In this document: positions 1 through 64,000 of the stretch, in pieces | How the letters are laid out: the number at the start of each line of letters is the position of its first letter | Numbering within the stretch: the stretch's first letter is position 1 | Assembly: GCA_020442165.1 (NCBI GenBank) | Contig: JAGRKV010000051.1 | Location: 124,001-188,000, forward strand | Origin: Hyphomicrobiaceae bacterium | GTDB lineage: Bacteria; Pseudomonadota; Alphaproteobacteria; Rhizobiales; Hyphomicrobiaceae | DNA: 64,000 bases | Direction of reading: 5' to 3' | Made by a program: the position numbers and the translations under genes | Notes under the pieces: model-generated | Told to the model about the DNA's origin: nothing | Database searches by the model: none | Seen by the model: the letters and a program-made list of their open reading frames with translations, nothing else

Positions 1-161
1 GAGAAATCTCGGATGCTGCCTCGCGATTTCGGTGGCCAGCGGGCCGCTTCACCCAAGCCTTGTCATAAAATTGACGCTGTGTGACGGCTGTGTTTCAGTT
101 TCATGACACCCCGGCGTGTGGCCTGGAGTGCTGGGATCGCGGAACACGTTTCTGAAACAAC

Positions 162-1901
162 ATGTCGATTGATACCGCCGGCAACAAGTCGGGCAATGCG
201 CGCGTGCGCCTCACTCACGTCGGCACCTCCGCTGTCTTGACGAAGAGGCGTGCCTGGATCGTTGCGGCGGCGATCCTGGTCGCGATGGGGCTCTATTTCT
301 ATCGTCACGAGGGGTGGCCCGCGAACATCGCCTTTACGATGTCTATAACAGCGCTGCTGGTTGCAACTGTCGCATTTGTTTCCCGGCGCGCGCTGTTCGC
401 AACAGCAATTATTGCGGCGGCCGTTGCGGTCATCGTCATCGCGGCCACGATCAAGTTCCGCTACATCGGCATGGTGCTGCATGCCTATGATCTGGCGTTC
501 TATCTGCTCTCGCCCGATACGCTTTGGTATTTGTGGATCGATTTCCGCTGGGAATTGATCGCGCTTGGCGTGGCTATAGTGGCGATCGTAGCGGGAAGCG
601 TCCTGCTTTATCGTGCCGATCCGACGCGCGTGTCGCGGCCGGTTGCGGCGGGCGCCATCGCGGTGTTGCTGTTGACGGGTGTTGTGGCGGATCGACTGCG
701 TGGCGAGCGGCCGCATCTTCTTTTCTATTGGGATGCGCTGTTTGTCTCGTCGTTCTATTCATCATGGGCAGAGACGGCGGTTACGCTTTGGCGCGGTCAG
801 ATGATCGAGGCCGCCGCCTACGAGCCGGGTGAAAGGCTTTTCAATCAGCCGCTCGGCTGTCCTGTTCGCGAGCGTCCACCGCACATCATCCTGATCCACC
901 AGGAGAGCGTCGTCCCGCCGAGTATTTATCCGGAGATCGCCTACGACCACAGCATTGATCCGCTGTTCCGTTCGGGCGATGGCAGCGTGCGCAAACTGAG
1001 GACGGAGACCTTCGGCGGAGCGTCATGGCTCACCGAGTTTTCAGTGCTCGCAGGTGTTTCCACCTATTCCTTCGGTGGCATGCGCACGTTCGTACAGTCG
1101 ATGATGCAGGGCAAGGTCAAGGATAGCGTGCCGCAGGAGCTGGCGCGCTGCGGCTATCAGAACGTGATGTTCTATCCAGTGCCCAAGCACTTCGTGTCGA
1201 GTGGCAAGTTCTATGCCTCGATTGGCTTTCCCGAGATCAACGACTTCAAGGCACAGGGATCGACACGCTACAACGAGCGTGACCGGTTCTATTACGGCAA
1301 CGTGCTCAACCGGATGGACAAGCACTTCGCCAACTCTCGCGCCCCCCTGTTCACGTTCGTGCTCACCTCGGCGACGCACCTGCCCTATACCCAGCCTCAC
1401 AGTCCGGAAGAGAATGTACCTGGTGGACTGGAGGGGACCGACCCGGAGATGCATGAGTATCTCCGGCGGCTTTCACTGGCGCGCATCGACCTGGAGTGGT
1501 TCCGGTCCGAACTGAAGAGCCGCTTTCCCGATGAGCGTTTCCTGATCGTGCAATATGGCGACCATCAACCGATCGTGACGCGGCCACTGCTTGGTTTCGG
1601 CAAGACCGTGGAAACGCACAACATGGTGATGCCCCCCGATTCAAAAGCCTTTCTTACCTACTATGCGGCGGAAGGGATCAACTACAGGGTGCCGGCACTG
1701 CCTGACGTGGAAACACTCGATGTCCCTTATCTCGGCACACTGATGCTGAAGCTGGCGGGGCTGCCCCTGTCCGAGGCCGGGGAAGAGCGCTTGCGGTTGA
1801 TGCAGCGCTGCGGTGGTGCCTACTATCTCTGCTCGCATCCAGAGGAAATTCTGGCGTTCCATCGACGGTTGATAGATTCAGGACTCCTGGAGGCGCGTTA
1901 G
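162..1901 (+). CDS. LTA-synthase-like sulfatase-family membrane protein
   Basis: Probable membrane-anchored transferase or hydrolase of the alkaline phosphatase/sulfatase superfamily (579 aa). About five hydrophobic helices lie in residues 27-180, followed by a periplasmic catalytic domain. The domain shows HQES near its start, the segment [10 protein letters not shown] where LtaS-type enzymes carry their catalytic Thr, and YGDHQP, the Asp-His metal pair typical of LtaS/sulfatase folds. In the family such proteins move phosphoglycerol or related groups onto envelope polymers; the substrate here cannot be told. Its stop codon coincides with the left end of a dispersed repeat. Function beyond the superfamily is inference. 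Confidence 0.75.
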
Positions 1902-2051
1902 ATCGTTTCAGACTTGGGTCGAAACGATCCGGTTCTTATCGCCCACGCAGCTGATCCTCGCCGGCACTTGGGCTGCGCCGCAAGGTGGCGCATGGCGCTG
2001 GGCCGCAGTTGCGTCCTTAACGAATTCGCCTTGGCGGCAATCGCTTCCTAG
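1901..2051 (+). repeat. Dispersed ~150-bp repeat, copy 1
   Basis: First of three related elements in the window (others near 5.8 kb and 39.0 kb). It starts at the G of the upstream TAG stop. The left end is a perfect 9-bp inverted repeat, GATCGTTTC ... GAAACGATC, with an 11-bp loop. The right end is a hairpin of the form CGAATTCG ... CGGCAATCG, less perfect than in the other copies, ending CCTAG. The GC-rich centre contains a shared ctgggccgcag-like stretch. No open reading frame of its own. Resembles a small non-autonomous palindromic element, but the family is not recognised. Confidence 0.75.
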
Positions 2052-2220
2052 AGCGCGTTCATCTTCGATGGAATCGGGAACGCACTCTATCCTTTTGTTA
2101 TGGCATGTTTTTCCCGCTGAACCGCAACTCACTTCAGCTAGACGTGCCCTAGCGGCTCCAATCGCGGGCCATGCGCGTAGGAACTTGCGCGGGAGGCGGG
2201 CGGGCGATAGAAGCGCGCGC

Positions 2221-3582
2221 ATGGCAACAGACGATGACATCCGCACGATAAAGTTAGGACGACCGGCCCCGAAAGTCGGCTTCGTATCTCTTGGCTGTCC
2301 CAAGGCACTTGTCGACTCGGAGCGCATCATCACGAAGCTGCGCGCGGAGGGCTATGAGCTGTCGGCGGACTATGCCGGCGCGGATGTCGTCGTCGTCAAC
2401 ACCTGCGGCTTCCTCGACAGCGCCAAGCAGGAAAGTCTCGACGCCATTGGTGAAGCGCTGGCGGAAAACGGCCGTGTTATCGTGACCGGCTGCATGGGTG
2501 GCGACAAACAGGCTATCACGTCAGTGCATCCGGGTGTGCTGGCGGTGACAGGTCCACACCAGTACGAGCAGGTTGTGGAGGCGGTGCATGGCGCGGTGGC
2601 GCCGCCGCATGATCCCTTCGTCGATCTCGTGCCGCCGGAAGGTCTGCATCTGACACCACGGCACTATGCCTATCTGAAGATCTCGGAGGGCTGCAACAAT
2701 CGGTGCTCGTTTTGCATCATTCCCTCCCTGCGCGGCGACCTTTCGAGCCGGTCGGCGGGTGACGTCATGCGCGAGGCGGAACGGCTGGTCAAAGCCGGGG
2801 TGAAGGAGCTGATGGTCATCAGCCAGGATACCAGCGCCTACGGCCTTGATCTGAAGTATGCGCAGAGTGATTGGCGTGGTGCGCCGTTGAAGACGCGCTT
2901 TTTCGATCTGGCGCAAGCGCTGGGCTCGCTGGGTGCGTGGGTGCGGCTGCACTACGTCTATCCCTATCCGCATGTCGACGACGTCATCCCGTTGATGGCT
3001 GAGGGGCGCGTGCTGCCTTATCTCGATATTCCATTCCAGCACGCTTCACCGAAAGTGCTGAAAGCGATGCGCCGTCCGGGTGCGCAGGACAAGACACTGG
3101 AACGCATCCGGCGCTGGCGCGAGATCTGCCCGGATCTCGCCATCCGCTCCACATTTATCGTCGGCTTTCCTGGCGAGACGGATGAGGATTTCGAGCTGTT
3201 GCTCGATTGGCTTGGTGAGGCCCGGCTTAATCGTGTCGGATGCTTCAAGTACGAGCCGGTCGAAGGTGCGGCGGCAAACGCGCTTGATGACGCGGTTCCC
3301 GAAGAGGTGAAGGAAGAGCGTTGGCACCGGTTCATGGCCAAACAGCAGGACGTGAGTCGCGAGGTGCTGGCAACCCGCGTGGGACGCGAGATCGACGTTA
3401 TTATTGACGAGGTGGATGAGGAAGGTGCACTCGGGCGCTCGGTATGGGATGCACCTGAAATCGACGGCAGTGTCTTCCTCAACGAAGATTCCGACGTCAA
3501 GGCCGGTGACATCGTGCGTGCGAAGGTGGTGCATGCCGACGAATACGACTTGTGGGCAGAACGGGTGTCCGATCCGGGTTGA
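2221..3582 (+). CDS. rimO: Ribosomal protein S12 methylthiotransferase RimO
   Basis: Radical-SAM methylthiotransferase that modifies an Asp of ribosomal protein uS12 (453 aa). The N-terminal MTTase domain begins [17 protein letters not shown] and carries cluster cysteines in SLGCPK, NTCGF and VTGCMGG. The radical-SAM motif is CNNRCSFC (CxxxCxxC), and a TRAM domain ends the protein ([18 protein letters not shown]...). An upstream in-frame ATG at 2068 would add 51 unconserved residues; the ATG at 2221 gives the usual RimO length. The SSRSAGDV segment after the cluster motif fits RimO better than MiaB. Monocistronic by context. Confidence 0.95.
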
Positions 3583-3590
3583 GAGCGGGC

Positions 3591-4538
3591 TCAGTTAGAA
3601 CTGCCCGGCGCTTCCTGCGCCAAGGCAATTGCTTCGGCGGGCTTTGCCTTCTCATCGGGTTCGACGTGAATGATGACGTCTGCATCGACGAGTTCTGCCT
3701 CGATTGCATCTTCCAGGCGGTCGCAGATTGCATGCGCTTCGGCCACGGTCATTGTGCCAGGCACCACCAGATGGAATTCGATGAAGGTCATGCGGCCGGC
3801 ATGGCGGGTGCGGATGTCGTGCGCTTCGAGTGCGCCGGCGCCGTTGTCGGCGATTGCCTTGTGGATGCGGGCTTCGATCTCCGGCGTCGCGCGCTCATCG
3901 AGCAGGCCGCTCATGGACTCGCGGGCCAATTGGTAGCCGGTCCAGAGGATATTGAGGGCAACCGCACAGGCCAGAAGCGGGTCCAGGATCGCCCAACCCG
4001 TCAGCGTCGCCAGGACGAGGCCGAGGAATACGCCCACAGATGTAACAACGTCGGCAAGGATGTGCTTGCCGTCGGCGACAAGCGCCATGGAACTCCATGA
4101 GCGTCCGCGGTTGATGAGAACAAAAGCCCAAGCAGCATTCAGTGCGGTTGCCGCGCCGTTGATTGCCAGGCCAAGTGCGGGTTCTGTCATCGTTCGCGGG
4201 TTGTGGAACGCTTCGTAAGCCTCCCTCAGGATCATGATGGCGGCGACGATGATGAGCGCGCCTTCCAGCACAGCTGAGAGATATTCCGCCTTGTGGTGGC
4301 CAAAGGGATGTTTCGCGTCGGCTGGCCGCATGCCGACTCGGATTGCCGTCAAAGCGGCTACAGCCGTCAGCAAATTGACGATGCTCTCCAGCGCATCCGA
4401 ATAAAGCGCAACCGATCCTGTCTTGAGATAGGCCAGATACTTGATCGCCATGACCGCAATGGCAACCAAGATGGAGCTTGCCGCCAGATACTGGATCTGG
4501 CTGGACCGTGCGTCTGTGGGGGTGAGACTGGTCGTCAT
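3591..4538 (-). CDS. Cation diffusion facilitator family transporter
   Basis: CDF efflux protein (315 aa) expected to export a divalent metal such as Zn, Fe or Mn in exchange for protons at the inner membrane. Six hydrophobic helices cover residues ~15-205. Helix 2 has the SDALES metal-site motif, a cytoplasmic loop has HPFGHHKAE, and helix 5 has DGKHILAD (HxxxD). A cytoplasmic C-terminal domain with AHDIRTRHAGRMTFIEFHLVVPG is typical of the family. The start at MTTSLTPTD was chosen over the longer frame because the extra N-terminal residues look like noise. It converges on rimO, with only 8 bp between them. Metal specificity cannot be read from the sequence. Confidence 0.9.
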   Translation of the reverse strand: MTTSLTPTDARSSQIQYLAASSILVAIAVMAIKYLAYLKTGSVALYSDALESIVNLLTAVAALTAIRVGMRPADAKHPFGHHKAEYLSAVLEGALIIVAAIMILREAYEAFHNPRTMTEPALGLAINGAATALNAAWAFVLINRGRSWSSMALVADGKHILADVVTSVGVFLGLVLATLTGWAILDPLLACAVALNILWTGYQLARESMSGLLDERATPEIEARIHKAIADNGAGALEAHDIRTRHAGRMTFIEFHLVVPGTMTVAEAHAICDRLEDAIEAELVDADVIIHVEPDEKAKPAEAIALAQEAPGSSN

Positions 4539-4935
4539 TGGGCATCCATGTAGAGCTTGGCCAACACGCGAATCAATTCTTGCGCAGATACAACTCGGGC
4601 TTATGCGCTGCTTCAGTCTGGCTGGTGGCGTCGTTCTGGTTCCACCTCCGAGGATTTGCCGAAATCTTCGCGCGTCGGCAATAGCATGGGATCGGTCCAC
4701 GAGAAGGGCAGAGCTGGCGGGCTGGCCGCCGCAGCCCTTGGTGCAGCCGGATGAATCAGAATGTGGTGGGGGGCTGTCCGTGGATGATTGGCGGTGTTTT
4801 CCACTGTTGCGCTACGCGCCTGCCTCCCGGCGGGCATGCGAATCTGGTGGTTTTGCCATGGACAGGCGCTCAATTCGCAGCGCCTTGGGCCGTGCTGATT
4901 CCAGTGGCGGTGCCAAATCGAGGGAAGGGCTTCGC
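4539..4935. other. Intergenic region between divergent genes
   Basis: About 400 bp between the divergently transcribed CDF gene and the membrane hydrolase gene. An open frame runs through it into the hydrolase, but its residues are low-complexity and unlike a conserved domain. No tRNA, repeat or clear operator was seen. Promoters for both genes are expected here. Confidence 0.4.
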
Positions 4936-5760
4936 ATGGCCAATTTCACCACTCACATTGGCGCAGGCACGGTTCAGGCAGGCATTCTTGCAACGCTGAC
5001 GCTGGCAGCGGACGTTGTTGCTCCGGAAAACCTGGTGGCGGTAACGCTTGCCGGTGTGCTCGGCTCGGTGCTGCCAGACATTGATCTGAAGGATTCGCGG
5101 GCGAGCAAGATGATGTTCGCCGGGCTTGGCGTCTTTTCTTCGTTTGTCGTGTTGTTTGCATTCGCAGAGCGCTTATCAGTGGTTGAACTGATGATGCTGT
5201 GGCTCGGCATGCTGGTCGCGGTTCGTTATGGGCTGCACTACCTTTTTCACAGGCTTTCGGTTCACCGGGGTGTCTGGCACTCGCTGCTGGCTGGCGTCTT
5301 CTGGGCTGCTGTCACAGCCATTGTGATGAAGTACATTCTCGGCCGGCATGAAGGGGTTGCATGGCTTGGCGCCGGCTTCCTATTCCTCGGTTACCTCCAG
5401 CACTTGATTCTGGACGAGATCTATTCGGTGGATGTCATGAACCACCGGATCAAGTCGTCGTTCGGGACGGCACTCAAGATCTACGACAGCCGTTATCGCG
5501 CCGCATCTGCCGCCATGGCAGTCGCTGCTGTGGCGGCAATCTTCATGACGCCTTCACCAAAGACTTTCGTTGACGGGATTACTCAGCGGCAGCTTTGGGC
5601 AGGTCTCAACAAGCGCCTGCTGCCCGAAGGCAAATGGTTCGGGGTCTTTGCGCCACCGCAACAGGTGTTGCTGCGTGCGACCGGAGCGGGCCGGCCTGCG
5701 GACATCACCACCGGCACGCTCCCCGATCGGGCTCCCGCTGCCGAGAAGACCAATCCCTAG
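4936..5760 (+). CDS. YdjM-like membrane-bound metal-dependent hydrolase (DUF457)
   Basis: Predicted inner-membrane protein of the YdjM/DUF457 family (274 aa). The N-terminus MANFTTHIGAG carries the family THxxxG start, followed by SVLPDIDLKDSR (the LPDID metal-site motif), then HRLSVHRGVWHSLL (HRGxxHS) and LQHLILDEIYSVD. Together these His/Asp residues form the presumed metal site among four to five helices. The ATG at 4936 has an AGGGAAGGG ribosome site just upstream; the frame stays open further upstream but without conservation. Physiological substrate is unknown for the family. The stop codon abuts repeat copy 2. Confidence 0.8.
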   Translation: MANFTTHIGAGTVQAGILATLTLAADVVAPENLVAVTLAGVLGSVLPDIDLKDSRASKMMFAGLGVFSSFVVLFAFAERLSVVELMMLWLGMLVAVRYGLHYLFHRLSVHRGVWHSLLAGVFWAAVTAIVMKYILGRHEGVAWLGAGFLFLGYLQHLILDEIYSVDVMNHRIKSSFGTALKIYDSRYRAASAAMAVAAVAAIFMTPSPKTFVDGITQRQLWAGLNKRLLPEGKWFGVFAPPQQVLLRATGAGRPADITTGTLPDRAPAAEKTNP

Positions 5761-5909
5761 ATCGTTTCAGACTTACGTTGAAGCGATCCAAATTTCTTCG
5801 CTCACGCAGCTGATCCTCACTATCGCTCGGGCTGCTCCGCGGGGGCGGCGCAAAGCGCCGGGCCGCAGTCGTGGCCTTAGCGATTTCGACTTGGCCGGAA
5901 TCGCTCTAG
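5760..5909 (+). repeat. Dispersed ~150-bp repeat, copy 2
   Basis: Starts on the last base of the upstream TAG stop, as copies 1 and 3 do. The left inverted repeat is GATCGTTTC ... GAAGCGATC (one G-T wobble). The right hairpin is CGATTTCG ... CCGGAATCG, followed by CTCTAG. The element is flanked by CTAG on both sides. The centre, gggctgctccgcgggg and cgccgggccgcag, is closely shared with copy 3. It lies 50 bp from the convergent TetR gene end, so it could serve as a 3' structure for both genes. Confidence 0.8.
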
Positions 5910-5959
5910 CGCTGCCATCTGCTGTTTTGTCTTGGCGTGTACGGGACACTTTAGGGACC

Positions 5960-6559
5960 TCAACGGGTGTTGAGGCCGTCAATATAGGTTTGGACCAAAT
6001 CGCGGACGAGGGGGGCGGCTGTTTCGGTGGTCACACTGGAGAGCTTGCCCGCGGTAGAGAGCGACGTAATACCGTGAACACCAGCCCAAAGAACGCGTGC
6101 CCGGCGCTTCAGTTCTGCTTCGTCGCTGGTATTGGCAATGGGTTGCAGTGCGTTTTCGATCCGGCTGAGCAAGCCGTCCAACTTGGCTTGGTACTGTGCA
6201 GGCACATCCATGCCTTGCGGCAGATGGTGTTCGAACAGAAGGTTCCACCTTAAAGGGTTTTTGTGCGTAAATGCCAAGTACGCCTCGGCAAGCTGCAGAA
6301 GGTTTTTGCGCGGGTCCGGGTCATGCGGCAGCTCGTTGAGCGAGGCATCCAGCTCATCGAGCATGCGCTCCTCGATCGTTAGAATGAGATCGTCGAGGTT
6401 CTTGAAGACATTATAGATCGTGCCAGCGGAATAACCGATCCGCCTTGCGACCTCTCTTGCCGATAAACCTGTCAATCCGGATGTGCTTATTAGTTCAGTT
6501 GCCGTATTCAGTATGTGCTCGCGCAATTCTTCCGGCGTGTGGACAGACCGCCGTCCCAT
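5960..6559 (-). CDS. TetR/AcrR family transcriptional regulator
   Basis: DNA-binding repressor-type protein (199 aa). The N-terminal TetR helix-turn-helix spans residues ~9-55 (TGLSAREVARRIGYSAGTIYN). A ligand-binding helical domain follows, resembling the TetR_C_33/WHG class, with AYLAFTHKNPLRWNLLFEH and LWAGVHGITSLS. No gene is immediately adjacent in the same direction, so its target and ligand are unknown. The upstream 100 bp is relatively AT-rich and probably holds its own operator, but no clear palindrome was identified. Confidence 0.9.
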   Translation of the reverse strand: MGRRSVHTPEELREHILNTATELISTSGLTGLSAREVARRIGYSAGTIYNVFKNLDDLILTIEERMLDELDASLNELPHDPDPRKNLLQLAEAYLAFTHKNPLRWNLLFEHHLPQGMDVPAQYQAKLDGLLSRIENALQPIANTSDEAELKRRARVLWAGVHGITSLSTAGKLSSVTTETAAPLVRDLVQTYIDGLNTR

Positions 6560-6712
6560 AGCTTAACCCACAAGTTGGTTTTTGTTCCGTATGAGAATAG
6601 TCAGATCAGTGTGTCTTTCAAGCGGCAAATATTGAGCCCACTCTGGGTATAAACGAAATCACTCATACTTCAAAGAGCGTCCTGTGCCACGGCGGCGTTC
6701 CAGGTTTAACGC

Positions 6713-6742
6713 AAAAAAGCCACCCGGCAGGATGGCTTTTTT
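6713..6742. terminator. Bidirectional rho-independent terminator
   Basis: Perfect inverted repeat AAAAAAGCCA ... TGGCTTTTTT with a 10-base loop. It has a GC-containing base and T-runs on both strands. It lies 68 bp beyond the stop of the minus-strand tadG-like gene, so it most probably ends the tadE-tadG transcript. Confidence 0.85.
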
Positions 6743-6809
6743 CGAGGTCTTTGAAAGGCCTTGCAGCGGTTGGTGAAATCGCTTCTGCCAGCTTAAATGT
6801 TCGGCTGAA

Positions 6810-7481
6810 TTACGGGCAGGTCTGGCAATTGGACGAGCCATAGGCCACGCAATTCCAGCGCGGTGAATGATAGGCTTTGGACGACCAGGTGCCGCCAAGG
6901 CCACTCACATCATTGCGGGTTTTTTTCAGATCGTCGAAATTGAAATCGCGGTAGATGAAGTTGCCGAATACCGGTTGGTAATTGTAGCCAACCTCAGCAA
7001 CGATCACGCGCGAACCCTTTTGCTGTAGCTCCGAATCGATGGCGTAGGTGCTGCACGAGCCATAAGGGGTTGTGGGGCTGCTGCCGCTGCCATTGGTGTC
7101 GACCATCACCGAATTGATCTCGGCCGACCACTCGACCTGCGTTGAGCCGGAGGTGTTGGTGCGGACCTGTGTCAAGCGGACGATAAGGGAGTTGTCGTTA
7201 TAGGGCTTCATGACGTGATTCAGGGCGCGATAGATGTTCTTGAGATCCTCGCCGTCGACCTGTTCTTCACGCGCCACGAGTTCGCTTGCCATGGCGCTCA
7301 CCGAGTTGAGGCGGCGATCGATGCTTACGGCTCGCGATAATTCGAACGTCGCCATCACCATGACCAGAAGGATGGGAGCGATGTAGGCAAATTCGACCGC
7401 AGCCACGCCCGCGATGTCGCGGCGGAACCTGCTCAGCAACTTGCTCAATCGTGAGCGGCTCGCGTTGTTTGGTTGTTCCAT
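6810..7481 (-). CDS. TadG/TadE-like pilus assembly protein
   Basis: Pseudopilin-like minor pilus protein (223 aa). After a short basic stretch (RFRRD) it has the TadE-family motif GVAAVEFAYIAPILLVMVMA, a prepilin-type helix with the conserved Glu after the cleavage region. A periplasmic domain with four Cys in the C-terminal third (YGSC..., WNCVAYGSSNCQTC) follows. In Tad systems TadE/TadF/TadG-type proteins are pseudopilins or anchor proteins needed for Flp pilus assembly. The start at MEQPNN was chosen because residues upstream in the open frame belong to the overlap with the upstream gene. It lies downstream of the tadE-like gene, probably in one operon. Confidence 0.8.
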   Translation of the reverse strand: MEQPNNASRSRLSKLLSRFRRDIAGVAAVEFAYIAPILLVMVMATFELSRAVSIDRRLNSVSAMASELVAREEQVDGEDLKNIYRALNHVMKPYNDNSLIVRLTQVRTNTSGSTQVEWSAEINSVMVDTNGSGSSPTTPYGSCSTYAIDSELQQKGSRVIVAEVGYNYQPVFGNFIYRDFNFDDLKKTRNDVSGLGGTWSSKAYHSPRWNCVAYGSSNCQTCP

Positions 7482-7539
7482 GCTGGTCTCGCTCGGGTGG
7501 TCTTGAGGTAGAAGGTTGATGTGCCGCTGCTGGCGGATA

Positions 7540-8154
7540 TCACTTGTAGGGTTCGGTCTGGAAAACGACTGATGTTTGAAGCAGCAGCCCGCCATCGGCC
7601 AAGCGCTGCGTGTAGCGCGCATTGCCATCGTTGTCGTGCAGCAGGAAGGGTAGGTACTTGGCAACTGTCCAGTCGTAGCATGCCGTGACAAGCACCTTCA
7701 TGTTGGCCTCTCCAGCCATGCTGGCGTCCTTGATCGGGGTGGTGCCGACACCGCCTGTCGTCATGTTTCCGGTGCTGCCATCCACGCAATCCGGCGTGAC
7801 GACGTCCTTCCAGCTGCTGTAGCTCCCCAGATGGATGACGAGCTTGCTGCAGTCGATGTTGGGTTGTGCGAGATCGCAAACCAGCTTCTGGAATTGTTCG
7901 GCCGTCATGTTCGATTCCTGAGCCTGGCCGGTACGAATTTGACGGCTGGCATCGAAGACGCCCTTCTCGAGCGAATTTGTCGCGAGGTAGTGCAGGCCTA
8001 TCGTGATGATGCCGAAAGTGAACGCCAGAAACGGCGCCAGGACGATTGCGAATTCGATTGCCGTGGCGCCCTTTTCATTGCGGCAGAAGCGGCTGGCGAG
8101 CCGTGTGACGCGCTGCGCGATGCCAGCTCGGCGTGCGCAATAAAATTCGTTCAT
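7540..8154 (-). CDS. TadE-like pilus assembly pseudopilin
   Basis: Second TadE-family protein (204 aa). A basic N-terminus ends in RFCRNEKG, followed by the TadE signature ATAIEFAIVLAPFLAFTFGI near residue 30 (Glu at +5 of the prepilin-type site). The rest is exported, with scattered Cys. Such proteins are processed by the CpaA/TadV peptidase and are needed for Flp pilus biogenesis. It is the first gene of a likely two-gene minus-strand operon with the TadG-like gene 58 bp downstream. Confidence 0.8.
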   Translation of the reverse strand: MNEFYCARRAGIAQRVTRLASRFCRNEKGATAIEFAIVLAPFLAFTFGIITIGLHYLATNSLEKGVFDASRQIRTGQAQESNMTAEQFQKLVCDLAQPNIDCSKLVIHLGSYSSWKDVVTPDCVDGSTGNMTTGGVGTTPIKDASMAGEANMKVLVTACYDWTVAKYLPFLLHDNDGNARYTQRLADGGLLLQTSVVFQTEPYK

Positions 8155-8492
8155 GGCGGGTCGGGTCCCTTGCGCGGCTTTGATTACCTGATGACCCTAA
8201 TGGGTATAATGTAAAAGAAGCACTTATCCCCGCAGTTTGAGGCAGTTCTGGTTTCGCAGATGTAAATCGTTGCTTCAAACCGGGCAATTGAATCGCATGG
8301 AAACTGGTGCACTCTGGTTTTTACGATTTCTTAAATGCAAAACGCCGGTGAAATGGACAAATCTTGTCAAATTGAAGATTGTCTATTTCCAGGAGTGGCG
8401 TGCCGTTGGTTCGTTATCTGCCGCCATCCTTGATTTCGCTGTGGCTCCACCCTCAGCTGCGGCGGAAGTGCCCGGTCGCTCCGGGTGGTCAA

Positions 8493-8529
8493 GACGCGAG
8501 GCTGGCTTTGCCCCTGCCAGTCTCGCGTC
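8493..8529. other. Strong 14-bp hairpin in intergenic DNA
   Basis: GACGCGAGGCTGGC pairs with GCCAGTCTCGCGTC across a 9-base loop. All fourteen positions pair, with one G-T wobble. There is no T-run after it on either strand, so it is not a standard terminator. It could be part of a small RNA or a decayed palindromic element. Confidence 0.45.
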
Positions 8530-8833
8530 GGCCGATCAGGTTTTGCCTGGAGCGTAAATCAGCCCAGAAATCACGATCACGGCATGCGGCGCTGCCTATT
8601 TGGTTGGCGGGCATTCGTCGCACCCGCTAGTGCGGTACAGCCTGAGCACTGAGCGGCTTCACGATGTTTCCCGTGCGACAGGGTGCACCCCGTTCGTGTC
8701 TCTATGTATGTGCTTGCACCATGGATGCGTGTCACTGACGTGGTGTCCGCCGGGCGGTGCGTGACGCTTCAGCGCGGTCGAGCCGAATTTCTGAAGTCTG
8801 GAGCCGGCCGCGAGAAAGCCTCGACGCAATATA

Positions 8834-8871
8834 TATGGCCCTGGCAATGCTTGGGCATCACCAGGGCCATA
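8834..8871 (-). terminator. Terminator-like stem downstream of the secretin N-domain gene
   Basis: Perfect 11-bp stem TATGGCCCTGG ... CCAGGGCCATA with a 16-base loop, 22 bp after the stop of the minus-strand gene. The tail on the minus strand (TATATTGCG) is only weakly T-rich, so this is a probable rather than certain terminator. Confidence 0.55.
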
Positions 8872-8893
8872 CCATTTCATAGAGGGCTGGCCG

Positions 8894-9409
8894 TTACTGG
8901 CCGCCACCCGGCGTCGTTTCGGCGCTCGAGTCAGAGAACCTTGTCTTCATGCTCGATGCGTTGGCGATCTCAGAGAAGTACTTGGGATCGTCGCCGATCG
9001 TGATCGTCGGCTGGCAATTGGGCGAGCAGGTGTAGGACTGTCGCATCGAACCCTTGTGGAGGTTGACCAGCCGCTGTTCGTCGCGCTGTACGATAACGCG
9101 CTGGTCCTGGATCACGTTGCGCTCGGCATCGAGCGCGATCACGTTGGTCACACCGAACGTCTTGCCAGTAATGACGAGCAGGTCGGATCCCTGAAGCGCA
9201 ATGTCGGCGATCGAAGGGTTGCCGATTATCAGCTCAGAAACGGGACGCGGTAGGCGCAGGATCTGAGATTGGTCGTAACGAACGACCAGATCGCTTGCGC
9301 GGGCGGGGGGGCTGCTCATGGCCAAGCCTGCAAGCAGGGTGATGGCGGCAGCAAGGGCTGTCTGCATAGTGCGGCTGCCCAGCGAATTCAGCGTTGCATA
9401 GGGAGTCAT
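8894..9409 (-). CDS. Stand-alone pilus/secretin N-terminal domain protein
   Basis: Exported protein (171 aa) with a signal peptide ending PPARA-SD and a domain matching the N-terminal region of CpaC/RcpA secretins: LRLPRPVSELIIGNPSIAD and DLLVITGKTFGVTNVIALD. The same domain occurs at the start of the cpaC product encoded downstream (LIEFPRDIRDVMVSNPQVMD), but here no secretin channel follows. The C-terminus has two Cys in SYTCSPNCQP. A role as a periplasmic accessory of the Tad secretin is inferred from the domain and the location. Start chosen at MTPYATLN, which has a GGAGAG ribosome site. Confidence 0.75.
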   Translation of the reverse strand: MTPYATLNSLGSRTMQTALAAAITLLAGLAMSSPPARASDLVVRYDQSQILRLPRPVSELIIGNPSIADIALQGSDLLVITGKTFGVTNVIALDAERNVIQDQRVIVQRDEQRLVNLHKGSMRQSYTCSPNCQPTITIGDDPKYFSEIANASSMKTRFSDSSAETTPGGGQ

Positions 9410-9654
9410 TTTCCACTCTCCGGACGTGTCACGTGCAGGCATTAGGTCAGGAAATGGTAAATGGAGTGCAAACGTCCGTCCGGAAGCGGTGCGACGTTCC
9501 TGGGCCAGCGGGGGGCTGGCTGGGTGCGGCGGCTGCAAATCCGTTTGTTGGCCTCCGCCTGAGCATCGCATGGCTGGCGCGGCGCGCAGTTAAGACCAAA
9601 TTGCTTAGAAGGGTGCTTGGCCGTCGTTCAATTCCTATGGGGGTCTCCGAGTGA

Positions 9655-9900
9655 ATTTGCGCAGTTTAACGGAGAAAATCGAACGCATATTCCTCATTGT
9701 AAGTATTGATTAATCAGAATTTACGCTTGTCGCAGCTTAATTGGTCGTTGTTTCGAGTATAAATACTTCATGTATGCTATTTTGTACTATTGCGTTACTT
9801 TGTTGTTTTGATTGTTATTTGTTTTTTATCCAACATTTCTCTATCGTTTATGGGGAAAACTTCGGGTGTTCATCTCTTCTTAATGGGCGGGGTGTAGTCT
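9655..9900 (+). promoter_or_regulatory. AT-rich presumed regulatory region of the flp pilin genes
   Basis: This stretch is far richer in A and T than the surrounding DNA and lies upstream of flp1. One site at 9710-9724 reads TTAA-N7-TTAC, one base short of the CtrA box (TTAA-N7-TTAA) that controls pilA in Caulobacter. The assignment as CtrA site is tentative; the role as promoter region follows from position and composition. Confidence 0.4.
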
Positions 9901-9980
9901 GCAAACAGTTCAGATGGACGGCATGAACCGACGTCGAACTTGGTCAGCAGTAGCAAGAGTTGCTCTTTGGGAGAGTAGTC

Positions 9981-10160
9981 ATGAAGAACGTTTTCGCTCG
10001 CTTCGTTAAGGATGAGTCTGGCGCCACGGCTATCGAGTATGGCCTGATCGCAGCGATCCTCTCGGTTGCCATCATCACCATCCTGCAGTCGGTTGGTGGC
10101 GAGCTCAGCTCCACCTACACGAAGATCAACAGCGCCCTCAGCACGGCGAACGGCGGCTAA
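9981..10160 (+). CDS. flp: Flp-type major pilin, copy 1
   Basis: Structural subunit of Tad pili (59 aa). A basic leader MKNVFARFVKDESG precedes the class IVb pilin helix ATAIEYGLIAAILSVAI; cleavage by CpaA is expected after the Gly. Glu and Tyr of the EY pair are the conserved mature residues 5 and 6. The start is ATG with GGGAGAG upstream. It differs by one residue (K2 to Q) from the next pilin, and the two genes are about 95 percent identical as DNA. A GC stem-loop follows at 10183-10212. Confidence 0.93.
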   Translation: MKNVFARFVKDESGATAIEYGLIAAILSVAIITILQSVGGELSSTYTKINSALSTANGG

Positions 10161-10182
10161 TCGCTAGCGTTGCGATGTTGTC

Positions 10183-10212
10183 CGGGCGGTGGGAGCGCAA
10201 TTTCGCCGCCCG
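10183..10212 (+). terminator. Stem-loop after flp copy 1
   Basis: CGGGCGG pairs with CCGCCCG across a 16-base loop, 23 bp after the pilin stop. There is no T-run, so it may act as an mRNA 3' stabiliser or a weak terminator rather than a full stop. Confidence 0.4.
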
Positions 10213-10294
10213 AACATCCTGCAGCGCGCTTATCGAATGCCAGCTTCGGCTGGGTCACATGCACAACAGATCTGAGATCTACAGGAGAGTCGAC

Positions 10295-10474
10295 ATGCAG
10301 AACGTTTTCGCTCGTTTCGTTAAGGATGAGTCCGGCGCCACGGCTATCGAGTATGGCCTGATTGCCGCGATCCTCTCGGTTGCGATCATCACCATCCTCC
10401 AGTCGGTTGGTGGCGAGCTCAGCTCCACCTACACGAAGATCAACAGCGCCCTCAGCACCGCGAACGGCGGCTAA
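10295..10474 (+). CDS. flp: Flp-type major pilin, copy 2
   Basis: Near-identical paralogue of the preceding pilin (59 aa, one substitution at residue 2). It has the same leader, ESGATAIEYGLIAAI core and tail STANGG. An AGGAGAG ribosome site lies 5 bp before the ATG. Nearly all differences from copy 1 are silent third-position changes, and identity runs on into the first bases after the stop, which indicates a recent tandem duplication or gene conversion. A stronger terminator-like hairpin follows. Confidence 0.93.
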   Translation: MQNVFARFVKDESGATAIEYGLIAAILSVAIITILQSVGGELSSTYTKINSALSTANGG

Positions 10475-10499
10475 TCGCTGCGGTATGCGATGGAACCGG

Positions 10500-10523
10500 A
10501 CGGCGGAGCGCGAGCTCCGCCGT
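10500..10523 (+). terminator. Terminator-like hairpin after flp copy 2
   Basis: Perfect 9-bp stem ACGGCGGAG ... CTCCGCCGT with a 6-base loop, followed by acctgtttt. It lies 26 bp after the pilin stop and would end the short, highly expressed pilin message. Confidence 0.65.
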
Positions 10524-10735
10524 ACCTGTTTTGGGGGCAATCGTATTCGCATTTTCAGGTGCGCGTTCATTATTTGCGGAAACGGAAGAGCGCTCTATCA
10601 TTTTATTTTGTATTCGTTTTTCGCGCCGGACAGCTGCGCTTCAGCCAAGCATGATCTAGGCTGCTCATGGCGGGTCTCGTGGCAATGGGTGCGTGGTCTG
10701 TGCCGTTGGCAGATCACGCTTGGGCGGGGGCCAAC

Positions 10736-10906
10736 GTGAAGTGCATCATCAGACTTTTCATTGATGACTGTTCGGGTGCGACCATTATCGAATATGGCCT
10801 GGTCGCCATCCTAATTTCGACTGCGATCATTTTGGTGTTGCTGTCGGCGGGTGCCGAGCTCAGCGCCCTGTACCAAGACATCTATACCGGACTGAGCGGC
10901 GCCTGA
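10736..10906 (+). CDS. Flp-like pilin, divergent copy 3
   Basis: Third Flp-family protein (56 aa) with the signature CSGATIIEYGLVAIL, but with Cys-Ser in place of Glu-Ser before the cleavage Gly and only a short acidic leader. The best start is GTG at 10736 after GGGCGGGGG; the frame continues upstream without similarity to Flp. It may be a minor pilin, or a low-expressed or decaying duplicate. Same direction as the other pilins and cpaA. Confidence 0.75.
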   Translation: MKCIIRLFIDDCSGATIIEYGLVAILISTAIILVLLSAGAELSALYQDIYTGLSGA

Positions 10907-11179
10907 GTTAGCTGGTGCAGGCATTTGCGGGTCTGCGGTGCCGACTGCTCCGATGGGTAGCGGGTCGGGGGAGTGCATGTGCAATCTTGCCGACATACAG
11001 CTAGAAATTGAGCGAAGTTTTGGGCAGCGGCTTAGCCGTTGGTTAGGTCTGCTCAATTTGAGTTGGCCGGCAAGTGGCGGAGCCTTTCGCCATTCACGAT
11101 CTCGATACGATTCTACTCTAGCGTTCTGACGTTGGGTGCTGCTGGCGGCGGCGGGGCGTATGGCTTGGAGTTTTTCAAC

Positions 11180-11341
11180 GTGACATTGTTTTTGAAACAT
11201 TTTTTTGCTGACGAGTCGGGTGCCACAGTCATCGAATATGGCCTCATCGCCGCTCTGGTCGCCATCGCGATCATCAATGTACTTGTCTCGGTTGGATCAG
11301 AGCTCGTGACGACCTTCAACACGATCCTGGGCGCGTTTTAG
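11180..11341 (+). CDS. Flp-like pilin, divergent copy 4
   Basis: Fourth Flp-family protein (53 aa): leader VTLFLKHFFADESG, then ATVIEYGLIAALVAIAI and a short tail. GTG start at 11180 with GGAG nine bases upstream. Mature length and the EY pair match class IVb pilins. It lies 150 bp before the prepilin peptidase gene that should process it. Confidence 0.8.
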   Translation: MTLFLKHFFADESGATVIEYGLIAALVAIAIINVLVSVGSELVTTFNTILGAF

Positions 11342-11496
11342 GGCATTGCTACTGACCTGATGATCGGTGCCAAAAGGCGCTCGTGTGCGACTTGCAACTG
11401 TCTCTTTACCGGGCATTTACTGGCACCATGCCAATGTTACGGCAGGTACAAGTTGACCGCCGTCTTCGATAGGTCCTGTGTGCAGAGTCCGTGACC

Positions 11497-12000
11497 ATGA
11501 TCGACCAATCACTCCTGTTTCTTTTTCCCGCCGCGATGGCGTTTGCTGCGGCGATGGACATGTTGACGATGACGATACCGAACCGGATTTCTCTGGTTCT
11601 CATCGCATCCTTCTTTGTCGCGGCATATTTCGCAGGGCTGAGCGGGCATCAGGTGCTGATGCATCTTGCAACGGGAGCTGTCGTCCTGGCTGCCGGGTTC
11701 GCGCTGTTTGCGGCACGGGTGTTCGGTGGAGGAGATGCGAAGCTTCTGGCCGCGTCATCGCTCTGGATCGGCTTTGAGCACCTGTTCGACTACGTCTACC
11801 TCATCGCAGTCTTCGGTGGATTTCTGGCGTTTGCCATCCTGATTGGGCGGAAGTTCTTCCCCGAAGGATCACTGCGTGCGCCCAAGTGGGTTTTGCGATT
11901 GCAGTCTCGCGAATCAGGGATCCCCTACGGCCTCGCAATCACGGCATCAGCGCTCTTCATTTACCCATCGACGGACTTCTTCCGGGGCCTTGCCTTCTAG
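11497..12000 (+). CDS. cpaA: Tad prepilin peptidase CpaA/TadV
   Basis: Membrane aspartyl protease of the A24 family (167 aa) that cleaves Flp prepilins and TadE/F-type pseudopilins. Two catalytic Asp positions are visible: AAAMDMLTMTIPNR in the first helices and FGGGDAKLLAA (GxGD-type motif) in the third. Five to six helices. The start may also be the GTG two codons earlier at 11491; no strong ribosome site distinguishes them. It opens the plus-strand cpa gene series. Confidence 0.9.
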   Translation: MIDQSLLFLFPAAMAFAAAMDMLTMTIPNRISLVLIASFFVAAYFAGLSGHQVLMHLATGAVVLAAGFALFAARVFGGGDAKLLAASSLWIGFEHLFDYVYLIAVFGGFLAFAILIGRKFFPEGSLRAPKWVLRLQSRESGIPYGLAITASALFIYPSTDFFRGLAF

Positions 12001-12191
12001 TCGGCACTGGCGATCCGGCTGGGAAGCCGCTGTTTGCGGTGAATTTCAGCGTGACAAATCGGAAACTGCTTGGCCACGCGGGGGGCGCCCGTACCGGACT
12101 GGGACGGCGATTAACCTCACATTGACATTTGTCACGCACATTGAGCTGGACTTTAGGTTCGAGCCTTCGGGTTTGAGAGGACCGTCTAGCA

Positions 12192-13001
12192 ATGAAAAAA
12201 TCTCAGTTGATCGGCTTTGGTATTGCCGGCGTCGCCGCGGTGGCTGCCTTCATCTTGGTGAAAGGTATTGTCAACAAGCCGCCGCCACCTCCGCAAATCG
12301 AGGAACGTGCGGTTAATGCCACCGAGGTGCTTGTCGCGAGAATTGACCTGCCGCTTGGAGAGGTCATCACCGATGCTCACTTCCAGTGGCAGATCTGGCC
12401 CACGCAGGGTTTGTCGCGCAATCTCATTTCCAAGGAGCGCGGCGGGCTGAAGATGCAGCGCGACCTGGTCGGGCGCATTACGCGCGCGCCGATCATGATG
12501 GGCGAGCCGATTACAGAGAACAAGGTCGTGTCACCAGGTGAAGGCGGCGTTCTGGCGGCAATCCTTCCGCAAGGCATGCGCGCCATATCGGTGAGGGTTC
12601 GTGACGAAGAGAAGGCCGTTGGCCGTCTCATCCTGCCCAACGATCATGTCGACGTCATCATGATCCGCCGTGTTCGTGGCCGGGGCGGCGCAGAAAACTT
12701 CGTCAGCGATACGCTCTTCACCAATGTTCGTGTTCTCGCCATTGGCCAGCAGATCGAGACCAAGGAAGGCAAGAAGACGGCAGAGGGTTCGACCGCAACT
12801 CTCGAGCTGACACCCAAACAGACCGAGCTTCTCGCGCTTGGCCAATCGATGGGCGACATCATTCTGGCGCTCAGAAGCGTGGCTGACATCAAGGACAGCA
12901 GCGGACCATCCGAAGGTTCGGCTCTCAACCAAGACCAACGCGGCAATGCCATCCGCATCTTGCGTTACGGCACCCGTTCTCGTGCGTACGGCGTGAACTG
13001 A
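12192..13001 (+). CDS. cpaB: Flp pilus assembly protein CpaB/RcpC
   Basis: Periplasmic, membrane-anchored Tad component (269 aa) with one N-terminal helix (residues ~5-27), a proline run, and an SAF/AFP-like domain (residues ~45-110) with ATEVLVARIDLPLGEVITD. A RcpC-type domain follows: GMRAISVRVRDEEKAVGRLILPNDHVDVI. The family works with the CpaC secretin at the outer membrane. GAGAGGA precedes the ATG; cpaC begins 38 bp after its stop. Confidence 0.93.
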   Translation: MKKSQLIGFGIAGVAAVAAFILVKGIVNKPPPPPQIEERAVNATEVLVARIDLPLGEVITDAHFQWQIWPTQGLSRNLISKERGGLKMQRDLVGRITRAPIMMGEPITENKVVSPGEGGVLAAILPQGMRAISVRVRDEEKAVGRLILPNDHVDVIMIRRVRGRGGAENFVSDTLFTNVRVLAIGQQIETKEGKKTAEGSTATLELTPKQTELLALGQSMGDIILALRSVADIKDSSGPSEGSALNQDQRGNAIRILRYGTRSRAYGVN

Positions 13002-13039
13002 GTAGACCCAAACGTAGCTCGTCGGAAGGCGATATATCC

Positions 13040-14668
13040 ATGTTCATGAAAACGAAAAAGGCTTTCGGAGCCACGCTTGCCGCAGTCATCGGGATTGCAG
13101 CACTCTTAGTCGGCGGCGCGCCAGGCCCGGTTGCCTATGCCGGAGACGGTCTGGCCGATCGGAGCACGATCAACGCGCATCAGTCGCTTCTGAAGATTTC
13201 CGAGGATGCCAACTTCCCGATCCGACGTTCCACGCGGGTTGGTCTGGGCAAGTCGGTGCTGATCGAATTCCCTCGCGATATTCGCGATGTCATGGTGTCA
13301 AACCCGCAGGTCATGGACGCCGTGGTCCTCAGCTCCAACCGTGTCTTCCTTCTGGCGCGGCGGATCGGCGAGGCAAACGCCTTCTTCTTTGGTGCCGACG
13401 GCGAGCAGTTGGCTACCTTCGAGCTCTATGTCGAGCGCGAGACCGGTGGTCTTGAGGATCTGCTCAACCGGATCATCGTTGGATCAAGCATCAAGGTGGA
13501 GATGCTGAACCAGACCGTGATCCTGACGGGCTCTGTTCGCAATCCGGCGGATTCCATGCGGGCTTCCAACATCGCTAAGCAGTTCGTAACGGTTCAATAC
13601 GAGACCGAGGGCAAGACTGCGGAAGGCGCATCGATCAAGCAATTCGCCAAGGACGGCGCGGAAGAAGCCGTCATCAACCTGCTGCAGGTTGAGGGTGAAG
13701 AGCAGGTCATGCTGCGTGTCACTGTGGCTGAAGTTCAGCGCTCGATCATGAAGCAGTTTGGTATCAACCTTGGTGCCTCGATCAATGCCGGTAATTTCTC
13801 CACGACGCTGCTGACCGAAAATGCCCTGCCGCTGACGGCTGCTGCTGGTCTTGGTACTCTGCCGATCCCTGGCATCAACACCAAAGGTGACTCCACGCTG
13901 GCTTGCGGCGTTACCGGACAGCTCTGCAACTACAACAAGGGCCCCGGCGATGGTTCATTCGGCAACAACGGTGTTGATGGCTACTGGAACAACGGCAACC
14001 AGAGCATTTCGCATGCCATCCGGGCGATGGAGCGCAACGGTCTTATCCGCACTCTTGCCGAGCCGAACCTGACCGCGATCTCCGGTGAGACGGCAAAGTT
14101 CCTGGCAGGTGGCGAATATCCGGTTCCCGTCGTCGACAAGACTGGGCAGCTGTCTGTTGTCTATAAAGAGTTCGGTGTCGGCGTCGCCTTCACGCCAACG
14201 GTGATGTCTGAGGGCCGCATCAGCCTGAAGATCGAAACCGAGGTGTCGGAGCTGACCAACAATGGTGCCGTGACTCTGTCCGCGATCGCCATCCCCGCAC
14301 TCAAGAAGCGTTCTGCGAAGTCGACGGTTGAACTTCCTTCGGGTGGTTCCCTGGCCATGGCCGGCCTGCTCTCCAACGACGTGCGCCAGAACATCGACGG
14401 GTTCCCTGGTCTCAAGGACCTTCCGGTTCTGGGTACGCTGTTCCGCAGCCGCGACTTCATCAACCAGGAGACCGAGCTGGTGGTCATCGTCACGCCGTAC
14501 CTGGTGCGTCCGACGGCGCGCAAGGATCTGGCAAAGCCGATCGACGGTCTCGTCAGCCCGACAGACCGCAGGGCCAATCTTCTGGGTCATCTCAACGCGA
14601 TCTATGGCCAGAAGGAATCGGTGCCGGTTGGCGACCTGAAGGGCGACTACGGTTTCATTGTCGAATAA
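13040..14668 (+). CDS. cpaC: Tad outer-membrane secretin CpaC/RcpA
   Basis: Secretin channel through which the Flp pilus emerges (542 aa). A signal peptide ends near AYA-GD. A pilus N-terminal domain lies at ~60-130 (LIEFPRDIRDVMVSNP), then a BON-like stretch (VEMLNQTVILTGSV). The C-terminal secretin domain spans ~225-500 with EEQVMLRVTVAEVQRS, LAEPNLTAISGETAKFLAGGE and PVLGTLFRSRDF...TELVVIVTPYLV. A Gly/Asn-rich segment near 300-325 is family-variable. ATG at 13040 chosen for its GGAAGG spacing. Confidence 0.95.
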   Translation: MFMKTKKAFGATLAAVIGIAALLVGGAPGPVAYAGDGLADRSTINAHQSLLKISEDANFPIRRSTRVGLGKSVLIEFPRDIRDVMVSNPQVMDAVVLSSNRVFLLARRIGEANAFFFGADGEQLATFELYVERETGGLEDLLNRIIVGSSIKVEMLNQTVILTGSVRNPADSMRASNIAKQFVTVQYETEGKTAEGASIKQFAKDGAEEAVINLLQVEGEEQVMLRVTVAEVQRSIMKQFGINLGASINAGNFSTTLLTENALPLTAAAGLGTLPIPGINTKGDSTLACGVTGQLCNYNKGPGDGSFGNNGVDGYWNNGNQSISHAIRAMERNGLIRTLAEPNLTAISGETAKFLAGGEYPVPVVDKTGQLSVVYKEFGVGVAFTPTVMSEGRISLKIETEVSELTNNGAVTLSAIAIPALKKRSAKSTVELPSGGSLAMAGLLSNDVRQNIDGFPGLKDLPVLGTLFRSRDFINQETELVVIVTPYLVRPTARKDLAKPIDGLVSPTDRRANLLGHLNAIYGQKESVPVGDLKGDYGFIVE

Positions 14669-14689
14669 CGGACGTGGTGGAGAATTGTG

Positions 14690-15433
14690 ATGAAGGACGT
14701 GTCAAAGATGAAACGGCACACCCCGTCCGGAGTGGTCGTGACAAGCCTCAAGGTTGTTGGCGTGTGCGCCGCTGCGATGGCGATTACGGGATGCAAGCAT
14801 CTTGATGAAGGAACGCGGGTTGCGGGTTGGTCGCTGGTCGAACCAACGCAACGCCACCCCATCCTGGTTTCGCAGAAGCCATCGACGCTTTCGCTGCGGG
14901 TGCCGCGCGGATCTTCCGGTCTGACGCCGAGCCAGAGGTCCGATGTGCTGGACTTCGGCGCTCGCTTCCGTGCAAGCGACGCGGGCAACAGCCGTCTAGT
15001 GATCGCGGCGCCAAGCGGCAGCAGCAACGAGGTTGCGGCGATGCATGCGGTTCACCAGATCCGCAATGTCTTGACGGCTCAGGGGTTCGGCGACGCACAG
15101 ATTGCAATCGAGCCCTATTCCGCAGCTGGCGGCGACGCCGCGGTGAAGGTGTCCTATCTCCGCTACGTCGCAGAGGCACCGGAATGCGGCACCTGGCCCA
15201 CCAACCTTGGGACCGATCCCGACAACGTGCCCTATGCCAACTTCGGCTGCGCAACGCAGCGCAACTTCGCGATGCAGGTTGCAAATCCAGCCGACCTGCT
15301 GGGACCACGTACGGTAACGGATCGCATCAGCGAGCGCCGCGACGTCGTATTTGGCAAGTACATCAAAGGCGACAGCACGGGTTCGGAGCGGTCTGAAGAA
15401 GAGCGTGTCAGGACGACGAAGGGTGGCAACTAG
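14690..15433 (+). CDS. cpaD: Tad pilus lipoprotein CpaD
   Basis: CpaD-family outer-membrane lipoprotein (247 aa), proposed secretin pilot. After an N-terminal helix the sequence AMAITGCKH contains the lipobox Cys. The CpaD domain follows, with RQSD-like GLTPSQRSDVLDFGARF, a Cys pair (ECGTWPTNLG ... NFGCATQRNFAMQVANPADL) and LLGPRTVTDRISERRDVVF, typical of the family end. The start codon may be this ATG or the GTG just before it. Sits between cpaC and cpaE. Confidence 0.93.
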   Translation: MKDVSKMKRHTPSGVVVTSLKVVGVCAAAMAITGCKHLDEGTRVAGWSLVEPTQRHPILVSQKPSTLSLRVPRGSSGLTPSQRSDVLDFGARFRASDAGNSRLVIAAPSGSSNEVAAMHAVHQIRNVLTAQGFGDAQIAIEPYSAAGGDAAVKVSYLRYVAEAPECGTWPTNLGTDPDNVPYANFGCATQRNFAMQVANPADLLGPRTVTDRISERRDVVFGKYIKGDSTGSERSEEERVRTTKGGN

Positions 15434-15488
15434 TCCCACCGGTCAGCAGAACATTTGACAAGTACGATCACGTATCAGGAGACAGCAA

Positions 15489-16769
15489 ATGGCTGGTCAT
15501 GATGTCGCCGAGTATGATTACGACGAGGTTCCGGCGGAAAATATCGGGCAGGGCAACGACAGGGCCCGACCGATTCCGCGCATATCAATCCAGTGCTTCT
15601 GCGAAACTCCGCAGATGGCCGAGGCGCTCCAGCAGGCGGCTGAAGACCGCCGCCTGACGAAGGCGCACGTCTCGATCCACATGGGCGGGATCAGTGCAGC
15701 GGTCGCGCATTACCAGGAAAGCCCGACACCCAATCTCATCATCGTCGAATCGCGGTTGCCTCGGCATCAGCTGCTGGGCGAGCTCGATCGCCTTGCTGAA
15801 TGCTGCGATGCCGGCACCAAGGTCATCGTTGCGGGCCACACGAACGACGTGATCCTCTACCGCGAACTCCTGAAGCGCGGCGTGAGCGAATATCTGATCG
15901 TGCCGACGACTCCGCTGGGCGTGATGGAGAGCATCTCCAATCTCTACAACGATCCAGATTCCGATCCGGTCGGCCATGTGATGTCGTTCATCGGCGCGAA
16001 GGGTGGCGTTGGTTCTTCGACGATCTGCCACAACGTGGCTTGGACGCTGTCGGAAGCACTGTCGAGCAATGTCATTATTGCCGACCTCGATCTGGCATTC
16101 GGCACCACGGGGCTCGATTTCAACCAGGACCCAGTGCAGGGTATCGCCGAGGCGCTTGCAAGTCCGGAGCGACTTGACGAAGTGCTGCTCGATCGCCTGC
16201 TCACGAAATGTTCCGAGAAATTGTCGATCTTCGCTGCGCCGGTGGTGCTCGACCGGGAGTATGATCTTTCGGCAGATGCGTGCGACATGGTCTTGGACGT
16301 TGCGCGCCAGAATGTTCCGCATGTCATCGTCGATCTTCCGCATCTTTGGACCGCCTGGTCGAAGCGCACGCTGCTGCAGTCGGATGAGGTCGTCATCACG
16401 GCGATGCCTGACCTTGCAAATCTCCGCAACGCCAAGAATGTTCTCGATCTGCTGAAGGGTTCCCGCAAGAACGATAACCCGCCGCATCTCGTGCTCAACA
16501 TGATGGGCATGCCCAAGCGTCCGGAGATCTCGGTGCGCGAGTTCGAGCAGGCCTTGGGCATCGACGCTCTCGCCGTCATCGAGTTCGATGCGGAAAGCTT
16601 CGGTCAGGCATCGAACAATGGGCAGATGATCGAGGAGATGAACGCGAAGGCTAAAGCCGCGCCGATCTTCCGGGATATCGCCATGGCGCTTGCGCACCGC
16701 AAGGAAGTGCGCGTCGAGAAGAAGTCCGGGCTCGCCCCGTTCCTCGAGAAGTTGAAGCTGAAGCGCTAA
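15489..16769 (+). CDS. cpaE: Pilus localisation ATPase CpaE/TadZ
   Basis: MinD/ParA-like ATPase (426 aa) that places the Tad machine at the cell pole. The N-terminal ~125 residues form a receiver-like domain (atypical REC, with LIIVESRLP in place of a phospho-Asp site). A MinD-type domain follows with deviant Walker A GAKGGVGSSTICHN at ~165 and NVIIADLDLAFGTTGLDF (Walker A'/B). AGGAGAC ribosome site. cpaF begins 12 bp after its stop, so they are co-transcribed. Confidence 0.95.
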   Translation: MAGHDVAEYDYDEVPAENIGQGNDRARPIPRISIQCFCETPQMAEALQQAAEDRRLTKAHVSIHMGGISAAVAHYQESPTPNLIIVESRLPRHQLLGELDRLAECCDAGTKVIVAGHTNDVILYRELLKRGVSEYLIVPTTPLGVMESISNLYNDPDSDPVGHVMSFIGAKGGVGSSTICHNVAWTLSEALSSNVIIADLDLAFGTTGLDFNQDPVQGIAEALASPERLDEVLLDRLLTKCSEKLSIFAAPVVLDREYDLSADACDMVLDVARQNVPHVIVDLPHLWTAWSKRTLLQSDEVVITAMPDLANLRNAKNVLDLLKGSRKNDNPPHLVLNMMGMPKRPEISVREFEQALGIDALAVIEFDAESFGQASNNGQMIEEMNAKAKAAPIFRDIAMALAHRKEVRVEKKSGLAPFLEKLKLKR

Positions 16770-16781
16770 GGAGCACGCGCG

Positions 16782-18326
16782 ATGTTTGGACGGCGTTCCT
16801 CGGACGGCACACAACAGCGGCGATTGCCGCAAGGGGCATCGGGTGAGCAGCGGGCGCCGCTGCCACAACCGTCGACGCCACCGGTTCCAGCTCAGAGTTC
16901 TCCTACTCCGGCGCCGGAAGCGAGGCCCAAGGCGCCGCCAACGGCACCTCCCTCACCGCAGAGCGCTCCCGAGTCCACTCGTCCTGATCCGCGTGAGGCG
17001 CAGCGGCGCCATTCGGAAGAGTACTATGACGTCAAGACCACGGTCTTCAATGCGTTGATCGACACGATCGACCTCACGCAGCTGGCGAAACTCGATTCGG
17101 CAGCAGCGCGCGAGGAGATCTGCGACATCGTCAGCGAGATCATCCAGGTCAAGAACGTCGTCATGTCGATCGCCGAGCAGGAAGAGCTGCTCGAAGATAT
17201 CTGCAACGACGTTCTGGGTTATGGACCGCTTGAACCGCTGCTGGCGCGCGACGACATCGCCGACATCATGGTCAACGGTGCCAGCACGACCTACATCGAA
17301 GTCGGCGGCAAGGTGCAGAAGACCAGCGTCCGGTTCTCTGACAACACGCAGCTGATGAACATCTGCCAGCGTATCGTCAGCCAGGTCGGCCGCCGCGTCG
17401 ACGAATCGAGCCCGATATGCGACGCGCGTCTTCCTGACGGCAGCCGTGTCAACGTGATCGCGCCGCCGCTTGCCATCGACGGACCCGCGCTCACCATTCG
17501 TAAGTTCAAAAAGGACCGTCTGCGGCTCGAACAGCTTGTGAAGTTCGGCTCGATCACGCCGCAAGGCAAGACGATCCTCGAGATCATCGGCCGCGTGCGC
17601 TGCAACGTGCTGATCTCCGGCGGTACGGGCTCAGGCAAGACGACGCTCTTGAACTGTCTCACCGGCTCCATCGATCACGACGAGCGCGTGATTACCTGCG
17701 AGGACTCCGCGGAACTTCAGCTGCAGCAGCCGCATGTGGTGCGCCTTGAAACCCGTCCGCCAAACCTGGAAGGCGAAGGCGAGATCACCATGCGCGACCT
17801 CGTCAAGAACTGTCTGCGTATGCGTCCAGAACGGATCATCGTGGGCGAGGTGCGCGGACCGGAAGCGTTCGACCTTTTGCAGGCCATGAACACGGGCCAT
17901 GACGGATCGATGGGCACGCTGCACGCCAACTCCCCGCGTGAAGCAATCAGCCGTCTTGAATCGATGATTATGATGGGCGGGTTCGCGCTGCCGGTGAAGA
18001 CCATTCGCGAAATGATCGTCGGCTCCATCGACATCATCATCCAGGCATCGCGTCTGCGTGACGGCTCCAGAAAGATCACTCACGTTACCGAGGTGGTCGG
18101 CATGGAAGAAGAGGTCGTGACGCTGCAGAATCTGGTCGTCTACGACATCACGGGTGAGGACCAGAACGGCAAGCTCATTGGCCGCCATCGTTCGACGGGC
18201 ATCTCCCGTCCGAGGTTCTGGGATCGCGCGTTGTATTACAAGGAAGAGAAGCGCCTCGCCGAGGCACTTGCGGCCTCCGAAGTGCTCGATATGCATGGCA
18301 ATCCGATTGGAGAGGGCGATGGCTGA
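16782..18326 (+). CDS. cpaF: Tad pilus secretion ATPase CpaF/TadA
   Basis: Cytoplasmic hexameric ATPase (514 aa) of the VirB11/T2SS-E family that powers Flp pilus assembly. A Pro/Ala-rich N-terminus (residues ~15-70) precedes the NTD (DYGPLEP-like GYGPLEPLL). Walker A is [14 protein letters not shown] at ~285. [11 protein letters not shown] (Asp box), [24 protein letters not shown] (Walker B) and the His box [15 protein letters not shown] follow. AAGGAG precedes the ATG. It overlaps tadB by 8 bp. Confidence 0.97.
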
Positions 18327-19314
18327 GCTCGACCCCGTTCTGCTGGGAGCCGCGCTGCTTGCTGCAGTCGCGCTTGGCGCAGTGGTCTACGTGTTTCTGG
18401 AGCCTTATCTTTCCGGTCAGCGGAAGGTGGAAAAGCGCCTGGCCACGATCGCCGAAGGCGAGGTGAGGTCGTCGGCTCGCCGGGGTGCTGCCGAACAGGC
18501 CTCGGCGCGCCGCAAGGCGGTAGCGGATTCTCTCAAGGACCTGGAGAGCCGCCAGAAGGATATCAAGAAGGTCAGTATGCGGCTGCGTCTGGAACGCGCT
18601 GGCATGAACATTCCGATGAAATCGTTCTACATCAGCAGTGCCATCACCGGAGTGGTCTGCACGATCTTTGCGTTCATCTCGTTTCCGACTGCACCACTGG
18701 CAGCGCCCATCATCGGCTTCGTCGGTGCGTTCGGTTTGCCGCGCTGGTACATCGGGCGGGCGACCAAGCGCCGGCAGGCGAAGTTCCTCAAGGAATTCGC
18801 CAACGCGATCGACGTGATCGTGCGCGGCATCAAGTCCGGTCTGCCGCTCAACGAATGTCTTTCAATCATCGCGCGCGAGAGTCCGGATCCAATTTCGACA
18901 GAGTTCGCCGAAGTGGTCGATCAGCAGCGGGTGGGCGTGCCGATCTCGGAATGCCTGGAGCGCATGATGGAGCGTGTGCCGCTGGCCGAAGTGAAATTCT
19001 TCGCGGTGGTCGTGGCGATCCAGCAAAAGGCGGGTGGCAACCTTTCGGAAGCACTGGGCAACCTTTCGGGCGTGCTGCGTGACCGTATCCGTCTGCAGCT
19101 CAAGGTGAAGGCCATGTCGGCGGAAGCAAAGGCCTCAGCCGGCGTGCTTGCCTCGCTACCTCCGATCGTCGGCCTGCTCGTCTATCTTACCTCTCCCCAG
19201 TACATCGAGTTGCTTTGGATCACGCCCAAGGGCCGGTTCATGCTTCTCATCTGCGCATTCTGGATGTTCTGCGGCATCATGGTCATGCGCAAGATGATTA
19301 ACTTCAAATTCTAG
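18319..19314 (+). CDS. tadB: Tad inner-membrane platform protein TadB
   Basis: T2SS-F domain membrane protein (331 aa) that with TadC forms the base of the pilus machine. One N-terminal helix, a basic coiled region (~30-85), a helix pair near 95-140, the T2SSF domain with FANAIDVIVRGIKSGLPLNECL, and two C-terminal helices. The start at MAELDPVLL overlaps the cpaF stop and has GGAGAGG upstream; a longer upstream frame is antiparallel noise within cpaF. Confidence 0.93.
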   Translation: MAELDPVLLGAALLAAVALGAVVYVFLEPYLSGQRKVEKRLATIAEGEVRSSARRGAAEQASARRKAVADSLKDLESRQKDIKKVSMRLRLERAGMNIPMKSFYISSAITGVVCTIFAFISFPTAPLAAPIIGFVGAFGLPRWYIGRATKRRQAKFLKEFANAIDVIVRGIKSGLPLNECLSIIARESPDPISTEFAEVVDQQRVGVPISECLERMMERVPLAEVKFFAVVVAIQQKAGGNLSEALGNLSGVLRDRIRLQLKVKAMSAEAKASAGVLASLPPIVGLLVYLTSPQYIELLWITPKGRFMLLICAFWMFCGIMVMRKMINFKF

Positions 19315-19376
19315 GAAACGTGCATTCCCGCATCCTCCATTGATGGCTGTGGCAAGGTAGACCGAGGACCCGTGCT

Positions 19377-20351
19377 ATGACGGAAATGGCCGAATTCATC
19401 GTCCGACCCGAATTTCTTGTGACGTTGCTTGCGGCGATTGCAATGTTCGCGACCGTTTTGACCATTGCCATGCCGCTGCTGGAACGTGACAGGACGAGCC
19501 AGCGCATGAAAGTGATGGCGGTTGAACGCGACAAGATGCGGGCCTCGCGTTTGGCCGAGATGGCGGCCAAGGATGGCAAGGGCAAGCTGCGGCAGGCGCC
19601 CAAGGGCTACATGGCGCAGGTGGTCGAGAGTCTCGATCTGCGCTCGCGTTTCGATACGGACGAGGCACGGAACAGACTGAAGATGGCGGGTCTGCGCAGC
19701 CAGGCACATCTCGTCACCTACATGTTCTTCCGAGTCGCGCTGCCGCCGATGCTGTTCCTGTTCACGCTGGGCTATGTGTTTGTCGCCGGCTTCCAGTATC
19801 CGCCGGTGGTGAAAATGCTCATCGCGGTTGGTGTTGGTGTCGCAGGCTTCTATCTGCCCAACGTGTTCCTCGAGAACCGCGTGCAGAAGCGGCAGCAGTC
19901 CATTCGCATGGCCTTCCCTGACTCGCTCGACATGCTTCTCATCTGCGTGCAATCAGGCATGTCGGTTGAAGCGGCGTTCGCGCGTGTTGCAAAGGAAGCT
20001 GCGAACCAGTCGCTCGAACTGGCCGAAGAGCTGTCACTGACGACTGCGGAACTGTCGTACCTTCAGGATCGCCGTCTGGCATTCGAGAACCTTGGCAAAC
20101 GCACGGGCATCCCGGGCGTGAAGGCGGTTGCGACCGCGCTCATCCAGGCAGAACGCTACGGTACACCGGTCGGGCAGGCGCTGCGCGTCATGGCGAAAGA
20201 AAATCGCGACTTGCGTTTCTCGGAAGCCGAGAAGAAGGCTGCCGCGTTGCCGCCCAAGCTTACGGTTCCGATGATCGTGTTCTTCCTGCCAGTTCTCTTT
20301 GTCGTCATCATGGGCCCTGCGGTTATCCAGGTGCTGGGCGTCAGAAACTAA
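19377..20351 (+). CDS. tadC: Tad inner-membrane platform protein TadC
   Basis: Second T2SS-F domain protein (324 aa), partner of TadB. N-terminal helix at ~15-35, a cytoplasmic stretch, helices near 115-165, then AFPDSLDMLLICVQSGMSVE with the family pattern, RTGIPGVKAVATALIQAERYGTPVGQALR, and a final hydrophobic segment. CGAGGA ribosome site. It is the last recognised Tad gene in this direction; tadD-like lipoprotein genes were not seen in the window. Confidence 0.92.
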   Translation: MTEMAEFIVRPEFLVTLLAAIAMFATVLTIAMPLLERDRTSQRMKVMAVERDKMRASRLAEMAAKDGKGKLRQAPKGYMAQVVESLDLRSRFDTDEARNRLKMAGLRSQAHLVTYMFFRVALPPMLFLFTLGYVFVAGFQYPPVVKMLIAVGVGVAGFYLPNVFLENRVQKRQQSIRMAFPDSLDMLLICVQSGMSVEAAFARVAKEAANQSLELAEELSLTTAELSYLQDRRLAFENLGKRTGIPGVKAVATALIQAERYGTPVGQALRVMAKENRDLRFSEAEKKAAALPPKLTVPMIVFFLPVLFVVIMGPAVIQVLGVRN

Positions 20352-20595
20352 CAACTGGGCGGTGCCGCCTTCGGGCTGGCGCCGCTATCCGAAGCTGTCA
20401 GCGGGAGCCTCCGGATCGGGGGTCTCGAGGCAACGAAAAACCGCTGATGTCGGCAGATGGCCCAGGCTGTGCGCAGTCCGGGCCATCAGCGTTTCTGGGC
20501 TGCTTGTACGCAATGTTATTTGGGGATTGTGGGGGCTTCCCGGCGTTACAACTGGAGCCAAGGCACATTCGTGCAGGATGAACGGGGCGAAGGTG

Positions 20596-21975
20596 TCAGC
20601 CCAAGAGGTGCTGCATCAGGGCGCGCAGTTCGGCTGGCCGGATGGGCTTATGCAATACTTCACAGCCGAGAGCTTCAGCATCTGAAGAGATCTGCTCGGA
20701 GCGGTCGGCGGTGATGATTACGGCCGGCAACTGAGGGTCGAAGGCACTGCGGATTTTCGTGATTGCCTCGGTGCCCAGATGGCCCATATCCAGGTGGTAA
20801 TCGGCAAGCACGATATCGGGCCTGAAGTCTTCATTGGCGATCAACGTATCGATCTCCGCCAACCCCCTGACGACGTAGGTCGGGCACGACCAGCGGTCCA
20901 GCAGGTCCTGCATGGCCTGGAGAATAAGCGTGTCGTTATCGATGACGAGCACGCGAGCTTCCGCTACTCCGAAAGCCTGGCTCCCCTTTGGCGGCTGGAC
21001 TTCGGTGCGGCGTTCGATGGTTGGGGCGTCCGTGATCGGCAACATCAGAGAGAAGCGCGTGCCCCGGCCTACCCGTGTGCATAGATTGACGGGATGCTCC
21101 AGCGTTTGCGCCATGCGATTGACGATCGAGAGACCGAGGCCGAAACCGGCACGGTGCGCATCGTTGGAGCTTGAGCCGCGCTGGAATTCCTCGAAGATGC
21201 GTTCGCATTCCGCTTCGGGAATTCCAGGCCCGGTGTCCCAAACCTCTATGCGGACTTGCCCACCACGTTTGCGCGCGGCCAGCAGAATCCCACCGTGGCG
21301 TGTGTAGTGAAGCGCGTTGGCCAAAAGGTTCTGCAGGATACGGCGAAGCATCAGCGGATCGGAGAGCACCGCAAGGCCGGCGGAGCGATGGGCGATGCCC
21401 AATTTCTGGGTCGTGATGAGCGGCTGCATGTCGAGAACGAGCGACTGAAACAGGCTTTCCAGGCGAATGGGCTCGATCTGCGGGCGTACTATTCCAGCTT
21501 CCAGTTTCGAAAGATCGAGCATCGTGCGCAGCAGTTCCTCGATCGAGGCGAGTGCGTGATCGACCTGGAGTGCGAGGCGGCGCTGGTCGTCCGAGCCGGT
21601 GCCGTCGATCAAAGCTGAAAGGGACAGCTGGGCGGCATGCAGGGGCTGGAGAACATCGTGGCTGACTGCTGTGAAGAAACGGGTCTTGACCGAATTGGCG
21701 CGTTCCGCCGTGTCACGAGCGGCGGTCAGTTCCTGGTTGGCGGTTTCGAGCTTGTCCAGCGCGTTGTTCAGTTCCTCGGTGCGGATGCGGACCTGACTTT
21801 CCAGACCGATCGCCGTCTGGAACATCGTGTAGGCGTTGGCCTGCTGGTCGAGCGAGCGTTCGACACGGTTCATCAACGCGGCGTTGATCCGCTCGAGCTT
21901 CTGGATCCTGCGTTCAAGCTCAAGCGTCGTTGCGTCTTTCTTATCAGTCTGGGGCAGGCTGGCGGTCGGTCCCAT
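20596..21975 (-). CDS. Hybrid histidine kinase, NahK-like partner of the FIST protein
   Basis: Soluble sensor kinase (459 aa) without membrane helices. N-terminal coiled coil (~15-105: LERRIQKLERIN ... RIRTEELNNALDKLE), HisKA with FFTAVSHDVLQPLHA (phospho-His ~123), HATPase_c with NLLANALHYTR (N box), WDTGPGIPE (G1) and GFGLGLSIV (G2), then a C-terminal receiver with phospho-Asp in IVLADYHLD. No PAS domain and no DNA-binding output. Its start overlaps the stop of the upstream FIST gene (TGATG), so they are translationally coupled. The arrangement matches NosP-NahK pairs of Pseudomonas and Legionella, where NosP binds NO and inhibits kinase autophosphorylation. Ligand and output here are inferred. 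Confidence 0.85.
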   Translation of the reverse strand: MGPTASLPQTDKKDATTLELERRIQKLERINAALMNRVERSLDQQANAYTMFQTAIGLESQVRIRTEELNNALDKLETANQELTAARDTAERANSVKTRFFTAVSHDVLQPLHAAQLSLSALIDGTGSDDQRRLALQVDHALASIEELLRTMLDLSKLEAGIVRPQIEPIRLESLFQSLVLDMQPLITTQKLGIAHRSAGLAVLSDPLMLRRILQNLLANALHYTRHGGILLAARKRGGQVRIEVWDTGPGIPEAECERIFEEFQRGSSSNDAHRAGFGLGLSIVNRMAQTLEHPVNLCTRVGRGTRFSLMLPITDAPTIERRTEVQPPKGSQAFGVAEARVLVIDNDTLILQAMQDLLDRWSCPTYVVRGLAEIDTLIANEDFRPDIVLADYHLDMGHLGTEAITKIRSAFDPQLPAVIITADRSEQISSDAEALGCEVLHKPIRPAELRALMQHLLG

Positions 21976-23144
21976 CACAGGACGGCCTCCGGTTGCCGGC
22001 AACCGAATGCAATGCCCGTCAGTGTCTGATTGAGGTGCATGGCATTGAACTGTTCGCCATAGGTGTGGAAGCCGACGACGTTGAAGCGGCTGTAGATCTC
22101 GTTCAGCTGGTGACGGATCTGCCGGTTTTCCGCATCAAGTCGGCGCAGGATGCAGTCAAAACCGAGTACGGTGTCGATGCCGCCGATCGAACGGTCGACG
22201 CTTTGCAATGTCTTCAAGGTCGACTTGACCATGTCTTGCGGCGTCGCGACTGTGAATACCAAACCTTCGTCGATGGCGCAGAAGAATGTCAGCGATCCAT
22301 CCGGGTTCATGTTGCGGATGGAGCGGCAGTAATGGTCGCCGCCGACGCGGACAACCAGCGGATACGATGCAAAGCTGAAAGGTCCCAGATCGTGCGGCAA
22401 GAGGCCGATCGCTGCTGCATATTCCTGCGCTGCGGGTTCGGCATTGAGTTCATAGACGATGCGCTTTTCGGTATCGGCGGCGGTGACGACGAGCTTGGTG
22501 CCCGTTGGCTCGAAGTTCTGTGTCTTGAACACTTCGAAGGGATGGCTGCTTTCGACAAAAATGAGGAGTGCTGCATGCTGGACGATGCGCCCCTTGTGCA
22601 GGAGCGATGTTTCCCGGAAGGCGAGATCATCGCCCGCCGAGCCACCGATGAGCTGCACGTCGTCCATTGCCCAGTGGATCGCGGCAATGAGCATTTCCTC
22701 CGCATTCGACAGTCCGTCGATGAGGAGGATTGCAAACGCGCGATTGCGCATCGGTGTGCCGTGTCCGCCGAATCGGACTTTCAGCTTTCGCGCCAGTTCG
22801 CTTGCATGTTCGACACCAGATCTGTCGACGTCGGTAATGATTTCAGAAACGATCCGGAAGCCGGCCGCAGGGAAGGCCATGGCGACAATGCCACCTTGCA
22901 TCATGCCATCCGGTGTTATTTCGCCCGACGTCGAGCAACCGGAAATCTCGACATTGGGGTAATGCATGCGCAACAATTCGCCCACCAGCTTGGCATTGTG
23001 CGCGGGTGAATAAAGTACGATCAGGTGCTGGAAGGGGCCACTGCCGAGCTGGGCGGCAATTTCGGCGATTGCCGCGCTGGTGCCTGCCATTCTGCTGGCG
23101 GCTGAGCGAATACCGCTTGCCCCGCGTTTCCGCGTTGCCTCCAC
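21975..23144 (-). CDS. FIST-domain sensor protein, NosP-like
   Basis: FIST N plus FIST C domain protein (389 aa), the architecture and length of the NO-sensing hemoprotein NosP. FIST N contains LIVLYSPAHNAKLVGELL and ISGCSTSGEITPDGM; the middle has QLIGGSAGDDLAF; FIST C has EYAAAIGLLPHDL and GSLTFFCAIDEGLVFTVA. Start is GTG with TTGGAGGACGC upstream. It is first in a two-gene operon with the hybrid kinase. In characterised systems the FIST protein binds NO and controls the adjacent kinase. The nearby denitrification genes make NO a sensible signal, but the heme ligand cannot be shown by reading. Confidence 0.85.
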   Translation of the reverse strand: MEATRKRGASGIRSAASRMAGTSAAIAEIAAQLGSGPFQHLIVLYSPAHNAKLVGELLRMHYPNVEISGCSTSGEITPDGMMQGGIVAMAFPAAGFRIVSEIITDVDRSGVEHASELARKLKVRFGGHGTPMRNRAFAILLIDGLSNAEEMLIAAIHWAMDDVQLIGGSAGDDLAFRETSLLHKGRIVQHAALLIFVESSHPFEVFKTQNFEPTGTKLVVTAADTEKRIVYELNAEPAAQEYAAAIGLLPHDLGPFSFASYPLVVRVGGDHYCRSIRNMNPDGSLTFFCAIDEGLVFTVATPQDMVKSTLKTLQSVDRSIGGIDTVLGFDCILRRLDAENRQIRHQLNEIYSRFNVVGFHTYGEQFNAMHLNQTLTGIAFGCRQPEAVL

Positions 23145-23366
23145 TTTGCGTCCTCCAAAACCCCGCTATTTGAAACAAACGAGGTGTTTATGTTTTGCTA
23201 GAGGGTGCCATAGGTGGCGTTTGCCCGCAATTGGCGGGTGCGTGGATTGCAAACGGGGGCGTTGCGAATGGTGCTGAAATGGGCGCGGTTTCCCGTGAGA
23301 ACGGGCGCTCGCCCGTCCGCTTTGGGGCTCGATAGCCCTGAACGAGTGGTGTGATCCGGAGGTGGT

Positions 23367-23639
23367 TCAGCCGCCAGCCACGGGCGGCCAGACAGCCACG
23401 GCGTCGCCGGCCTTCAAGCGGGCGTTGCCGCGGCTACCGGGCGGCTGAAATACACCATTCAGAAGCACCAGATGGCAGGCTTCGCGCGGGACATTGTGGG
23501 AGTCCAGCAGGCTCAGTATCGTTGTACCTTCTGGGACCTCAACGCGAGCCTCGTTGCGCGTATGACCGGCCGGCAGGTGGGCGCCGAGGGATGCGTAGAG
23601 CTTCAGTGTGACCTGGATCGTGTCTGTGGTTGTCGTCAC
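23367..23639 (-). CDS. MoaD/ThiS-like sulfur carrier of the AOR operon
   Basis: Ubiquitin-fold sulfur carrier (90 aa) ending in the required Gly-Gly (WPPVAGG). Middle motifs VPEGTTILSLLDSHNVP and LKAGDAVAVWPPVAGG match the MoaD/ThiS family. Start GTG with GAGGA close upstream. It sits 24 bp after the FAD-subunit gene, last in the aor operon, so a dedicated role in making or sulfurating the tungstopterin cofactor of the aldehyde oxidoreductase is inferred rather than general molybdopterin synthesis. Confidence 0.8.
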   Translation of the reverse strand: MTTTTDTIQVTLKLYASLGAHLPAGHTRNEARVEVPEGTTILSLLDSHNVPREACHLVLLNGVFQPPGSRGNARLKAGDAVAVWPPVAGG

Positions 23640-23663
23640 TGGTCCTCTGTCTCCACGAAGGTG

Positions 23664-25121
23664 TCAGCCGGCCTTGGCAACAGGTGTATTCGTGTGCGGG
23701 GCAACTGGGCCATAGTTCGGCCGCGCCTGGGAAACGGCAACGTAGGCTTCGCGCAGGCGCTCCGGGGCCTCCAGGAGCTTGTCGCGCCATTCACCCAGAT
23801 GGAAGCCCGTCTGGATCAGGCCTCGCAGCATGCCGACATGATCCGTCATGCCGACGCATTGTGCGCCGATCAGCTTGTCGCCCTCAAATTCCAATTTCAA
23901 ATATTTGAAATTGTCCTCGTCGATAAGTTTCGCCGTCTTTCCAAGAGGTGCGCCCTGCCACAGTCCAAAGGAGGATGAGATGAGGCCCATCGTGTCCAAC
24001 ACGTTCATGTTGAGCGAGCCTTCGTGTGGCGTTGGATGTCCCGCCATGTTCTGCGCGGCGATGCGACCGTGTTCGACGGCGACGGGCTGAATGGCGAGCA
24101 TGTCGGGCTTGCCAGTCGACAAGTCGATGCCCTCGCAACAGTCGCCCGCAGCATAGATGTCGGGAGCGGTGGTCTCCAGGTACTCGTTGACCTTGATGCC
24201 GACGTTGGTTTCAACGCCCGAGCCAACCAGGAAGTTGATGTTGGAGCGAACGCCAACCGCGAGCACTACGAGGGCTGCGGGAACGGAGGTGCCGTCCGAC
24301 AAATCGACGGTGAGCTTTGCGTCAGGCGAATCGCTGCCTTCGCGAATGCCCTCCACTTTCGTGCTGACGCGGACGTCGACACCCTTCTTCTGGCACCAGC
24401 GGCCCAGCATGCCGCCGGCGGTCTCGTCCATCATGCGCGCGACCATGCGCGGCGCGAACTCGACGATGGTGATCTTGCAGCCCTTGAGATAGAGGGCCTC
24501 CAGAATGATGCAGCCGATGAAGCCAGCGCCGACCAGAACGACGGGTGAGCCCTTGTCGGCGTGCTTTAGGATCTCGCGTGCGTCGTTGAGCGTCCAGCAA
24601 GTGTGGACGCCGGGCAGGTTAGCACCCGGCATCGGTGGAATGATCGGCGAGGCGCCGGTGGCAATCAACAGCTTGTCGTAGGGAATGCTCTCGCCGCCGG
24701 ACAGGTGGACCTTGTGGCCCTTGGAATCGATGCCACCGCATCGGCCGACGCGGTATTCGATACCCATCTTTCCATAGTGATCCTCGGTCTGGCGCAGGTA
24801 TGTGCCGCCTTCCTCGATCTTTCCATAAATGTAGTAGGGAATAGCCATGCGCGAGTAGGGCTGCGGCTCCTTCTCGCCATTGATAATGGTGATGCGCGCC
24901 GTCTTATCGATGCTGCGCAATGTTTCAGCGGCGGTTACGCCTGCTGGACCGGCGCCGAGCACCACATAGTCCATTTCGTTCCTCCCGGATTTATCTTTCG
25001 ACACGCTCGAAGCAGCCTGCGGCGGGCGCGCTTTGCCCGGCAGCATTCGTTGCAAGATTCTTGTTAGCATGCCGGGACGGGGAGCGTCGCCCCCGTCCGG
25101 GTTGGATGTGTTCTGGCTCAT
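23664..25121 (-). CDS. aorC: FAD/NAD(P)-binding oxidoreductase subunit of AOR (AorC-like)
   Basis: Pyridine nucleotide-disulfide-type flavoprotein (485 aa from the outer start). The FAD motif VVLGAGPAGVTAAETL begins near residue 52, the second Rossmann motif VVLVGAGFIGCIILEALY lies in the middle, and PDIYAAGDCCEG binds FAD further on. In the Aromatoleum-type AOR complex the third subunit links the Fe-S/W enzyme to NAD+. The ATG at 25121 overlaps the aorB stop (ATGA), but an internal ATG at 24974 with a strong GGGAGGAACGAA site begins right at the FAD domain (436 aa). Either or both may be used. Confidence 0.82.
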   Translation of the reverse strand: MSQNTSNPDGGDAPRPGMLTRILQRMLPGKARPPQAASSVSKDKSGRNEMDYVVLGAGPAGVTAAETLRSIDKTARITIINGEKEPQPYSRMAIPYYIYGKIEEGGTYLRQTEDHYGKMGIEYRVGRCGGIDSKGHKVHLSGGESIPYDKLLIATGASPIIPPMPGANLPGVHTCWTLNDAREILKHADKGSPVVLVGAGFIGCIILEALYLKGCKITIVEFAPRMVARMMDETAGGMLGRWCQKKGVDVRVSTKVEGIREGSDSPDAKLTVDLSDGTSVPAALVVLAVGVRSNINFLVGSGVETNVGIKVNEYLETTAPDIYAAGDCCEGIDLSTGKPDMLAIQPVAVEHGRIAAQNMAGHPTPHEGSLNMNVLDTMGLISSSFGLWQGAPLGKTAKLIDEDNFKYLKLEFEGDKLIGAQCVGMTDHVGMLRGLIQTGFHLGEWRDKLLEAPERLREAYVAVSQARPNYGPVAPHTNTPVAKAG

Positions 25122-26965
25122 AGCTCGAGGCGCGACAGGGTCTCATTGGTCGGCACGCCGTCGTTGGTCCAACCGCGAAGCGCGTAGTACTCGGGCAGCA
25201 TCTTTGCCAGACCGTTGACCAGACCTTGTGCCGGGCCCGTCTTGGCGGGTTCGCTGACAAGGCGTGCTGGCAACGAGTCATCCTTGGCGGTGAAGCCGGC
25301 CTTGTTGTTGAACACGCGCTCCATGTTCCAGATCCGCTCACCCGTCTCCAGCAGGCGCTCAGGCGACCATTCGCCGGTGCAGGCGGCATCCACCTGCGGA
25401 GCGATGTCATTGAGCGTCCAGCCGAACGTGGTGAAGATGCAAAGGCCGGTGGAATCGACCGCCGCTGTTGCGTCCTGGAAAGCCTTGACCAGCGCGGGTT
25501 TGCCGTCAGTCGTCAAGGGATCGGTCTTCTCGGGGATGCCCAGGATCTCGGACGATACCGTATAGGACCTGAGATGGCAGGCGCCGCGGTTGGAAGTGGC
25601 GTAGGTGAGACCCATGCCCTGGATGCCGCGTGAGTCATAGGCCGGGAACTCCTGGCCCTTCACGGACATGGACAGCTCGGGACGGCCGTACTTTGTGCAA
25701 AGACGCAGCGATCCAAGTCCCAGCTCCTTGCCGAAGCCTTCCGCCTTGCCCGTCAGTTCGACGCACTTGACCAGCGCTTCAGCGGAGCCGAACTTCAGGT
25801 CGATGCCGCCGGTCGTTTCCTGGTTGATGAGGCCCAGTTCGTAAAGCTCCATCGCGGCGGAGACGGTCGCGCCGAAGGAAATCGGATCGAGACCCTGCTC
25901 GTTGCAGATGAAGTTGACGTAGGTGAGCGCTTCCAGATCGTCGACGCCGGTGTTGGAGCCGAGTGCCCAGGCGGCTTCGTATTCCAGGCCGCCGGAAGCG
26001 TGCATGTACTGCGGCTTGTTCTGGATCGTGAAGTGCGTCTCGTCGATCTTGGAGATGCGCCCGCAGGCGATCGTGCAGCCGAAGCAAGCCTGGTTGGTCA
26101 GCAAATTGGGTTTGCCGTCCGTCTTGCGCGGCGTCGCCATGGCTTCAGCAGAAATGTCGTGAGCATTCTCAAACTGGACGTCGCGACTGTTGCGGGTCGG
26201 CATGGCACCGGCCTCGTTGATGACGTTCATCAGCACCTGCGTGCCATAGGCGGGCAGGCCGGCGCCGGTGACGGCGTTCTCCTGCAGCACCTTCTTGGCT
26301 TCGCGCGTCGCCTTCATGAACCGCATGCCGTCCTTGACCTTGACGCCGCCGGTGCCGCGCACGGCAACAGCCTTCAAGTTCTTGGAACCCATGACGGCGC
26401 CGACGCCCGAGCGGCCTGCCGCACGGTGCAGGTCGTTGACGATGCAGGAGTAGAGCACCTGGTTTTCACCGGCGACGCCGATCGCGGCGATGTGCATCAT
26501 CGGATCCTGGTGGCGCTTCTTGATCCACTCGTCGGTATCCCACACGCTCTTGCCCCAGATATCGGCAGCATCGCGGATCTCGCATTTGTCGTCGATGATC
26601 GAGATATAGACAGGCTTGGGTGCCTTGCCTTCCACGATCATCATGTCCCAGCCGGCGAACTTGAATTCAGCGCCGAAGTAGCCGCCCGAGTTGGAGCAGG
26701 CGATGGCGTTGGTGAGCGCGCCCTTGGTGACGACGGAGTAGCGTCCGCCGGTCGAGGCGGCCGTGCCGGTCAGCGGTCCGGTGGCGAAGATCAACTTGTT
26801 GTCGGGGCCGAGCGCGTCGACCTTGGGGTCGATCTCCTCGATCAGATACTTGGAGGCCAGGCCGCGCAGACCAAGGTACTTCTGGGCCCAATCCATATTG
26901 AGCGGTTCGGACTTGACGGTGCCTTCGGTGAGGTTGACCCGTAGGATCTTACCATTCCATCCCAT
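25118..26965 (-). CDS. aorB: Tungsten-containing aldehyde:ferredoxin oxidoreductase family subunit
   Basis: Catalytic subunit (615 aa) expected to oxidise aldehydes to acids with a tungsto-bispterin and one [4Fe-4S] cluster. The N-terminus MGWNGKILRVNLTEG and RGLASKYLIEEI are AOR-N hallmarks, with ATGPLTGTAASTGGRYSV in the cofactor domain. Cluster cysteines: CFGCTIACGR in the middle and a distal Cys in STGLCIFTTF. It is about the length of Aromatoleum AorB and Pyrococcus AOR. AGGGAGAG precedes the ATG. Operon order aorA-aorB-aorC-moaD. Substrate range and metal (W rather than Mo) rest on family knowledge. Confidence 0.92.
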   Translation of the reverse strand: MGWNGKILRVNLTEGTVKSEPLNMDWAQKYLGLRGLASKYLIEEIDPKVDALGPDNKLIFATGPLTGTAASTGGRYSVVTKGALTNAIACSNSGGYFGAEFKFAGWDMMIVEGKAPKPVYISIIDDKCEIRDAADIWGKSVWDTDEWIKKRHQDPMMHIAAIGVAGENQVLYSCIVNDLHRAAGRSGVGAVMGSKNLKAVAVRGTGGVKVKDGMRFMKATREAKKVLQENAVTGAGLPAYGTQVLMNVINEAGAMPTRNSRDVQFENAHDISAEAMATPRKTDGKPNLLTNQACFGCTIACGRISKIDETHFTIQNKPQYMHASGGLEYEAAWALGSNTGVDDLEALTYVNFICNEQGLDPISFGATVSAAMELYELGLINQETTGGIDLKFGSAEALVKCVELTGKAEGFGKELGLGSLRLCTKYGRPELSMSVKGQEFPAYDSRGIQGMGLTYATSNRGACHLRSYTVSSEILGIPEKTDPLTTDGKPALVKAFQDATAAVDSTGLCIFTTFGWTLNDIAPQVDAACTGEWSPERLLETGERIWNMERVFNNKAGFTAKDDSLPARLVSEPAKTGPAQGLVNGLAKMLPEYYALRGWTNDGVPTNETLSRLEL

Positions 26966-27076
26966 CGATCTCTCCCTGTGCCGCGGTGGCATGGTCGCAC
27001 CGCGTTTTTGTTCGGGTTGCTTACATGAGCGCGGGCAACCGCGCTTCGATCATCACGTAGGTTGAGGGGCGACCGT

Positions 27077-27577
27077 TCAACCCTTGGCGACGGGTGCGTT
27101 GGGGCCTTCGTGCGTTGCCGCATGTGCCGCCTGTGTCGCCCAAAGCTTCATCTTGTCGAAGCCGGCCTGCTCGGAGTCCTGGAAGGTGATGGCGCTGGTC
27201 GGACATGCCTCGGCACAAGCCGGGCTGCCCAGGCACAGGTCGCACTTGATGACCTTCTTGGTTTCGGCGTTGTAGTTCACCGTGCCGAACGGACATGCGA
27301 TCGTGCATACCTTGCAGCCCACGCACAGGTTGTCGTTGACGACCTTGACGCCATCCGCGTTGGTGGTGATGGCGTTAACGGGGCAGGCCTGCTGACACCA
27401 CGCTTCAGCGCACTGTGTACATGTGTAGGGGACGAAACGCGCTTCGGTGTGGAAGTCGAAGACGCGGATGCGGGACTTGGAGACGTTGAACTCGCCCGTC
27501 TTCACGTAAGAGCATGCCATCTCGCACTGCTTGCAGCCCGTGCATTTGCCCGGATCGATCACCAATGCCTTATGCAT
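27077..27577 (-). CDS. aorA: Four-cluster ferredoxin subunit of AOR (AorA-like)
   Basis: Polyferredoxin (166 aa) with sixteen cysteines in four groups: CTGCKQCEMAC, CTQCAEAWCQQAC, CVGCKVCTIAC and CDLCLGSPACAEAC. That is enough for four [4Fe-4S] clusters, in the HycB/DmsB-like pattern. It begins MHKALVIDPGKCTGC and has GGGAGGA before its ATG. In the Aromatoleum complex the homologous subunit stacks into an electron-conducting filament joining AorB to AorC; the same role is inferred here from gene order. It is the first gene of the operon, with palindromes in its leader. Confidence 0.9.
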   Translation of the reverse strand: MHKALVIDPGKCTGCKQCEMACSYVKTGEFNVSKSRIRVFDFHTEARFVPYTCTQCAEAWCQQACPVNAITTNADGVKVVNDNLCVGCKVCTIACPFGTVNYNAETKKVIKCDLCLGSPACAEACPTSAITFQDSEQAGFDKMKLWATQAAHAATHEGPNAPVAKG

Positions 27578-27619
27578 GGTTCCTCCCTTATTGTCGGCGG
27601 ATGATTTTTAGTTGGCGTT

Positions 27620-27639
27620 ATCTCAGTTCGCGCTGAGAT
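27620..27639. promoter_or_regulatory. Perfect inverted repeat, possible operator of aor operon
   Basis: ATCTCAG-TTCGCG-CTGAGAT: a 7-bp perfect dyad with a 6-bp centre, 43 bp upstream of the aorA start. Size and symmetry fit a dimeric regulator site; the protein that would bind it is unknown. Confidence 0.45.
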
Positions 27640-27653
27640 GCGACAAGTGGTCA

Positions 27654-27671
27654 AGTGTACTTAGGTGCACT
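27654..27671. promoter_or_regulatory. Imperfect inverted repeat upstream of aorA
   Basis: AGTGTAC-TTAG-GTGCACT, with six of seven positions paired across a 4-bp centre. It lies 15 bp upstream of the perfect dyad and could be a second operator or part of the promoter. Confidence 0.3.
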
Positions 27672-27906
27672 CACGATTGGAAACGCAAGGAAAAATCTGA
27701 AAAAAGCTTCATTGCTATTCCCACTTAAACATAGCCTGCTGTCTTGAGGTCAGTGACACGGCACGCGGCCAAATCATGATGCGCTGCGTCAATCACCATG
27801 GTGTGTTTTGTCGCCATAGCGTGACCTGGAAAACCCCGCCAGGAGGTCTTTGGGTCATGATCCAGCGCTTTGACATGCGGCTGCGGGAGCACGGGCGCGG
27901 CGGGTT

Positions 27907-28803
27907 TTAACCGTAGATCAGGGGGTCGGTCGGCGACAGGGTATCGAGAAAGCGGATGCCCATATCGCGGCCCCGGCTCCAGGCGACGAAGCCGCTGAAA
28001 GAGCGACCGCATTCGAGTTCGACGACGACAGGTGTGCCGGGCAGCAGTGCTGGCATTCGCGTCAATCCGATGCCGCCGAAGGAAATGTCGCGCGCAAAGG
28101 CGGAATATTGAGCGCCATCGGTGCGAACGCGCACGGTCTGCAGGAGTGTCTTGCGCGGAGAGCGCCTGCGTTCTGCGAGATCGGGCAGCACAATCTTGCC
28201 GCTTGAACTCGTGCATGGTGCATGACCGGCCATGACCTCGCTCAGGATATTGTCGAGTGTTCTGGTATTGGCGGCGTATCCGACTGGCAGGACGTGGGAA
28301 ACGTCACCAGCGAGCGCCAGCATGACGTATCGCGCGCGGCGTGCAGTTTGGCGCCACTGGGCTGACAGGCTGAACATGTGTAACTGCAGGGCGCGGTCTC
28401 GGCCGATCTCTTCTGAATCAGCAACGCACTCTTCCAATACGCCGCGTGCCTTGCGGAACGTCGAATAATAGTCCTCGCAGGCTTCCAGCGTATCGCGGGT
28501 CAGCTGGAGTTCTATGGTTGAGCGCGGCCAGTTTTTGGTATCGATGGGAAAGCCAACGACAAGCGCCAAAGCTTCATTCAAAGCCCGCGGGCTTGAGTTC
28601 TGATAGGCAAAGTTGACGGCGCTGGCGGCGCCTGCGGCGAGGAGCGCGGAAGTGTGCAGCTCCTGTACGATGACCCGGAGCAGCAGCGTCTCTGGCGATT
28701 GATCGCCATCGTCGGACCTGATTGAACCATCGGATCTTGGCAAGACTTCTGGGTATGGGTGGCCGACTTCGACTTGCGGATTTGGGTGGAAGCTGAAGGC
28801 CAT
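27907..28803 (-). CDS. PilZ-domain protein with uncharacterised N-terminal region
   Basis: Likely c-di-GMP effector (298 aa). The last ~95 residues form a PilZ domain with both binding motifs: ERRRSPRK (RxxxR) and ARDISFGGIGL (DxSxxG), and RDMGIRFLD near the end. The first ~200 residues are mostly helical and soluble, with no family recognised. ATG at 28803 chosen, with GAGGA upstream; a GTG at 28824 would add seven residues. It stands alone between the aor and antiporter operons. Target process unknown; pilus or envelope control would be a guess. Confidence 0.8.
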   Translation of the reverse strand: MAFSFHPNPQVEVGHPYPEVLPRSDGSIRSDDGDQSPETLLLRVIVQELHTSALLAAGAASAVNFAYQNSSPRALNEALALVVGFPIDTKNWPRSTIELQLTRDTLEACEDYYSTFRKARGVLEECVADSEEIGRDRALQLHMFSLSAQWRQTARRARYVMLALAGDVSHVLPVGYAANTRTLDNILSEVMAGHAPCTSSSGKIVLPDLAERRRSPRKTLLQTVRVRTDGAQYSAFARDISFGGIGLTRMPALLPGTPVVVELECGRSFSGFVAWSRGRDMGIRFLDTLSPTDPLIYG

Positions 28804-28961
28804 AAACAAACTGTCCTCGAACACAACAATTCGAGGTGAATTTTAATCTGCAAAGACTAACCAAAGATGACCAGCGTCCCGGCCTGACGCAGTTGCCGGC
28901 GCTGGTGGAGCGTCTTTAGGCTGTTGGCGTTGTCGAGATCCGCCGTTCCTGGTCGCTTGCC

Positions 28962-30674
28962 TCAAAAATATGAGGTGAGAACATATGCCCCCAGCATGAC
29001 TGTGGTCCAGAACGCCATCCGTCCCGTCGGCCAGGTGCGGCCGAAGACGCCGTCGGGCCCGTGGAGTCGATATAGGCCAGCATTGGCCCCACGAACTACT
29101 GCTCCACGAAGACCGAGCCATTCGTTGTAGACGGCGGCGGCGGCGTTACGTCCCCAGTGGCCGATGGCAGGCAGAGCCCTGCGATAGAACCATTCGGCAT
29201 CGATGTTGATGCCGGGCAGCTCGGGGGGATAAAGACCGCGCAACTGCAACCAGACGAAGGCCAGTGCAGAGAAAAACAGCAGCTGACTTTGTGTCAGCAC
29301 ATGCGCCGCTGTGTAGGGTTGGTAGTCGACCGGGTATGGCAGCATGGAGTACAGCAGCCAGGGGTAGGATCCGTTGAATATGCAGATTGCAGCGGCCAAG
29401 CCCATCGCCACGAGCATGTTGATCGGCGCTTCCTTCGGTCTCAACCCTGAATCGTGGGCAAAGAAGGCGAAGTAGGGGATCTTGATTCCGGCGTGGTGGA
29501 AGACGCCGGCCGAGGCGAACAGAAGCGCCAGCCAGACGGCTGAATGGTGCTCTTCGAGTGCAGCCACCATCACCATCGATTTCGACACGAAACCTGAGAA
29601 CAGCGGGAATGCTGAAATGGAGGCGGCGCCGACCATGCAGAAACCGGTCGTCCAGGGCATGGATTTGTAAAGTCCGCCAAGTTCGGAACCGTTGATCTTG
29701 CCGGTGCGGTAGAGCACTGCACCCATCGACATGAACAGCAGGCCCTTGAAGATCACGTCATTGAAGGCATGGGACACAGCGCCATTGACCGCGAGCGACG
29801 TTCCAATGCCGATGCCGACGACCATGAACCCCACCTGGTTGATGAGGCTGTATGCAAGAACGCGCCGCAAATCGTTTTCGATCACGGCGAAGAAGATCGG
29901 GAACATCGCCATGCCCGCACCGATGTATACGAGCAGCTCGGTTCCAGCGAATGTTCGCGCCAGCGTGTAGATCGCCACCTTGGTGGTGAATGCGGAAAGA
30001 AACACGGTCCCAGTCGGCGTGGCCTCGGGGTAGGCATCCGTTAGCCAGTTATGCAGTAGAGGGAAGCATGCCTTGATACCGATCGCGAGGAGCAGAAGCC
30101 AGGACGCCATGCCTGCGAACCCTTGGTCCCAGTTCTGCAATCCGATCTGCTTGATGGTCGTTGAACCGGTGGCCATGGCGTAGAGCCCGATGCCAGCCAG
30201 CATGATGACGCCAGACCCTACCTGGATCAGCAGATAGCGCATCGCGGCGCCGTATGATCGCTCTGTGCGGCGCGCCAGAATCAGGAATACCGACGATACC
30301 GCCAGCAGTTCCCAGAAGATGAACAGAGTGATGAAATCCCCCGCAAACACCGCGCCTAGCGCACTGCCGGCGTAGACCAGTCCTGCGACATGCTGGACAC
30401 GGTCTTCGACATGCAGCGAGAAAATGATGCCGAGGAAGGCTGCGAGGTGAAACAGGTAGCCGAACAGCAGACTGAGTTTGTCCACCCTCAGCAGATCAAG
30501 TTGATAGCCGAGCAGGGTGACGTTTGACGCGGCATCGGCCGGCGTCATGTAGAGATTGATCGCGCCGACGATCGGAATCGCCAGCATGATTGCTGCGCGC
30601 AAAATGCCTTTGGTGAAAAGCGCCAGGCCGGCGCCGATGAAGAAGATCGAAAAAGGCAGGAGGCTACTCATCAT
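28962..30674 (-). CDS. NuoL/MrpA-like proton-translocating membrane subunit
   Basis: Large antiporter-type subunit (570 aa, about 15 helices) of the NuoL/M/N-MrpA/D superfamily. Channel residues in place: helix-5 Glu in LFIFWELLAVSS, helix-7 Lys in IGIKACFPLLHNWLTDAYPEATP, and the H...K pair in SHAFNDVIFKGLLFM. A C-terminal extension with a further helix follows. It is the last gene of the ten-gene Mrp/Mbh-like operon; the ATG at 30674 has GAGGA upstream and overlaps the preceding small gene by 11 bp. It probably supplies the part that MrpA's large domain supplies in standard Mrp complexes. Confidence 0.82.
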   Translation of the reverse strand: MMSSLLPFSIFFIGAGLALFTKGILRAAIMLAIPIVGAINLYMTPADAASNVTLLGYQLDLLRVDKLSLLFGYLFHLAAFLGIIFSLHVEDRVQHVAGLVYAGSALGAVFAGDFITLFIFWELLAVSSVFLILARRTERSYGAAMRYLLIQVGSGVIMLAGIGLYAMATGSTTIKQIGLQNWDQGFAGMASWLLLLAIGIKACFPLLHNWLTDAYPEATPTGTVFLSAFTTKVAIYTLARTFAGTELLVYIGAGMAMFPIFFAVIENDLRRVLAYSLINQVGFMVVGIGIGTSLAVNGAVSHAFNDVIFKGLLFMSMGAVLYRTGKINGSELGGLYKSMPWTTGFCMVGAASISAFPLFSGFVSKSMVMVAALEEHHSAVWLALLFASAGVFHHAGIKIPYFAFFAHDSGLRPKEAPINMLVAMGLAAAICIFNGSYPWLLYSMLPYPVDYQPYTAAHVLTQSQLLFFSALAFVWLQLRGLYPPELPGINIDAEWFYRRALPAIGHWGRNAAAAVYNEWLGLRGAVVRGANAGLYRLHGPDGVFGRTWPTGRMAFWTTVMLGAYVLTSYF

Positions 30675-30933
30675 AGTAGTCCTCGTCACGCATCAGCACC
30701 TTGCGCATCTCCTTGGCGATGAGCACGAGGATCACGCAGGCGGCAAATCCGTAGATGCAGTAGAAGAAAGGGATTACCTCCCAGGGGTGGTCCACATGGC
30801 GGTGAATGAACAATTCCGCGACCACGGAAATCGCACAAAGGGCGTAGAGGGCGTATCGCACGCGGGCGACATTCTCAGGCTTGTCGAACATGTGCGTTTT
30901 GCCGTCGTCGGGTGCGTGATGGTTCTGGGCCAT
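30664..30933 (-). CDS. Small two-helix membrane protein of the antiporter operon
   Basis: Uncharacterised 89-aa protein with two hydrophobic segments (about residues 27-43 and 51-73) and charged ends (HHAPDDGKTH at the N-terminus, RDEDYYDE at the C-terminus). It lies 10 bp after the second MrpD-like gene and overlaps the NuoL-like gene, so it belongs to the operon. No family recognised; an accessory subunit is the simplest guess. Confidence 0.7.
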   Translation of the reverse strand: MAQNHHAPDDGKTHMFDKPENVARVRYALYALCAISVVAELFIHRHVDHPWEVIPFFYCIYGFAACVILVLIAKEMRKVLMRDEDYYDE

Positions 30934-30943
30934 TGCCGCGGTC

Positions 30944-32449
30944 CTATCTGAGCGGGATCTGCTTCAGCAGATCGAAGACGAAATCGGGATAGAAGAAGAG
31001 CAGCACGCAGCCGAGCGAGGTCGCGCCAATCGCGATCAGGCAGGCTGTCGGTGCTTCGTGGATCTTGCCGTCAGCGTGATCGTGGGCGTGGCCGTGTGTG
31101 GCAGCGGCTCCCGCGCTTGCCGGTCGTTTGCCGAAGAAGGCCTTGAACGGGATCGGCAGCAGGTAGGCGATGTTGAGTAGCGAAGAGATCATGAGTATCG
31201 CCACGATGGCGAGCTTGTGCCCCTCGATCGCACCGAGTGCCAGATACCACTTGCTCCAGGTGCCACCGAGTGGGGGCAGGCCGATGATCGACAAGGTTCC
31301 GATGGTGAAGGCCGCGAAGGTGAACGGCATGACCTTGCCGAGGCCCGTCAACTCCGAGATCTCGGTCTTGTGGAGCGCGGTATAAATGGCGCCTGCACAG
31401 AAGAAGAGGGTGATCTTGCCGACGGCGTGGGTGACGATGTGGAAGCCCGACCCGACGACGCCGAGTGACGTTGCCAGCAGCGCGCCAGTGACGATGTAGG
31501 AGAGCTGCGAGATCGTAGAGTAGGCGAGCCGCGCCTTGAGGTTGTCTTTGGTCATGGCGATCAGCGAGGCGACAATGATGGTGCCCGCGGGCACCCAGAT
31601 CAGCCAGTCCGCCGCGCCTGTTGTCTGCAGGGTATCGATACCGAAGACATAGACGACGATCTTCAGAATCGAGAAGACACCCGCCTTGACGACCGCCACG
31701 GCATGGAGCAGCGCGCTGACCGGTGTGGGGGCAACCATGGCGGCGGGCAGCCAGAAATGCACGGGCATGACCGCGGCCTTGCCGATGCCGAAGACGTAGA
31801 GCGCCAGCAGCCCCATCATTGCTGCGGGAGCCAGCTTGTTGGCGAGAATTCCGCCGGGCGTGAACTCGGCGGTGCCTGCTATGGCGGAGGTCGCGATGAT
31901 TGCTGGCAGCAATAGCACCATCGACGTTCCGATAAGCAACAGGAGATACTTGCGGCCCGCCTTGCGCGCATCGTCAGTGGCCTTGTGGGTTACGAGCGGA
32001 TAGGTGGAGACCGTCAAGACCTCGTAGGCCAGGAAGAGTGTGACAAGATTTGCCGAGAAGGCGATGGCGATGGCGCTCGAGATGGCAACCGCAAAGCAGA
32101 CATAGAAAGAGGTCTGACGCGGTTCGGAATTGTCGCGCATATAGCCGATCGAGTAGATCGAGTTGACGATCCACAAAGTGGACGCCACCAGAGCATAGAT
32201 GAGGCCCAGCGGCTCGACCTTGAGCCCGAGCGAAATGCCTGGAACGATTTCTGGCCCATGAAGTTCCGGCCGGGCCCCTGCCATCACGGGGCCGTAAAGG
32301 CTCCAGACGACGACGGCAACGGAGCCGGCGGCGAGCAGTGTCACCGCCTCGCGCAGGTTGGGCTGGTTGTTGAACAGCGGGATCAGGACAGCCGCAACGA
32401 GCGGAATGACGAGCGCCAGCAGAACGAGTGTCGTGGGTTCGGCAAACAT
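30944..32449 (-). CDS. MrpD/NuoM-like antiporter subunit 2
   Basis: Large membrane subunit (501 aa, ~14 helices). Helix-5 Glu in LFLAYEVLTVSTYPLV, helix-7 Lys and loop in GIGKAAVMPVHFWLPAAM, then VAPTPVSALLHAVAVVKAGVF (the classic superfamily signature with a second Lys), and HAVGKITLFF. A His-rich loop (HGHAHDHADG) lies near residue 455. Its start overlaps the stop of the previous mrpD-like gene by one base. Expected to move protons, or Na+ against protons, as part of the Mrp-like complex. Confidence 0.85.
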   Translation of the reverse strand: MFAEPTTLVLLALVIPLVAAVLIPLFNNQPNLREAVTLLAAGSVAVVVWSLYGPVMAGARPELHGPEIVPGISLGLKVEPLGLIYALVASTLWIVNSIYSIGYMRDNSEPRQTSFYVCFAVAISSAIAIAFSANLVTLFLAYEVLTVSTYPLVTHKATDDARKAGRKYLLLLIGTSMVLLLPAIIATSAIAGTAEFTPGGILANKLAPAAMMGLLALYVFGIGKAAVMPVHFWLPAAMVAPTPVSALLHAVAVVKAGVFSILKIVVYVFGIDTLQTTGAADWLIWVPAGTIIVASLIAMTKDNLKARLAYSTISQLSYIVTGALLATSLGVVGSGFHIVTHAVGKITLFFCAGAIYTALHKTEISELTGLGKVMPFTFAAFTIGTLSIIGLPPLGGTWSKWYLALGAIEGHKLAIVAILMISSLLNIAYLLPIPFKAFFGKRPASAGAAATHGHAHDHADGKIHEAPTACLIAIGATSLGCVLLFFYPDFVFDLLKQIPLR

Positions 32450-33960
32450 TATTGCGTTCCCCCCAGCACGACGCCGCTCAACAGGAAGTCGGCAATCTGG
32501 CGTGCCACCCCGCCTGTCAGGCGCGTGTCAAATCCGAGATATATCGTGGCCGCGGCCAAAGCGATCAGCGGCGCCAACATCGAGAGTGGCGGTTCGTGGC
32601 TGTCGGCGATGTCGCTCGATGGCTCGCGGAAGTAGGCAATCTCGATGAAGCGTCCGACATATACAACTGCGAGCAGGCTCGAAAGGACGATCAGGAAGAC
32701 GAGCCAGATCCAGCCGTGTTCGATGGCACCCATTGCCAGATACCACTTGGAGATGAAGCCGGCAGTGCCAGGCACACCGATGAGGCCGAGGCCGGCAACG
32801 ACAAAGGCCGCCGTGGTGATGGGCATCTTGCGGCCGATGCCCGACAAGCTCGACATGCGCGCCACGCCGGTCCGATACACCATCGCACCCAAGGCAAAGA
32901 AGAGCGCTGTCTTCATGATGGCGTGATTGAACATATGAACGAGGCTACCGGCGAGGCCAATCTTGTTGGCAAGCGCGATGCCGAGCGTGATGTAGCCGAT
33001 CTGGGCGACAGAGGAATAGGCCAGCATTCGCTTGGCGTTCTCCTCAAAGATGGCGGTGAACGATGCCACGAACATGGCAGCCAACGACAGCACCAGCAGG
33101 AACTCGGAGATCGGCAGGCTGTAGAAGGGGATCGCATTGGAGAAGAATGTATAGAAGATGCGTAGCAGCAGATAGATCGCGACCTTGGTGGCGGTGCCCG
33201 CGAGAAACGCCGTGGCGAAGGATGGGGCGAAGGCATAGGCGTTGGGCAGCCAGACATGCAGTGGGAACAGCGCCAGCTTGAGCGATATGCCGACGGTCAT
33301 GAATGCGAGGGCTGCGATGATGGGGCGTGACAGCTCGGGCATGGCCGGGCCGATGCGCGCGGCCAGGTCGACGAAGTTGAGTGTGCCGGTCACGATATAT
33401 ATGAGGCCGACGCCAATGATATAGAAGGTGGCGCCGATGGTGCCCATGACGAGATACTGATAGGCCGAGACCAGGGCGCGCCGCTGCCGGCCGAGCGCAA
33501 TCAGCGTGTACGTGGATAGCGACGAGACCTCCAGGAACACGAAGGCATTGAACGCATCGCCAGTGATGCAGATGCCGAGCAGACCAGTCAGGCAGAGCAG
33601 GTACATGGTGTAGAACCACGACTGCTTGTGGGAATCGATCTCCTGGGCAACGCTCTTACGTGCGTAGGGTATCGATACGAGCCCGATCAGCGAGACGAGC
33701 AGGAGGATGAAGCCGTTGAGGAGGTCGACGCGGTATTCAATGCCCCAAGGCGCCGCCCAAGGTCCCATCACGTAGGAGATCGGCTGCCCCGTCGTCGTCA
33801 CCTTGATGAGCAGCGCCGCAGAGATGAAAGGCGAGATGGCGCTCGATACCGCCGCGATTGCCCAGGCTGTGGTGCCCGAGCGCGTGAATGCGGTCAAGAT
33901 GGCGCCGAACAATGGCACCAGGATCTGCAGAATCGGGAGATGCTCCTGAAGACTGCTCAT
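32449..33960 (-). CDS. mrpD: MrpD-like antiporter subunit 1
   Basis: Monovalent cation/proton antiporter subunit D type (503 aa, ~14 helices). Key features: FVFLEVSSLSTYTLIA (helix-5 Glu), VGISLKLALFPLHVWLPNAY (helix-7 Lys), TATKVAIYLLLRI, EENAKRMLAYSSVAQIGYI and FNHAIMKTALFF. It follows mrpC with a 4-bp overlap, the usual mrpC-mrpD order. Conserved charged residues suggest an active ion path. Confidence 0.87.
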   Translation of the reverse strand: MSSLQEHLPILQILVPLFGAILTAFTRSGTTAWAIAAVSSAISPFISAALLIKVTTTGQPISYVMGPWAAPWGIEYRVDLLNGFILLLVSLIGLVSIPYARKSVAQEIDSHKQSWFYTMYLLCLTGLLGICITGDAFNAFVFLEVSSLSTYTLIALGRQRRALVSAYQYLVMGTIGATFYIIGVGLIYIVTGTLNFVDLAARIGPAMPELSRPIIAALAFMTVGISLKLALFPLHVWLPNAYAFAPSFATAFLAGTATKVAIYLLLRIFYTFFSNAIPFYSLPISEFLLVLSLAAMFVASFTAIFEENAKRMLAYSSVAQIGYITLGIALANKIGLAGSLVHMFNHAIMKTALFFALGAMVYRTGVARMSSLSGIGRKMPITTAAFVVAGLGLIGVPGTAGFISKWYLAMGAIEHGWIWLVFLIVLSSLLAVVYVGRFIEIAYFREPSSDIADSHEPPLSMLAPLIALAAATIYLGFDTRLTGGVARQIADFLLSGVVLGGTQ

Positions 33961-34322
33961 TGATCTTGATCCATGGCGACGATCTCGTCCTCATCGACGG
34001 TCCCATATTCCTCCGATATGCGCACCACCAGGGCCAGGCCGAGCGCCAGCGTCGCGACGCCAACGACGATGGCCGTCAGGATCAATACGTGCGGCAGCGG
34101 GTTGGAATAGTCGGTATATTTGGGGTCGATAATGGGGGCGGTTCCGCCGACGATCTTTCCCGGGCTGATGTAGAGGAGATAGACGGACGTCTGGAACAGG
34201 CCCAGGCCGATCAGCGATTTTATCATGTTGCCGTGGGCTATGACGATGTAGAGCCCCGCGACCATCAAGAACACGGTCACGTAGTAATTGTAGTGGCCGA
34301 CGATGGCCTGCCACTCGATCAT
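33957..34322 (-). CDS. mrpC: MrpC/NuoK-like subunit
   Basis: Three-helix membrane protein (121 aa) of the MnhC/NuoK family: NMIKSLIGLGLFQTSVYLLYIS and DPLPHVLILTAIV-type NPLPHVLILTAIVVGVATLALG are diagnostic. An acidic C-terminus (EEYGTVDEDE) extends into the cytoplasm. ATGA overlaps with both neighbours place it firmly in the operon. Confidence 0.9.
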   Translation of the reverse strand: MIEWQAIVGHYNYYVTVFLMVAGLYIVIAHGNMIKSLIGLGLFQTSVYLLYISPGKIVGGTAPIIDPKYTDYSNPLPHVLILTAIVVGVATLALGLALVVRISEEYGTVDEDEIVAMDQDQ

Positions 34323-34741
34323 CGGCGGCTCCTGTCTGCAAAGGCATAGAAGATGGCGAGCATGGTGCTGGACACCGTGATGATGACGCCAGTCTCAACG
34401 ATCAGGATCCCCCATTCGTGAGCATGCGCGAAATGGTGTCCGAAGACGCCATAGTCGAGATAGCGGCCCTTGTTGCTCAGCATGGCGGGCAGGCCTGCAC
34501 TCGCATAAAGGAGCACGCCGAGCGGGACGAGCCGTTCGATGAGGCCCTGGGGTGCGACGCGCTTGGCGGCGTCGAGGCCGAAGACAATGGCATAGAGGAT
34601 GATAGCGGCCGCAATGATGACGCCAGCCTGGAAGCCGCCGCCTGGGCCGTAGTCTCCGTGGAAATGCACATAGGGTGCAAAAATGAGGATGAAGGGCAGG
34701 ATGAGCTTGGTGCCCACCCTCAAGATGAGGTCGAGCTTCAT
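34319..34741 (-). CDS. mrpB: MrpB-like subunit
   Basis: MnhB-domain membrane protein (140 aa, four helices). FAPYVHFHGDYGPGGGFQAGVI is the family signature, with SNKGRYLDYGVFG in the following loop. In Mrp complexes it pairs with MrpA's C-terminal part. Overlaps of 4 bp on both sides. Confidence 0.9.
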   Translation of the reverse strand: MKLDLILRVGTKLILPFILIFAPYVHFHGDYGPGGGFQAGVIIAAAIILYAIVFGLDAAKRVAPQGLIERLVPLGVLLYASAGLPAMLSNKGRYLDYGVFGHHFAHAHEWGILIVETGVIITVSSTMLAIFYAFADRSRR

Positions 34742-35298
34742 GTATCGCTGGCCTCTTTCGCGCTGCCATGCTGCCGTTTGCGCCTGCCGCGCAGCAGCAG
34801 CATCACGCCGATGCCGGCGGTAAAGATCACGGTGGTTTCTCCCAACGTGTCGTAGCCACGGAAGTCGGCCAGTACGGCGGTGACGACGTTGGGCGGCATT
34901 TCGTGTTTGGTGGAGGCTTCGAGATAGGCGGGAGCGACGTGATCGTGGATGGGTGAATGTGCGACGCCAAATCCCGGTAGCTGAAAGGTTCCCCAGATTA
35001 GAGCCGCGCCGGTGACGGTTGCAACGAATAGTGGCAGTGCCGGGGTGTGCGCGGGCGGGTCCTCCCGGGAGCCGGTCAGGTACAATGTGGCGAGCAGGAT
35101 GACCGTTGATATGCCGGCCCCGACGGAGGCTTCCGTCATTGCCACGTCGACCGCGTCGAGCACGATCAGAACGCTTGCCATCAGGAAGCTGTAGACGCCG
35201 GCCAGGATAACGACGCCAAACAGGTTGTGCTGCCGGACGATGGCGATCGTTACGGCGGCCAGCATCGTTAGCAATACGCCTTCAATCAGTTCGATCAT
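34738..35298 (-). CDS. MbhD/MbhE-like protein (MrpA C-terminal domains, DUF4040)
   Basis: Membrane protein (186 aa) equivalent to the C-terminal end of MrpA, or MbhD plus MbhE of Pyrococcus. The first ~80 residues are DUF4040-like: SFLMASVLIVLDAVDVAMTEASVGAG. The remainder is MbhE-like, with NVVTAVLADFRGYDTLGETTVIFTAGIG. Because this part is separate, the antiporter's large MrpA domain must come from another gene in the cluster. It lies between mrpG and mrpB, as in mbh/mbx-type clusters. Confidence 0.85.
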   Translation of the reverse strand: MIELIEGVLLTMLAAVTIAIVRQHNLFGVVILAGVYSFLMASVLIVLDAVDVAMTEASVGAGISTVILLATLYLTGSREDPPAHTPALPLFVATVTGAALIWGTFQLPGFGVAHSPIHDHVAPAYLEASTKHEMPPNVVTAVLADFRGYDTLGETTVIFTAGIGVMLLLRGRRKRQHGSAKEASDT

Positions 35299-35687
35299 GC
35301 TGGTTGTTCCCCCTGCTCGGCGGCGACACCTTCGGCGCGCCCGGCAGTATCGTCCGGGGTTGCTTGGTGGCCGGGGCGGCGGTCATCGGCGAGGATGGGC
35401 TCGACCCCAGCGGTCAGTGCGGCCTGAGCCAATGCGTGCGAGACGACCGGGCCTGTAAAGAAGAACAGCAACAGAATGAACACGAGCTTGGCCGCCACCA
35501 AGGTGAACCCAGCTTGCAGGATAAGTCCGAAGATCAGGAAACCTGCGCCTGTGGTGTCGATGACCGAAGCGGCGTGCATCCGCGTGAAGACGTCGGGCAT
35601 GCGGTTCATGCCGACCGCTCCAACCATGATGAAGAAGCTGCCCGTGAGGATGAGGCCCCAGCTTGCGATTTCGATCACGAGGTCCAT
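35295..35687 (-). CDS. mrpG: MrpG-like subunit
   Basis: MnhG-family membrane protein (130 aa): three helices with GAVGMNRMPDVFTRMHAASVIDTTG, the family signature, followed by a hydrophilic acidic tail of ~35 residues. Coupled to neighbours by 1- and 4-bp overlaps. Confidence 0.9.
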   Translation of the reverse strand: MDLVIEIASWGLILTGSFFIMVGAVGMNRMPDVFTRMHAASVIDTTGAGFLIFGLILQAGFTLVAAKLVFILLLFFFTGPVVSHALAQAALTAGVEPILADDRRPGHQATPDDTAGRAEGVAAEQGEQPA

Positions 35688-35965
35688 CAGGCACCGTCCT
35701 CATCGTCGTAGGCCAGATCGCCGTAACGGAAGTACTTGAGCACTGCCAGCGTGCCGATAAGGTTCAAAAGGCCGTATGTGATGGCGATATCCAGCCATTC
35801 GGGGCGGCCGGTCAGGAAGCCAACGACAGCGAGCAGGAGAATGGCCAGAGTGCCGACGCTGTTGCCGGCCAAGGCGCGGTCGAACACCGTCGGCCCGAGG
35901 ATGGCGCGGCTGACGACCAGCGCCAATGCGGCGAGTATGGCAAGCGTTGCGGCTGCGAACATCAT
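35687..35965 (-). CDS. mrpF: MrpF-like subunit
   Basis: MnhF-family three-helix protein (92 aa) with the conserved RAILGPTVFDRALAGNSVGT motif around the Asp that is functionally important in Mrp antiporters. Overlaps mrpE by 4 bp. Confidence 0.9.
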   Translation of the reverse strand: MMFAAATLAILAALALVVSRAILGPTVFDRALAGNSVGTLAILLLAVVGFLTGRPEWLDIAITYGLLNLIGTLAVLKYFRYGDLAYDDEDGA

Positions 35966-36435
35966 TTACCCCCCTCAAAGCGGCGGACCCGGGCGTCCAT
36001 GCCGCCACCTTCCAGATCATCAGCTCCTTCCCGCACGATGGCATGGACCGTCAGCTCATCGCCGCGCAAGCCAACCGTAATTGTGCCCGGTGTCAGGGTG
36101 ATCGAATTTGCATAAGTCGAAAGACCCGCGCTGGTGCGCTGGCTGGCGCGAACTACGGTCATGGTGGGGGAAATCGGCAGCGACGGCGAAAGGACGATCC
36201 GTGTCACGGCCCAGGCCGATTTCAGTATTTCGAAGAAAAGCCAGGGAAAATAGGTAACTGCAGGTGCCAGCAGCTCGATCGGCACACCTTCCGCGTCGAT
36301 CAAACCCATGCGGCGGGCAAGTGCGGCGACCCCAATGACACAAAGCACTCCGAGGGTCAGCAGGAAGGGCGTGAAATGGCCCGAAAGAGCAAGCCAGAAG
36401 CCTAGCATGGCTATGGCCAATATCAGCGCGCGCAT
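35962..36435 (-). CDS. mrpE: MrpE-like subunit
   Basis: MnhE-family protein (157 aa): two N-terminal helices, a third hydrophobic stretch (YFPWLFFEILKSAWAVTRIVL), and the soluble end with STYANSITLTPGTITVGL, a family hallmark. ATG at 36435 chosen; the frame runs farther upstream without similarity. First gene of the operon mrpE-F-G-(MbhDE)-B-C-D-D2-small-L. Confidence 0.88.
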   Translation of the reverse strand: MRALILAIAMLGFWLALSGHFTPFLLTLGVLCVIGVAALARRMGLIDAEGVPIELLAPAVTYFPWLFFEILKSAWAVTRIVLSPSLPISPTMTVVRASQRTSAGLSTYANSITLTPGTITVGLRGDELTVHAIVREGADDLEGGGMDARVRRFEGGK

Positions 36436-36980
36436 CCCTACCCCATAACGACTGGCATCTTTTTTGGAACTACGGTGGCGGGCCAACGTGTCCCTGACGC
36501 TCTTGATCTGATTTCGGTGTCCGGCCCTCACTGTTTCGGGAACCGAGCGCAGGCCGCGAGACCGACCCGTTTCTCTGGGGCTGAAAACCTGTCGCCCCCG
36601 GAGAAACGTCTACCAGTACGACGTTGCGCACATCACTATGCAAGTGTTCGATCCAGAATAGAAATGGTCCGTAAGTTTTAAGCGCGGATTGAGACCGTGA
36701 CAAGCCATGGCATACCACGTGGCCATTTGCATCGCTCGCCTAGTGTCTCAGGATTGCGTACAGGCGTTTGGATACTCTGTTAAGATTATGCCGTGGACGG
36801 CGCCACTATTCTGGCACCGTGTCGTCAACGCGGTTTGGATGCGGCATCTCGAAGTGGCGTTTCAACTCTGTGGTGTTAAACTTTTGATGATTATGACAGA
36901 TGCGCTCGTCCTCGCGGCGTGGCATTAGATGTGCGAGGACCGGTAGGTTCGCAATCCTTGATCGATGGTGGTAGATAGTA
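36436..36980. other. Intergenic region between the antiporter operon and the transpeptidase gene
   Basis: About 545 bp separating divergent units. No convincing gene; short frames lack family signal. It holds a strong hairpin (listed separately) in the presumed leader of the antiporter operon and an AT-rich stretch at 36740-36900 that may carry the promoter of the plus-strand gene. Confidence 0.4.
36569..36607 (-). other. Conserved-looking 12-bp hairpin upstream of mrpE
   Basis: GTTTCTCTGGGG pairs with CCCCGGAGAAAC across a 15-base loop, with one G-T pair. It lies about 134 bp before the mrpE start on the minus strand. There is no T-run. It may be an mRNA leader structure; no known riboswitch was recognised. 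Confidence 0.35.
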
Positions 36981-39005
36981 ATGCGTGCACGGACGTCGGC
37001 GCTGTTGGGCGCTGCAGTGGGTGGTCTTTTTTCCATTGTTTCCAGCAACTTCGAGGTGATCGCCGCTGAGCGGATATGGACGGATCACATCCCGGTTGGC
37101 CGCCCCTACGTGAAGCCCCCGCCGCCCGAGCGCCGCTTGTCGGCCGAGCAATACGCGGCGGCGCAAGTTCCGCCGGTTCTGCCCGCGCTTACGCCTCTCC
37201 CGGCAGACCCCGTGCGTGAAGCGGTCCTACAGGAATTGACGCGGTTGAAGTCGCTGGCAACTGACGACCGGAACAGTGAGCTGATCGATCAGCTCGGTTC
37301 GGCCTATGGCGGGGAAGTGACCGGTCCTTTCTGGATTACGGCAAAGGGCTACAACAAGGCTGCCCATGATGCCGTGGCCGAGATGGCGCGCGCTGGCGAC
37401 TATGCGATGGAGCCAGCGGTCTTTGATATTCCCCAGCTTGATAAAGTTACGGGCGCCGATACTGCCGGACTGGCAGCTGGGGAGGTGCGTATGTCTCTTG
37501 CCGTGATGGCATACGCCCAGGAAGCATTTGGCGCGCGCCTGGCGCCCAACGACATCTCGCTGTGGCTCGATCATAAGCCTGAAGTGCCTGATCCCGCTGA
37601 ACTGCTGCCGCGCGTTGCCAGCGCGCAGGATGCGGCTGCAGAACTCAGGAAACTCAATCCTTCGCATCCGGATTTCGAGGAGCTCCGCAAGGCCTATCTG
37701 GTGGTCACCGGGCGCCGTCAGCAGGATGCTCCCAAGGTGCCGCCGCCAATACCCGAAGGTCCGGTGCTCAAGGTTGGCGACACCGATCCGCAAGTTGCCA
37801 TGGTCCGCGTGCGACTGGATGTGCCGTCGGAGACCGGCAAGGACACCTACTTCGACCGAGAATTAGGAAATGAGATCCGCAACTATCTTCGCCGCAACGG
37901 CAAGTCGCGCCGGCGCGAGATCAATGACGATCTGCGCGCCCTTCTCAATGCGCCGCCGCCGCCGCCTAAAATGCCGGATCTGACGACAATTCAGGCTAAT
38001 ATGCTGCGCTGGCGCTGGATGCCGCGCGATCTGGGTTCGACCCACATCTGGAACAATATTCCCGAGTACGAGACGCGCCTGATTAAGGACGGCACGGTCA
38101 TCCATCGCGAGAGGATCATCGTCGGTCAGCCCGATCAGCAGACACCGATCTTCTCGGACAAGATGGAGCACATCGTGTTCAAGCCCCAGTGGGGCGTGCC
38201 CAATTCGATCAAGATCTCCGATCTGTTACCGAAGCTTCGTAATGGTGACACGAACGTTCTTGAACGCCGGGGCATGAAGATCGTGAAGAATGGTAGGGAG
38301 GTGCCTGCTGAACGCATTCGCTGGTCGTCGGTCGATATCCGCTATCTCAACATCGTGCAGGGGCCGAGCGATTGGAATCCGTTGGGCGAAATGAAGTTCA
38401 TGTTCCCCAATCGGCATTCGGTCTATATGCACGATACAACGTCGCGTCACCTGTTCAGCTCGTCTGAACGTGCCTTTAGCCACGGCTGCATCCGCGTACG
38501 CAACCCCCGCAAGCTCGCCACTGCAATCTTTACAGAAGTGGAAGGCTGGGATGCGGCTCGGATACCTGATTATCTCGGCCGCCGAGCGGAGGAAAACAAC
38601 TCGGTCGATCTCGCCAAGCCAATCCCCGTGCACAACGTCTATTTCACGCTGGTGCCAGATGGGGCCGGAGGTTTTCGCAGGTACCGCGACGTTTATGGTC
38701 ACGACCGGCGGATCGCAGATGCCATTTCGGGCAAGTCGCTGCGCTCGATTGCCAACAATGACCCTGCCCGGATCCACAAGCGGCGCATCGAAGAGATCGA
38801 GCGTTCGACCCGCTATGACAACTCGTCCAATTCGCGGTCTCAGCGCAAGCGCTACGCTGATGGGCAAACCGTTGACGAGAACGGTGAGTTCACCACTTAT
38901 CGCAGCTCACTGGGTGCGGGGTCATCGCGCGCCATAAGGCAGCCGCGGCGCTCGCGCCATGTGGCACCCGCCTGGCCGCCGACGTTTTCTTTCTGGAACG
39001 ACTAG
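36981..39005 (+). CDS. L,D-transpeptidase (YkuD/YcbB type)
   Basis: Periplasmic peptidoglycan crosslinking enzyme (674 aa) with a signal peptide (residues ~1-28), a long N-terminal region, a peptidoglycan-binding-like segment around 260-320 (LKVGDTDPQVAMVRVRL), and a YkuD catalytic domain at ~365-530. The active-site motif is SHGCIRVRNP with catalytic Cys near residue 502, preceded by VYMHDTTSRHLF (His). The C-terminal ~100 residues are basic and low in complexity. Length and layout match alphaproteobacterial YcbB-like proteins that make 3-3 crosslinks. The stop codon coincides with repeat copy 3. Confidence 0.9.
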   Translation: MRARTSALLGAAVGGLFSIVSSNFEVIAAERIWTDHIPVGRPYVKPPPPERRLSAEQYAAAQVPPVLPALTPLPADPVREAVLQELTRLKSLATDDRNSELIDQLGSAYGGEVTGPFWITAKGYNKAAHDAVAEMARAGDYAMEPAVFDIPQLDKVTGADTAGLAAGEVRMSLAVMAYAQEAFGARLAPNDISLWLDHKPEVPDPAELLPRVASAQDAAAELRKLNPSHPDFEELRKAYLVVTGRRQQDAPKVPPPIPEGPVLKVGDTDPQVAMVRVRLDVPSETGKDTYFDRELGNEIRNYLRRNGKSRRREINDDLRALLNAPPPPPKMPDLTTIQANMLRWRWMPRDLGSTHIWNNIPEYETRLIKDGTVIHRERIIVGQPDQQTPIFSDKMEHIVFKPQWGVPNSIKISDLLPKLRNGDTNVLERRGMKIVKNGREVPAERIRWSSVDIRYLNIVQGPSDWNPLGEMKFMFPNRHSVYMHDTTSRHLFSSSERAFSHGCIRVRNPRKLATAIFTEVEGWDAARIPDYLGRRAEENNSVDLAKPIPVHNVYFTLVPDGAGGFRRYRDVYGHDRRIADAISGKSLRSIANNDPARIHKRRIEEIERSTRYDNSSNSRSQRKRYADGQTVDENGEFTTYRSSLGAGSSRAIRQPRRSRHVAPAWPPTFSFWND

Positions 39006-39150
39006 ATCGTTTCGGACTTGGTGTTGAAGCGATCTTGATTCGTTTGCTCACTTTGTGGACCTGGGCCGGTGCTCGGGCTGCTCCGCGGGGCGCGGCGCAA
39101 GGCGCTAGGTCGCGGCCTTGGCGATTCCGCCTTGGTCGGAATCGCTCTAG
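39005..39150 (+). repeat. Dispersed ~150-bp repeat, copy 3
   Basis: Starts on the last base of the TAG stop of the transpeptidase gene. The left end is GATCGTTTC ... GAAGCGATC, and the right hairpin CGATTCCG-ccttggt-CGGAATCG is perfect, ending CTCTAG. CTAG flanks both sides, as in copy 2. The GC-rich core gggctgctccgcgggg is identical to copy 2. Confidence 0.8.
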
Positions 39151-39579
39151 CCAATACCGATCGAAATCGGCGCGACCCACCGCAGCAGGCGATGTTCCTG
39201 ACGGGATGCGCGCAGGACTGTTTTGATTTTCCGGCGGCCTATGGATCCCGCCAAGGGCGCATGCGCGGCTGATGCAGGCGGGCTCAGAGCCAGAAAGCAT
39301 TCATTGCGCCAACGGCTTGCCTGGGTGTGTTGCCGGCCATGTAATGCGGTCGCGGAATTTTTGCCAGTTGCACCACATGCCGCAACGTGCCGCCATTGGC
39401 GGAATTGCAGAAATTTGAGTCAACCATGCTGATGCTTGACTTTTGTTAAGCGGCCACGCGCGGGTCCGCACGAAACTCAATCTGCTTCATGTCCAAGGTG
39501 TGCTGCTCCCGGATTTCCGGCGGGCAGGTTTGATCGCTGGGAACGCATGGGTACGGGGCACCGCTTCTTGGGAAGGGTG
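39151..39579 (+). promoter_or_regulatory. Intergenic region with the nap promoter
   Basis: About 430 bp between repeat copy 3 and napF. The only clear signal is the NNR/FNR-type palindrome at 39436-39449. The napF frame is open upstream to 39436, but those residues are not NapF-like. Confidence 0.5.
39436..39449 (+). promoter_or_regulatory. Nnr/Dnr (CRP-FNR family) box upstream of nap
   Basis: TTGAC-TTTT-GTTAA: FNR-family half-sites with a 4-bp centre, in the form typical of Nnr/Dnr sites. The 17-base string CTTGACTTTTGTTAAGC is repeated exactly, inverted, before nirS. Its centre lies 137 bp before the napF start, so the transcript would have a leader of roughly 95 bases if activation is at -41.5. 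Confidence 0.75.
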
Positions 39580-40089
39580 ATGGCCACCGAACTGTCCAGA
39601 CGCAGTCTATTCGACCGTCTTCGCGGGGGTGCAAAACCAGTGCGTCCGCCGTGGAGCCGTCCCGAACATATTTTCACAGACAGCTGCACGCTTTGCGGCA
39701 AGTGCATCGGGGAGTGCCCGACCGGAATTCTCAAGGAGGGTCGCGCAGGATACCCGGTCGTCGATTTCGATCTTGGGCAATGCACATTCTGCGGCAAGTG
39801 CCGCGAGGTCTGCCCGGCGGACTGTTTCGAATACGACGCGGCGCGTGATCCTTGGACGCTGAAGGCACGCATAACCAATGGGTGCGTCGAGACAAAGGGT
39901 GTTGCCTGCAGGACCTGCGAGGAAGCCTGCGACCATGGCGCGATCGGCTTCCGGCCACGCATTGGCGGCGGCTCCAATCCAAATGTATCGCGGGGGCAAT
40001 GCACGGGCTGCGGTGCCTGCGTGCTGTCGTGTCCGGTTCGGGCCATTTCTCTGGAAGATCCGGTAGAGCAAGAGGAGTTTCCCGCATGA
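39580..40089 (+). CDS. napF: Ferredoxin-type protein NapF
   Basis: Cytoplasmic Fe-S protein (169 aa) thought to help load the cluster of NapA before export. Cysteine groups: CTLCGKCIGECP, CTFCGKCREVCP, CRTCEEAC (incomplete) and CTGCGACVLSCP. The N-terminus MATELSRRSLFDRLRGG is the NapF start, with GGGAAGGG upstream; the longer open frame to 39436 was rejected. It overlaps napD by ATGA. First gene of napFDAGHBC. Confidence 0.92.
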   Translation: MATELSRRSLFDRLRGGAKPVRPPWSRPEHIFTDSCTLCGKCIGECPTGILKEGRAGYPVVDFDLGQCTFCGKCREVCPADCFEYDAARDPWTLKARITNGCVETKGVACRTCEEACDHGAIGFRPRIGGGSNPNVSRGQCTGCGACVLSCPVRAISLEDPVEQEEFPA

Positions 40090-40355
40090 GCGATGTTGGC
40101 AACAACGTGTGTGGCGTCCTCGTCCACGCGATGCCGGAAAGGGTTGGCGAGGTGTGCGCGGCACTGGCGCTGATTGACGGTGTCGAGGTGCACGAGACCA
40201 CCAAAGGTGGCCGCGTGATCGTCACGCTTGAGGATGTGCCGGGGATGCCCGCGGTCGAACAACTCTCAGAGATCCATCGACTGCAAGGCGTCGTCGCGGC
40301 GGCGCTCGTCTATCACCAGTTCGAACCAGATGCCGCGGAAGGCGCTGCGGAATGA
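40086..40355 (+). CDS. napD: NapA maturation chaperone NapD
   Basis: Small cytoplasmic chaperone (89 aa) that binds the Tat signal of NapA. The ferredoxin-like fold shows [20 protein letters not shown] and [14 protein letters not shown], typical of NapD. Start overlaps the napF stop; napA begins 13 bp after its stop. Confidence 0.9.
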
Positions 40356-40368
40356 CCAGGAGGATCGC

Positions 40369-42882
40369 ATGAAGAGCGAAGACAACACGGACCAGGCGAA
40401 GTCCGCACTTTCGCGCCGTGAGGTTATGAAAGCCAGCGCGGTCGCCGCGACGATGGCGGCTGCCGGTTTGCCATCCAGCGGCGCGGTCGCGCAAGCGGGC
40501 GACGGCATCCGCTGGGACAAGGGTGTGTGCCGTTTCTGCGGTACGGGGTGTGGTGTCCTTGTCGGGACAAAGAGTGGCCGTGTGGTCGCCACGCAAGGCG
40601 ATCCGGATGCACCAGTCAATCGTGGCCTCAACTGCATCAAGGGCTACTTCCTGTCCAAGATCATGTACGGCCAGGATCGGTTGACGAAGCCGCTGTTGCG
40701 CATGAAGAAAGGCAAGTTCGACAAGAACGGCGACTTCACGCCAATCTCCTGGGACGATGCCTTCAAGATCATGGCTGAGAAGTGGAAGGCAACGCTCAAG
40801 GAGCACGGGCCGACGGCAGTGGGCATGTTTGGCTCCGGCCAGTGGACGGTGTGGGAAGGCTATGCCGCTTCCAAGCTCTTCAAGGCGGGTTTCAGAAGCA
40901 ATAACCTCGATCCCAATGCACGCCACTGCATGGCCTCAGCCGTCGCCGGGTTCATGCGCACGTTCGGCATCGACGAGCCCATGGGATGCTACGACGACCT
41001 GGAGCACGCCGATGCCTTCGTGCTGTGGGGCGCCAACATGGCGGAGATGCATCCAATCCTGTGGTCGCGTCTTACAGACCGGCGCCTGACCCACAAGGGC
41101 TGCGAGGTGCATGTGCTGTCCACGTTCGAGCATCGCTGCTTCGAGCTTGCCGACAACCCGATGATTTTTACGCCGCAGACCGATCTGGCGATCCTCAACT
41201 ACATCGCCAACCACATCATCACTTCGGGCAAGGTCAACAAGGACTTCGTCGACAAGCACGTCTCGTTCCAGACGACGAACCTCAAGATCGGTTATGGCCT
41301 ACGGCCGACGCATCCCCTGGAGCAAGGGCAGGAGAATGCCGCCAAAGCTGGCGGCATGTCGCCGATTTCGTTCGAAGATTATGCGAAGGCGGTATCGGAA
41401 TACACACTCGAGTACACAGCCAAACTGTCGGGTGTACCCGCCGACAAGCTGCAACGGCTGGCGGAGCTTTATGCCGACCCGAACAAGAAGATCTGTTCGT
41501 ATTGGACGATGGGCTTCAACCAGCATGCGCGCGGCACCTGGGTGAACAACCTTTGCTACAACGTCCACCTGCTGACCGGTAAGATTTCGGAGCCCGGCAA
41601 CGGTCCGTTCTCGCTCACAGGCCAGCCATCGGCCTGCGGCACTGCGCGCGAGGTCGGCACGTTCGCGCATCGCCTGCCCGCAGACATGGTGGTGATGAAG
41701 CCCGAGCATCGCGCCAAGGCCGAAGCGGTGTGGAAACTGCCAGAAGGCACCATCCCTGATAAGCCTGGCTATCATGCCGTGCTGCAGAACCGCATGTTGA
41801 AGGACGGCAAGCTGCGCGCCTACTGGGTCCAGTGCACCAACAACATGCAGACGGCACCCAACATGAACGAAGAGGGTTATCCGGGATATCGCAATCCCGA
41901 AACCTTCATCGTCGTTTCGGATCCATATCCGACGGTCACTGCGCTGGCCGCCGATTTGATCCTGCCGACAGCCATGTGGATGGAGAAGGAAGGCGCCTAC
42001 GGTAATGCGGAGCGGCGCACACAGTTCTGGCGCCAGCAGGTGCAAGCACCGGGCGAAGCGCGTTCGGACCTGTGGCAGACGATGGAATTCGCCAAGCACT
42101 TCACGATGGAGGACGTGTGGCCCGAGGAGCTTCTCGCCAAGAAGCCGGAATACAAGGGCAAGACGTTGTTCGATGTGCTTTATGCCAACGGCGAGATCAA
42201 CAAGTTCTCGGTTTCGGAAACGGCGGAAGGCTTCGACAACGACGAAAGCAAGGCGTTCGGCTTCTATGTGCAGAAGGGCCTGTTTGAGGAATATGCAAGC
42301 TTCGGGCGCGGCAAGGCGCATGATCTTGCACCCTTCGACCTCTATCACAAGGCGCGCGGTCTGCGCTGGCCGGTGGTTGGCGACAAGGAGACCTTGTGGC
42401 GCTTCCGCGAAGGCTATGATCCGTATGTGAAGGCCGGCGAGAACGTCAAGTTCTACGGCAAACCCGATGGCCGGGCGGCGATCATCTTCTGCCCTTACGA
42501 GCCTGCCGCTGAAAGCCCAGACAAAGAGTATGACCTGTGGCTGTCGACGGGTCGTGTTCTGGAACACTGGCATTCCGGCTCGATGACGCGGCGCGTTCCG
42601 GAGCTGCATCGTTCGGTGACGCATGCGGTACTGTTCATGCATCCGGACGATGCACAGGAACGCAACCTGCATCGCGGCCAACCGGTCAAGGTCGTCACGC
42701 GGCGCGGAGAGGTTGTGACGCGCGTTGAGACCCGTGGCCGCAACAAGCCGCCCAAGGGGCTGGTGTTCATCCCGTTCTTCGATGAGAGCCAGCTGGTCAA
42801 CAAGCTGACGCTTGATGCGACCTGCCCGATCTCGAAAGAGACCGACTTCAAGAAGTGCGCCTGCAAGATTGTGCCGGCATAG
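40369..42882 (+). CDS. napA: Periplasmic nitrate reductase catalytic subunit NapA
   Basis: Molybdo-bis-MGD enzyme (837 aa) reducing nitrate to nitrite in the periplasm. Twin-arginine signal SRREVMKAS (Arg 16-17), [4Fe-4S] motif [12 protein letters not shown], then the molybdopterin oxidoreductase domains with [13 protein letters not shown] around the Mo-ligand Cys, [13 protein letters not shown], and the C-terminal [26 protein letters not shown] ribosome site. The length is normal for NapA. Electrons come from NapB and NapC or NapGH, encoded downstream. Confidence 0.97.
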
Positions 42883-42978
42883 CCTGAGGCCGGTGGCAAT
42901 CGCAGCAGATACAAAAGATCGTGCGCTCATCTGCATCGGCGCACGATCGTATTGGTGACAGGTGCAAGGAAACCAGGG

Positions 42979-43764
42979 ATGGCCAATTCCGAAAAGAAGG
43001 GTGGCAGCGGCTTTGATCCGAAGCGGCGGCGCGCACTCAAGGACATGGCCACCTATTGCGTCGGTGCGACGGCCATTACTGCTTTTCTCGCCGGCCTTGG
43101 CGGGTTGTCGCGGTCGCTGCCCGCCGCAACCTTGAGGCCGCCTGGCGCGCTGCCGGAACGCGAGTTCCAGTCGGCCTGTGTCAGATGCGGACTTTGCGTG
43201 CGCGACTGTCCCTACAACACGCTGAAGCTTGCGGAAGTCGGCGACGGACCTGCTATCGGAACTCCATATTTCATTGCGCGCAGCGTGCCGTGCGAAATGT
43301 GCGACAATATTCCGTGCGTCAAGGCATGTCCGACCGGCGCACTCGATCACAGCCTTGTCAAGATCGACAAGGCGCGCATGGGGCAGGCGGTTCTGACAGG
43401 CCGCGAGACGTGCCTCAACATGCAAGGCCTGCGCTGCGATGTGTGTTATCGCGTCTGTCCGCTGATCGACAAGGCGATCACGCTGCAGATGACGCACAAT
43501 GCCCGTACTTCGAAACATGCGATTTTCGAGCCGGTCGTGCATGCCGATGCCTGCACGGGATGCGGCAAGTGTGAGAAGGCGTGCGTGCTGGACGAGACTG
43601 CCATTCGCGTGTTGCCCATAGCCTTGGCGCATGGGGAGCAGGACAAGCACTACAGGCGCGGCTGGGAGGAAAAGAACAAGGCGGGCAAGGAACTCGTGCC
43701 TGGCGTGATCGACCTGCCGGACCGGATGCCAGCCCCGCCCAGCCTGTCGAAGGTGCCGCAATGA
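42979..43764 (+). CDS. napG: Quinol dehydrogenase ferredoxin subunit NapG
   Basis: Periplasmic-side Fe-S protein (261 aa) with four cluster groups: CVRCGLCVRDCP, CEMCDNIPCVKACP, CDVCYRVCP with an upstream Cys, and CTGCGKCEKAC. The N-terminus KRRRALKDMATYCVG is a Tat-like signal. It works with NapH to pass electrons from quinol to NapB/NapA. ATGA overlap with napH. ATG 42979 chosen over the upstream in-frame start. Confidence 0.93.
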   Translation: MANSEKKGGSGFDPKRRRALKDMATYCVGATAITAFLAGLGGLSRSLPAATLRPPGALPEREFQSACVRCGLCVRDCPYNTLKLAEVGDGPAIGTPYFIARSVPCEMCDNIPCVKACPTGALDHSLVKIDKARMGQAVLTGRETCLNMQGLRCDVCYRVCPLIDKAITLQMTHNARTSKHAIFEPVVHADACTGCGKCEKACVLDETAIRVLPIALAHGEQDKHYRRGWEEKNKAGKELVPGVIDLPDRMPAPPSLSKVPQ

Positions 43765-44672
43765 GCACCAAGCGCAATCCAGGCGTCGAGGCACGCGAAG
43801 TACATGGATTTTTTGTAGCCAACTGGTGGCTGATCCTGCGCCGCCTGTCGCAGCTTGGCATTCTCATGCTGTTCGCTGTCGGCCCGCTGCTGGGTGTGTG
43901 GATCGTGAAGGGAACGCTTGCTTCGTCGATGACGTTCGGTGTCCTGCCGCTTACCGATCCGTTGATGCTGCTTCAAAGCCTTGTTGCGAGGCATATGCCT
44001 GAGATGCTGGGTCTCGTTGGGGCGGCGATCGTGCTGGGTTTCTATTTGATGATCGGCGGGCGGGTCTACTGCTCGTGGGTTTGTCCCATAAACCCGGTGA
44101 CGGATCTTGCGGCATGGGCAAGGCGTCGTCTCGACATCGGCAAGGGATGGGCACTGAAATCGCAGTCGCGCTATTGGGTGCTTGGCGGCGTTCTGGCGGC
44201 ATCCGCCCTGACGGGCACGATCGTGTTCGAACTCATCAATCCCATCACGATGGTCTATCGCAGCGTCCTGTTCGGTCTTTCATGGGGCCTGTCGCTGGTT
44301 ATCATCATCTTCCTGTTCGATTTGTTCGTCGCACGCGATGGCTGGTGCGGACACATCTGCCCGGTGGGAGCCTTCTACGGCCTTCTCAATAGCAGTGCGC
44401 TCGTGCGGGTGAGTGCGCGTGGACGCAGCCGCTGCGATGAATGCATGGATTGCTACGCGGTATGTCCCGAGATGCATGTGATTGCGCCGGCGCTGAAGGC
44501 TCAAGGGGAGGCTACGCCAATCATCCTGAACCGCGATTGCACGGCTTGCGGGCGATGCATCGATGTGTGTCCAGAGCGCGTGTTCTCCTTCACCCACCGG
44601 TTCGATCAGCGCCTGGATGAACCCTCGCCACCATCCGGAGCGGATCACGTTCAACTCAAAGAGGTCGCGTGA
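43761..44672 (+). CDS. napH: Quinol dehydrogenase membrane subunit NapH
   Basis: Membrane protein (303 aa, four helices) with the two CxxxCP motifs YCSWVCPINP and CGHICPVGAFYG, and two C-terminal [4Fe-4S] groups, CDECMDCYAVCPE and CTACGRCIDVCPE. Family role: quinol oxidation together with NapG. Present here alongside NapC, giving two possible electron routes. Confidence 0.93.
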   Translation: MSTKRNPGVEAREVHGFFVANWWLILRRLSQLGILMLFAVGPLLGVWIVKGTLASSMTFGVLPLTDPLMLLQSLVARHMPEMLGLVGAAIVLGFYLMIGGRVYCSWVCPINPVTDLAAWARRRLDIGKGWALKSQSRYWVLGGVLAASALTGTIVFELINPITMVYRSVLFGLSWGLSLVIIIFLFDLFVARDGWCGHICPVGAFYGLLNSSALVRVSARGRSRCDECMDCYAVCPEMHVIAPALKAQGEATPIILNRDCTACGRCIDVCPERVFSFTHRFDQRLDEPSPPSGADHVQLKEVA

Positions 44673-44702
44673 CAAGCGCGGCAGATTTCAAGAGAGGTAA
44701 CC

Positions 44703-45170
44703 ATGACAGGATCGGCTAAACGCAATGCATCGATCGTCGCGCTGTCGCTTTGGGCAGGACTTCTGGTTGCCGGAGCAGGCTATGCGCAGGACAGGGGCAT
44801 GACCCTTCAAGGGCTGGGCGGTGGTGAAGTGCTCAGCCAGATCAATGCTGCTCCGGACGTGGAACGGCAGTCCTTCTCGGATGGCGGCTTCGGCCGTGCC
44901 TATCGGCAGCAGCCTCCGCTGATACCGCACAAGGTCGACGGTTATCAGATCACGCCGACCAACAACGCCTGCATGAACTGCCACGATTGGCCCGGCAACA
45001 CAAAAGTCAAGGCGCCGAAAGTGTCGGAGACGCATTATGTCGACCGCCAGGGTGTGCGGCTCGATAAGATTGCCGGCACGCGCTACTTCTGCCGGCAGTG
45101 TCATGTGCCGCAAGCCGACGCCAAGCCACTGGTGGGCAACACGTTCGAAAACGCAGCAGAAGTGAAATGA
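44703..45170 (+). CDS. napB: Periplasmic diheme cytochrome NapB
   Basis: Small diheme c-type cytochrome (155 aa) that feeds NapA. Signal peptide ends GAGYA-QD; two heme sites, ACMNCHDWPG and FCRQCHVPQ; the middle has QPPLIPHKVDGYQIT typical of NapB. AGAGAGGTAACC ribosome site. Between napH and napC. Confidence 0.95.
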   Translation: MTGSAKRNASIVALSLWAGLLVAGAGYAQDRGMTLQGLGGGEVLSQINAAPDVERQSFSDGGFGRAYRQQPPLIPHKVDGYQITPTNNACMNCHDWPGNTKVKAPKVSETHYVDRQGVRLDKIAGTRYFCRQCHVPQADAKPLVGNTFENAAEVK

Positions 45171-45207
45171 GCGTCCCTGGCGCCAGACTCGGGAGGGGAG
45201 ATTCGAT

Positions 45208-45930
45208 ATGACAGACCGCGATACCGGCGCGGATGGCGCTACGCACGGCGAGGGCGGTTTCCTTGCCCGGTTGTGGAAGAAGCTTTGGACGCCGGCAGGC
45301 AGCATTGCACTGGGCACGCTGCTTATTGGTGGCTTTGTAGCGGGTATTGCGTTCTGGGGCGCATTCAACTGGTCCCTGGAGCTTACCAATACGGAGACGT
45401 TCTGCCGCTCGTGCCACGAAATGGAAAACAACGTCTTTGAGGAATATCGCACCACGATCCACTATTCGAACAAGTCGGGCGTTCGCGCATCGTGCCCTGA
45501 TTGCCATGTGCCTCGCGAATGGGTGCACAAGATCGCACGCAAGATCCGCGCTTCCAACGAGCTGTACCATCACTTCTTGGGCACGGTTTCGACACGGGAG
45601 AAGTTCCAGGCGAAGCGCCTGCACCTTGCCACCAACGAGTGGCGACGGATGAAGTCGACCGATAGCCGCGAATGCCGCAACTGCCACAAGTTCGACTACA
45701 TGGATTATTCGGCACAGGAGCCGCGGGCTTCGCGCATTCATCAGGAAGCCTTGACGGGCGGGAAGACGTGCATCGACTGCCACCGGGGCATCGCGCACCA
45801 GTTGCCGCCGAATGCCGACGAAGCCTACCAGAAGCTGGTGGAGAGCATGGCGAGCAAGGACAACAGCATGTTGACCGAATACCTGAAGAGCGTGGCGCCT
45901 GCAGCTCATGCGGGCCAGGCTGGCCACTGA
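45208..45930 (+). CDS. napC: Membrane tetraheme cytrochrome NapC
   Basis: NapC/NirT-family quinol dehydrogenase (240 aa) with one N-terminal anchor (residues ~30-55) and four heme c sites: CRSCHEM, CPDCHVP, CRNCHKFD and CIDCHRGIAH. It passes electrons from quinol to NapB. Last gene of the nap operon, followed by a terminator. Confidence 0.95.
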   Translation: MTDRDTGADGATHGEGGFLARLWKKLWTPAGSIALGTLLIGGFVAGIAFWGAFNWSLELTNTETFCRSCHEMENNVFEEYRTTIHYSNKSGVRASCPDCHVPREWVHKIARKIRASNELYHHFLGTVSTREKFQAKRLHLATNEWRRMKSTDSRECRNCHKFDYMDYSAQEPRASRIHQEALTGGKTCIDCHRGIAHQLPPNADEAYQKLVESMASKDNSMLTEYLKSVAPAAHAGQAGH

Positions 45931-45976
45931 GGCGGGCTGCCGCCTGCCAGTTTCACCATATCTATGAGGCAACAGG

Positions 45977-46006
45977 GGGCGGCTCATTTGTAGCCGCCCT
46001 TTGTTG
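45977..46006 (+). terminator. Rho-independent terminator of the nap operon
   Basis: GGGCGGCT ... AGCCGCCC, an 8-bp perfect stem with a 7-base loop followed by TTTGTTGT, 46 bp after the napC stop. Confidence 0.85.
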
Positions 46007-46052
46007 TGCTATTGCAGCAGGAACGGGGTGTTGCCTGCGCGGAGCAAAATCT

Positions 46053-46619
46053 ATGTCGGAGCAGAAGCTGGCGGCGGTTATCTATGCTGAAGGCCAAGGG
46101 CCGCGCATGGATGAGATGCTGATCGAAGTCGTGAAGCGGCTGCGGCAGGACAATTTGCGGCTTGCTGGTGCGGTGCAGCACAACACTGACGACGGCGACC
46201 GATGCCGGTGCGACATGACGCTCGAAGACCTGACGAGCGGGCGGCATATCGATATTTCCGAAAAGCGCGGGCCTGAAGCGCAGGGATGCCGCCTCGATTC
46301 CTTCGCGCTGGAAGAGAGCGTTGGGCTGGTTGCTGAGGCGCTTGCGAGCGCCGCGCCAGACCTGCTGATCGTCAACCGGTACGGCAAGCGGGAGGCCGAG
46401 GGTCACGGGTTCCGCCAGGCGATAGAGCAGGCGATGTCGGACGGTGTTGCGGTTCTGGTTGCTGTCAGCAACCAGCAACGCGCAGCGTGGGAGACTTTTG
46501 CGTCGCCCTATTCGGAGAGGCTCAACGCAGACATTGACCAGATCGTCGCGTGGTGCCGCCAGCAGGGGCACAAGTCAAGTGATGACGCGGTTGCCGCTAT
46601 CGGTGCTGCCGCGCAATAG
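46053..46619 (+). CDS. DUF2478 family protein next to nap
   Basis: Soluble protein (188 aa) matching DUF2478, a poorly known family often found beside molybdate-uptake or molybdoenzyme genes. Motifs: AAVIYAEGQGPRMDEMLIEVV, a CRCDMTLEDLTSG segment, and LLIVNRYGKREAEGHGFRQ. GGAGCAA precedes the ATG. It follows the nap terminator, so it probably has its own promoter or depends on read-through. A link to molybdenum supply for NapA is inferred from context only. Confidence 0.7.
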   Translation: MSEQKLAAVIYAEGQGPRMDEMLIEVVKRLRQDNLRLAGAVQHNTDDGDRCRCDMTLEDLTSGRHIDISEKRGPEAQGCRLDSFALEESVGLVAEALASAAPDLLIVNRYGKREAEGHGFRQAIEQAMSDGVAVLVAVSNQQRAAWETFASPYSERLNADIDQIVAWCRQQGHKSSDDAVAAIGAAAQ

Positions 46620-46622
46620 ACG

Positions 46623-46643
46623 GGCAAGCGTCATCTGCTTGCC
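46623..46643. terminator. Hairpin between convergent DUF2478 and norF genes
   Basis: GGCAAGC ... GCTTGCC, a 7-bp perfect stem with a 7-base loop, just after the DUF2478 stop and about 50 bp beyond the norF stop. No strong T-run, so termination is likely but not certain. Confidence 0.45.
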
Positions 46644-46690
46644 AAGTGCGTGACCCTTCGCGCGGGTTGTGATGGGGATGATGGCCTATG

Positions 46691-46984
46691 TCACCGCGCC
46701 AGCATGTATAGGCTCGTGACGACCACAAGCATCAGCGCGATCAGGAACATCATGACGTCGGCGGCGGCCGGGACCGTGCGCAGATTGAGATACTGGCGCA
46801 GGATCAGGCCGGCTTTTGCCCATGTCACCAGAAAGAGTACGGCAAGCAAGCCGGGGCCAAGCGTTGTGACCGTCGTGACGCGGCCAGCCAGCATGGTGCC
46901 AATGGTGAGGGCCATCAGCACTGCCCAGGTGAGGATCAGCGCGCGGCGCGAGGGGTAGTAGGATTTGGTTGGCGTCTTGCTCAT
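46691..46984 (-). CDS. norF: NorF-like small membrane protein (cytochrome oxidase subunit IV type)
   Basis: Small membrane protein (97 aa, three helices) with TWAVLMALTIGTML and LLAVLFLVTWAKAGLILRQYLNLR, of the prokaryotic subunit IV family found as norF at the end of nor operons. It supports NO reductase assembly or activity in Paracoccus. Starts 10 bp after the norE stop. Confidence 0.82.
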   Translation of the reverse strand: MSKTPTKSYYPSRRALILTWAVLMALTIGTMLAGRVTTVTTLGPGLLAVLFLVTWAKAGLILRQYLNLRTVPAAADVMMFLIALMLVVVTSLYMLAR

Positions 46985-46994
46985 GGCCTGCCGT

Positions 46995-47609
46995 TCAACG
47001 CATCAGGTAGACGACGGGAAACAGCAGCACCCACACCAGATCGACCATGTGCCAGAACGTGGTGCCGATCTCGATGGTTTCGAGCGATGCTTTCCATGAA
47101 ACGATCGCGAGGATCAGGATGCCCGCGATGACGTGCAGGGCGTGAAATCCGGTGGTCAGATAATAGAGGGTGAAAAAGCTGTTGGCTGTCGGAGTCAGTC
47201 CGGCACCAAGCTTGGTTGAGTATTCGACCATCTTGACGGCGAGAAAGACGACGCCAAGAGCGCTGGCTGCTGCCAGCCAGCGGCGTGCGATGTGAACCTT
47301 GGCTTCGGCCATGGCATTGACGGCGAGTGCCGCGCACAGGCCGCTCGTCAGCAGCACCATGGTGTTGATGGCGCCTGCCAGGCGATCAAGATGGTCCTGC
47401 GATGCGCGAAACAGTTCCGGGTCGGCAAGGCGCGTGCCTGCAAAAGCGATAAACGCGCCGCCGAAGACGAGGATCTCGGACACGATCAATATCCACATCA
47501 TCGGGTGGCCGGGCAATGTGGATAGAATGCCCCAGCTGCCTGCCAGTGTGTCGGTTTCCCCGGCGTCGGATGCAGGTTGCGGAGCTGCTTCTTTCTGCTC
47601 GTGCTGCAT
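46995..47609 (-). CDS. norE: NorE, cytochrome c oxidase subunit III-like protein
   Basis: Five-helix membrane protein (204 aa) related to heme-copper oxidase subunit III: PMMWILIVSEILVFGGAF, FFTLYYLTTGFHALHVIAGI and WHMVDLVWVLLFPVVYL. NorE is an accessory of bacterial NO reductase rather than a catalytic part. Starts 6 bp after norD. Confidence 0.9.
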   Translation of the reverse strand: MQHEQKEAAPQPASDAGETDTLAGSWGILSTLPGHPMMWILIVSEILVFGGAFIAFAGTRLADPELFRASQDHLDRLAGAINTMVLLTSGLCAALAVNAMAEAKVHIARRWLAAASALGVVFLAVKMVEYSTKLGAGLTPTANSFFTLYYLTTGFHALHVIAGILILAIVSWKASLETIEIGTTFWHMVDLVWVLLFPVVYLMR

Positions 47610-47615
47610 TGCGCC

Positions 47616-49541
47616 TCAGCCAATCAGGTGCCGGTAAAGGATCGGTAGCGCCGCGGTGAGGCGAGCGGGGTGGGATACGATCGAGAATGCCCGGGCACCG
47701 AAGATGCGCGGAAAGTAGCTTTGCGCCTTCTGGTCGATCGTGATGCCGAAGACCGCGTTGCCTGCGCGGCGCGCCTCGCGGATCGCCATGCGGCTGTCCT
47801 CGATGCCATAGCGGCCGTCGTAGTGGTCAAGATCATTCGGTTTGCCATCTGTCAGCACCAGCAACAGGCGCCGGCGCATCGGCCGGTCTTCCAACCGTTT
47901 GGAGACATGGCGAATGGCGGCGCCAAGGCGCGTGTAGAAGCCCGGGCGAAGCGCGCCAATGCGCTGGCGCACGGCCTCACTGACAGGCTCTGCGAAATCC
48001 TTCACGCGCGCTACGAAGACGCGGTCGCGCCGCAGCGAGGAAAAGGCGTAGATCGCGGCCTCGTCACCACAGGCGGCGATGCCTTCAGCCAGTGCCGTCA
48101 ACGCTTCTTTTTCCACATCGATGATGGGACGGTTCTGGACGTAGCCTTCGGTCGAGCGTGAGACGTCGATGAGGACGGCCACTGACAGGTCTCGCGATAC
48201 GGCGCGCGACTGGCGATAGATGCGGTCGGAACCTTCGCCGCAGGCTGCCATGTCGACGCGCGAGCGGATCAGTGCGTCCATGTCCAGCTCATGGCCATCG
48301 AGCTGTCGTGGCAGGACTTCCCGGCGTGGCCTCAGTGCTTCGAACTGGCGGCGCACGGTGCGGATGCGCTGGGCGGTCTTGGGGCCGGGTCGCCAGAGGG
48401 TGCCGGGGCTGGTTTCCTCGGCAACGCGTTCCAGCACGCGGACATGGCCGGGCTGGAGGCGCGCTTTGCGATAATCCCACTCCGGGTAGGTGTGCTCACC
48501 GGAAATACGCTCGGCATCGACATCAGCTGGCGAAAGATCGAGATCGATCTTGAGCAGGGTCGCCGCCTTCTTTTGGTGCTGGGTGACGCCGATCTCGTCG
48601 TGATCGTCGGCAGCCTTGCGGGCGTTGTCCTCCTCGTCGTCCTCGACGTCGCGGTGGAGGTTCATGAATTCCGTCCAGGTGAGGATCTTTTCGAAGCGAT
48701 GGACGATGAGCGGGTTCTCCCGCTTGATCTGATCGTTCTTGTGGCGCTTTGCCTTGCGCATCATGCCGTCGCCACCGGCCTTGCGCTGGCCGGAATCGTT
48801 TCCGTTGTCGGTTCGCTCGACGCGCTCGCCAGGCGCCGACAAGGCAATGTCGGGCCATAGCGGCACGGGCATGAACGGCTGGTGGACCTTTACGGGCAGC
48901 GCAAGTATTGCGTCGGCGCGCTCATCAGTCAGCGTTATCGCGTTTGGCGACATCAAGCTTTCGCGTATCAGGCTTTCGATGGCGTCCTCGGCGGCGGGCA
49001 GCTTGCGATGGGGGCGCACGGCGAGGTGGGCCGCGCACAGGCGATCATGAATTGCAGCAAGGCCAGGGAAGCGCTCACGCACCAGTTTGGTGATGGCAAG
49101 GGCACGGTGGATACGGCGCAAGTCGCGCTCGATGGCATTGCGTGTCTTGGTTGGAGGCAGTTGAGCCTCGTCCGCAAGGGCTATGAATGCTGCTGCCCAA
49201 TGATAGAGGGCCTTGTTGAATGGCCGGGTCGGCAGCAGGTCGTAGGCGGCTGGGAGCTGGAGCCGCTGGCCGTCATAGAGTGCTGTCGGCAGGCGCTCGG
49301 TGCGACGGCCAATGCGCTGGCGAAATGTTAGTCGGTGGTGGGAGACGCGGTCGATTGCTGGGACGATCTCGGCGCTCTGATCGCCGCCGAGAGCATGGAA
49401 ATAAATCCGTAACGCGGTTTCAACTTCCGCGAACGTAACGGCTGCCTCGGGAAAGCGGGGAATGATCGTGCGGTCGCCGACAAGGCTGTGCCACAGGTTG
49501 CCGACAGTCTCTTCGGGCTCGAGCAGATGAAGAAGGCTCAT
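47616..49541 (-). CDS. norD: NO reductase activation protein NorD
   Basis: Large soluble protein (641 aa) with a C-terminal von Willebrand A domain at ~450-640: VAVLIDVSRSTEGY (MIDAS DxSxS) and LLLVLTDGKPNDLDHYDGRYG. It works with the AAA+ protein NorQ to insert the non-heme iron of NorB. An acidic segment (DVEDDEEDNARKAADDHDE) lies around residue 300. Between norQ and norE. Confidence 0.93.
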   Translation of the reverse strand: MSLLHLLEPEETVGNLWHSLVGDRTIIPRFPEAAVTFAEVETALRIYFHALGGDQSAEIVPAIDRVSHHRLTFRQRIGRRTERLPTALYDGQRLQLPAAYDLLPTRPFNKALYHWAAAFIALADEAQLPPTKTRNAIERDLRRIHRALAITKLVRERFPGLAAIHDRLCAAHLAVRPHRKLPAAEDAIESLIRESLMSPNAITLTDERADAILALPVKVHQPFMPVPLWPDIALSAPGERVERTDNGNDSGQRKAGGDGMMRKAKRHKNDQIKRENPLIVHRFEKILTWTEFMNLHRDVEDDEEDNARKAADDHDEIGVTQHQKKAATLLKIDLDLSPADVDAERISGEHTYPEWDYRKARLQPGHVRVLERVAEETSPGTLWRPGPKTAQRIRTVRRQFEALRPRREVLPRQLDGHELDMDALIRSRVDMAACGEGSDRIYRQSRAVSRDLSVAVLIDVSRSTEGYVQNRPIIDVEKEALTALAEGIAACGDEAAIYAFSSLRRDRVFVARVKDFAEPVSEAVRQRIGALRPGFYTRLGAAIRHVSKRLEDRPMRRRLLLVLTDGKPNDLDHYDGRYGIEDSRMAIREARRAGNAVFGITIDQKAQSYFPRIFGARAFSIVSHPARLTAALPILYRHLIG

Positions 49542-49605
49542 GGCGTGGCGCTCCTGGTGTGGTGGCAGCCTGGCCGCGTGGCGGTGATCGGATCGGGCAC
49601 GAACG

Positions 49606-50412
49606 TCAGCCGAAAACAGCGGCGACGACTTCCATCAATCCGTCTTTGACATCGTTGTCGTCGGACAGAGGTTCGATCATGGCCGCGCGGATGGCGTCGT
49701 CATGGCGCATGCCAGCTGCGATCAGCGAGGCGCAATAGACGAGCAGGCGGGTCGAGACCCCTTCCTCAAGGTCCTGGCCCTTCAGCGCGCGCAGACGGTT
49801 GGCGAGCAGGACCAGCGGCTTGACGCGATCCGGGGCAAGACCGCTTTCGGCGGATACTATCTCGACCTCGGCTTCGGGCTGCGGGAAGTTGAACTCGATC
49901 GCGATGAAGCGCTGACGGGTCGAAGGCTTCAGCGCCTTCAAGATGTTCTGGTAGCCGGGATTGTAGGAGACGATGAGCATGAACGTCTCGGGCGCCGACA
50001 GCAGTTCGCCCGTGCGTTCCAGCGGCAGCACGCGGCGGTCGTCAGTCAATGGATGCAGAACGACGGTGACATCCTTGCGGGCCTCGACCACCTCGTCGAG
50101 ATAGCAGATGCCGCCGGCGCGGACGGCGCGGGTCAGCGGGCCGTCGAACCATTCCGTTTCGCCGCCTTTCAGGAGGTAGCCCCCGGTGAGGTCGGCTGCG
50201 GTCAAGTCATCGTGGCAGGACACCGTCCACATCGGCAAGCCGAGCCGGGCGGCCATGTAGGCGACGAAGCGTGTCTTGCCGCAACCGGTTGGTCCCTTGA
50301 TGAGCACTGGCAGCCGCAGTCTGTGCGCCATCTCGAACAGTTCGCATTCGTTTGCCGTGGCGCGATAGTAGGGCAGCGCGCCGGTCGAAGCGGGATGAGC
50401 GGCAGCATTCAT
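49606..50412 (-). CDS. norQ: AAA+ chaperone NorQ
   Basis: MoxR/CbbQ-type ATPase (268 aa): Walker A IKGPTGCGKTRFVAYMA near residue 40, Walker B GGICYLDEVVEARKDV, sensor 1 LIVSYNPGYQ, and the CbbQ C-terminal domain. With NorD it activates NO reductase. Start MNAAAH chosen for its AGGAG site; the frame upstream is not conserved. Confidence 0.94.
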   Translation of the reverse strand: MNAAAHPASTGALPYYRATANECELFEMAHRLRLPVLIKGPTGCGKTRFVAYMAARLGLPMWTVSCHDDLTAADLTGGYLLKGGETEWFDGPLTRAVRAGGICYLDEVVEARKDVTVVLHPLTDDRRVLPLERTGELLSAPETFMLIVSYNPGYQNILKALKPSTRQRFIAIEFNFPQPEAEVEIVSAESGLAPDRVKPLVLLANRLRALKGQDLEEGVSTRLLVYCASLIAAGMRHDDAIRAAMIEPLSDDNDVKDGLMEVVAAVFG

Positions 50413-50567
50413 TACGTTCGTACTCCTGATGCTGGTTGGCCGCATCGGACAGATCTTGTTTCAGTCGTTAAGGCCGAACAGCGGGAGATTACTCCCGCTG
50501 TTTCGCACTTCGTTTGCTCATTTCCGGCGCCACGGCTGAGGGCGCCGGAGGTAGCGTTGCGCTTATG

Positions 50568-51935
50568 CTATTCGGCCGGTGCAACGCCGGTCTTGGCGAT
50601 CACTTCTCCCGAACGCGGCACGAACACGGAATAGATGAACAGGAATGCGCCGATCACCACAATCACGCCTGAGAGTAGCCGCATGTCGTAGAAGATCGAG
50701 ATCTGATCCTGAACGTCCATGAAGTTCTCGCCGCGCACACGCTGCAGATGGGTTTGCACGATGCCGGCGAATGTCAGCGTGAAGGTCATGAAGGCCATTG
50801 CGCCCGACATCACCCAGAAACTCACCATGTTGAGCACCTGATTGTAGGGAGTGCGTCCCAACAGCTGAGGCATCGCATAGGTGATGATGGCGAGGTTGAG
50901 CGAGACATAGGCGCCGAAGAAGGCGAGATGCCCGTGGGCCGGTGTCACCTGCGTGCCGTGGCTGTAGTAGTTGACGAAATGGAGAGTATGCAGGAAGCCC
51001 CATACGCCAGCACCGAAGAACGCGAGGACGGCACAGCCCAGGCTCCACAGGAGGGCGGCACTGTTGGGGTGTTCGCGCTTGCGCTTCCAGACCATGGTGA
51101 AGGTGAAGAGGACCATGGCGAAGAACGGCAGAATCTCAAGGCTTGAGAAGATCGAGCCGATCCACTGCCAATATGCCGGCGTGCCGATCCAGTAGTAGTG
51201 GTGGCCGGTTCCGAGCAGGCCTGTGAAGAGCGAAAGCGCGACGATGGCATAGAGCCACTTCTCAACGACCTCGCGGTCGACGCCCGTCATCTTGAGCATC
51301 AGGTAGGCGAGGATCGAGGCCATCACGAGTTCCCACACGCCCTCGACCCACAAGTGGACGACGTACCACCAGAACATCTTGTCGAGTACGAGGTTCTTGG
51401 GATTGTAGAGCGAGAACAGGAAGAAGATGGCGATGCCCCAAAGCCCCAGAAGCAGGACGTTGGTGATCGCTGTCTTGCGGCCTTTGAGGACGGTCATGGA
51501 GATATTGTAGAGGAAGATCAGCGCGGCCACGACGATGCCGAGTTTCACCCAATAGGGCTGTTCGAGGAATTCGCGCCCGTCCTTGCCGAGAAACGGATTG
51601 CCGTTGAACAAGTCAAACAGGTAGGTGACGACGACGCCGAGTGTGCCCAAGACGAAGATCGCCAGCTGGAGGTAGGCGAGCATCGGGCTCTCGATCTCGC
51701 GCTCGGCTTCCTCCGGAACAAGGTAATAGGCCGCGCCGAAGAACCCGAGCAGCAGCCACACGATCAGCGAGTTCGTGTGCAGCATGCGCAGAATGTTGAA
51801 CGGCACGAGTTCGGACAGTGTGTTGGGGAAGACGTAGACGTATCCCGCGATGAGGCCGCCAAGCACCTGGATTGCGAATAGTGCCATGGCGACGGCGAAG
51901 TAGGCCAACGCGATCTTTTGCGTTTCGTATTTCAT
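50568..51935 (-). CDS. norB: Nitric oxide reductase large subunit NorB
   Basis: Heme-copper superfamily membrane enzyme (455 aa, 12 helices) that reduces NO to N2O. Seen: RMLHTNSLIVWLLLGF, VHLWVEGVWELVMAS (Fe-B His and Glu ligands region), GLLGTGHHYYWIG (His pair), and HGHLAFFGAYVSLNLAI with the heme ligands. AGGGAGGTGAG ribosome site. It lacks the fused cytochrome domain of qNor, so it needs NorC. Confidence 0.97.
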   Translation of the reverse strand: MKYETQKIALAYFAVAMALFAIQVLGGLIAGYVYVFPNTLSELVPFNILRMLHTNSLIVWLLLGFFGAAYYLVPEEAEREIESPMLAYLQLAIFVLGTLGVVVTYLFDLFNGNPFLGKDGREFLEQPYWVKLGIVVAALIFLYNISMTVLKGRKTAITNVLLLGLWGIAIFFLFSLYNPKNLVLDKMFWWYVVHLWVEGVWELVMASILAYLMLKMTGVDREVVEKWLYAIVALSLFTGLLGTGHHYYWIGTPAYWQWIGSIFSSLEILPFFAMVLFTFTMVWKRKREHPNSAALLWSLGCAVLAFFGAGVWGFLHTLHFVNYYSHGTQVTPAHGHLAFFGAYVSLNLAIITYAMPQLLGRTPYNQVLNMVSFWVMSGAMAFMTFTLTFAGIVQTHLQRVRGENFMDVQDQISIFYDMRLLSGVIVVIGAFLFIYSVFVPRSGEVIAKTGVAPAE

Positions 51936-51947
51936 GGTCTCACCTCC

Positions 51948-52400
51948 CTAGCCGGCGTCATTCGGTGGCCAGTTCTGCGTGTTGATGCGGCTCGTCCACT
52001 CGAAGAACGAGACGAGGTCGTCGAGTTCCTTGTCGGTGAGCTTGAAGTTGGGCATCTGCCGTCGTCCCGGCGTCCCCGAAGGCTGACTCTTGATGAACGC
52101 CTTGATGGTCTCGCGAGCGCCTTGCGGGTCCTTCAATCCGCCATAACGCTTCCAGACATTGCCAAGCTCGGGAGCGAAGTACGCGCCTTCGCCGAGCAGC
52201 GTGTGGCAATTGATGCAGGCGTGCCGCTCCCAGGTGTGCTTGCCGTTGATGACGGCGGCATTTAGACCCTTTTCGTCGGTTGACGTTGATTGGGCGTAGT
52301 TGCAGCTGTGTACGGTAAGGCCGAGAAATATCACGAGGAAGAATGCGCTTCCTCCGTAGAAGATATTACGCGCGGCCGATTTCGTGAGTGCGTCCCACAT
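51948..52400 (-). CDS. norC: Nitric oxide reductase cytochrome c subunit NorC
   Basis: Membrane-anchored monoheme cytochrome (150 aa): N-terminal helix ~12-32, heme site ACINCHTLLGEGAYFAPELGNV and the distal Met in GRRQMPNFKLTD. Delivers electrons to NorB. GAGAGGA precedes the ATG; norB follows after 12 bp. First gene of norCBQDEF. Confidence 0.97.
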   Translation of the reverse strand: MWDALTKSAARNIFYGGSAFFLVIFLGLTVHSCNYAQSTSTDEKGLNAAVINGKHTWERHACINCHTLLGEGAYFAPELGNVWKRYGGLKDPQGARETIKAFIKSQPSGTPGRRQMPNFKLTDKELDDLVSFFEWTSRINTQNWPPNDAG

Positions 52401-52599
52401 GGCGTCCTCTCGCTTCGCGGTTCACGGGCCCAGGATGCAAGTCACCTTGCCGCGATTGCTCGGGGGTAGTGCGAAACAAGTGTCCCGCCGCAATTGCGCG
52501 ACAACGCCCGCGGCCGCCACGGACTTATGTTCCGGGCTTGACGCCGAAGCGGTAATCGCATTCCCGACCGTATTGGTACAGTTCGGCGGTCGGCTGTTC

Positions 52600-52613
52600 T
52601 TGACTTTTGTTAG
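52600..52613 (-). promoter_or_regulatory. Nnr/Dnr box upstream of norC
   Basis: TTGAC-TTTT-GTTAG on the plus strand, the same site as those of nap and nir but with the last A replaced by G. It overlaps the nnrS stop codon and lies ~205 bp before the norC start, in the 200-bp gap that must contain the nor promoter. Confidence 0.6.
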
Positions 52614-53824
52614 GCAGTGGGGTTGCCCGAGGAGATGCGCGGCCTTGTCAGGATCGGAAAATAGATGACCGAGAAGATGGCAAAGGCGGCCATCCAAAGC
52701 AGACCTGCCGAAATCATCAATGCCGAATAGAATGACGGTACCAGTGGCGGTCCGAAGGCGCGCAGCGCAGCCGAGAGCGATACGAAGACATAGGCGATAA
52801 CCAGGGGACCTGGTGCCACCAGCGGGCGGCCGGTGTGACCGAGACTTGCACGGCTCATCACGGCAAGCACCATAGTGCCAATGCCGCCGGTGCCCAGGGC
52901 GTGCAATGCCGAAATCTCGCTGACAATGTCTGTGCTCGCGGAAAGTGCCCACAGACCTAGGCCGATGACGATCCACAAATAACCCAGGTGCAGAACCCAT
53001 ACGATTGGTGAGTCGAGGGTGGCGAAGCCGCGCCAAAGGACCAGGCGGACGGCGTTGCTCACGGCGGCGAGGGCGGCCGCTGCGGCGAGCAGCGGTCCAG
53101 GAACCGGATACAGCGTCAGCAGAGCGAAGGCGACGGTAGACAGCAAAGAGACGAGGTCGAGTGATGCAGAGCGATACGGCATCGGCGCTGAAGGCGCGGT
53201 GCGGTGGAGGTGATTGTGCGTGAACGAGGGAACAATTCGACCGCCGATGATGACAACGACGATAACTATGGTGAGGAGGCCTGCGCGAATGGGAGTTGTC
53301 GTTTCAATCGCAAGAACACTGGCGGCAGCGAGGTGATAGGCCGTGTTTGCTGCGAATAATGCGACGAGGATGGCTAGAAAAATCAGGTTGCGGGCCGTTG
53401 GTTTGATAAGAAGTTGGCGGGTGACGTGCAGGCCGAGCGCTGGGATGAATATCAGGTCGACCGGTGCGACGAGGCTCGCTGGCACAAAGGCCGAGGCGAT
53501 CATGGCGACGCGCCCGGCCAGCCAGATCGCAAATAGGATTACCAGCGGCCTGCCGTTCAACGGCAAGGCACCGGTCCAGTTGGGCACTGCCGTCAACAAA
53601 AATCCGGCAACCGCCGCCATTGCGAAGCCGAATACCATCTCGTGGGCGTGCCAGATATGCGGAGGGCCAGAGATGCTTATCCAGTCCAGGGATGCATTGG
53701 CCGCATGTATCGCAAGCCATGCGAGCCAAAGTGCCATCGCGACAACCGCATAGGTGGCTGCTCCCAGGAAGAACGGCCTGAATCCGTAGGAAAAGAATGG
53801 GATTGTTTCATTTGGTTTTGGCAT
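52610..53824 (-). CDS. nnrS: NnrS family membrane protein
   Basis: Heme- and copper-containing membrane protein of the NnrS family (404 aa, about 12 helices), linked to relief of nitrosative stress. Characteristic: FFSYGFRPFFLGAATYA, HIWHAHEMVFGFAMAAVAGFLLTAVPNWTG (His ligands) and GGRIVPSFTHNHL. The start at MPKPNETIP is favoured; an upstream extension would overlap the ApbE gene. Third gene of nirI-nirX-nnrS. Confidence 0.92.
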   Translation of the reverse strand: MPKPNETIPFFSYGFRPFFLGAATYAVVAMALWLAWLAIHAANASLDWISISGPPHIWHAHEMVFGFAMAAVAGFLLTAVPNWTGALPLNGRPLVILFAIWLAGRVAMIASAFVPASLVAPVDLIFIPALGLHVTRQLLIKPTARNLIFLAILVALFAANTAYHLAAASVLAIETTTPIRAGLLTIVIVVVIIGGRIVPSFTHNHLHRTAPSAPMPYRSASLDLVSLLSTVAFALLTLYPVPGPLLAAAAALAAVSNAVRLVLWRGFATLDSPIVWVLHLGYLWIVIGLGLWALSASTDIVSEISALHALGTGGIGTMVLAVMSRASLGHTGRPLVAPGPLVIAYVFVSLSAALRAFGPPLVPSFYSALMISAGLLWMAAFAIFSVIYFPILTRPRISSGNPTA

Positions 53825-53850
53825 CGTTGGCGTCGTGTTGTGCTGATATG

Positions 53851-54774
53851 TCAGGTAGCGAAAACGACGGGCGAGTGGACTTGCGAAGCCGCCCAGACCT
53901 TGACGCCGGGGAAGCGTCCGCCGATGTCCGCGATCTCGTGAGGTGCTGCAAGGAAGAGTGCGGTCGACAGGGCATCGGCCCAGGTTGCCGAGTGGTGGTG
54001 CACCGTAACGCTCTGCCAGTGCTGCGGGGTCTTGGATGTTCGCGGGTCGACGATATGGGCAATGCCCTTGCCCGGGCAAAGCTCAAGTGTCTGCGCAACC
54101 GACGTCGCAAGGGCGCCATTGTGGATGCGGAATTCGCCGAGATTGCCGGGAAGAGCGATGGTCCATGGACGTTGCGAAACAGTATCGTCACTTGTGCGTG
54201 TTTCGCCCATGTCGATCAGAATGCGGGTCAGGCCACGGCGGCGCATCAGAGCGCTGACGGCATCGGTGATGAAGCCTTGGGCTATGCCGTTGAACGTCAG
54301 CGTCATGCCGTCTGGCATGACAATCTCAGCGGCTGAAGAGCGAAGGTGTTCGAACGTACGCTGGAGGCTCGCCATATCGCACGCGGTCGTGCGCTGATGC
54401 CAGATGCTTTCGACGGCGGGATCGAAGCGGCCGTCTGTTTTCCTGTGTACGGCCAACGCGATATCAATCAGTTGACGCAACTCGGGCGACGGGCGCGCGA
54501 GGTGGCCATCGCGATTGAGGCGCGAGATTTCGGAGTCGGATCTATAGAGGCTGAATACTGTTTCCAACCGTTCGACTTCCGCAAGACATGCGGCGACATG
54601 GCTTTCTGCTTCGTCGGATGAGACGCCGGCAATGGTGATGCGTGCATCCGCACCCAGTGCTGTGCCGGTCCACTGCCTGAGCGGTGTTGCGCGAGCTGTT
54701 GGTGCGAAGGCTGCTGCTGCGCCTGCCGCCATCAGGCTGAGCACACGCCGGCGGCTATGCTTTGGCTCAGTCAT
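53851..54774 (-). CDS. nirX: FAD:protein FMN transferase ApbE/NirX
   Basis: Periplasmic ApbE-family flavin transferase (307 aa) with a Tat-like signal (SRRRVLSLMAAG), the ETVFSLYRSDSEISRLNR motif, TFNGIAQGFITDAVSALM and ADALSTALFLAAP. It attaches FMN to a Thr of the partner NosR/NirI protein encoded just upstream, whose SGATVSS site is intact. It overlaps nirI by 8 bp. Named NirX by its neighbourhood with nirS; NosX would be the same family. Confidence 0.88.
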   Translation of the reverse strand: MTEPKHSRRRVLSLMAAGAAAAFAPTARATPLRQWTGTALGADARITIAGVSSDEAESHVAACLAEVERLETVFSLYRSDSEISRLNRDGHLARPSPELRQLIDIALAVHRKTDGRFDPAVESIWHQRTTACDMASLQRTFEHLRSSAAEIVMPDGMTLTFNGIAQGFITDAVSALMRRRGLTRILIDMGETRTSDDTVSQRPWTIALPGNLGEFRIHNGALATSVAQTLELCPGKGIAHIVDPRTSKTPQHWQSVTVHHHSATWADALSTALFLAAPHEIADIGGRFPGVKVWAASQVHSPVVFAT

Positions 54775-56902
54775 CGCTGCTCTCCTTCACTGTTCCAGCG
54801 GTGGAGGGGCGCCCGGCCGATGGGGATCCCCCTGCGCGGCGCTGCGCGCGCTGCTTCAGCGGGAGACAGGTGGTGGCATCGTTGTAGTTTGCCTGGCACT
54901 TCAGGCAGTAGATGCATTCGTTGGGGTTGATTTGTCCGAGCGCGTTGATCGCCTGGACAGTACAGCGGGTCGCACAGATGCGGCATTCGCGGCCACACTG
55001 GGGGCGGCGCTTCAGCCAATCAAATATCTTCAGCTTCGCGGGGATGGCGAGACCTGCGCCAAGCGGGCAGACATAGCGGCAGTAGAAGCGCTCGATGAAG
55101 AGACCTGCACCAAGAAGCAGAAGGGCGTAGACCACAAATGGCCAATCGCGCACGAAATGCAAGGCGACCGCGGTCTTGAACGGTTCGACCTCGGCGACGC
55201 GAAATGCCGTCGTGACGGACTGGAACGAGAGGCCCACGATCACGAGAAACAGTGTGTACTTGATGGGCCAAAGCCGTTCGTGGACAGGCCATGGGATTTC
55301 GATCTGCTTGATCCCCAAACGCCGCGCGCCCTGATTGAGCAGTTCCTGCAGGGCGCCGAACGGGCAGAGCCAGCCGCAGAAGACACCACGCCCCCAGAAC
55401 AACAGTGCGAGTGCCAGGAAGGCCCAAAGTGTGAAGACCATGGGGTCGAGCAGGAATTGCTCCCAGCGGAAACCGGTCAAAATCGCGTGCAGGAACGTGA
55501 CGACGTTGACGACGGAAAGCTGGGTGCCGGAGTAGATCCCGAGAAAGACAAGGGTGAAGAGAAGGAATCCCAACCGGGTCTTGCGGTAGACGCTCGCATT
55601 GCGGACCAACAGCTCGTGGAAAAACAATATGCCGGTCAAAACGAAAAGCATGATTGCAAGCACCACAACCCTGCCTCGGCGTTCCTTCCAGATCTCCTGC
55701 CAGAGAGCTTCGGGCGCGGCGGCTTCGGTGGTTACGGCCTGCGCCGGCGAAGGACGGGTCACGTAGGCTGCCGGTAGCGTGTAGTCGAGGCTGAGAATCG
55801 TCGGCGCACCGTCGTCGCGTTCAACAATCACGTCGACCCGCCAGGGTGCGGTCGGGTCGAAGTGCGATTCCTGCGGGATGCGGAAGACCGCCGCTTCTCT
55901 GAACTCGGGCGCGGCCTCCGCTTTGACCTGTTCGAGTAATGCATGGTCGTCGGCGGTGAATGTGATCGTGCGGGTGCCTTGAACCAGTCTTATGCGGTCA
56001 AAGCGCCCTTCGTGCCGCCAGGCAGTTCCCTTGAACGAGTAAAGACCGTTGGCCGTGACGAAAATGGCGTTGTCGCCAGCGCCGAGCCTGCCGCCAAGCG
56101 CTTCAAATTCGCGCCGCCCCAATAGATTCTGACCAATGGTCGGTGGGGTTAGGAGCGCGGTGAAGATCTCGATGAAAAGCTTGTTGCCGTCCTCCGAAGC
56201 GCTGGCACCGAAAGCATCGCGACGCGTGAAATGCGCATGGCGGACAGCGCGCTCGGCCAGCAGGCTTTGCCATGTGCGTGGTTCAAATTCTGTTCGGTTG
56301 ACGGACGAGGCTGCTCCCTTGTTCTGCAGCAGCCCATAGGCGGAGGCAACAGCGCGGGCGGAGCGCATCACCGCGTCCTTCATCACGGCGCTCGATACTG
56401 TGGCGCCGCTGACGTGATCGGGGGTGTGTGCCCGGCGCTCGGCATCCTGCACGCGGATGGACCTCTTGATGTCCAGGCCTTTCAGCCCCGCCACAAATGC
56501 GCTCAGCGTCTCGGGGTTTACGCCGATGACGAGAATGGGTTCTTCATGGGCTGCGAGCCGGGCCGCCACGATACGGCCTTCGGGATCCATGCCGGCGTGA
56601 ATGTCGAGGGGGCGGCCGCCGTAGCCGAGCGTGCCTGACACGGCAAACGTGGAGAATGCATAGCCGACAATCTTTCCATCCTTGGAGACGGCGATCGCGG
56701 GAGGGCTGCCTTCATGCATCTGTGTCGTAATGTTCGCGCCGGGGCTCTGCTCCATAAGCTCTATCGCCTCGTCTTGCTGGAGAGCGATCTGGGCGACGGC
56801 TGAGTATGGATGCACCGCAATAACGATCGCGGCCAATATCGCCACAACGGTTCTTACAATCGGGAATGCTTTGTGCCGCACGATCGCATTTGCCTCTGAC
56901 AT
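54767..56902 (-). CDS. nirI: NosR/NirI family membrane flavoprotein, NirI by context
   Basis: Polytopic Fe-S flavoprotein (711 aa). Signal helix ~14-38; periplasmic FMN-binding domain with covalent site DHVSGATVSSAVM near residue 165; six helices; two CxxxCP motifs, CGWLCPFGALQE and CRYVCPLGAG; and C-terminal cluster groups CGRECRICATRC and CIYCLKCQANY (the latter shorter than a classical group). NirI is needed for nirS expression or activity in Paracoccus, NosR for N2O reductase. The divergent nirS and the lack of nosZ nearby favour NirI. Confidence 0.85.
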   Translation of the reverse strand: MSEANAIVRHKAFPIVRTVVAILAAIVIAVHPYSAVAQIALQQDEAIELMEQSPGANITTQMHEGSPPAIAVSKDGKIVGYAFSTFAVSGTLGYGGRPLDIHAGMDPEGRIVAARLAAHEEPILVIGVNPETLSAFVAGLKGLDIKRSIRVQDAERRAHTPDHVSGATVSSAVMKDAVMRSARAVASAYGLLQNKGAASSVNRTEFEPRTWQSLLAERAVRHAHFTRRDAFGASASEDGNKLFIEIFTALLTPPTIGQNLLGRREFEALGGRLGAGDNAIFVTANGLYSFKGTAWRHEGRFDRIRLVQGTRTITFTADDHALLEQVKAEAAPEFREAAVFRIPQESHFDPTAPWRVDVIVERDDGAPTILSLDYTLPAAYVTRPSPAQAVTTEAAAPEALWQEIWKERRGRVVVLAIMLFVLTGILFFHELLVRNASVYRKTRLGFLLFTLVFLGIYSGTQLSVVNVVTFLHAILTGFRWEQFLLDPMVFTLWAFLALALLFWGRGVFCGWLCPFGALQELLNQGARRLGIKQIEIPWPVHERLWPIKYTLFLVIVGLSFQSVTTAFRVAEVEPFKTAVALHFVRDWPFVVYALLLLGAGLFIERFYCRYVCPLGAGLAIPAKLKIFDWLKRRPQCGRECRICATRCTVQAINALGQINPNECIYCLKCQANYNDATTCLPLKQRAQRRAGGSPSAGRPSTAGTVKESSDD

Positions 56903-56934
56903 ACCGCAAAGATCGATAGCAAATCGGCGTGTAA

Positions 56935-58818
<1,884 letters not shown>

Positions 58819-58848
58819 TCGCAACGGGTGCATGGCCTTTGCCAAATC

Positions 58849-58878
58849 GGGGCCGGTTGCCATCTGTGGCGCCGGCCC
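58849..58878 (+). other. Hairpin between nirS and nirE
   Basis: GGGCCGG ... CCGGCCC, a 7-bp GC stem with a 15-base loop, followed by tgagaaaaactc, 31 bp after the nirS stop. It may weaken read-through into nirE or stabilise the nirS message. Confidence 0.4.
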
Positions 58879-58979
58879 TGAGAAAAACTCAAGACAGCCG
58901 GGTGTCGGTTCATCTGGCTGTCCTGCAAAAGACTGTTCGAGTGGTCCCCCTAATGGGCCAGTCCGGGAGCAGGCGCAGC

Positions 58980-59837
58980 ATGCTGACATCCACGAACAGC
59001 AAAGGCCGTCAGGGGCAGTCTGGTGCTCAAGGTGTTCATGATGGCTTTGTTCATCTTGTAGGAGCCGGGCCGGGTGATCCCGATCTATTGACGGTCAAGG
59101 CATTGCGCGTGATCGAAGCCGCCGATGTCGTCGTCTACGACAGGCTCGTGTCGTCCGCCGTCATGGAACTGGTGCCGGCAAACGTGCGGCGTATCGATGT
59201 CGGGAAGTCCGCGGGACATCATCCGGTGCCGCAGGAGCAGATCAATTCACTTCTTGTCAGCCTTGCTGGTTGTGGTCTGCGCGTGGTGCGTCTCAAAGGT
59301 GGCGATCCGTTTGTGTTCGGCCGTGGTGGTGAAGAGGCCATTGCGCTGGCGTCGGCAGGCGTAGCATTCGATGTCATTCCGGGCATCACGTCAGCCCAGG
59401 CCTGCGCGGCGGCGGCGAAGGTGCCACTGACGCACCGAGATCTGGCGACGGGTGTACGCTTCCTGACCGGACATCGCCGGCAGGACGAAGTGCTCGACTT
59501 CGACTGGGCGGGGCTTGCCGACAGCGAGACGACGCTCGTTGTCTACATGGGGCTCACCAACATTTCGGAAATTGCCATCCGGTTGATCGCGCACGGTCTC
59601 GATGCGGCGACGCCGGTGCTGGCGATCAGTGGCGCGACACGACCCGAGGAGGTTCGTCTTACGAGCACCTTGGGGCGGATAGGTGCGGATTGCCAAACTG
59701 CGTGCCTTGCAGCGCCGACATTGTTCGTTATCGGCGCGGTCGCGGGACTTGTCGCATCAATGGGGTGCGCGGAGCGCGCCGATGGCGTTGCTCGGCTGTT
59801 GGAGGAGCGCGAGACGGCCTGTGTCGCGGCAGAATAG
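58980..59837 (+). CDS. nirE: Uroporphyrinogen-III C-methyltransferase NirE
   Basis: SAM-dependent enzyme (285 aa) making precorrin-2 for heme d1. Motifs VHLVGAGPGDPDLLTVKAL, VVYDRLVS, VRLKGGDPFVFGRGGEEA and VIPGITSAQACAAAAKVPLTHR identify the SUMT family. The GGGAGC site favours the ATG at 58980; an open frame upstream to 58839 lacks similarity. Position after nirS favours NirE over a siroheme-type CobA. Confidence 0.93.
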   Translation: MLTSTNSKGRQGQSGAQGVHDGFVHLVGAGPGDPDLLTVKALRVIEAADVVVYDRLVSSAVMELVPANVRRIDVGKSAGHHPVPQEQINSLLVSLAGCGLRVVRLKGGDPFVFGRGGEEAIALASAGVAFDVIPGITSAQACAAAAKVPLTHRDLATGVRFLTGHRRQDEVLDFDWAGLADSETTLVVYMGLTNISEIAIRLIAHGLDAATPVLAISGATRPEEVRLTSTLGRIGADCQTACLAAPTLFVIGAVAGLVASMGCAERADGVARLLEERETACVAAE

Positions 59838-60153
59838 AACCATTTTCGCAATTGCTGGGGTGTGGGCGCTTGTTCCGGTGGCTGCGCCTGCGGAGGCAAT
59901 CGATGCTGTGCGCCAGAGTGAACTGAAGGCGCTCGTGCGGCAGGATTGCGGGTCATGCCATGGCATGACGCTCAAGGGTGGTCTGGGCAAGCCTCTACTG
60001 CCTGAAGCACTCAGTGGCCTTGAGGTGGCGAGCATTGCGTCGATCATTCTTGATGGTGTGCCCGGACAACCGATGCCGCCTTGGCGCGGTCTGCTTTCGC
60101 AAGCCGATGCCATCTGGATTGCGCAGCGCCTGAAGGAGGGCTTTCCGCAATGA
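59821..60153 (+). CDS. nirC: Cytochrome c55x-like NirC
   Basis: Small periplasmic monoheme cytochrome (110 aa). Signal region TIFAIAGVWALVPVAAPAEA, heme site QDCGSCHGMTLKGGLGKPL, and PMPPWRGLLSQADAIWIAQ supplying the distal Met. Likely GTG start at 59821, overlapping the nirE end by 17 bp, with GGAGGAG upstream. It serves as electron donor in heme d1 assembly or to NirS in relatives. Confidence 0.85.
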   Translation: MSRQNRTIFAIAGVWALVPVAAPAEAIDAVRQSELKALVRQDCGSCHGMTLKGGLGKPLLPEALSGLEVASIASIILDGVPGQPMPPWRGLLSQADAIWIAQRLKEGFPQ

Positions 60154-61352
60154 AGCGCCGGGACGTCTTGGCTGGCTTTGCGTGCGTTGGTGCCGGTGCT
60201 GTGCTTTTTTCGCGGCAGGTGCACAGTGAGCAATCGGCTTGCGCGTCGACCGGCGCACTTGGCATTATTGTCGAGCGGGCGACCGGCTCGCTGCTGATCG
60301 TCGATACGATTGCGAGAACACGGATTGCGCGCGTTGAGGGTCTGGGCGACCTGTCACATGCTTCGGCGGTTTTCTCGCGCGATGCACGCTACGTCTTTGT
60401 ATTCGGGCGTGATGGCGGCTTGAGCAAAGTCGATTTGCTGAGCCGCACGCTGGCTGGTCGTGTCGTTCAGGCCGGCAATGCGATCGGCGGTGCCATCTCC
60501 GACGACGGCCGGCTTGTTGCGGTTTCAAACTACGAACCCGGTGGGGTCAACGTGTTCGATGCGGACACGCTTGCGCCATTGGTCGAGATCGCGGCGGATG
60601 TGGGCGGTGGCAAGCGGTCCAAAACGGTCGGGCTCGTCGATGCGCCCGGCAGGCGCTTCGTCTATACGCTTTATGATGCGGGCGAGATATGGATCGCGGA
60701 TTTTGCGGGCTGGTCTGGTGGCCCGCCCGCCGTCACGCGCTTTCCTGGCGTCGGCAAGCAGCCCTATGATGGTTCGATCACCGGTGACGGCCGGCACTAT
60801 ATCGCGGGCCTCTTCGGCGAGGACGGTCTGGTTCAGCTCGATCTGTGGTCCGATCCGATCGCGCCGCGCCGCATTCTTGACGGCTATGGGCGCGGCGAGG
60901 CGCCGCTGCCGGTCTATAAGATGCCACATCTTGAGGGTTGGGCCGAAGTGGCTGGTGCAATCCTGCTGCCTGCCGTGGGGCGGCATGAGCTGCTCGCGAT
61001 CGATGCGCAGACGTTTGGTGAGCGCGGACGGGTGGCGACGCATGGGCAACCGATCTTCGCCGTTGCCCAGCCCGGTAGCCCGAATGTGTGGGTCAACTTC
61101 GCTCATCCGTTGAACGACACGGTGCAGATCGTCGATGTGAGAACATTGAAGGTCGTACACACCTTCAAGCCTGGGCCTGCCGTGCTGCATCTGGAATTCA
61201 CGCCGCGCGGAAACGAAGTCTGGATCTCGGTGCGTGATGCAGACCGCATAGACATTCACGAGACACGCCACTTCGAGAAGATCGGCTCGCTGCCGGCACA
61301 GAAACCATCGGGCATCTTCTTCACATCGCGCGCGCACAGGATTGGGCAATGA
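60150..61352 (+). CDS. nirF: Heme d1 biosynthesis protein NirF
   Basis: Propeller protein (400 aa) resembling the d1 domain of NirS without heme c. The N-terminus MKRRDVLAGFACVGAGAVLF looks like a twin-arginine signal. Family motifs: GALGIIVERATGSLLIVDT, SNYEPGGVNVFDADTL, LEGWAEVAGAILLPAVGRHELLA (written in part) and PSGIFFTSRAHRIG at the end. Required for a late step of d1 synthesis. ATGA overlaps with nirC and nirDL. Confidence 0.93.
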   Translation: MKRRDVLAGFACVGAGAVLFSRQVHSEQSACASTGALGIIVERATGSLLIVDTIARTRIARVEGLGDLSHASAVFSRDARYVFVFGRDGGLSKVDLLSRTLAGRVVQAGNAIGGAISDDGRLVAVSNYEPGGVNVFDADTLAPLVEIAADVGGGKRSKTVGLVDAPGRRFVYTLYDAGEIWIADFAGWSGGPPAVTRFPGVGKQPYDGSITGDGRHYIAGLFGEDGLVQLDLWSDPIAPRRILDGYGRGEAPLPVYKMPHLEGWAEVAGAILLPAVGRHELLAIDAQTFGERGRVATHGQPIFAVAQPGSPNVWVNFAHPLNDTVQIVDVRTLKVVHTFKPGPAVLHLEFTPRGNEVWISVRDADRIDIHETRHFEKIGSLPAQKPSGIFFTSRAHRIGQ

Positions 61353-62407
61353 GCGAGGCGCTGACATTCGAACTGTTCGATAGTGCCAGCCCGGCGCGGG
61401 GGATGCTCGATGTGCTGGATCAATGGCAGCGCGACTTTCCTCTCGTGGAGCGGCCGTTTGCGGAGATCGCGCAGCGGCACGGGATTAGTGAAGATCACCT
61501 CCTGAATTGTCTTGAGGTGCTCGCGCGGGAGGGTGTCGTCGGGCGCGTTGGGGCTACCATTCGCCCCAATACAGTGGGTGTCAGTCTGCTTGCCGCCATG
61601 AGTGTGCCGCCCGAGCGGCTGGACGATGTGGCGCGGATCGTCAATGCCGAGCCGGGCGTCAATCACAACTACGAGCGGGAGCATGCGCTCAATCTCTGGT
61701 TCGTCATAGCGGCGCCGGATGATGCCGAGCTTGGCGCTTCGCTCGACCGCATCCGCGCTGCCACGGGGCTCGATGTTCTGGAGCTGCCACTTGAGCGCGC
61801 CTATTTCATTGATCTTGGCTTCGGCCTCGGCGGTGCGAACAAGGACGCGCAACGCAGCAAACGCAAGTTGTACGCAACGGCTGCAATGGAATCGAAGCCT
61901 GTCGTTGACCGGGCGGACCTGCGGCTGTTGTGTGCGCTCGAACACGGTCTGGCGCTGGTGTCGAGGCCATATGCTGCGCTGGGTGCGTTGATTGGCCTAT
62001 GTGAGGCGGACGTTCTGGCGCGGATCGCACGGCTGATCGATGTTGGTGTGATTACACGCTTCGGGTTCATCCTTAGGCACCGCCGGCTCGGCTATCGCGC
62101 CAATGCCATGGTCGTGTTCGACGTCGACGATGTTGCGGTCGATGAGATTGGTGAATTGTTTGCGGCTCAACCATTCGTGACGCTGTGCTATCGCCGTCCA
62201 CGGCGTGCGCCGTTCTGGCGCTACAATCTGTTCTGCATGATCCACGGCCAGGAGCGAGAGCTGGTCTGCGCGCAGGCGGACAGCCTTGTTGAGCTGGGTG
62301 GATTGTCTGGGCGCGCGCATGACATGCTGTTCTCACGCCGCTGCTACCTGCAACGCGGCACTCGGCTCGCCAAGGATGGCGGGGCGTTGAGGGAGGCCGC
62401 ACAATGA
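61349..62407 (+). CDS. nirD: Fused siroheme decarboxylase NirDL
   Basis: Natural fusion (352 aa) of two AsnC/Lrp-like siroheme decarboxylase units. The N-half (~1-165) is NirD-like with VNHNYEREHALNLWFVI; the C-half (~185-352) is NirL-like with VTLCYRRPRRAPFWRYNLF. A linker rich in basic residues (~165-185) joins them. With NirG and NirH it removes carboxyl groups of siroheme to give didecarboxysiroheme. Such fusions are known in other denitrifiers, e.g. Hydrogenophilus. ATGA overlap on both sides. Confidence 0.88.
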   Translation: MSEALTFELFDSASPARGMLDVLDQWQRDFPLVERPFAEIAQRHGISEDHLLNCLEVLAREGVVGRVGATIRPNTVGVSLLAAMSVPPERLDDVARIVNAEPGVNHNYEREHALNLWFVIAAPDDAELGASLDRIRAATGLDVLELPLERAYFIDLGFGLGGANKDAQRSKRKLYATAAMESKPVVDRADLRLLCALEHGLALVSRPYAALGALIGLCEADVLARIARLIDVGVITRFGFILRHRRLGYRANAMVVFDVDDVAVDEIGELFAAQPFVTLCYRRPRRAPFWRYNLFCMIHGQERELVCAQADSLVELGGLSGRAHDMLFSRRCYLQRGTRLAKDGGALREAAQ

Positions 62408-62850
62408 TCGACGTCATCGACCGGGCCATCATCAATATGCTGCAGGAGGGATTTCCCATCGTGGAGGAGCCCTATAAGGCTGCTGCTGCCGCGCTCGGGC
62501 TGTCCGCCGAAGCACTGATGGAGCGGATCAGCGAACTTCTGGAATCGGGAGCGGCGTCACGCTTTGGGCCGATGTTCAATGCCGATGTTCTGGGTGGCGC
62601 GTTCTGCCTGTGCGCAATGGCGGTGCCGGCCGGGCGGTTCGACGAGGTGGCGGCGCTCGTCAACGCTCACGCGGAAGTCGCGCACAACTACGAACGGGCG
62701 CATGCGCTCAATATGTGGTTCGTTCTAGCGACTGAGACGCAGGCGGAAATCGATGCGGTCAACGCCTTAATTTCGGCAGAGACCGAACTGGAAGTGCTGG
62801 CATTCCCCAAGATCGAGGAATATTTCGTCGGCTTCAGGGTGGCTGCATGA
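62404..62850 (+). CDS. nirG: Siroheme decarboxylase subunit NirG
   Basis: AsnC-family protein (148 aa) of the D/G type: a winged-helix N-terminus with DVIDRAIINMLQEGFPIVEEPY, then VAHNYERAHALNMWFVLAT, paralleling the same motif in the NirD half of the preceding protein. Not a DNA-binding regulator; the fold is reused in heme d1 synthesis. Coupled to nirH by ATGA. Confidence 0.9.
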   Translation: MIDVIDRAIINMLQEGFPIVEEPYKAAAAALGLSAEALMERISELLESGAASRFGPMFNADVLGGAFCLCAMAVPAGRFDEVAALVNAHAEVAHNYERAHALNMWFVLATETQAEIDAVNALISAETELEVLAFPKIEEYFVGFRVAA

Positions 62851-63377
62851 CAGAAGTATGGGACCACATCGATCGCGCCATCATCCGGGCAACTCAGGCT
62901 GGACTTCCGCTGGTCGCGCGCCCTTACGCGAAGGTGGCCGAGGAAGCCGGTGTGTCGGAAGCCGAGGTCATGTCGCGCATGGGGCGCATGCAGGATGCGG
63001 GCCTCATCCGGCGTATTGGCATCGTTCCAAATCATTACGCGCTGGGCCTCTGCCATAACGCCATGACTGTCTGGGATGTCGACGACACGATGATCTCAGA
63101 ACTTGGCAGGCGCGTTGGTGCGCTGGTGTTCGTCACGCATTGCTACCAGCGTCCGCGCCGGCTGCCGCTTTGGCCCTACAATCTTTTCGCGATGGTCCAT
63201 GGCCGCACACCCGAAGAGGTGGATGGCAAGACCGAGGCGATAGCGCAATTGCTGGATGGTCATTGCCGGGCGCGCGACGTTCTGGTTTCGACGCGCGTGC
63301 TCAAGAAGACCGGGATGCGTTTGCGGGCGAAGGCCGCGGGGCCGCCGGCTGGTGAAGGCGAGCAGAAGGTGATCTGA
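62847..63377 (+). CDS. nirH: Siroheme decarboxylase subunit NirH
   Basis: L/H-type member (176 aa): WDHIDRAIIRATQAGLPLVARPY and VTHCYQRPRRLPLWPYNLFAMVHG, parallel to the NirL half of NirDL. Pairs with NirG. A C-terminal tail of ~20 residues is hydrophilic. nirJ starts one base after its stop. Confidence 0.9.
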   Translation: MTEVWDHIDRAIIRATQAGLPLVARPYAKVAEEAGVSEAEVMSRMGRMQDAGLIRRIGIVPNHYALGLCHNAMTVWDVDDTMISELGRRVGALVFVTHCYQRPRRLPLWPYNLFAMVHGRTPEEVDGKTEAIAQLLDGHCRARDVLVSTRVLKKTGMRLRAKAAGPPAGEGEQKVI

Positions 63378-63378
63378 G

Positions 63379-64000
63379 ATGTTCCGGTTGACGCAGCTTC
63401 TTCACGAGATCGTGCGGCCAACACCAGCGGGCCCGCGTCGAGATCCGCCTGGTCCTGTGGTGATCTGGAACCTGATCCGGCGCTGCAACCTCAAGTGCAA
63501 GCACTGCTATTCGATTTCCAGCGACGTCGATTTTCCCGATGAGCTGAACACCGCGCAGGTGTTCGGCGTGATGGACGACCTGAAAGCGTTCCGGGTGCCG
63601 GTGCTGATCCTGTCAGGCGGTGAGCCGTTGCTGCGGCCCGACATCTTCGACATCGCGCATCGTGCCAAGTCCATGGGCTTCTATGTCGGGCTGTCGTCGA
63701 ATGGTGCGCTGATCGACGAGAGGAACATCGGGCGGATCGCGGATGTCGGTTTCGACTATGTCGGCATATCCCTTGATGGCATCGGTGCGGTGCATGACGC
63801 CTTCCGTGGCAAGCAGGGGGCATTTGATGCCTCGCTCAAAGGCGTGAGATTGTGTCGCGATACCGGTGTCAAGGTTGGCCTGCGCTTCACCATGACGATG
63901 GACAATCATCATCTGCTCGATGACCTGCTGGATCTGGCCGAGGCGGAAGGTGTCGACAAGTTCTATCTGTCGCATCTCAACTATGCGGGGCGTGGCAACA
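63379..64000 (+). CDS. nirJ: Heme d1 radical-SAM protein NirJ (truncated by window edge)
   Basis: First 207 residues of a radical-SAM enzyme that removes propionate side chains of didecarboxysiroheme. The cluster motif is RRCNLKCKHCYSISSDVD, followed by LILSGGEPLLRPDIF and FDYVGISLDGIG, the NirJ/SPASM pattern. The reading frame is open to the last base of the window; the C-terminal SPASM part lies outside. Start ATG follows the nirH stop directly (TGAGATG). Confidence 0.93.
   Translation, partial: MFRLTQLLHEIVRPTPAGPRRDPPGPVVIWNLIRRCNLKCKHCYSISSDVDFPDELNTAQVFGVMDDLKAFRVPVLILSGGEPLLRPDIFDIAHRAKSMGFYVGLSSNGALIDERNIGRIADVGFDYVGISLDGIGAVHDAFRGKQGAFDASLKGVRLCRDTGVKVGLRFTMTMDNHHLLDDLLDLAEAEGVDKFYLSHLNYAGRGN

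Follow-up and report, generated by a model that had tools for sequence, protein, structure and literature searches.

Copies of the repeat in the window

The window, a stretch of 64,000 nucleotides, belongs to contig C29 of the 4.3-Mb genome of an uncultured alphaproteobacterium, assembled in 89 contigs. Three plus-strand genes of the window, encoding a sulfatase-like protein (positions 162 to 1901, 579 aa), a YdjM-like membrane protein (4936 to 5760, 274 aa) and an L,D-transpeptidase of the YkuD type (37017 to 39005, 662 aa), end with a TAG stop codon (1899-1901, 5758-5760 and 39003-39005, respectively) that overlaps a copy of a repeated element. These copies, at 1898-2051, 5757-5909 and 39002-39150, all lie on the plus strand and show the two dyads, the GC-rich core and the terminal CTAG described in the original prediction, and a covariance model search found exactly these three in the window and no further ones. 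As had been noticed, all three start on the TAG of the plus-strand gene, the start coordinates given earlier being the G of that codon. Copies 2 and 3 are indeed bounded by CTAG at either side, and copy 1 has TTAG at its left and CTAG at its right. Delimited by the TA dinucleotides, the units run from G1901 to C2048, from G5760 to C5906 and from G39005 to C39147.

The left terminal hairpin occupies positions 1901-1929 in copy 1 (GATCGTTTCAGAC...GAAACGATC) and 5760-5788 in copy 2, both on the plus strand, and 0 matches to its dyad pattern are expected by chance. The right terminal hairpin lies at 5881-5903 in copy 2 (CGATTTCG...CGGAATCG) and at 39122-39144 in copy 3 (CGATTCCG...CGGAATCG), again on the plus strand. 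Copy 3 is diverged, with a 6-base gap in its core, and the GATTC and GAATC of its right hairpin constitute two GANTC sites. GANTC is the CcrM methylation motif, and such sites reportedly occur in other alphaproteobacterial long intergenic repeats, judging by the title of a 2003 article by Chen and Shapiro.

Copy 1 abuts a different CTAG-bounded hairpin repeat (2051-2149, plus strand), designated repeat B, with which it shares its TA (2049-2050). Repeat B is dispersed, measures about 97 bp, has YTAG...TAR ends and two hairpins, and gave 54 matches in 1.1 Mb. It adjoins the element also at C85:14649, C84:51280 and C81:3660, and partial copies stand in tandem on C60.

A family of 65 to 70 copies

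Searching the whole genome yielded approximately 65 to 70 copies, in which both end dyads are conserved. A covariance model built from 36 copies gave about 70 non-overlapping matches; the 65 copies analyzed below are those scoring at least 45 bits with nhmmer. The consensus of 153 bp contains five hairpins (folding z = -4.5 as DNA and -3.1 as RNA), and the median divergence of the copies from it is 8%. The imperfect terminal inverted repeats GATCGTTTCAGAC and GAGCGATTCCGAC are identical at 10 of 13 positions, and each end folds as a hairpin. The element thus has the many similar non-coding copies, defined ends and terminal inverted repeats by which miniature inverted-repeat transposable elements (MITEs) are recognized.

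The full-length element was absent from the 60 relatives searched. The exact pattern of the left hairpin had no match in other species of the genome_contigs collection, from which the window's own genome was possibly left out, and no Rfam family matched the element or its core. Viral contigs and plasmids contained no match to the element either, leaving its spread by phages or plasmids without support.

Boundaries and insertion target

The boundaries are sharp and read YTA|G...C|TAR, conservation being at background from positions 0 and 154 outward. Left ends are mainly CTAG, with some TTAG and CTGG, and right ends are mainly CTAG, with some CTAA. A duplication of a 4-base CTAG target was ruled out, the left and right tetranucleotides varying independently. 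Internal variable sites are mostly common to similar copies, which is not the case for position 153 (G or A; p = 0.998). This last base is not inherited between copies and therefore belongs to the flank, which gives a palindromic target, Y-TA-R, at either end. In the simplest model, TA within CTAG would be duplicated, with the unit extending from G to C. We infer this duplication from the TA flanks on both sides and the YTAR preference across copies, because no empty site was found in a close strain. Nested insertions, considered as natural empty sites, gave none, as copies of the element only abut repeat B. Against a TA-duplicating MITE counts the G found at left position 3 in 10 of 64 copies, which is above ordinary divergence. 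The YTAR target has an experimental precedent in the Brucella insertion sequence (IS) IS711, which duplicates TA at such sites (PMC3163539, PMC2266754).

Stop codons and gene context

The coincidence with stop codons does not hold as a rule: in 24 of the 65 copies genome-wide the TAG stop of a neighbouring gene comes from the element, namely from the left TAG for a co-directional gene in 18 cases and from the right-end CTA for a convergent gene in 6. This proportion (37%) is about double what the available CTAG sites would predict, as 15-20% of the non-coding ones lie at stops (p = 1e-5 to 0.002). The copies are intergenic and tend to lie at the 3' ends of genes, away from promoters, with 37 in convergent, 27 in tandem and 1 in divergent contexts, for 34, 165 and 91 available CTAG sites, respectively.

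The idea that insertion at CTAG or TTAG later supplied the stop codon survives in part. The insertion target is well supported by the boundaries, but the stops themselves seem to have been kept. In two congeners the protein corresponding to the gene upstream of copy 1, identified by synteny, ends at the identical residue, with TGA there and TAG here, and in one congener the stop of the syntenic ortholog of the copy 3 gene comes one codon sooner. As the congeners stop at or near the same place, insertion did not move the stop far from where it had been. Moreover, since the unit begins with G and ends with C, a gene at either end regains its TAG, which is why insertions into stop codons are tolerated. 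Target choice together with this tolerance explains the coincidence, a behaviour already known in kind from the GTAG repetitive extragenic palindromes (REPs), which often provide TAG to flanking ORFs (Di Nocera and colleagues, PMC3733652).

The core and its relatives

The middle of the element (positions ~40-122) consists of CGCTCACG, a lineage-variable hairpin, CTCCGCGGGGGCGGCGC, a loop, GCGCCGGGCCGC, a second loop and GCGGCC. This core forms a family of its own, found in Hyphomicrobiaceae and other Alphaproteobacteria, with 1 to 7 copies in 20 of the 59 other family members tested. There it is often found 0-15 nt past the 3' ends of mRNA, tRNA and signal recognition particle (SRP) RNA genes, pointing in the direction of the gene. 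It was seen 0-14 nt past six stop codons as well as after SRP RNA, and it starts 3 nt after tRNA-Met, tRNA-Ser and tRNA-Phe genes (L170, L179 and L185, from two genera). The position after tRNA genes suggests a role at RNA 3' ends, and from its location just downstream of tRNA, SRP RNA and protein genes the core probably serves as a 3'-end module. Its variable arm retains hairpin potential despite differing sequence (Stouffer z = -7.5, mononucleotide shuffles). A composite layout, with a YTAG hairpin, the core and a hairpin ending in TAR, also exists, with other end sequences, in marine Alphaproteobacteria and in S139, an independent metagenome-assembled genome with 43 core matches, to whose copies the element profile aligns nearly end to end. 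The left end of the S139 copies was considered as a homologue of repeat B, and the similarity was not significant.

These observations on the core favour a 3'-UTR function, the other explanation offered in the original prediction, and with it the reading in which each copy would be selected as a terminator or a stabilizer of mRNA 3' ends. In convergent regions, 27 of 37 copies are also closer to the co-directional gene (p 0.008), the genes having been called by a simple codon-score script with which individual distances may be off. However, covariation, which would be expected of a conserved cis-acting RNA, did not exceed that of shuffled alignments among the copies of the window species; they thus behave like insertions left to drift, not like RNA elements maintained one by one. 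The full form is missing from the relatives, 10 of the 65 copies stand in tandem contexts antisense behind opposite-strand genes, and the orientation tracks replication, not genes (see below). Nor does the element resemble an intrinsic terminator, as no U-tract follows its hairpins: those of the core are followed by TTAA, and the right one by CTCTAG. The 3'-UTR idea holds in part, for the core in relatives, and selection of the element copy by copy as a 3'-UTR signal is improbable.

Orientation along replication

In regions of strong GC skew, 28 of 29 copies point along the G-rich strand, and where the GC skew is weak 29 of 36 follow the TA skew, the skew being measured over 1.1 Mb around the copies and not over a closed chromosome. 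On contigs with several copies, 51 of 53 agree in direction, an agreement reached by 0 of 20,000 shuffles. In these stretches, the fraction of genes on the plus strand varies between 0.12 and 1.00 and bears no visible relation to the orientation of the element, so gene direction is not the explanation. Repeat B has the same orientation as the element in 53 of 54 cases. The leading strand is usually G-rich, and by this rule the plus strand of the element would lie in the lagging-strand template. Such a near-absolute bias is unusual for double-strand cut-and-paste transposition and weighs against the MITE reading. Replication-linked precedents are IS200/IS605, Tn7 and clamp-binding transposases (PMC5371812).

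The terminus (dif) was sought on C3, the one contig with mixed orientations, and was not found. The contigs of the genome (L010-L049, L102-L116) fall into two skew classes, with absolute GC skews of about 0.07 and about 0, and the repeat is present in both. These classes possibly represent origin- and terminus-side halves, or two replicons.

In S139 the association has the opposite sign, with 3 of 17 contigs in agreement (two-sided binomial p ~0.013), and in two further genomes copies on one contig disagree in direction. The replication-strand rule is thus strong in the window genome, and S139 and the mixed genomes do not show it to be general. Near-perfect strand polarity in two repeat families would also fit a non-mobile polar DNA signal, such as a chromosome-organizing motif selected to point along replication. 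The sharp YTA/TAR boundaries, the divergence among copies with its inherited variants, the species-level expansion and the 3'-end location are, on the contrary, transposition-like, and together with the opposite sign in S139 they make a signal of this kind highly implausible.

Candidate transposases

No RAYT gene was detected in the genome, so the association that defines REPINs and RAYTs is missing. The one Y1 transposase is of the IS200 type (L009, C35:119-580), encoded beside a PhyR-like response regulator gene, and was rejected as the mover, its ends being unrelated to those of the element. An IS630-type MITE was likewise dismissed, as the genome contains no IS630 transposase (DDE_3). Two IS427-like ISs (PF13340; L157 and L158, at C78:150 and C7:3947) have GGGTCCGGACCC ends and YTA...TAR flanks; their target fits, but their ends differ. 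No IS with the terminal repeats of the element was found in the assembly. S139 has matches to neither a Y1 gene nor the IS427 type (PF13340), and among the genomes with composite elements Y1 is missing in the hosts of S139, L101 and L088 and present in two. The autonomous partner may have been lost or may lie outside the assembly, of which about 4% is missing.

A conceivable, if doubtful, alternative is a REPIN-like element that moves as single-stranded DNA, carried by an HUH enzyme (Y1/RAYT or IS200/IS605) on the lagging-strand template and inserted 3' of YTRG, the cut falling inside YTA-R. It would account for the hairpins at both ends and for an outer YT[AG]G that resembles the GT[AG]G of REPs (PMC6006769), for a replication-strand orientation as strict as that of IS200/IS605 (PMC5371812), and for the TAG given to flanking ORFs, as GTAG REPs often do (PMC3733652). 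Yet the sole Y1 transposase has unrelated ends, S139 combines more than 40 core copies with no Y1, and the base following the right end comes from the target and is biased towards R, which suggests a two-sided target. In addition, Alphaproteobacteria such as the Rhizobiales are stated to carry no or few such genes (PMC6006769).

Discussion

We consider the element to be, with fair probability, a non-autonomous mobile element, namely a MITE of the Rhizobiales palindromic-repeat kind (RIME/Bru-RS/REPIN). An enzyme absent from the assembly would insert it into YTAR sites, CTAG for the most part, and TA would be duplicated in the process. Where the target is the C-TA-R of a stop codon, the G...C unit would restore TAG on either side, so that these sites tolerate insertion. 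Coupling of insertion to replication, with the plus strand in the lagging-strand template, would fix the orientation. The middle ~85 bp may be a captured 3'-end module, terminator-like or protecting RNA ends, which would render landing behind a gene harmless or even useful.

A bolder proposal, which we hold only tentatively, is that the two unrelated CTAG-bounded families are inserted by one strictly replication-coupled enzyme, which is neither a RAYT/IS200 enzyme nor that of a resident IS, and that one of them has taken up and multiplied a 3'-end module that is widespread in Alphaproteobacteria. If so, the ends of leading-strand genes would gain a ready-made stop codon together with a 3' structure. 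Small palindromic repeats are abundant in many bacterial genomes, yet little is known of what moves them and by which rules. With an almost absolute replication-strand rule in two families and a target rule that makes stop codons safe to land on, ideas on the spread of such repeats can be put to a concrete test. The findings also connect a mobile repeat with a structured module retained by relatives immediately behind tRNA and protein genes.

Comparison with known repeats

Among the closest known systems are RIME and the Brucella Bru-RS1/2, palindromic, intergenic, multi-copy repeats of ~100 bp in Rhizobiales. The function of RIMEs (Rhizobium-specific intergenic mosaic elements) is unknown (PMC2573895), and Bru-RS repeats have been linked to IS711, a YTAR inserter (PMC3163539, PMC2266754). 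Compared by description and not by sequence, the element differs from them by its succession of end hairpin, conserved core and end hairpin and by its replication-strand orientation. With REPs and REPINs mobilized by RAYTs it has in common end hairpins with an outer tetranucleotide, the inverted pair, the 3'-end location and the provision of TAG to neighbouring ORFs (PMC3733652). However, the tetranucleotide is YTRG (YT[AG]G), GT[AG]G or CGTC being absent from the hairpin foot, an 85-bp core separates the hairpins, and the genome lacks a RAYT.

IS711/IS427-type ISs and their MITEs show the same YTAR target with TA duplication and the same boundary layout, but the terminal repeat of the IS427-like ISs, GGGTCCGGACCC, is unlike GATCGTTTCAGAC of the element, and IS711 inserts in both orientations (PMC2266754), whereas the element is oriented. 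IS200/IS605 share hairpin ends and an orientation matching replication, but they have a fixed right-end tetranucleotide, in contrast to the target-derived last base of the element, and no matching enzyme is present. The element thus belongs to a known kind, that of mobile palindromic intergenic repeats or MITEs, and its most notable features are its strict orientation rule and its probably captured 3'-end core.
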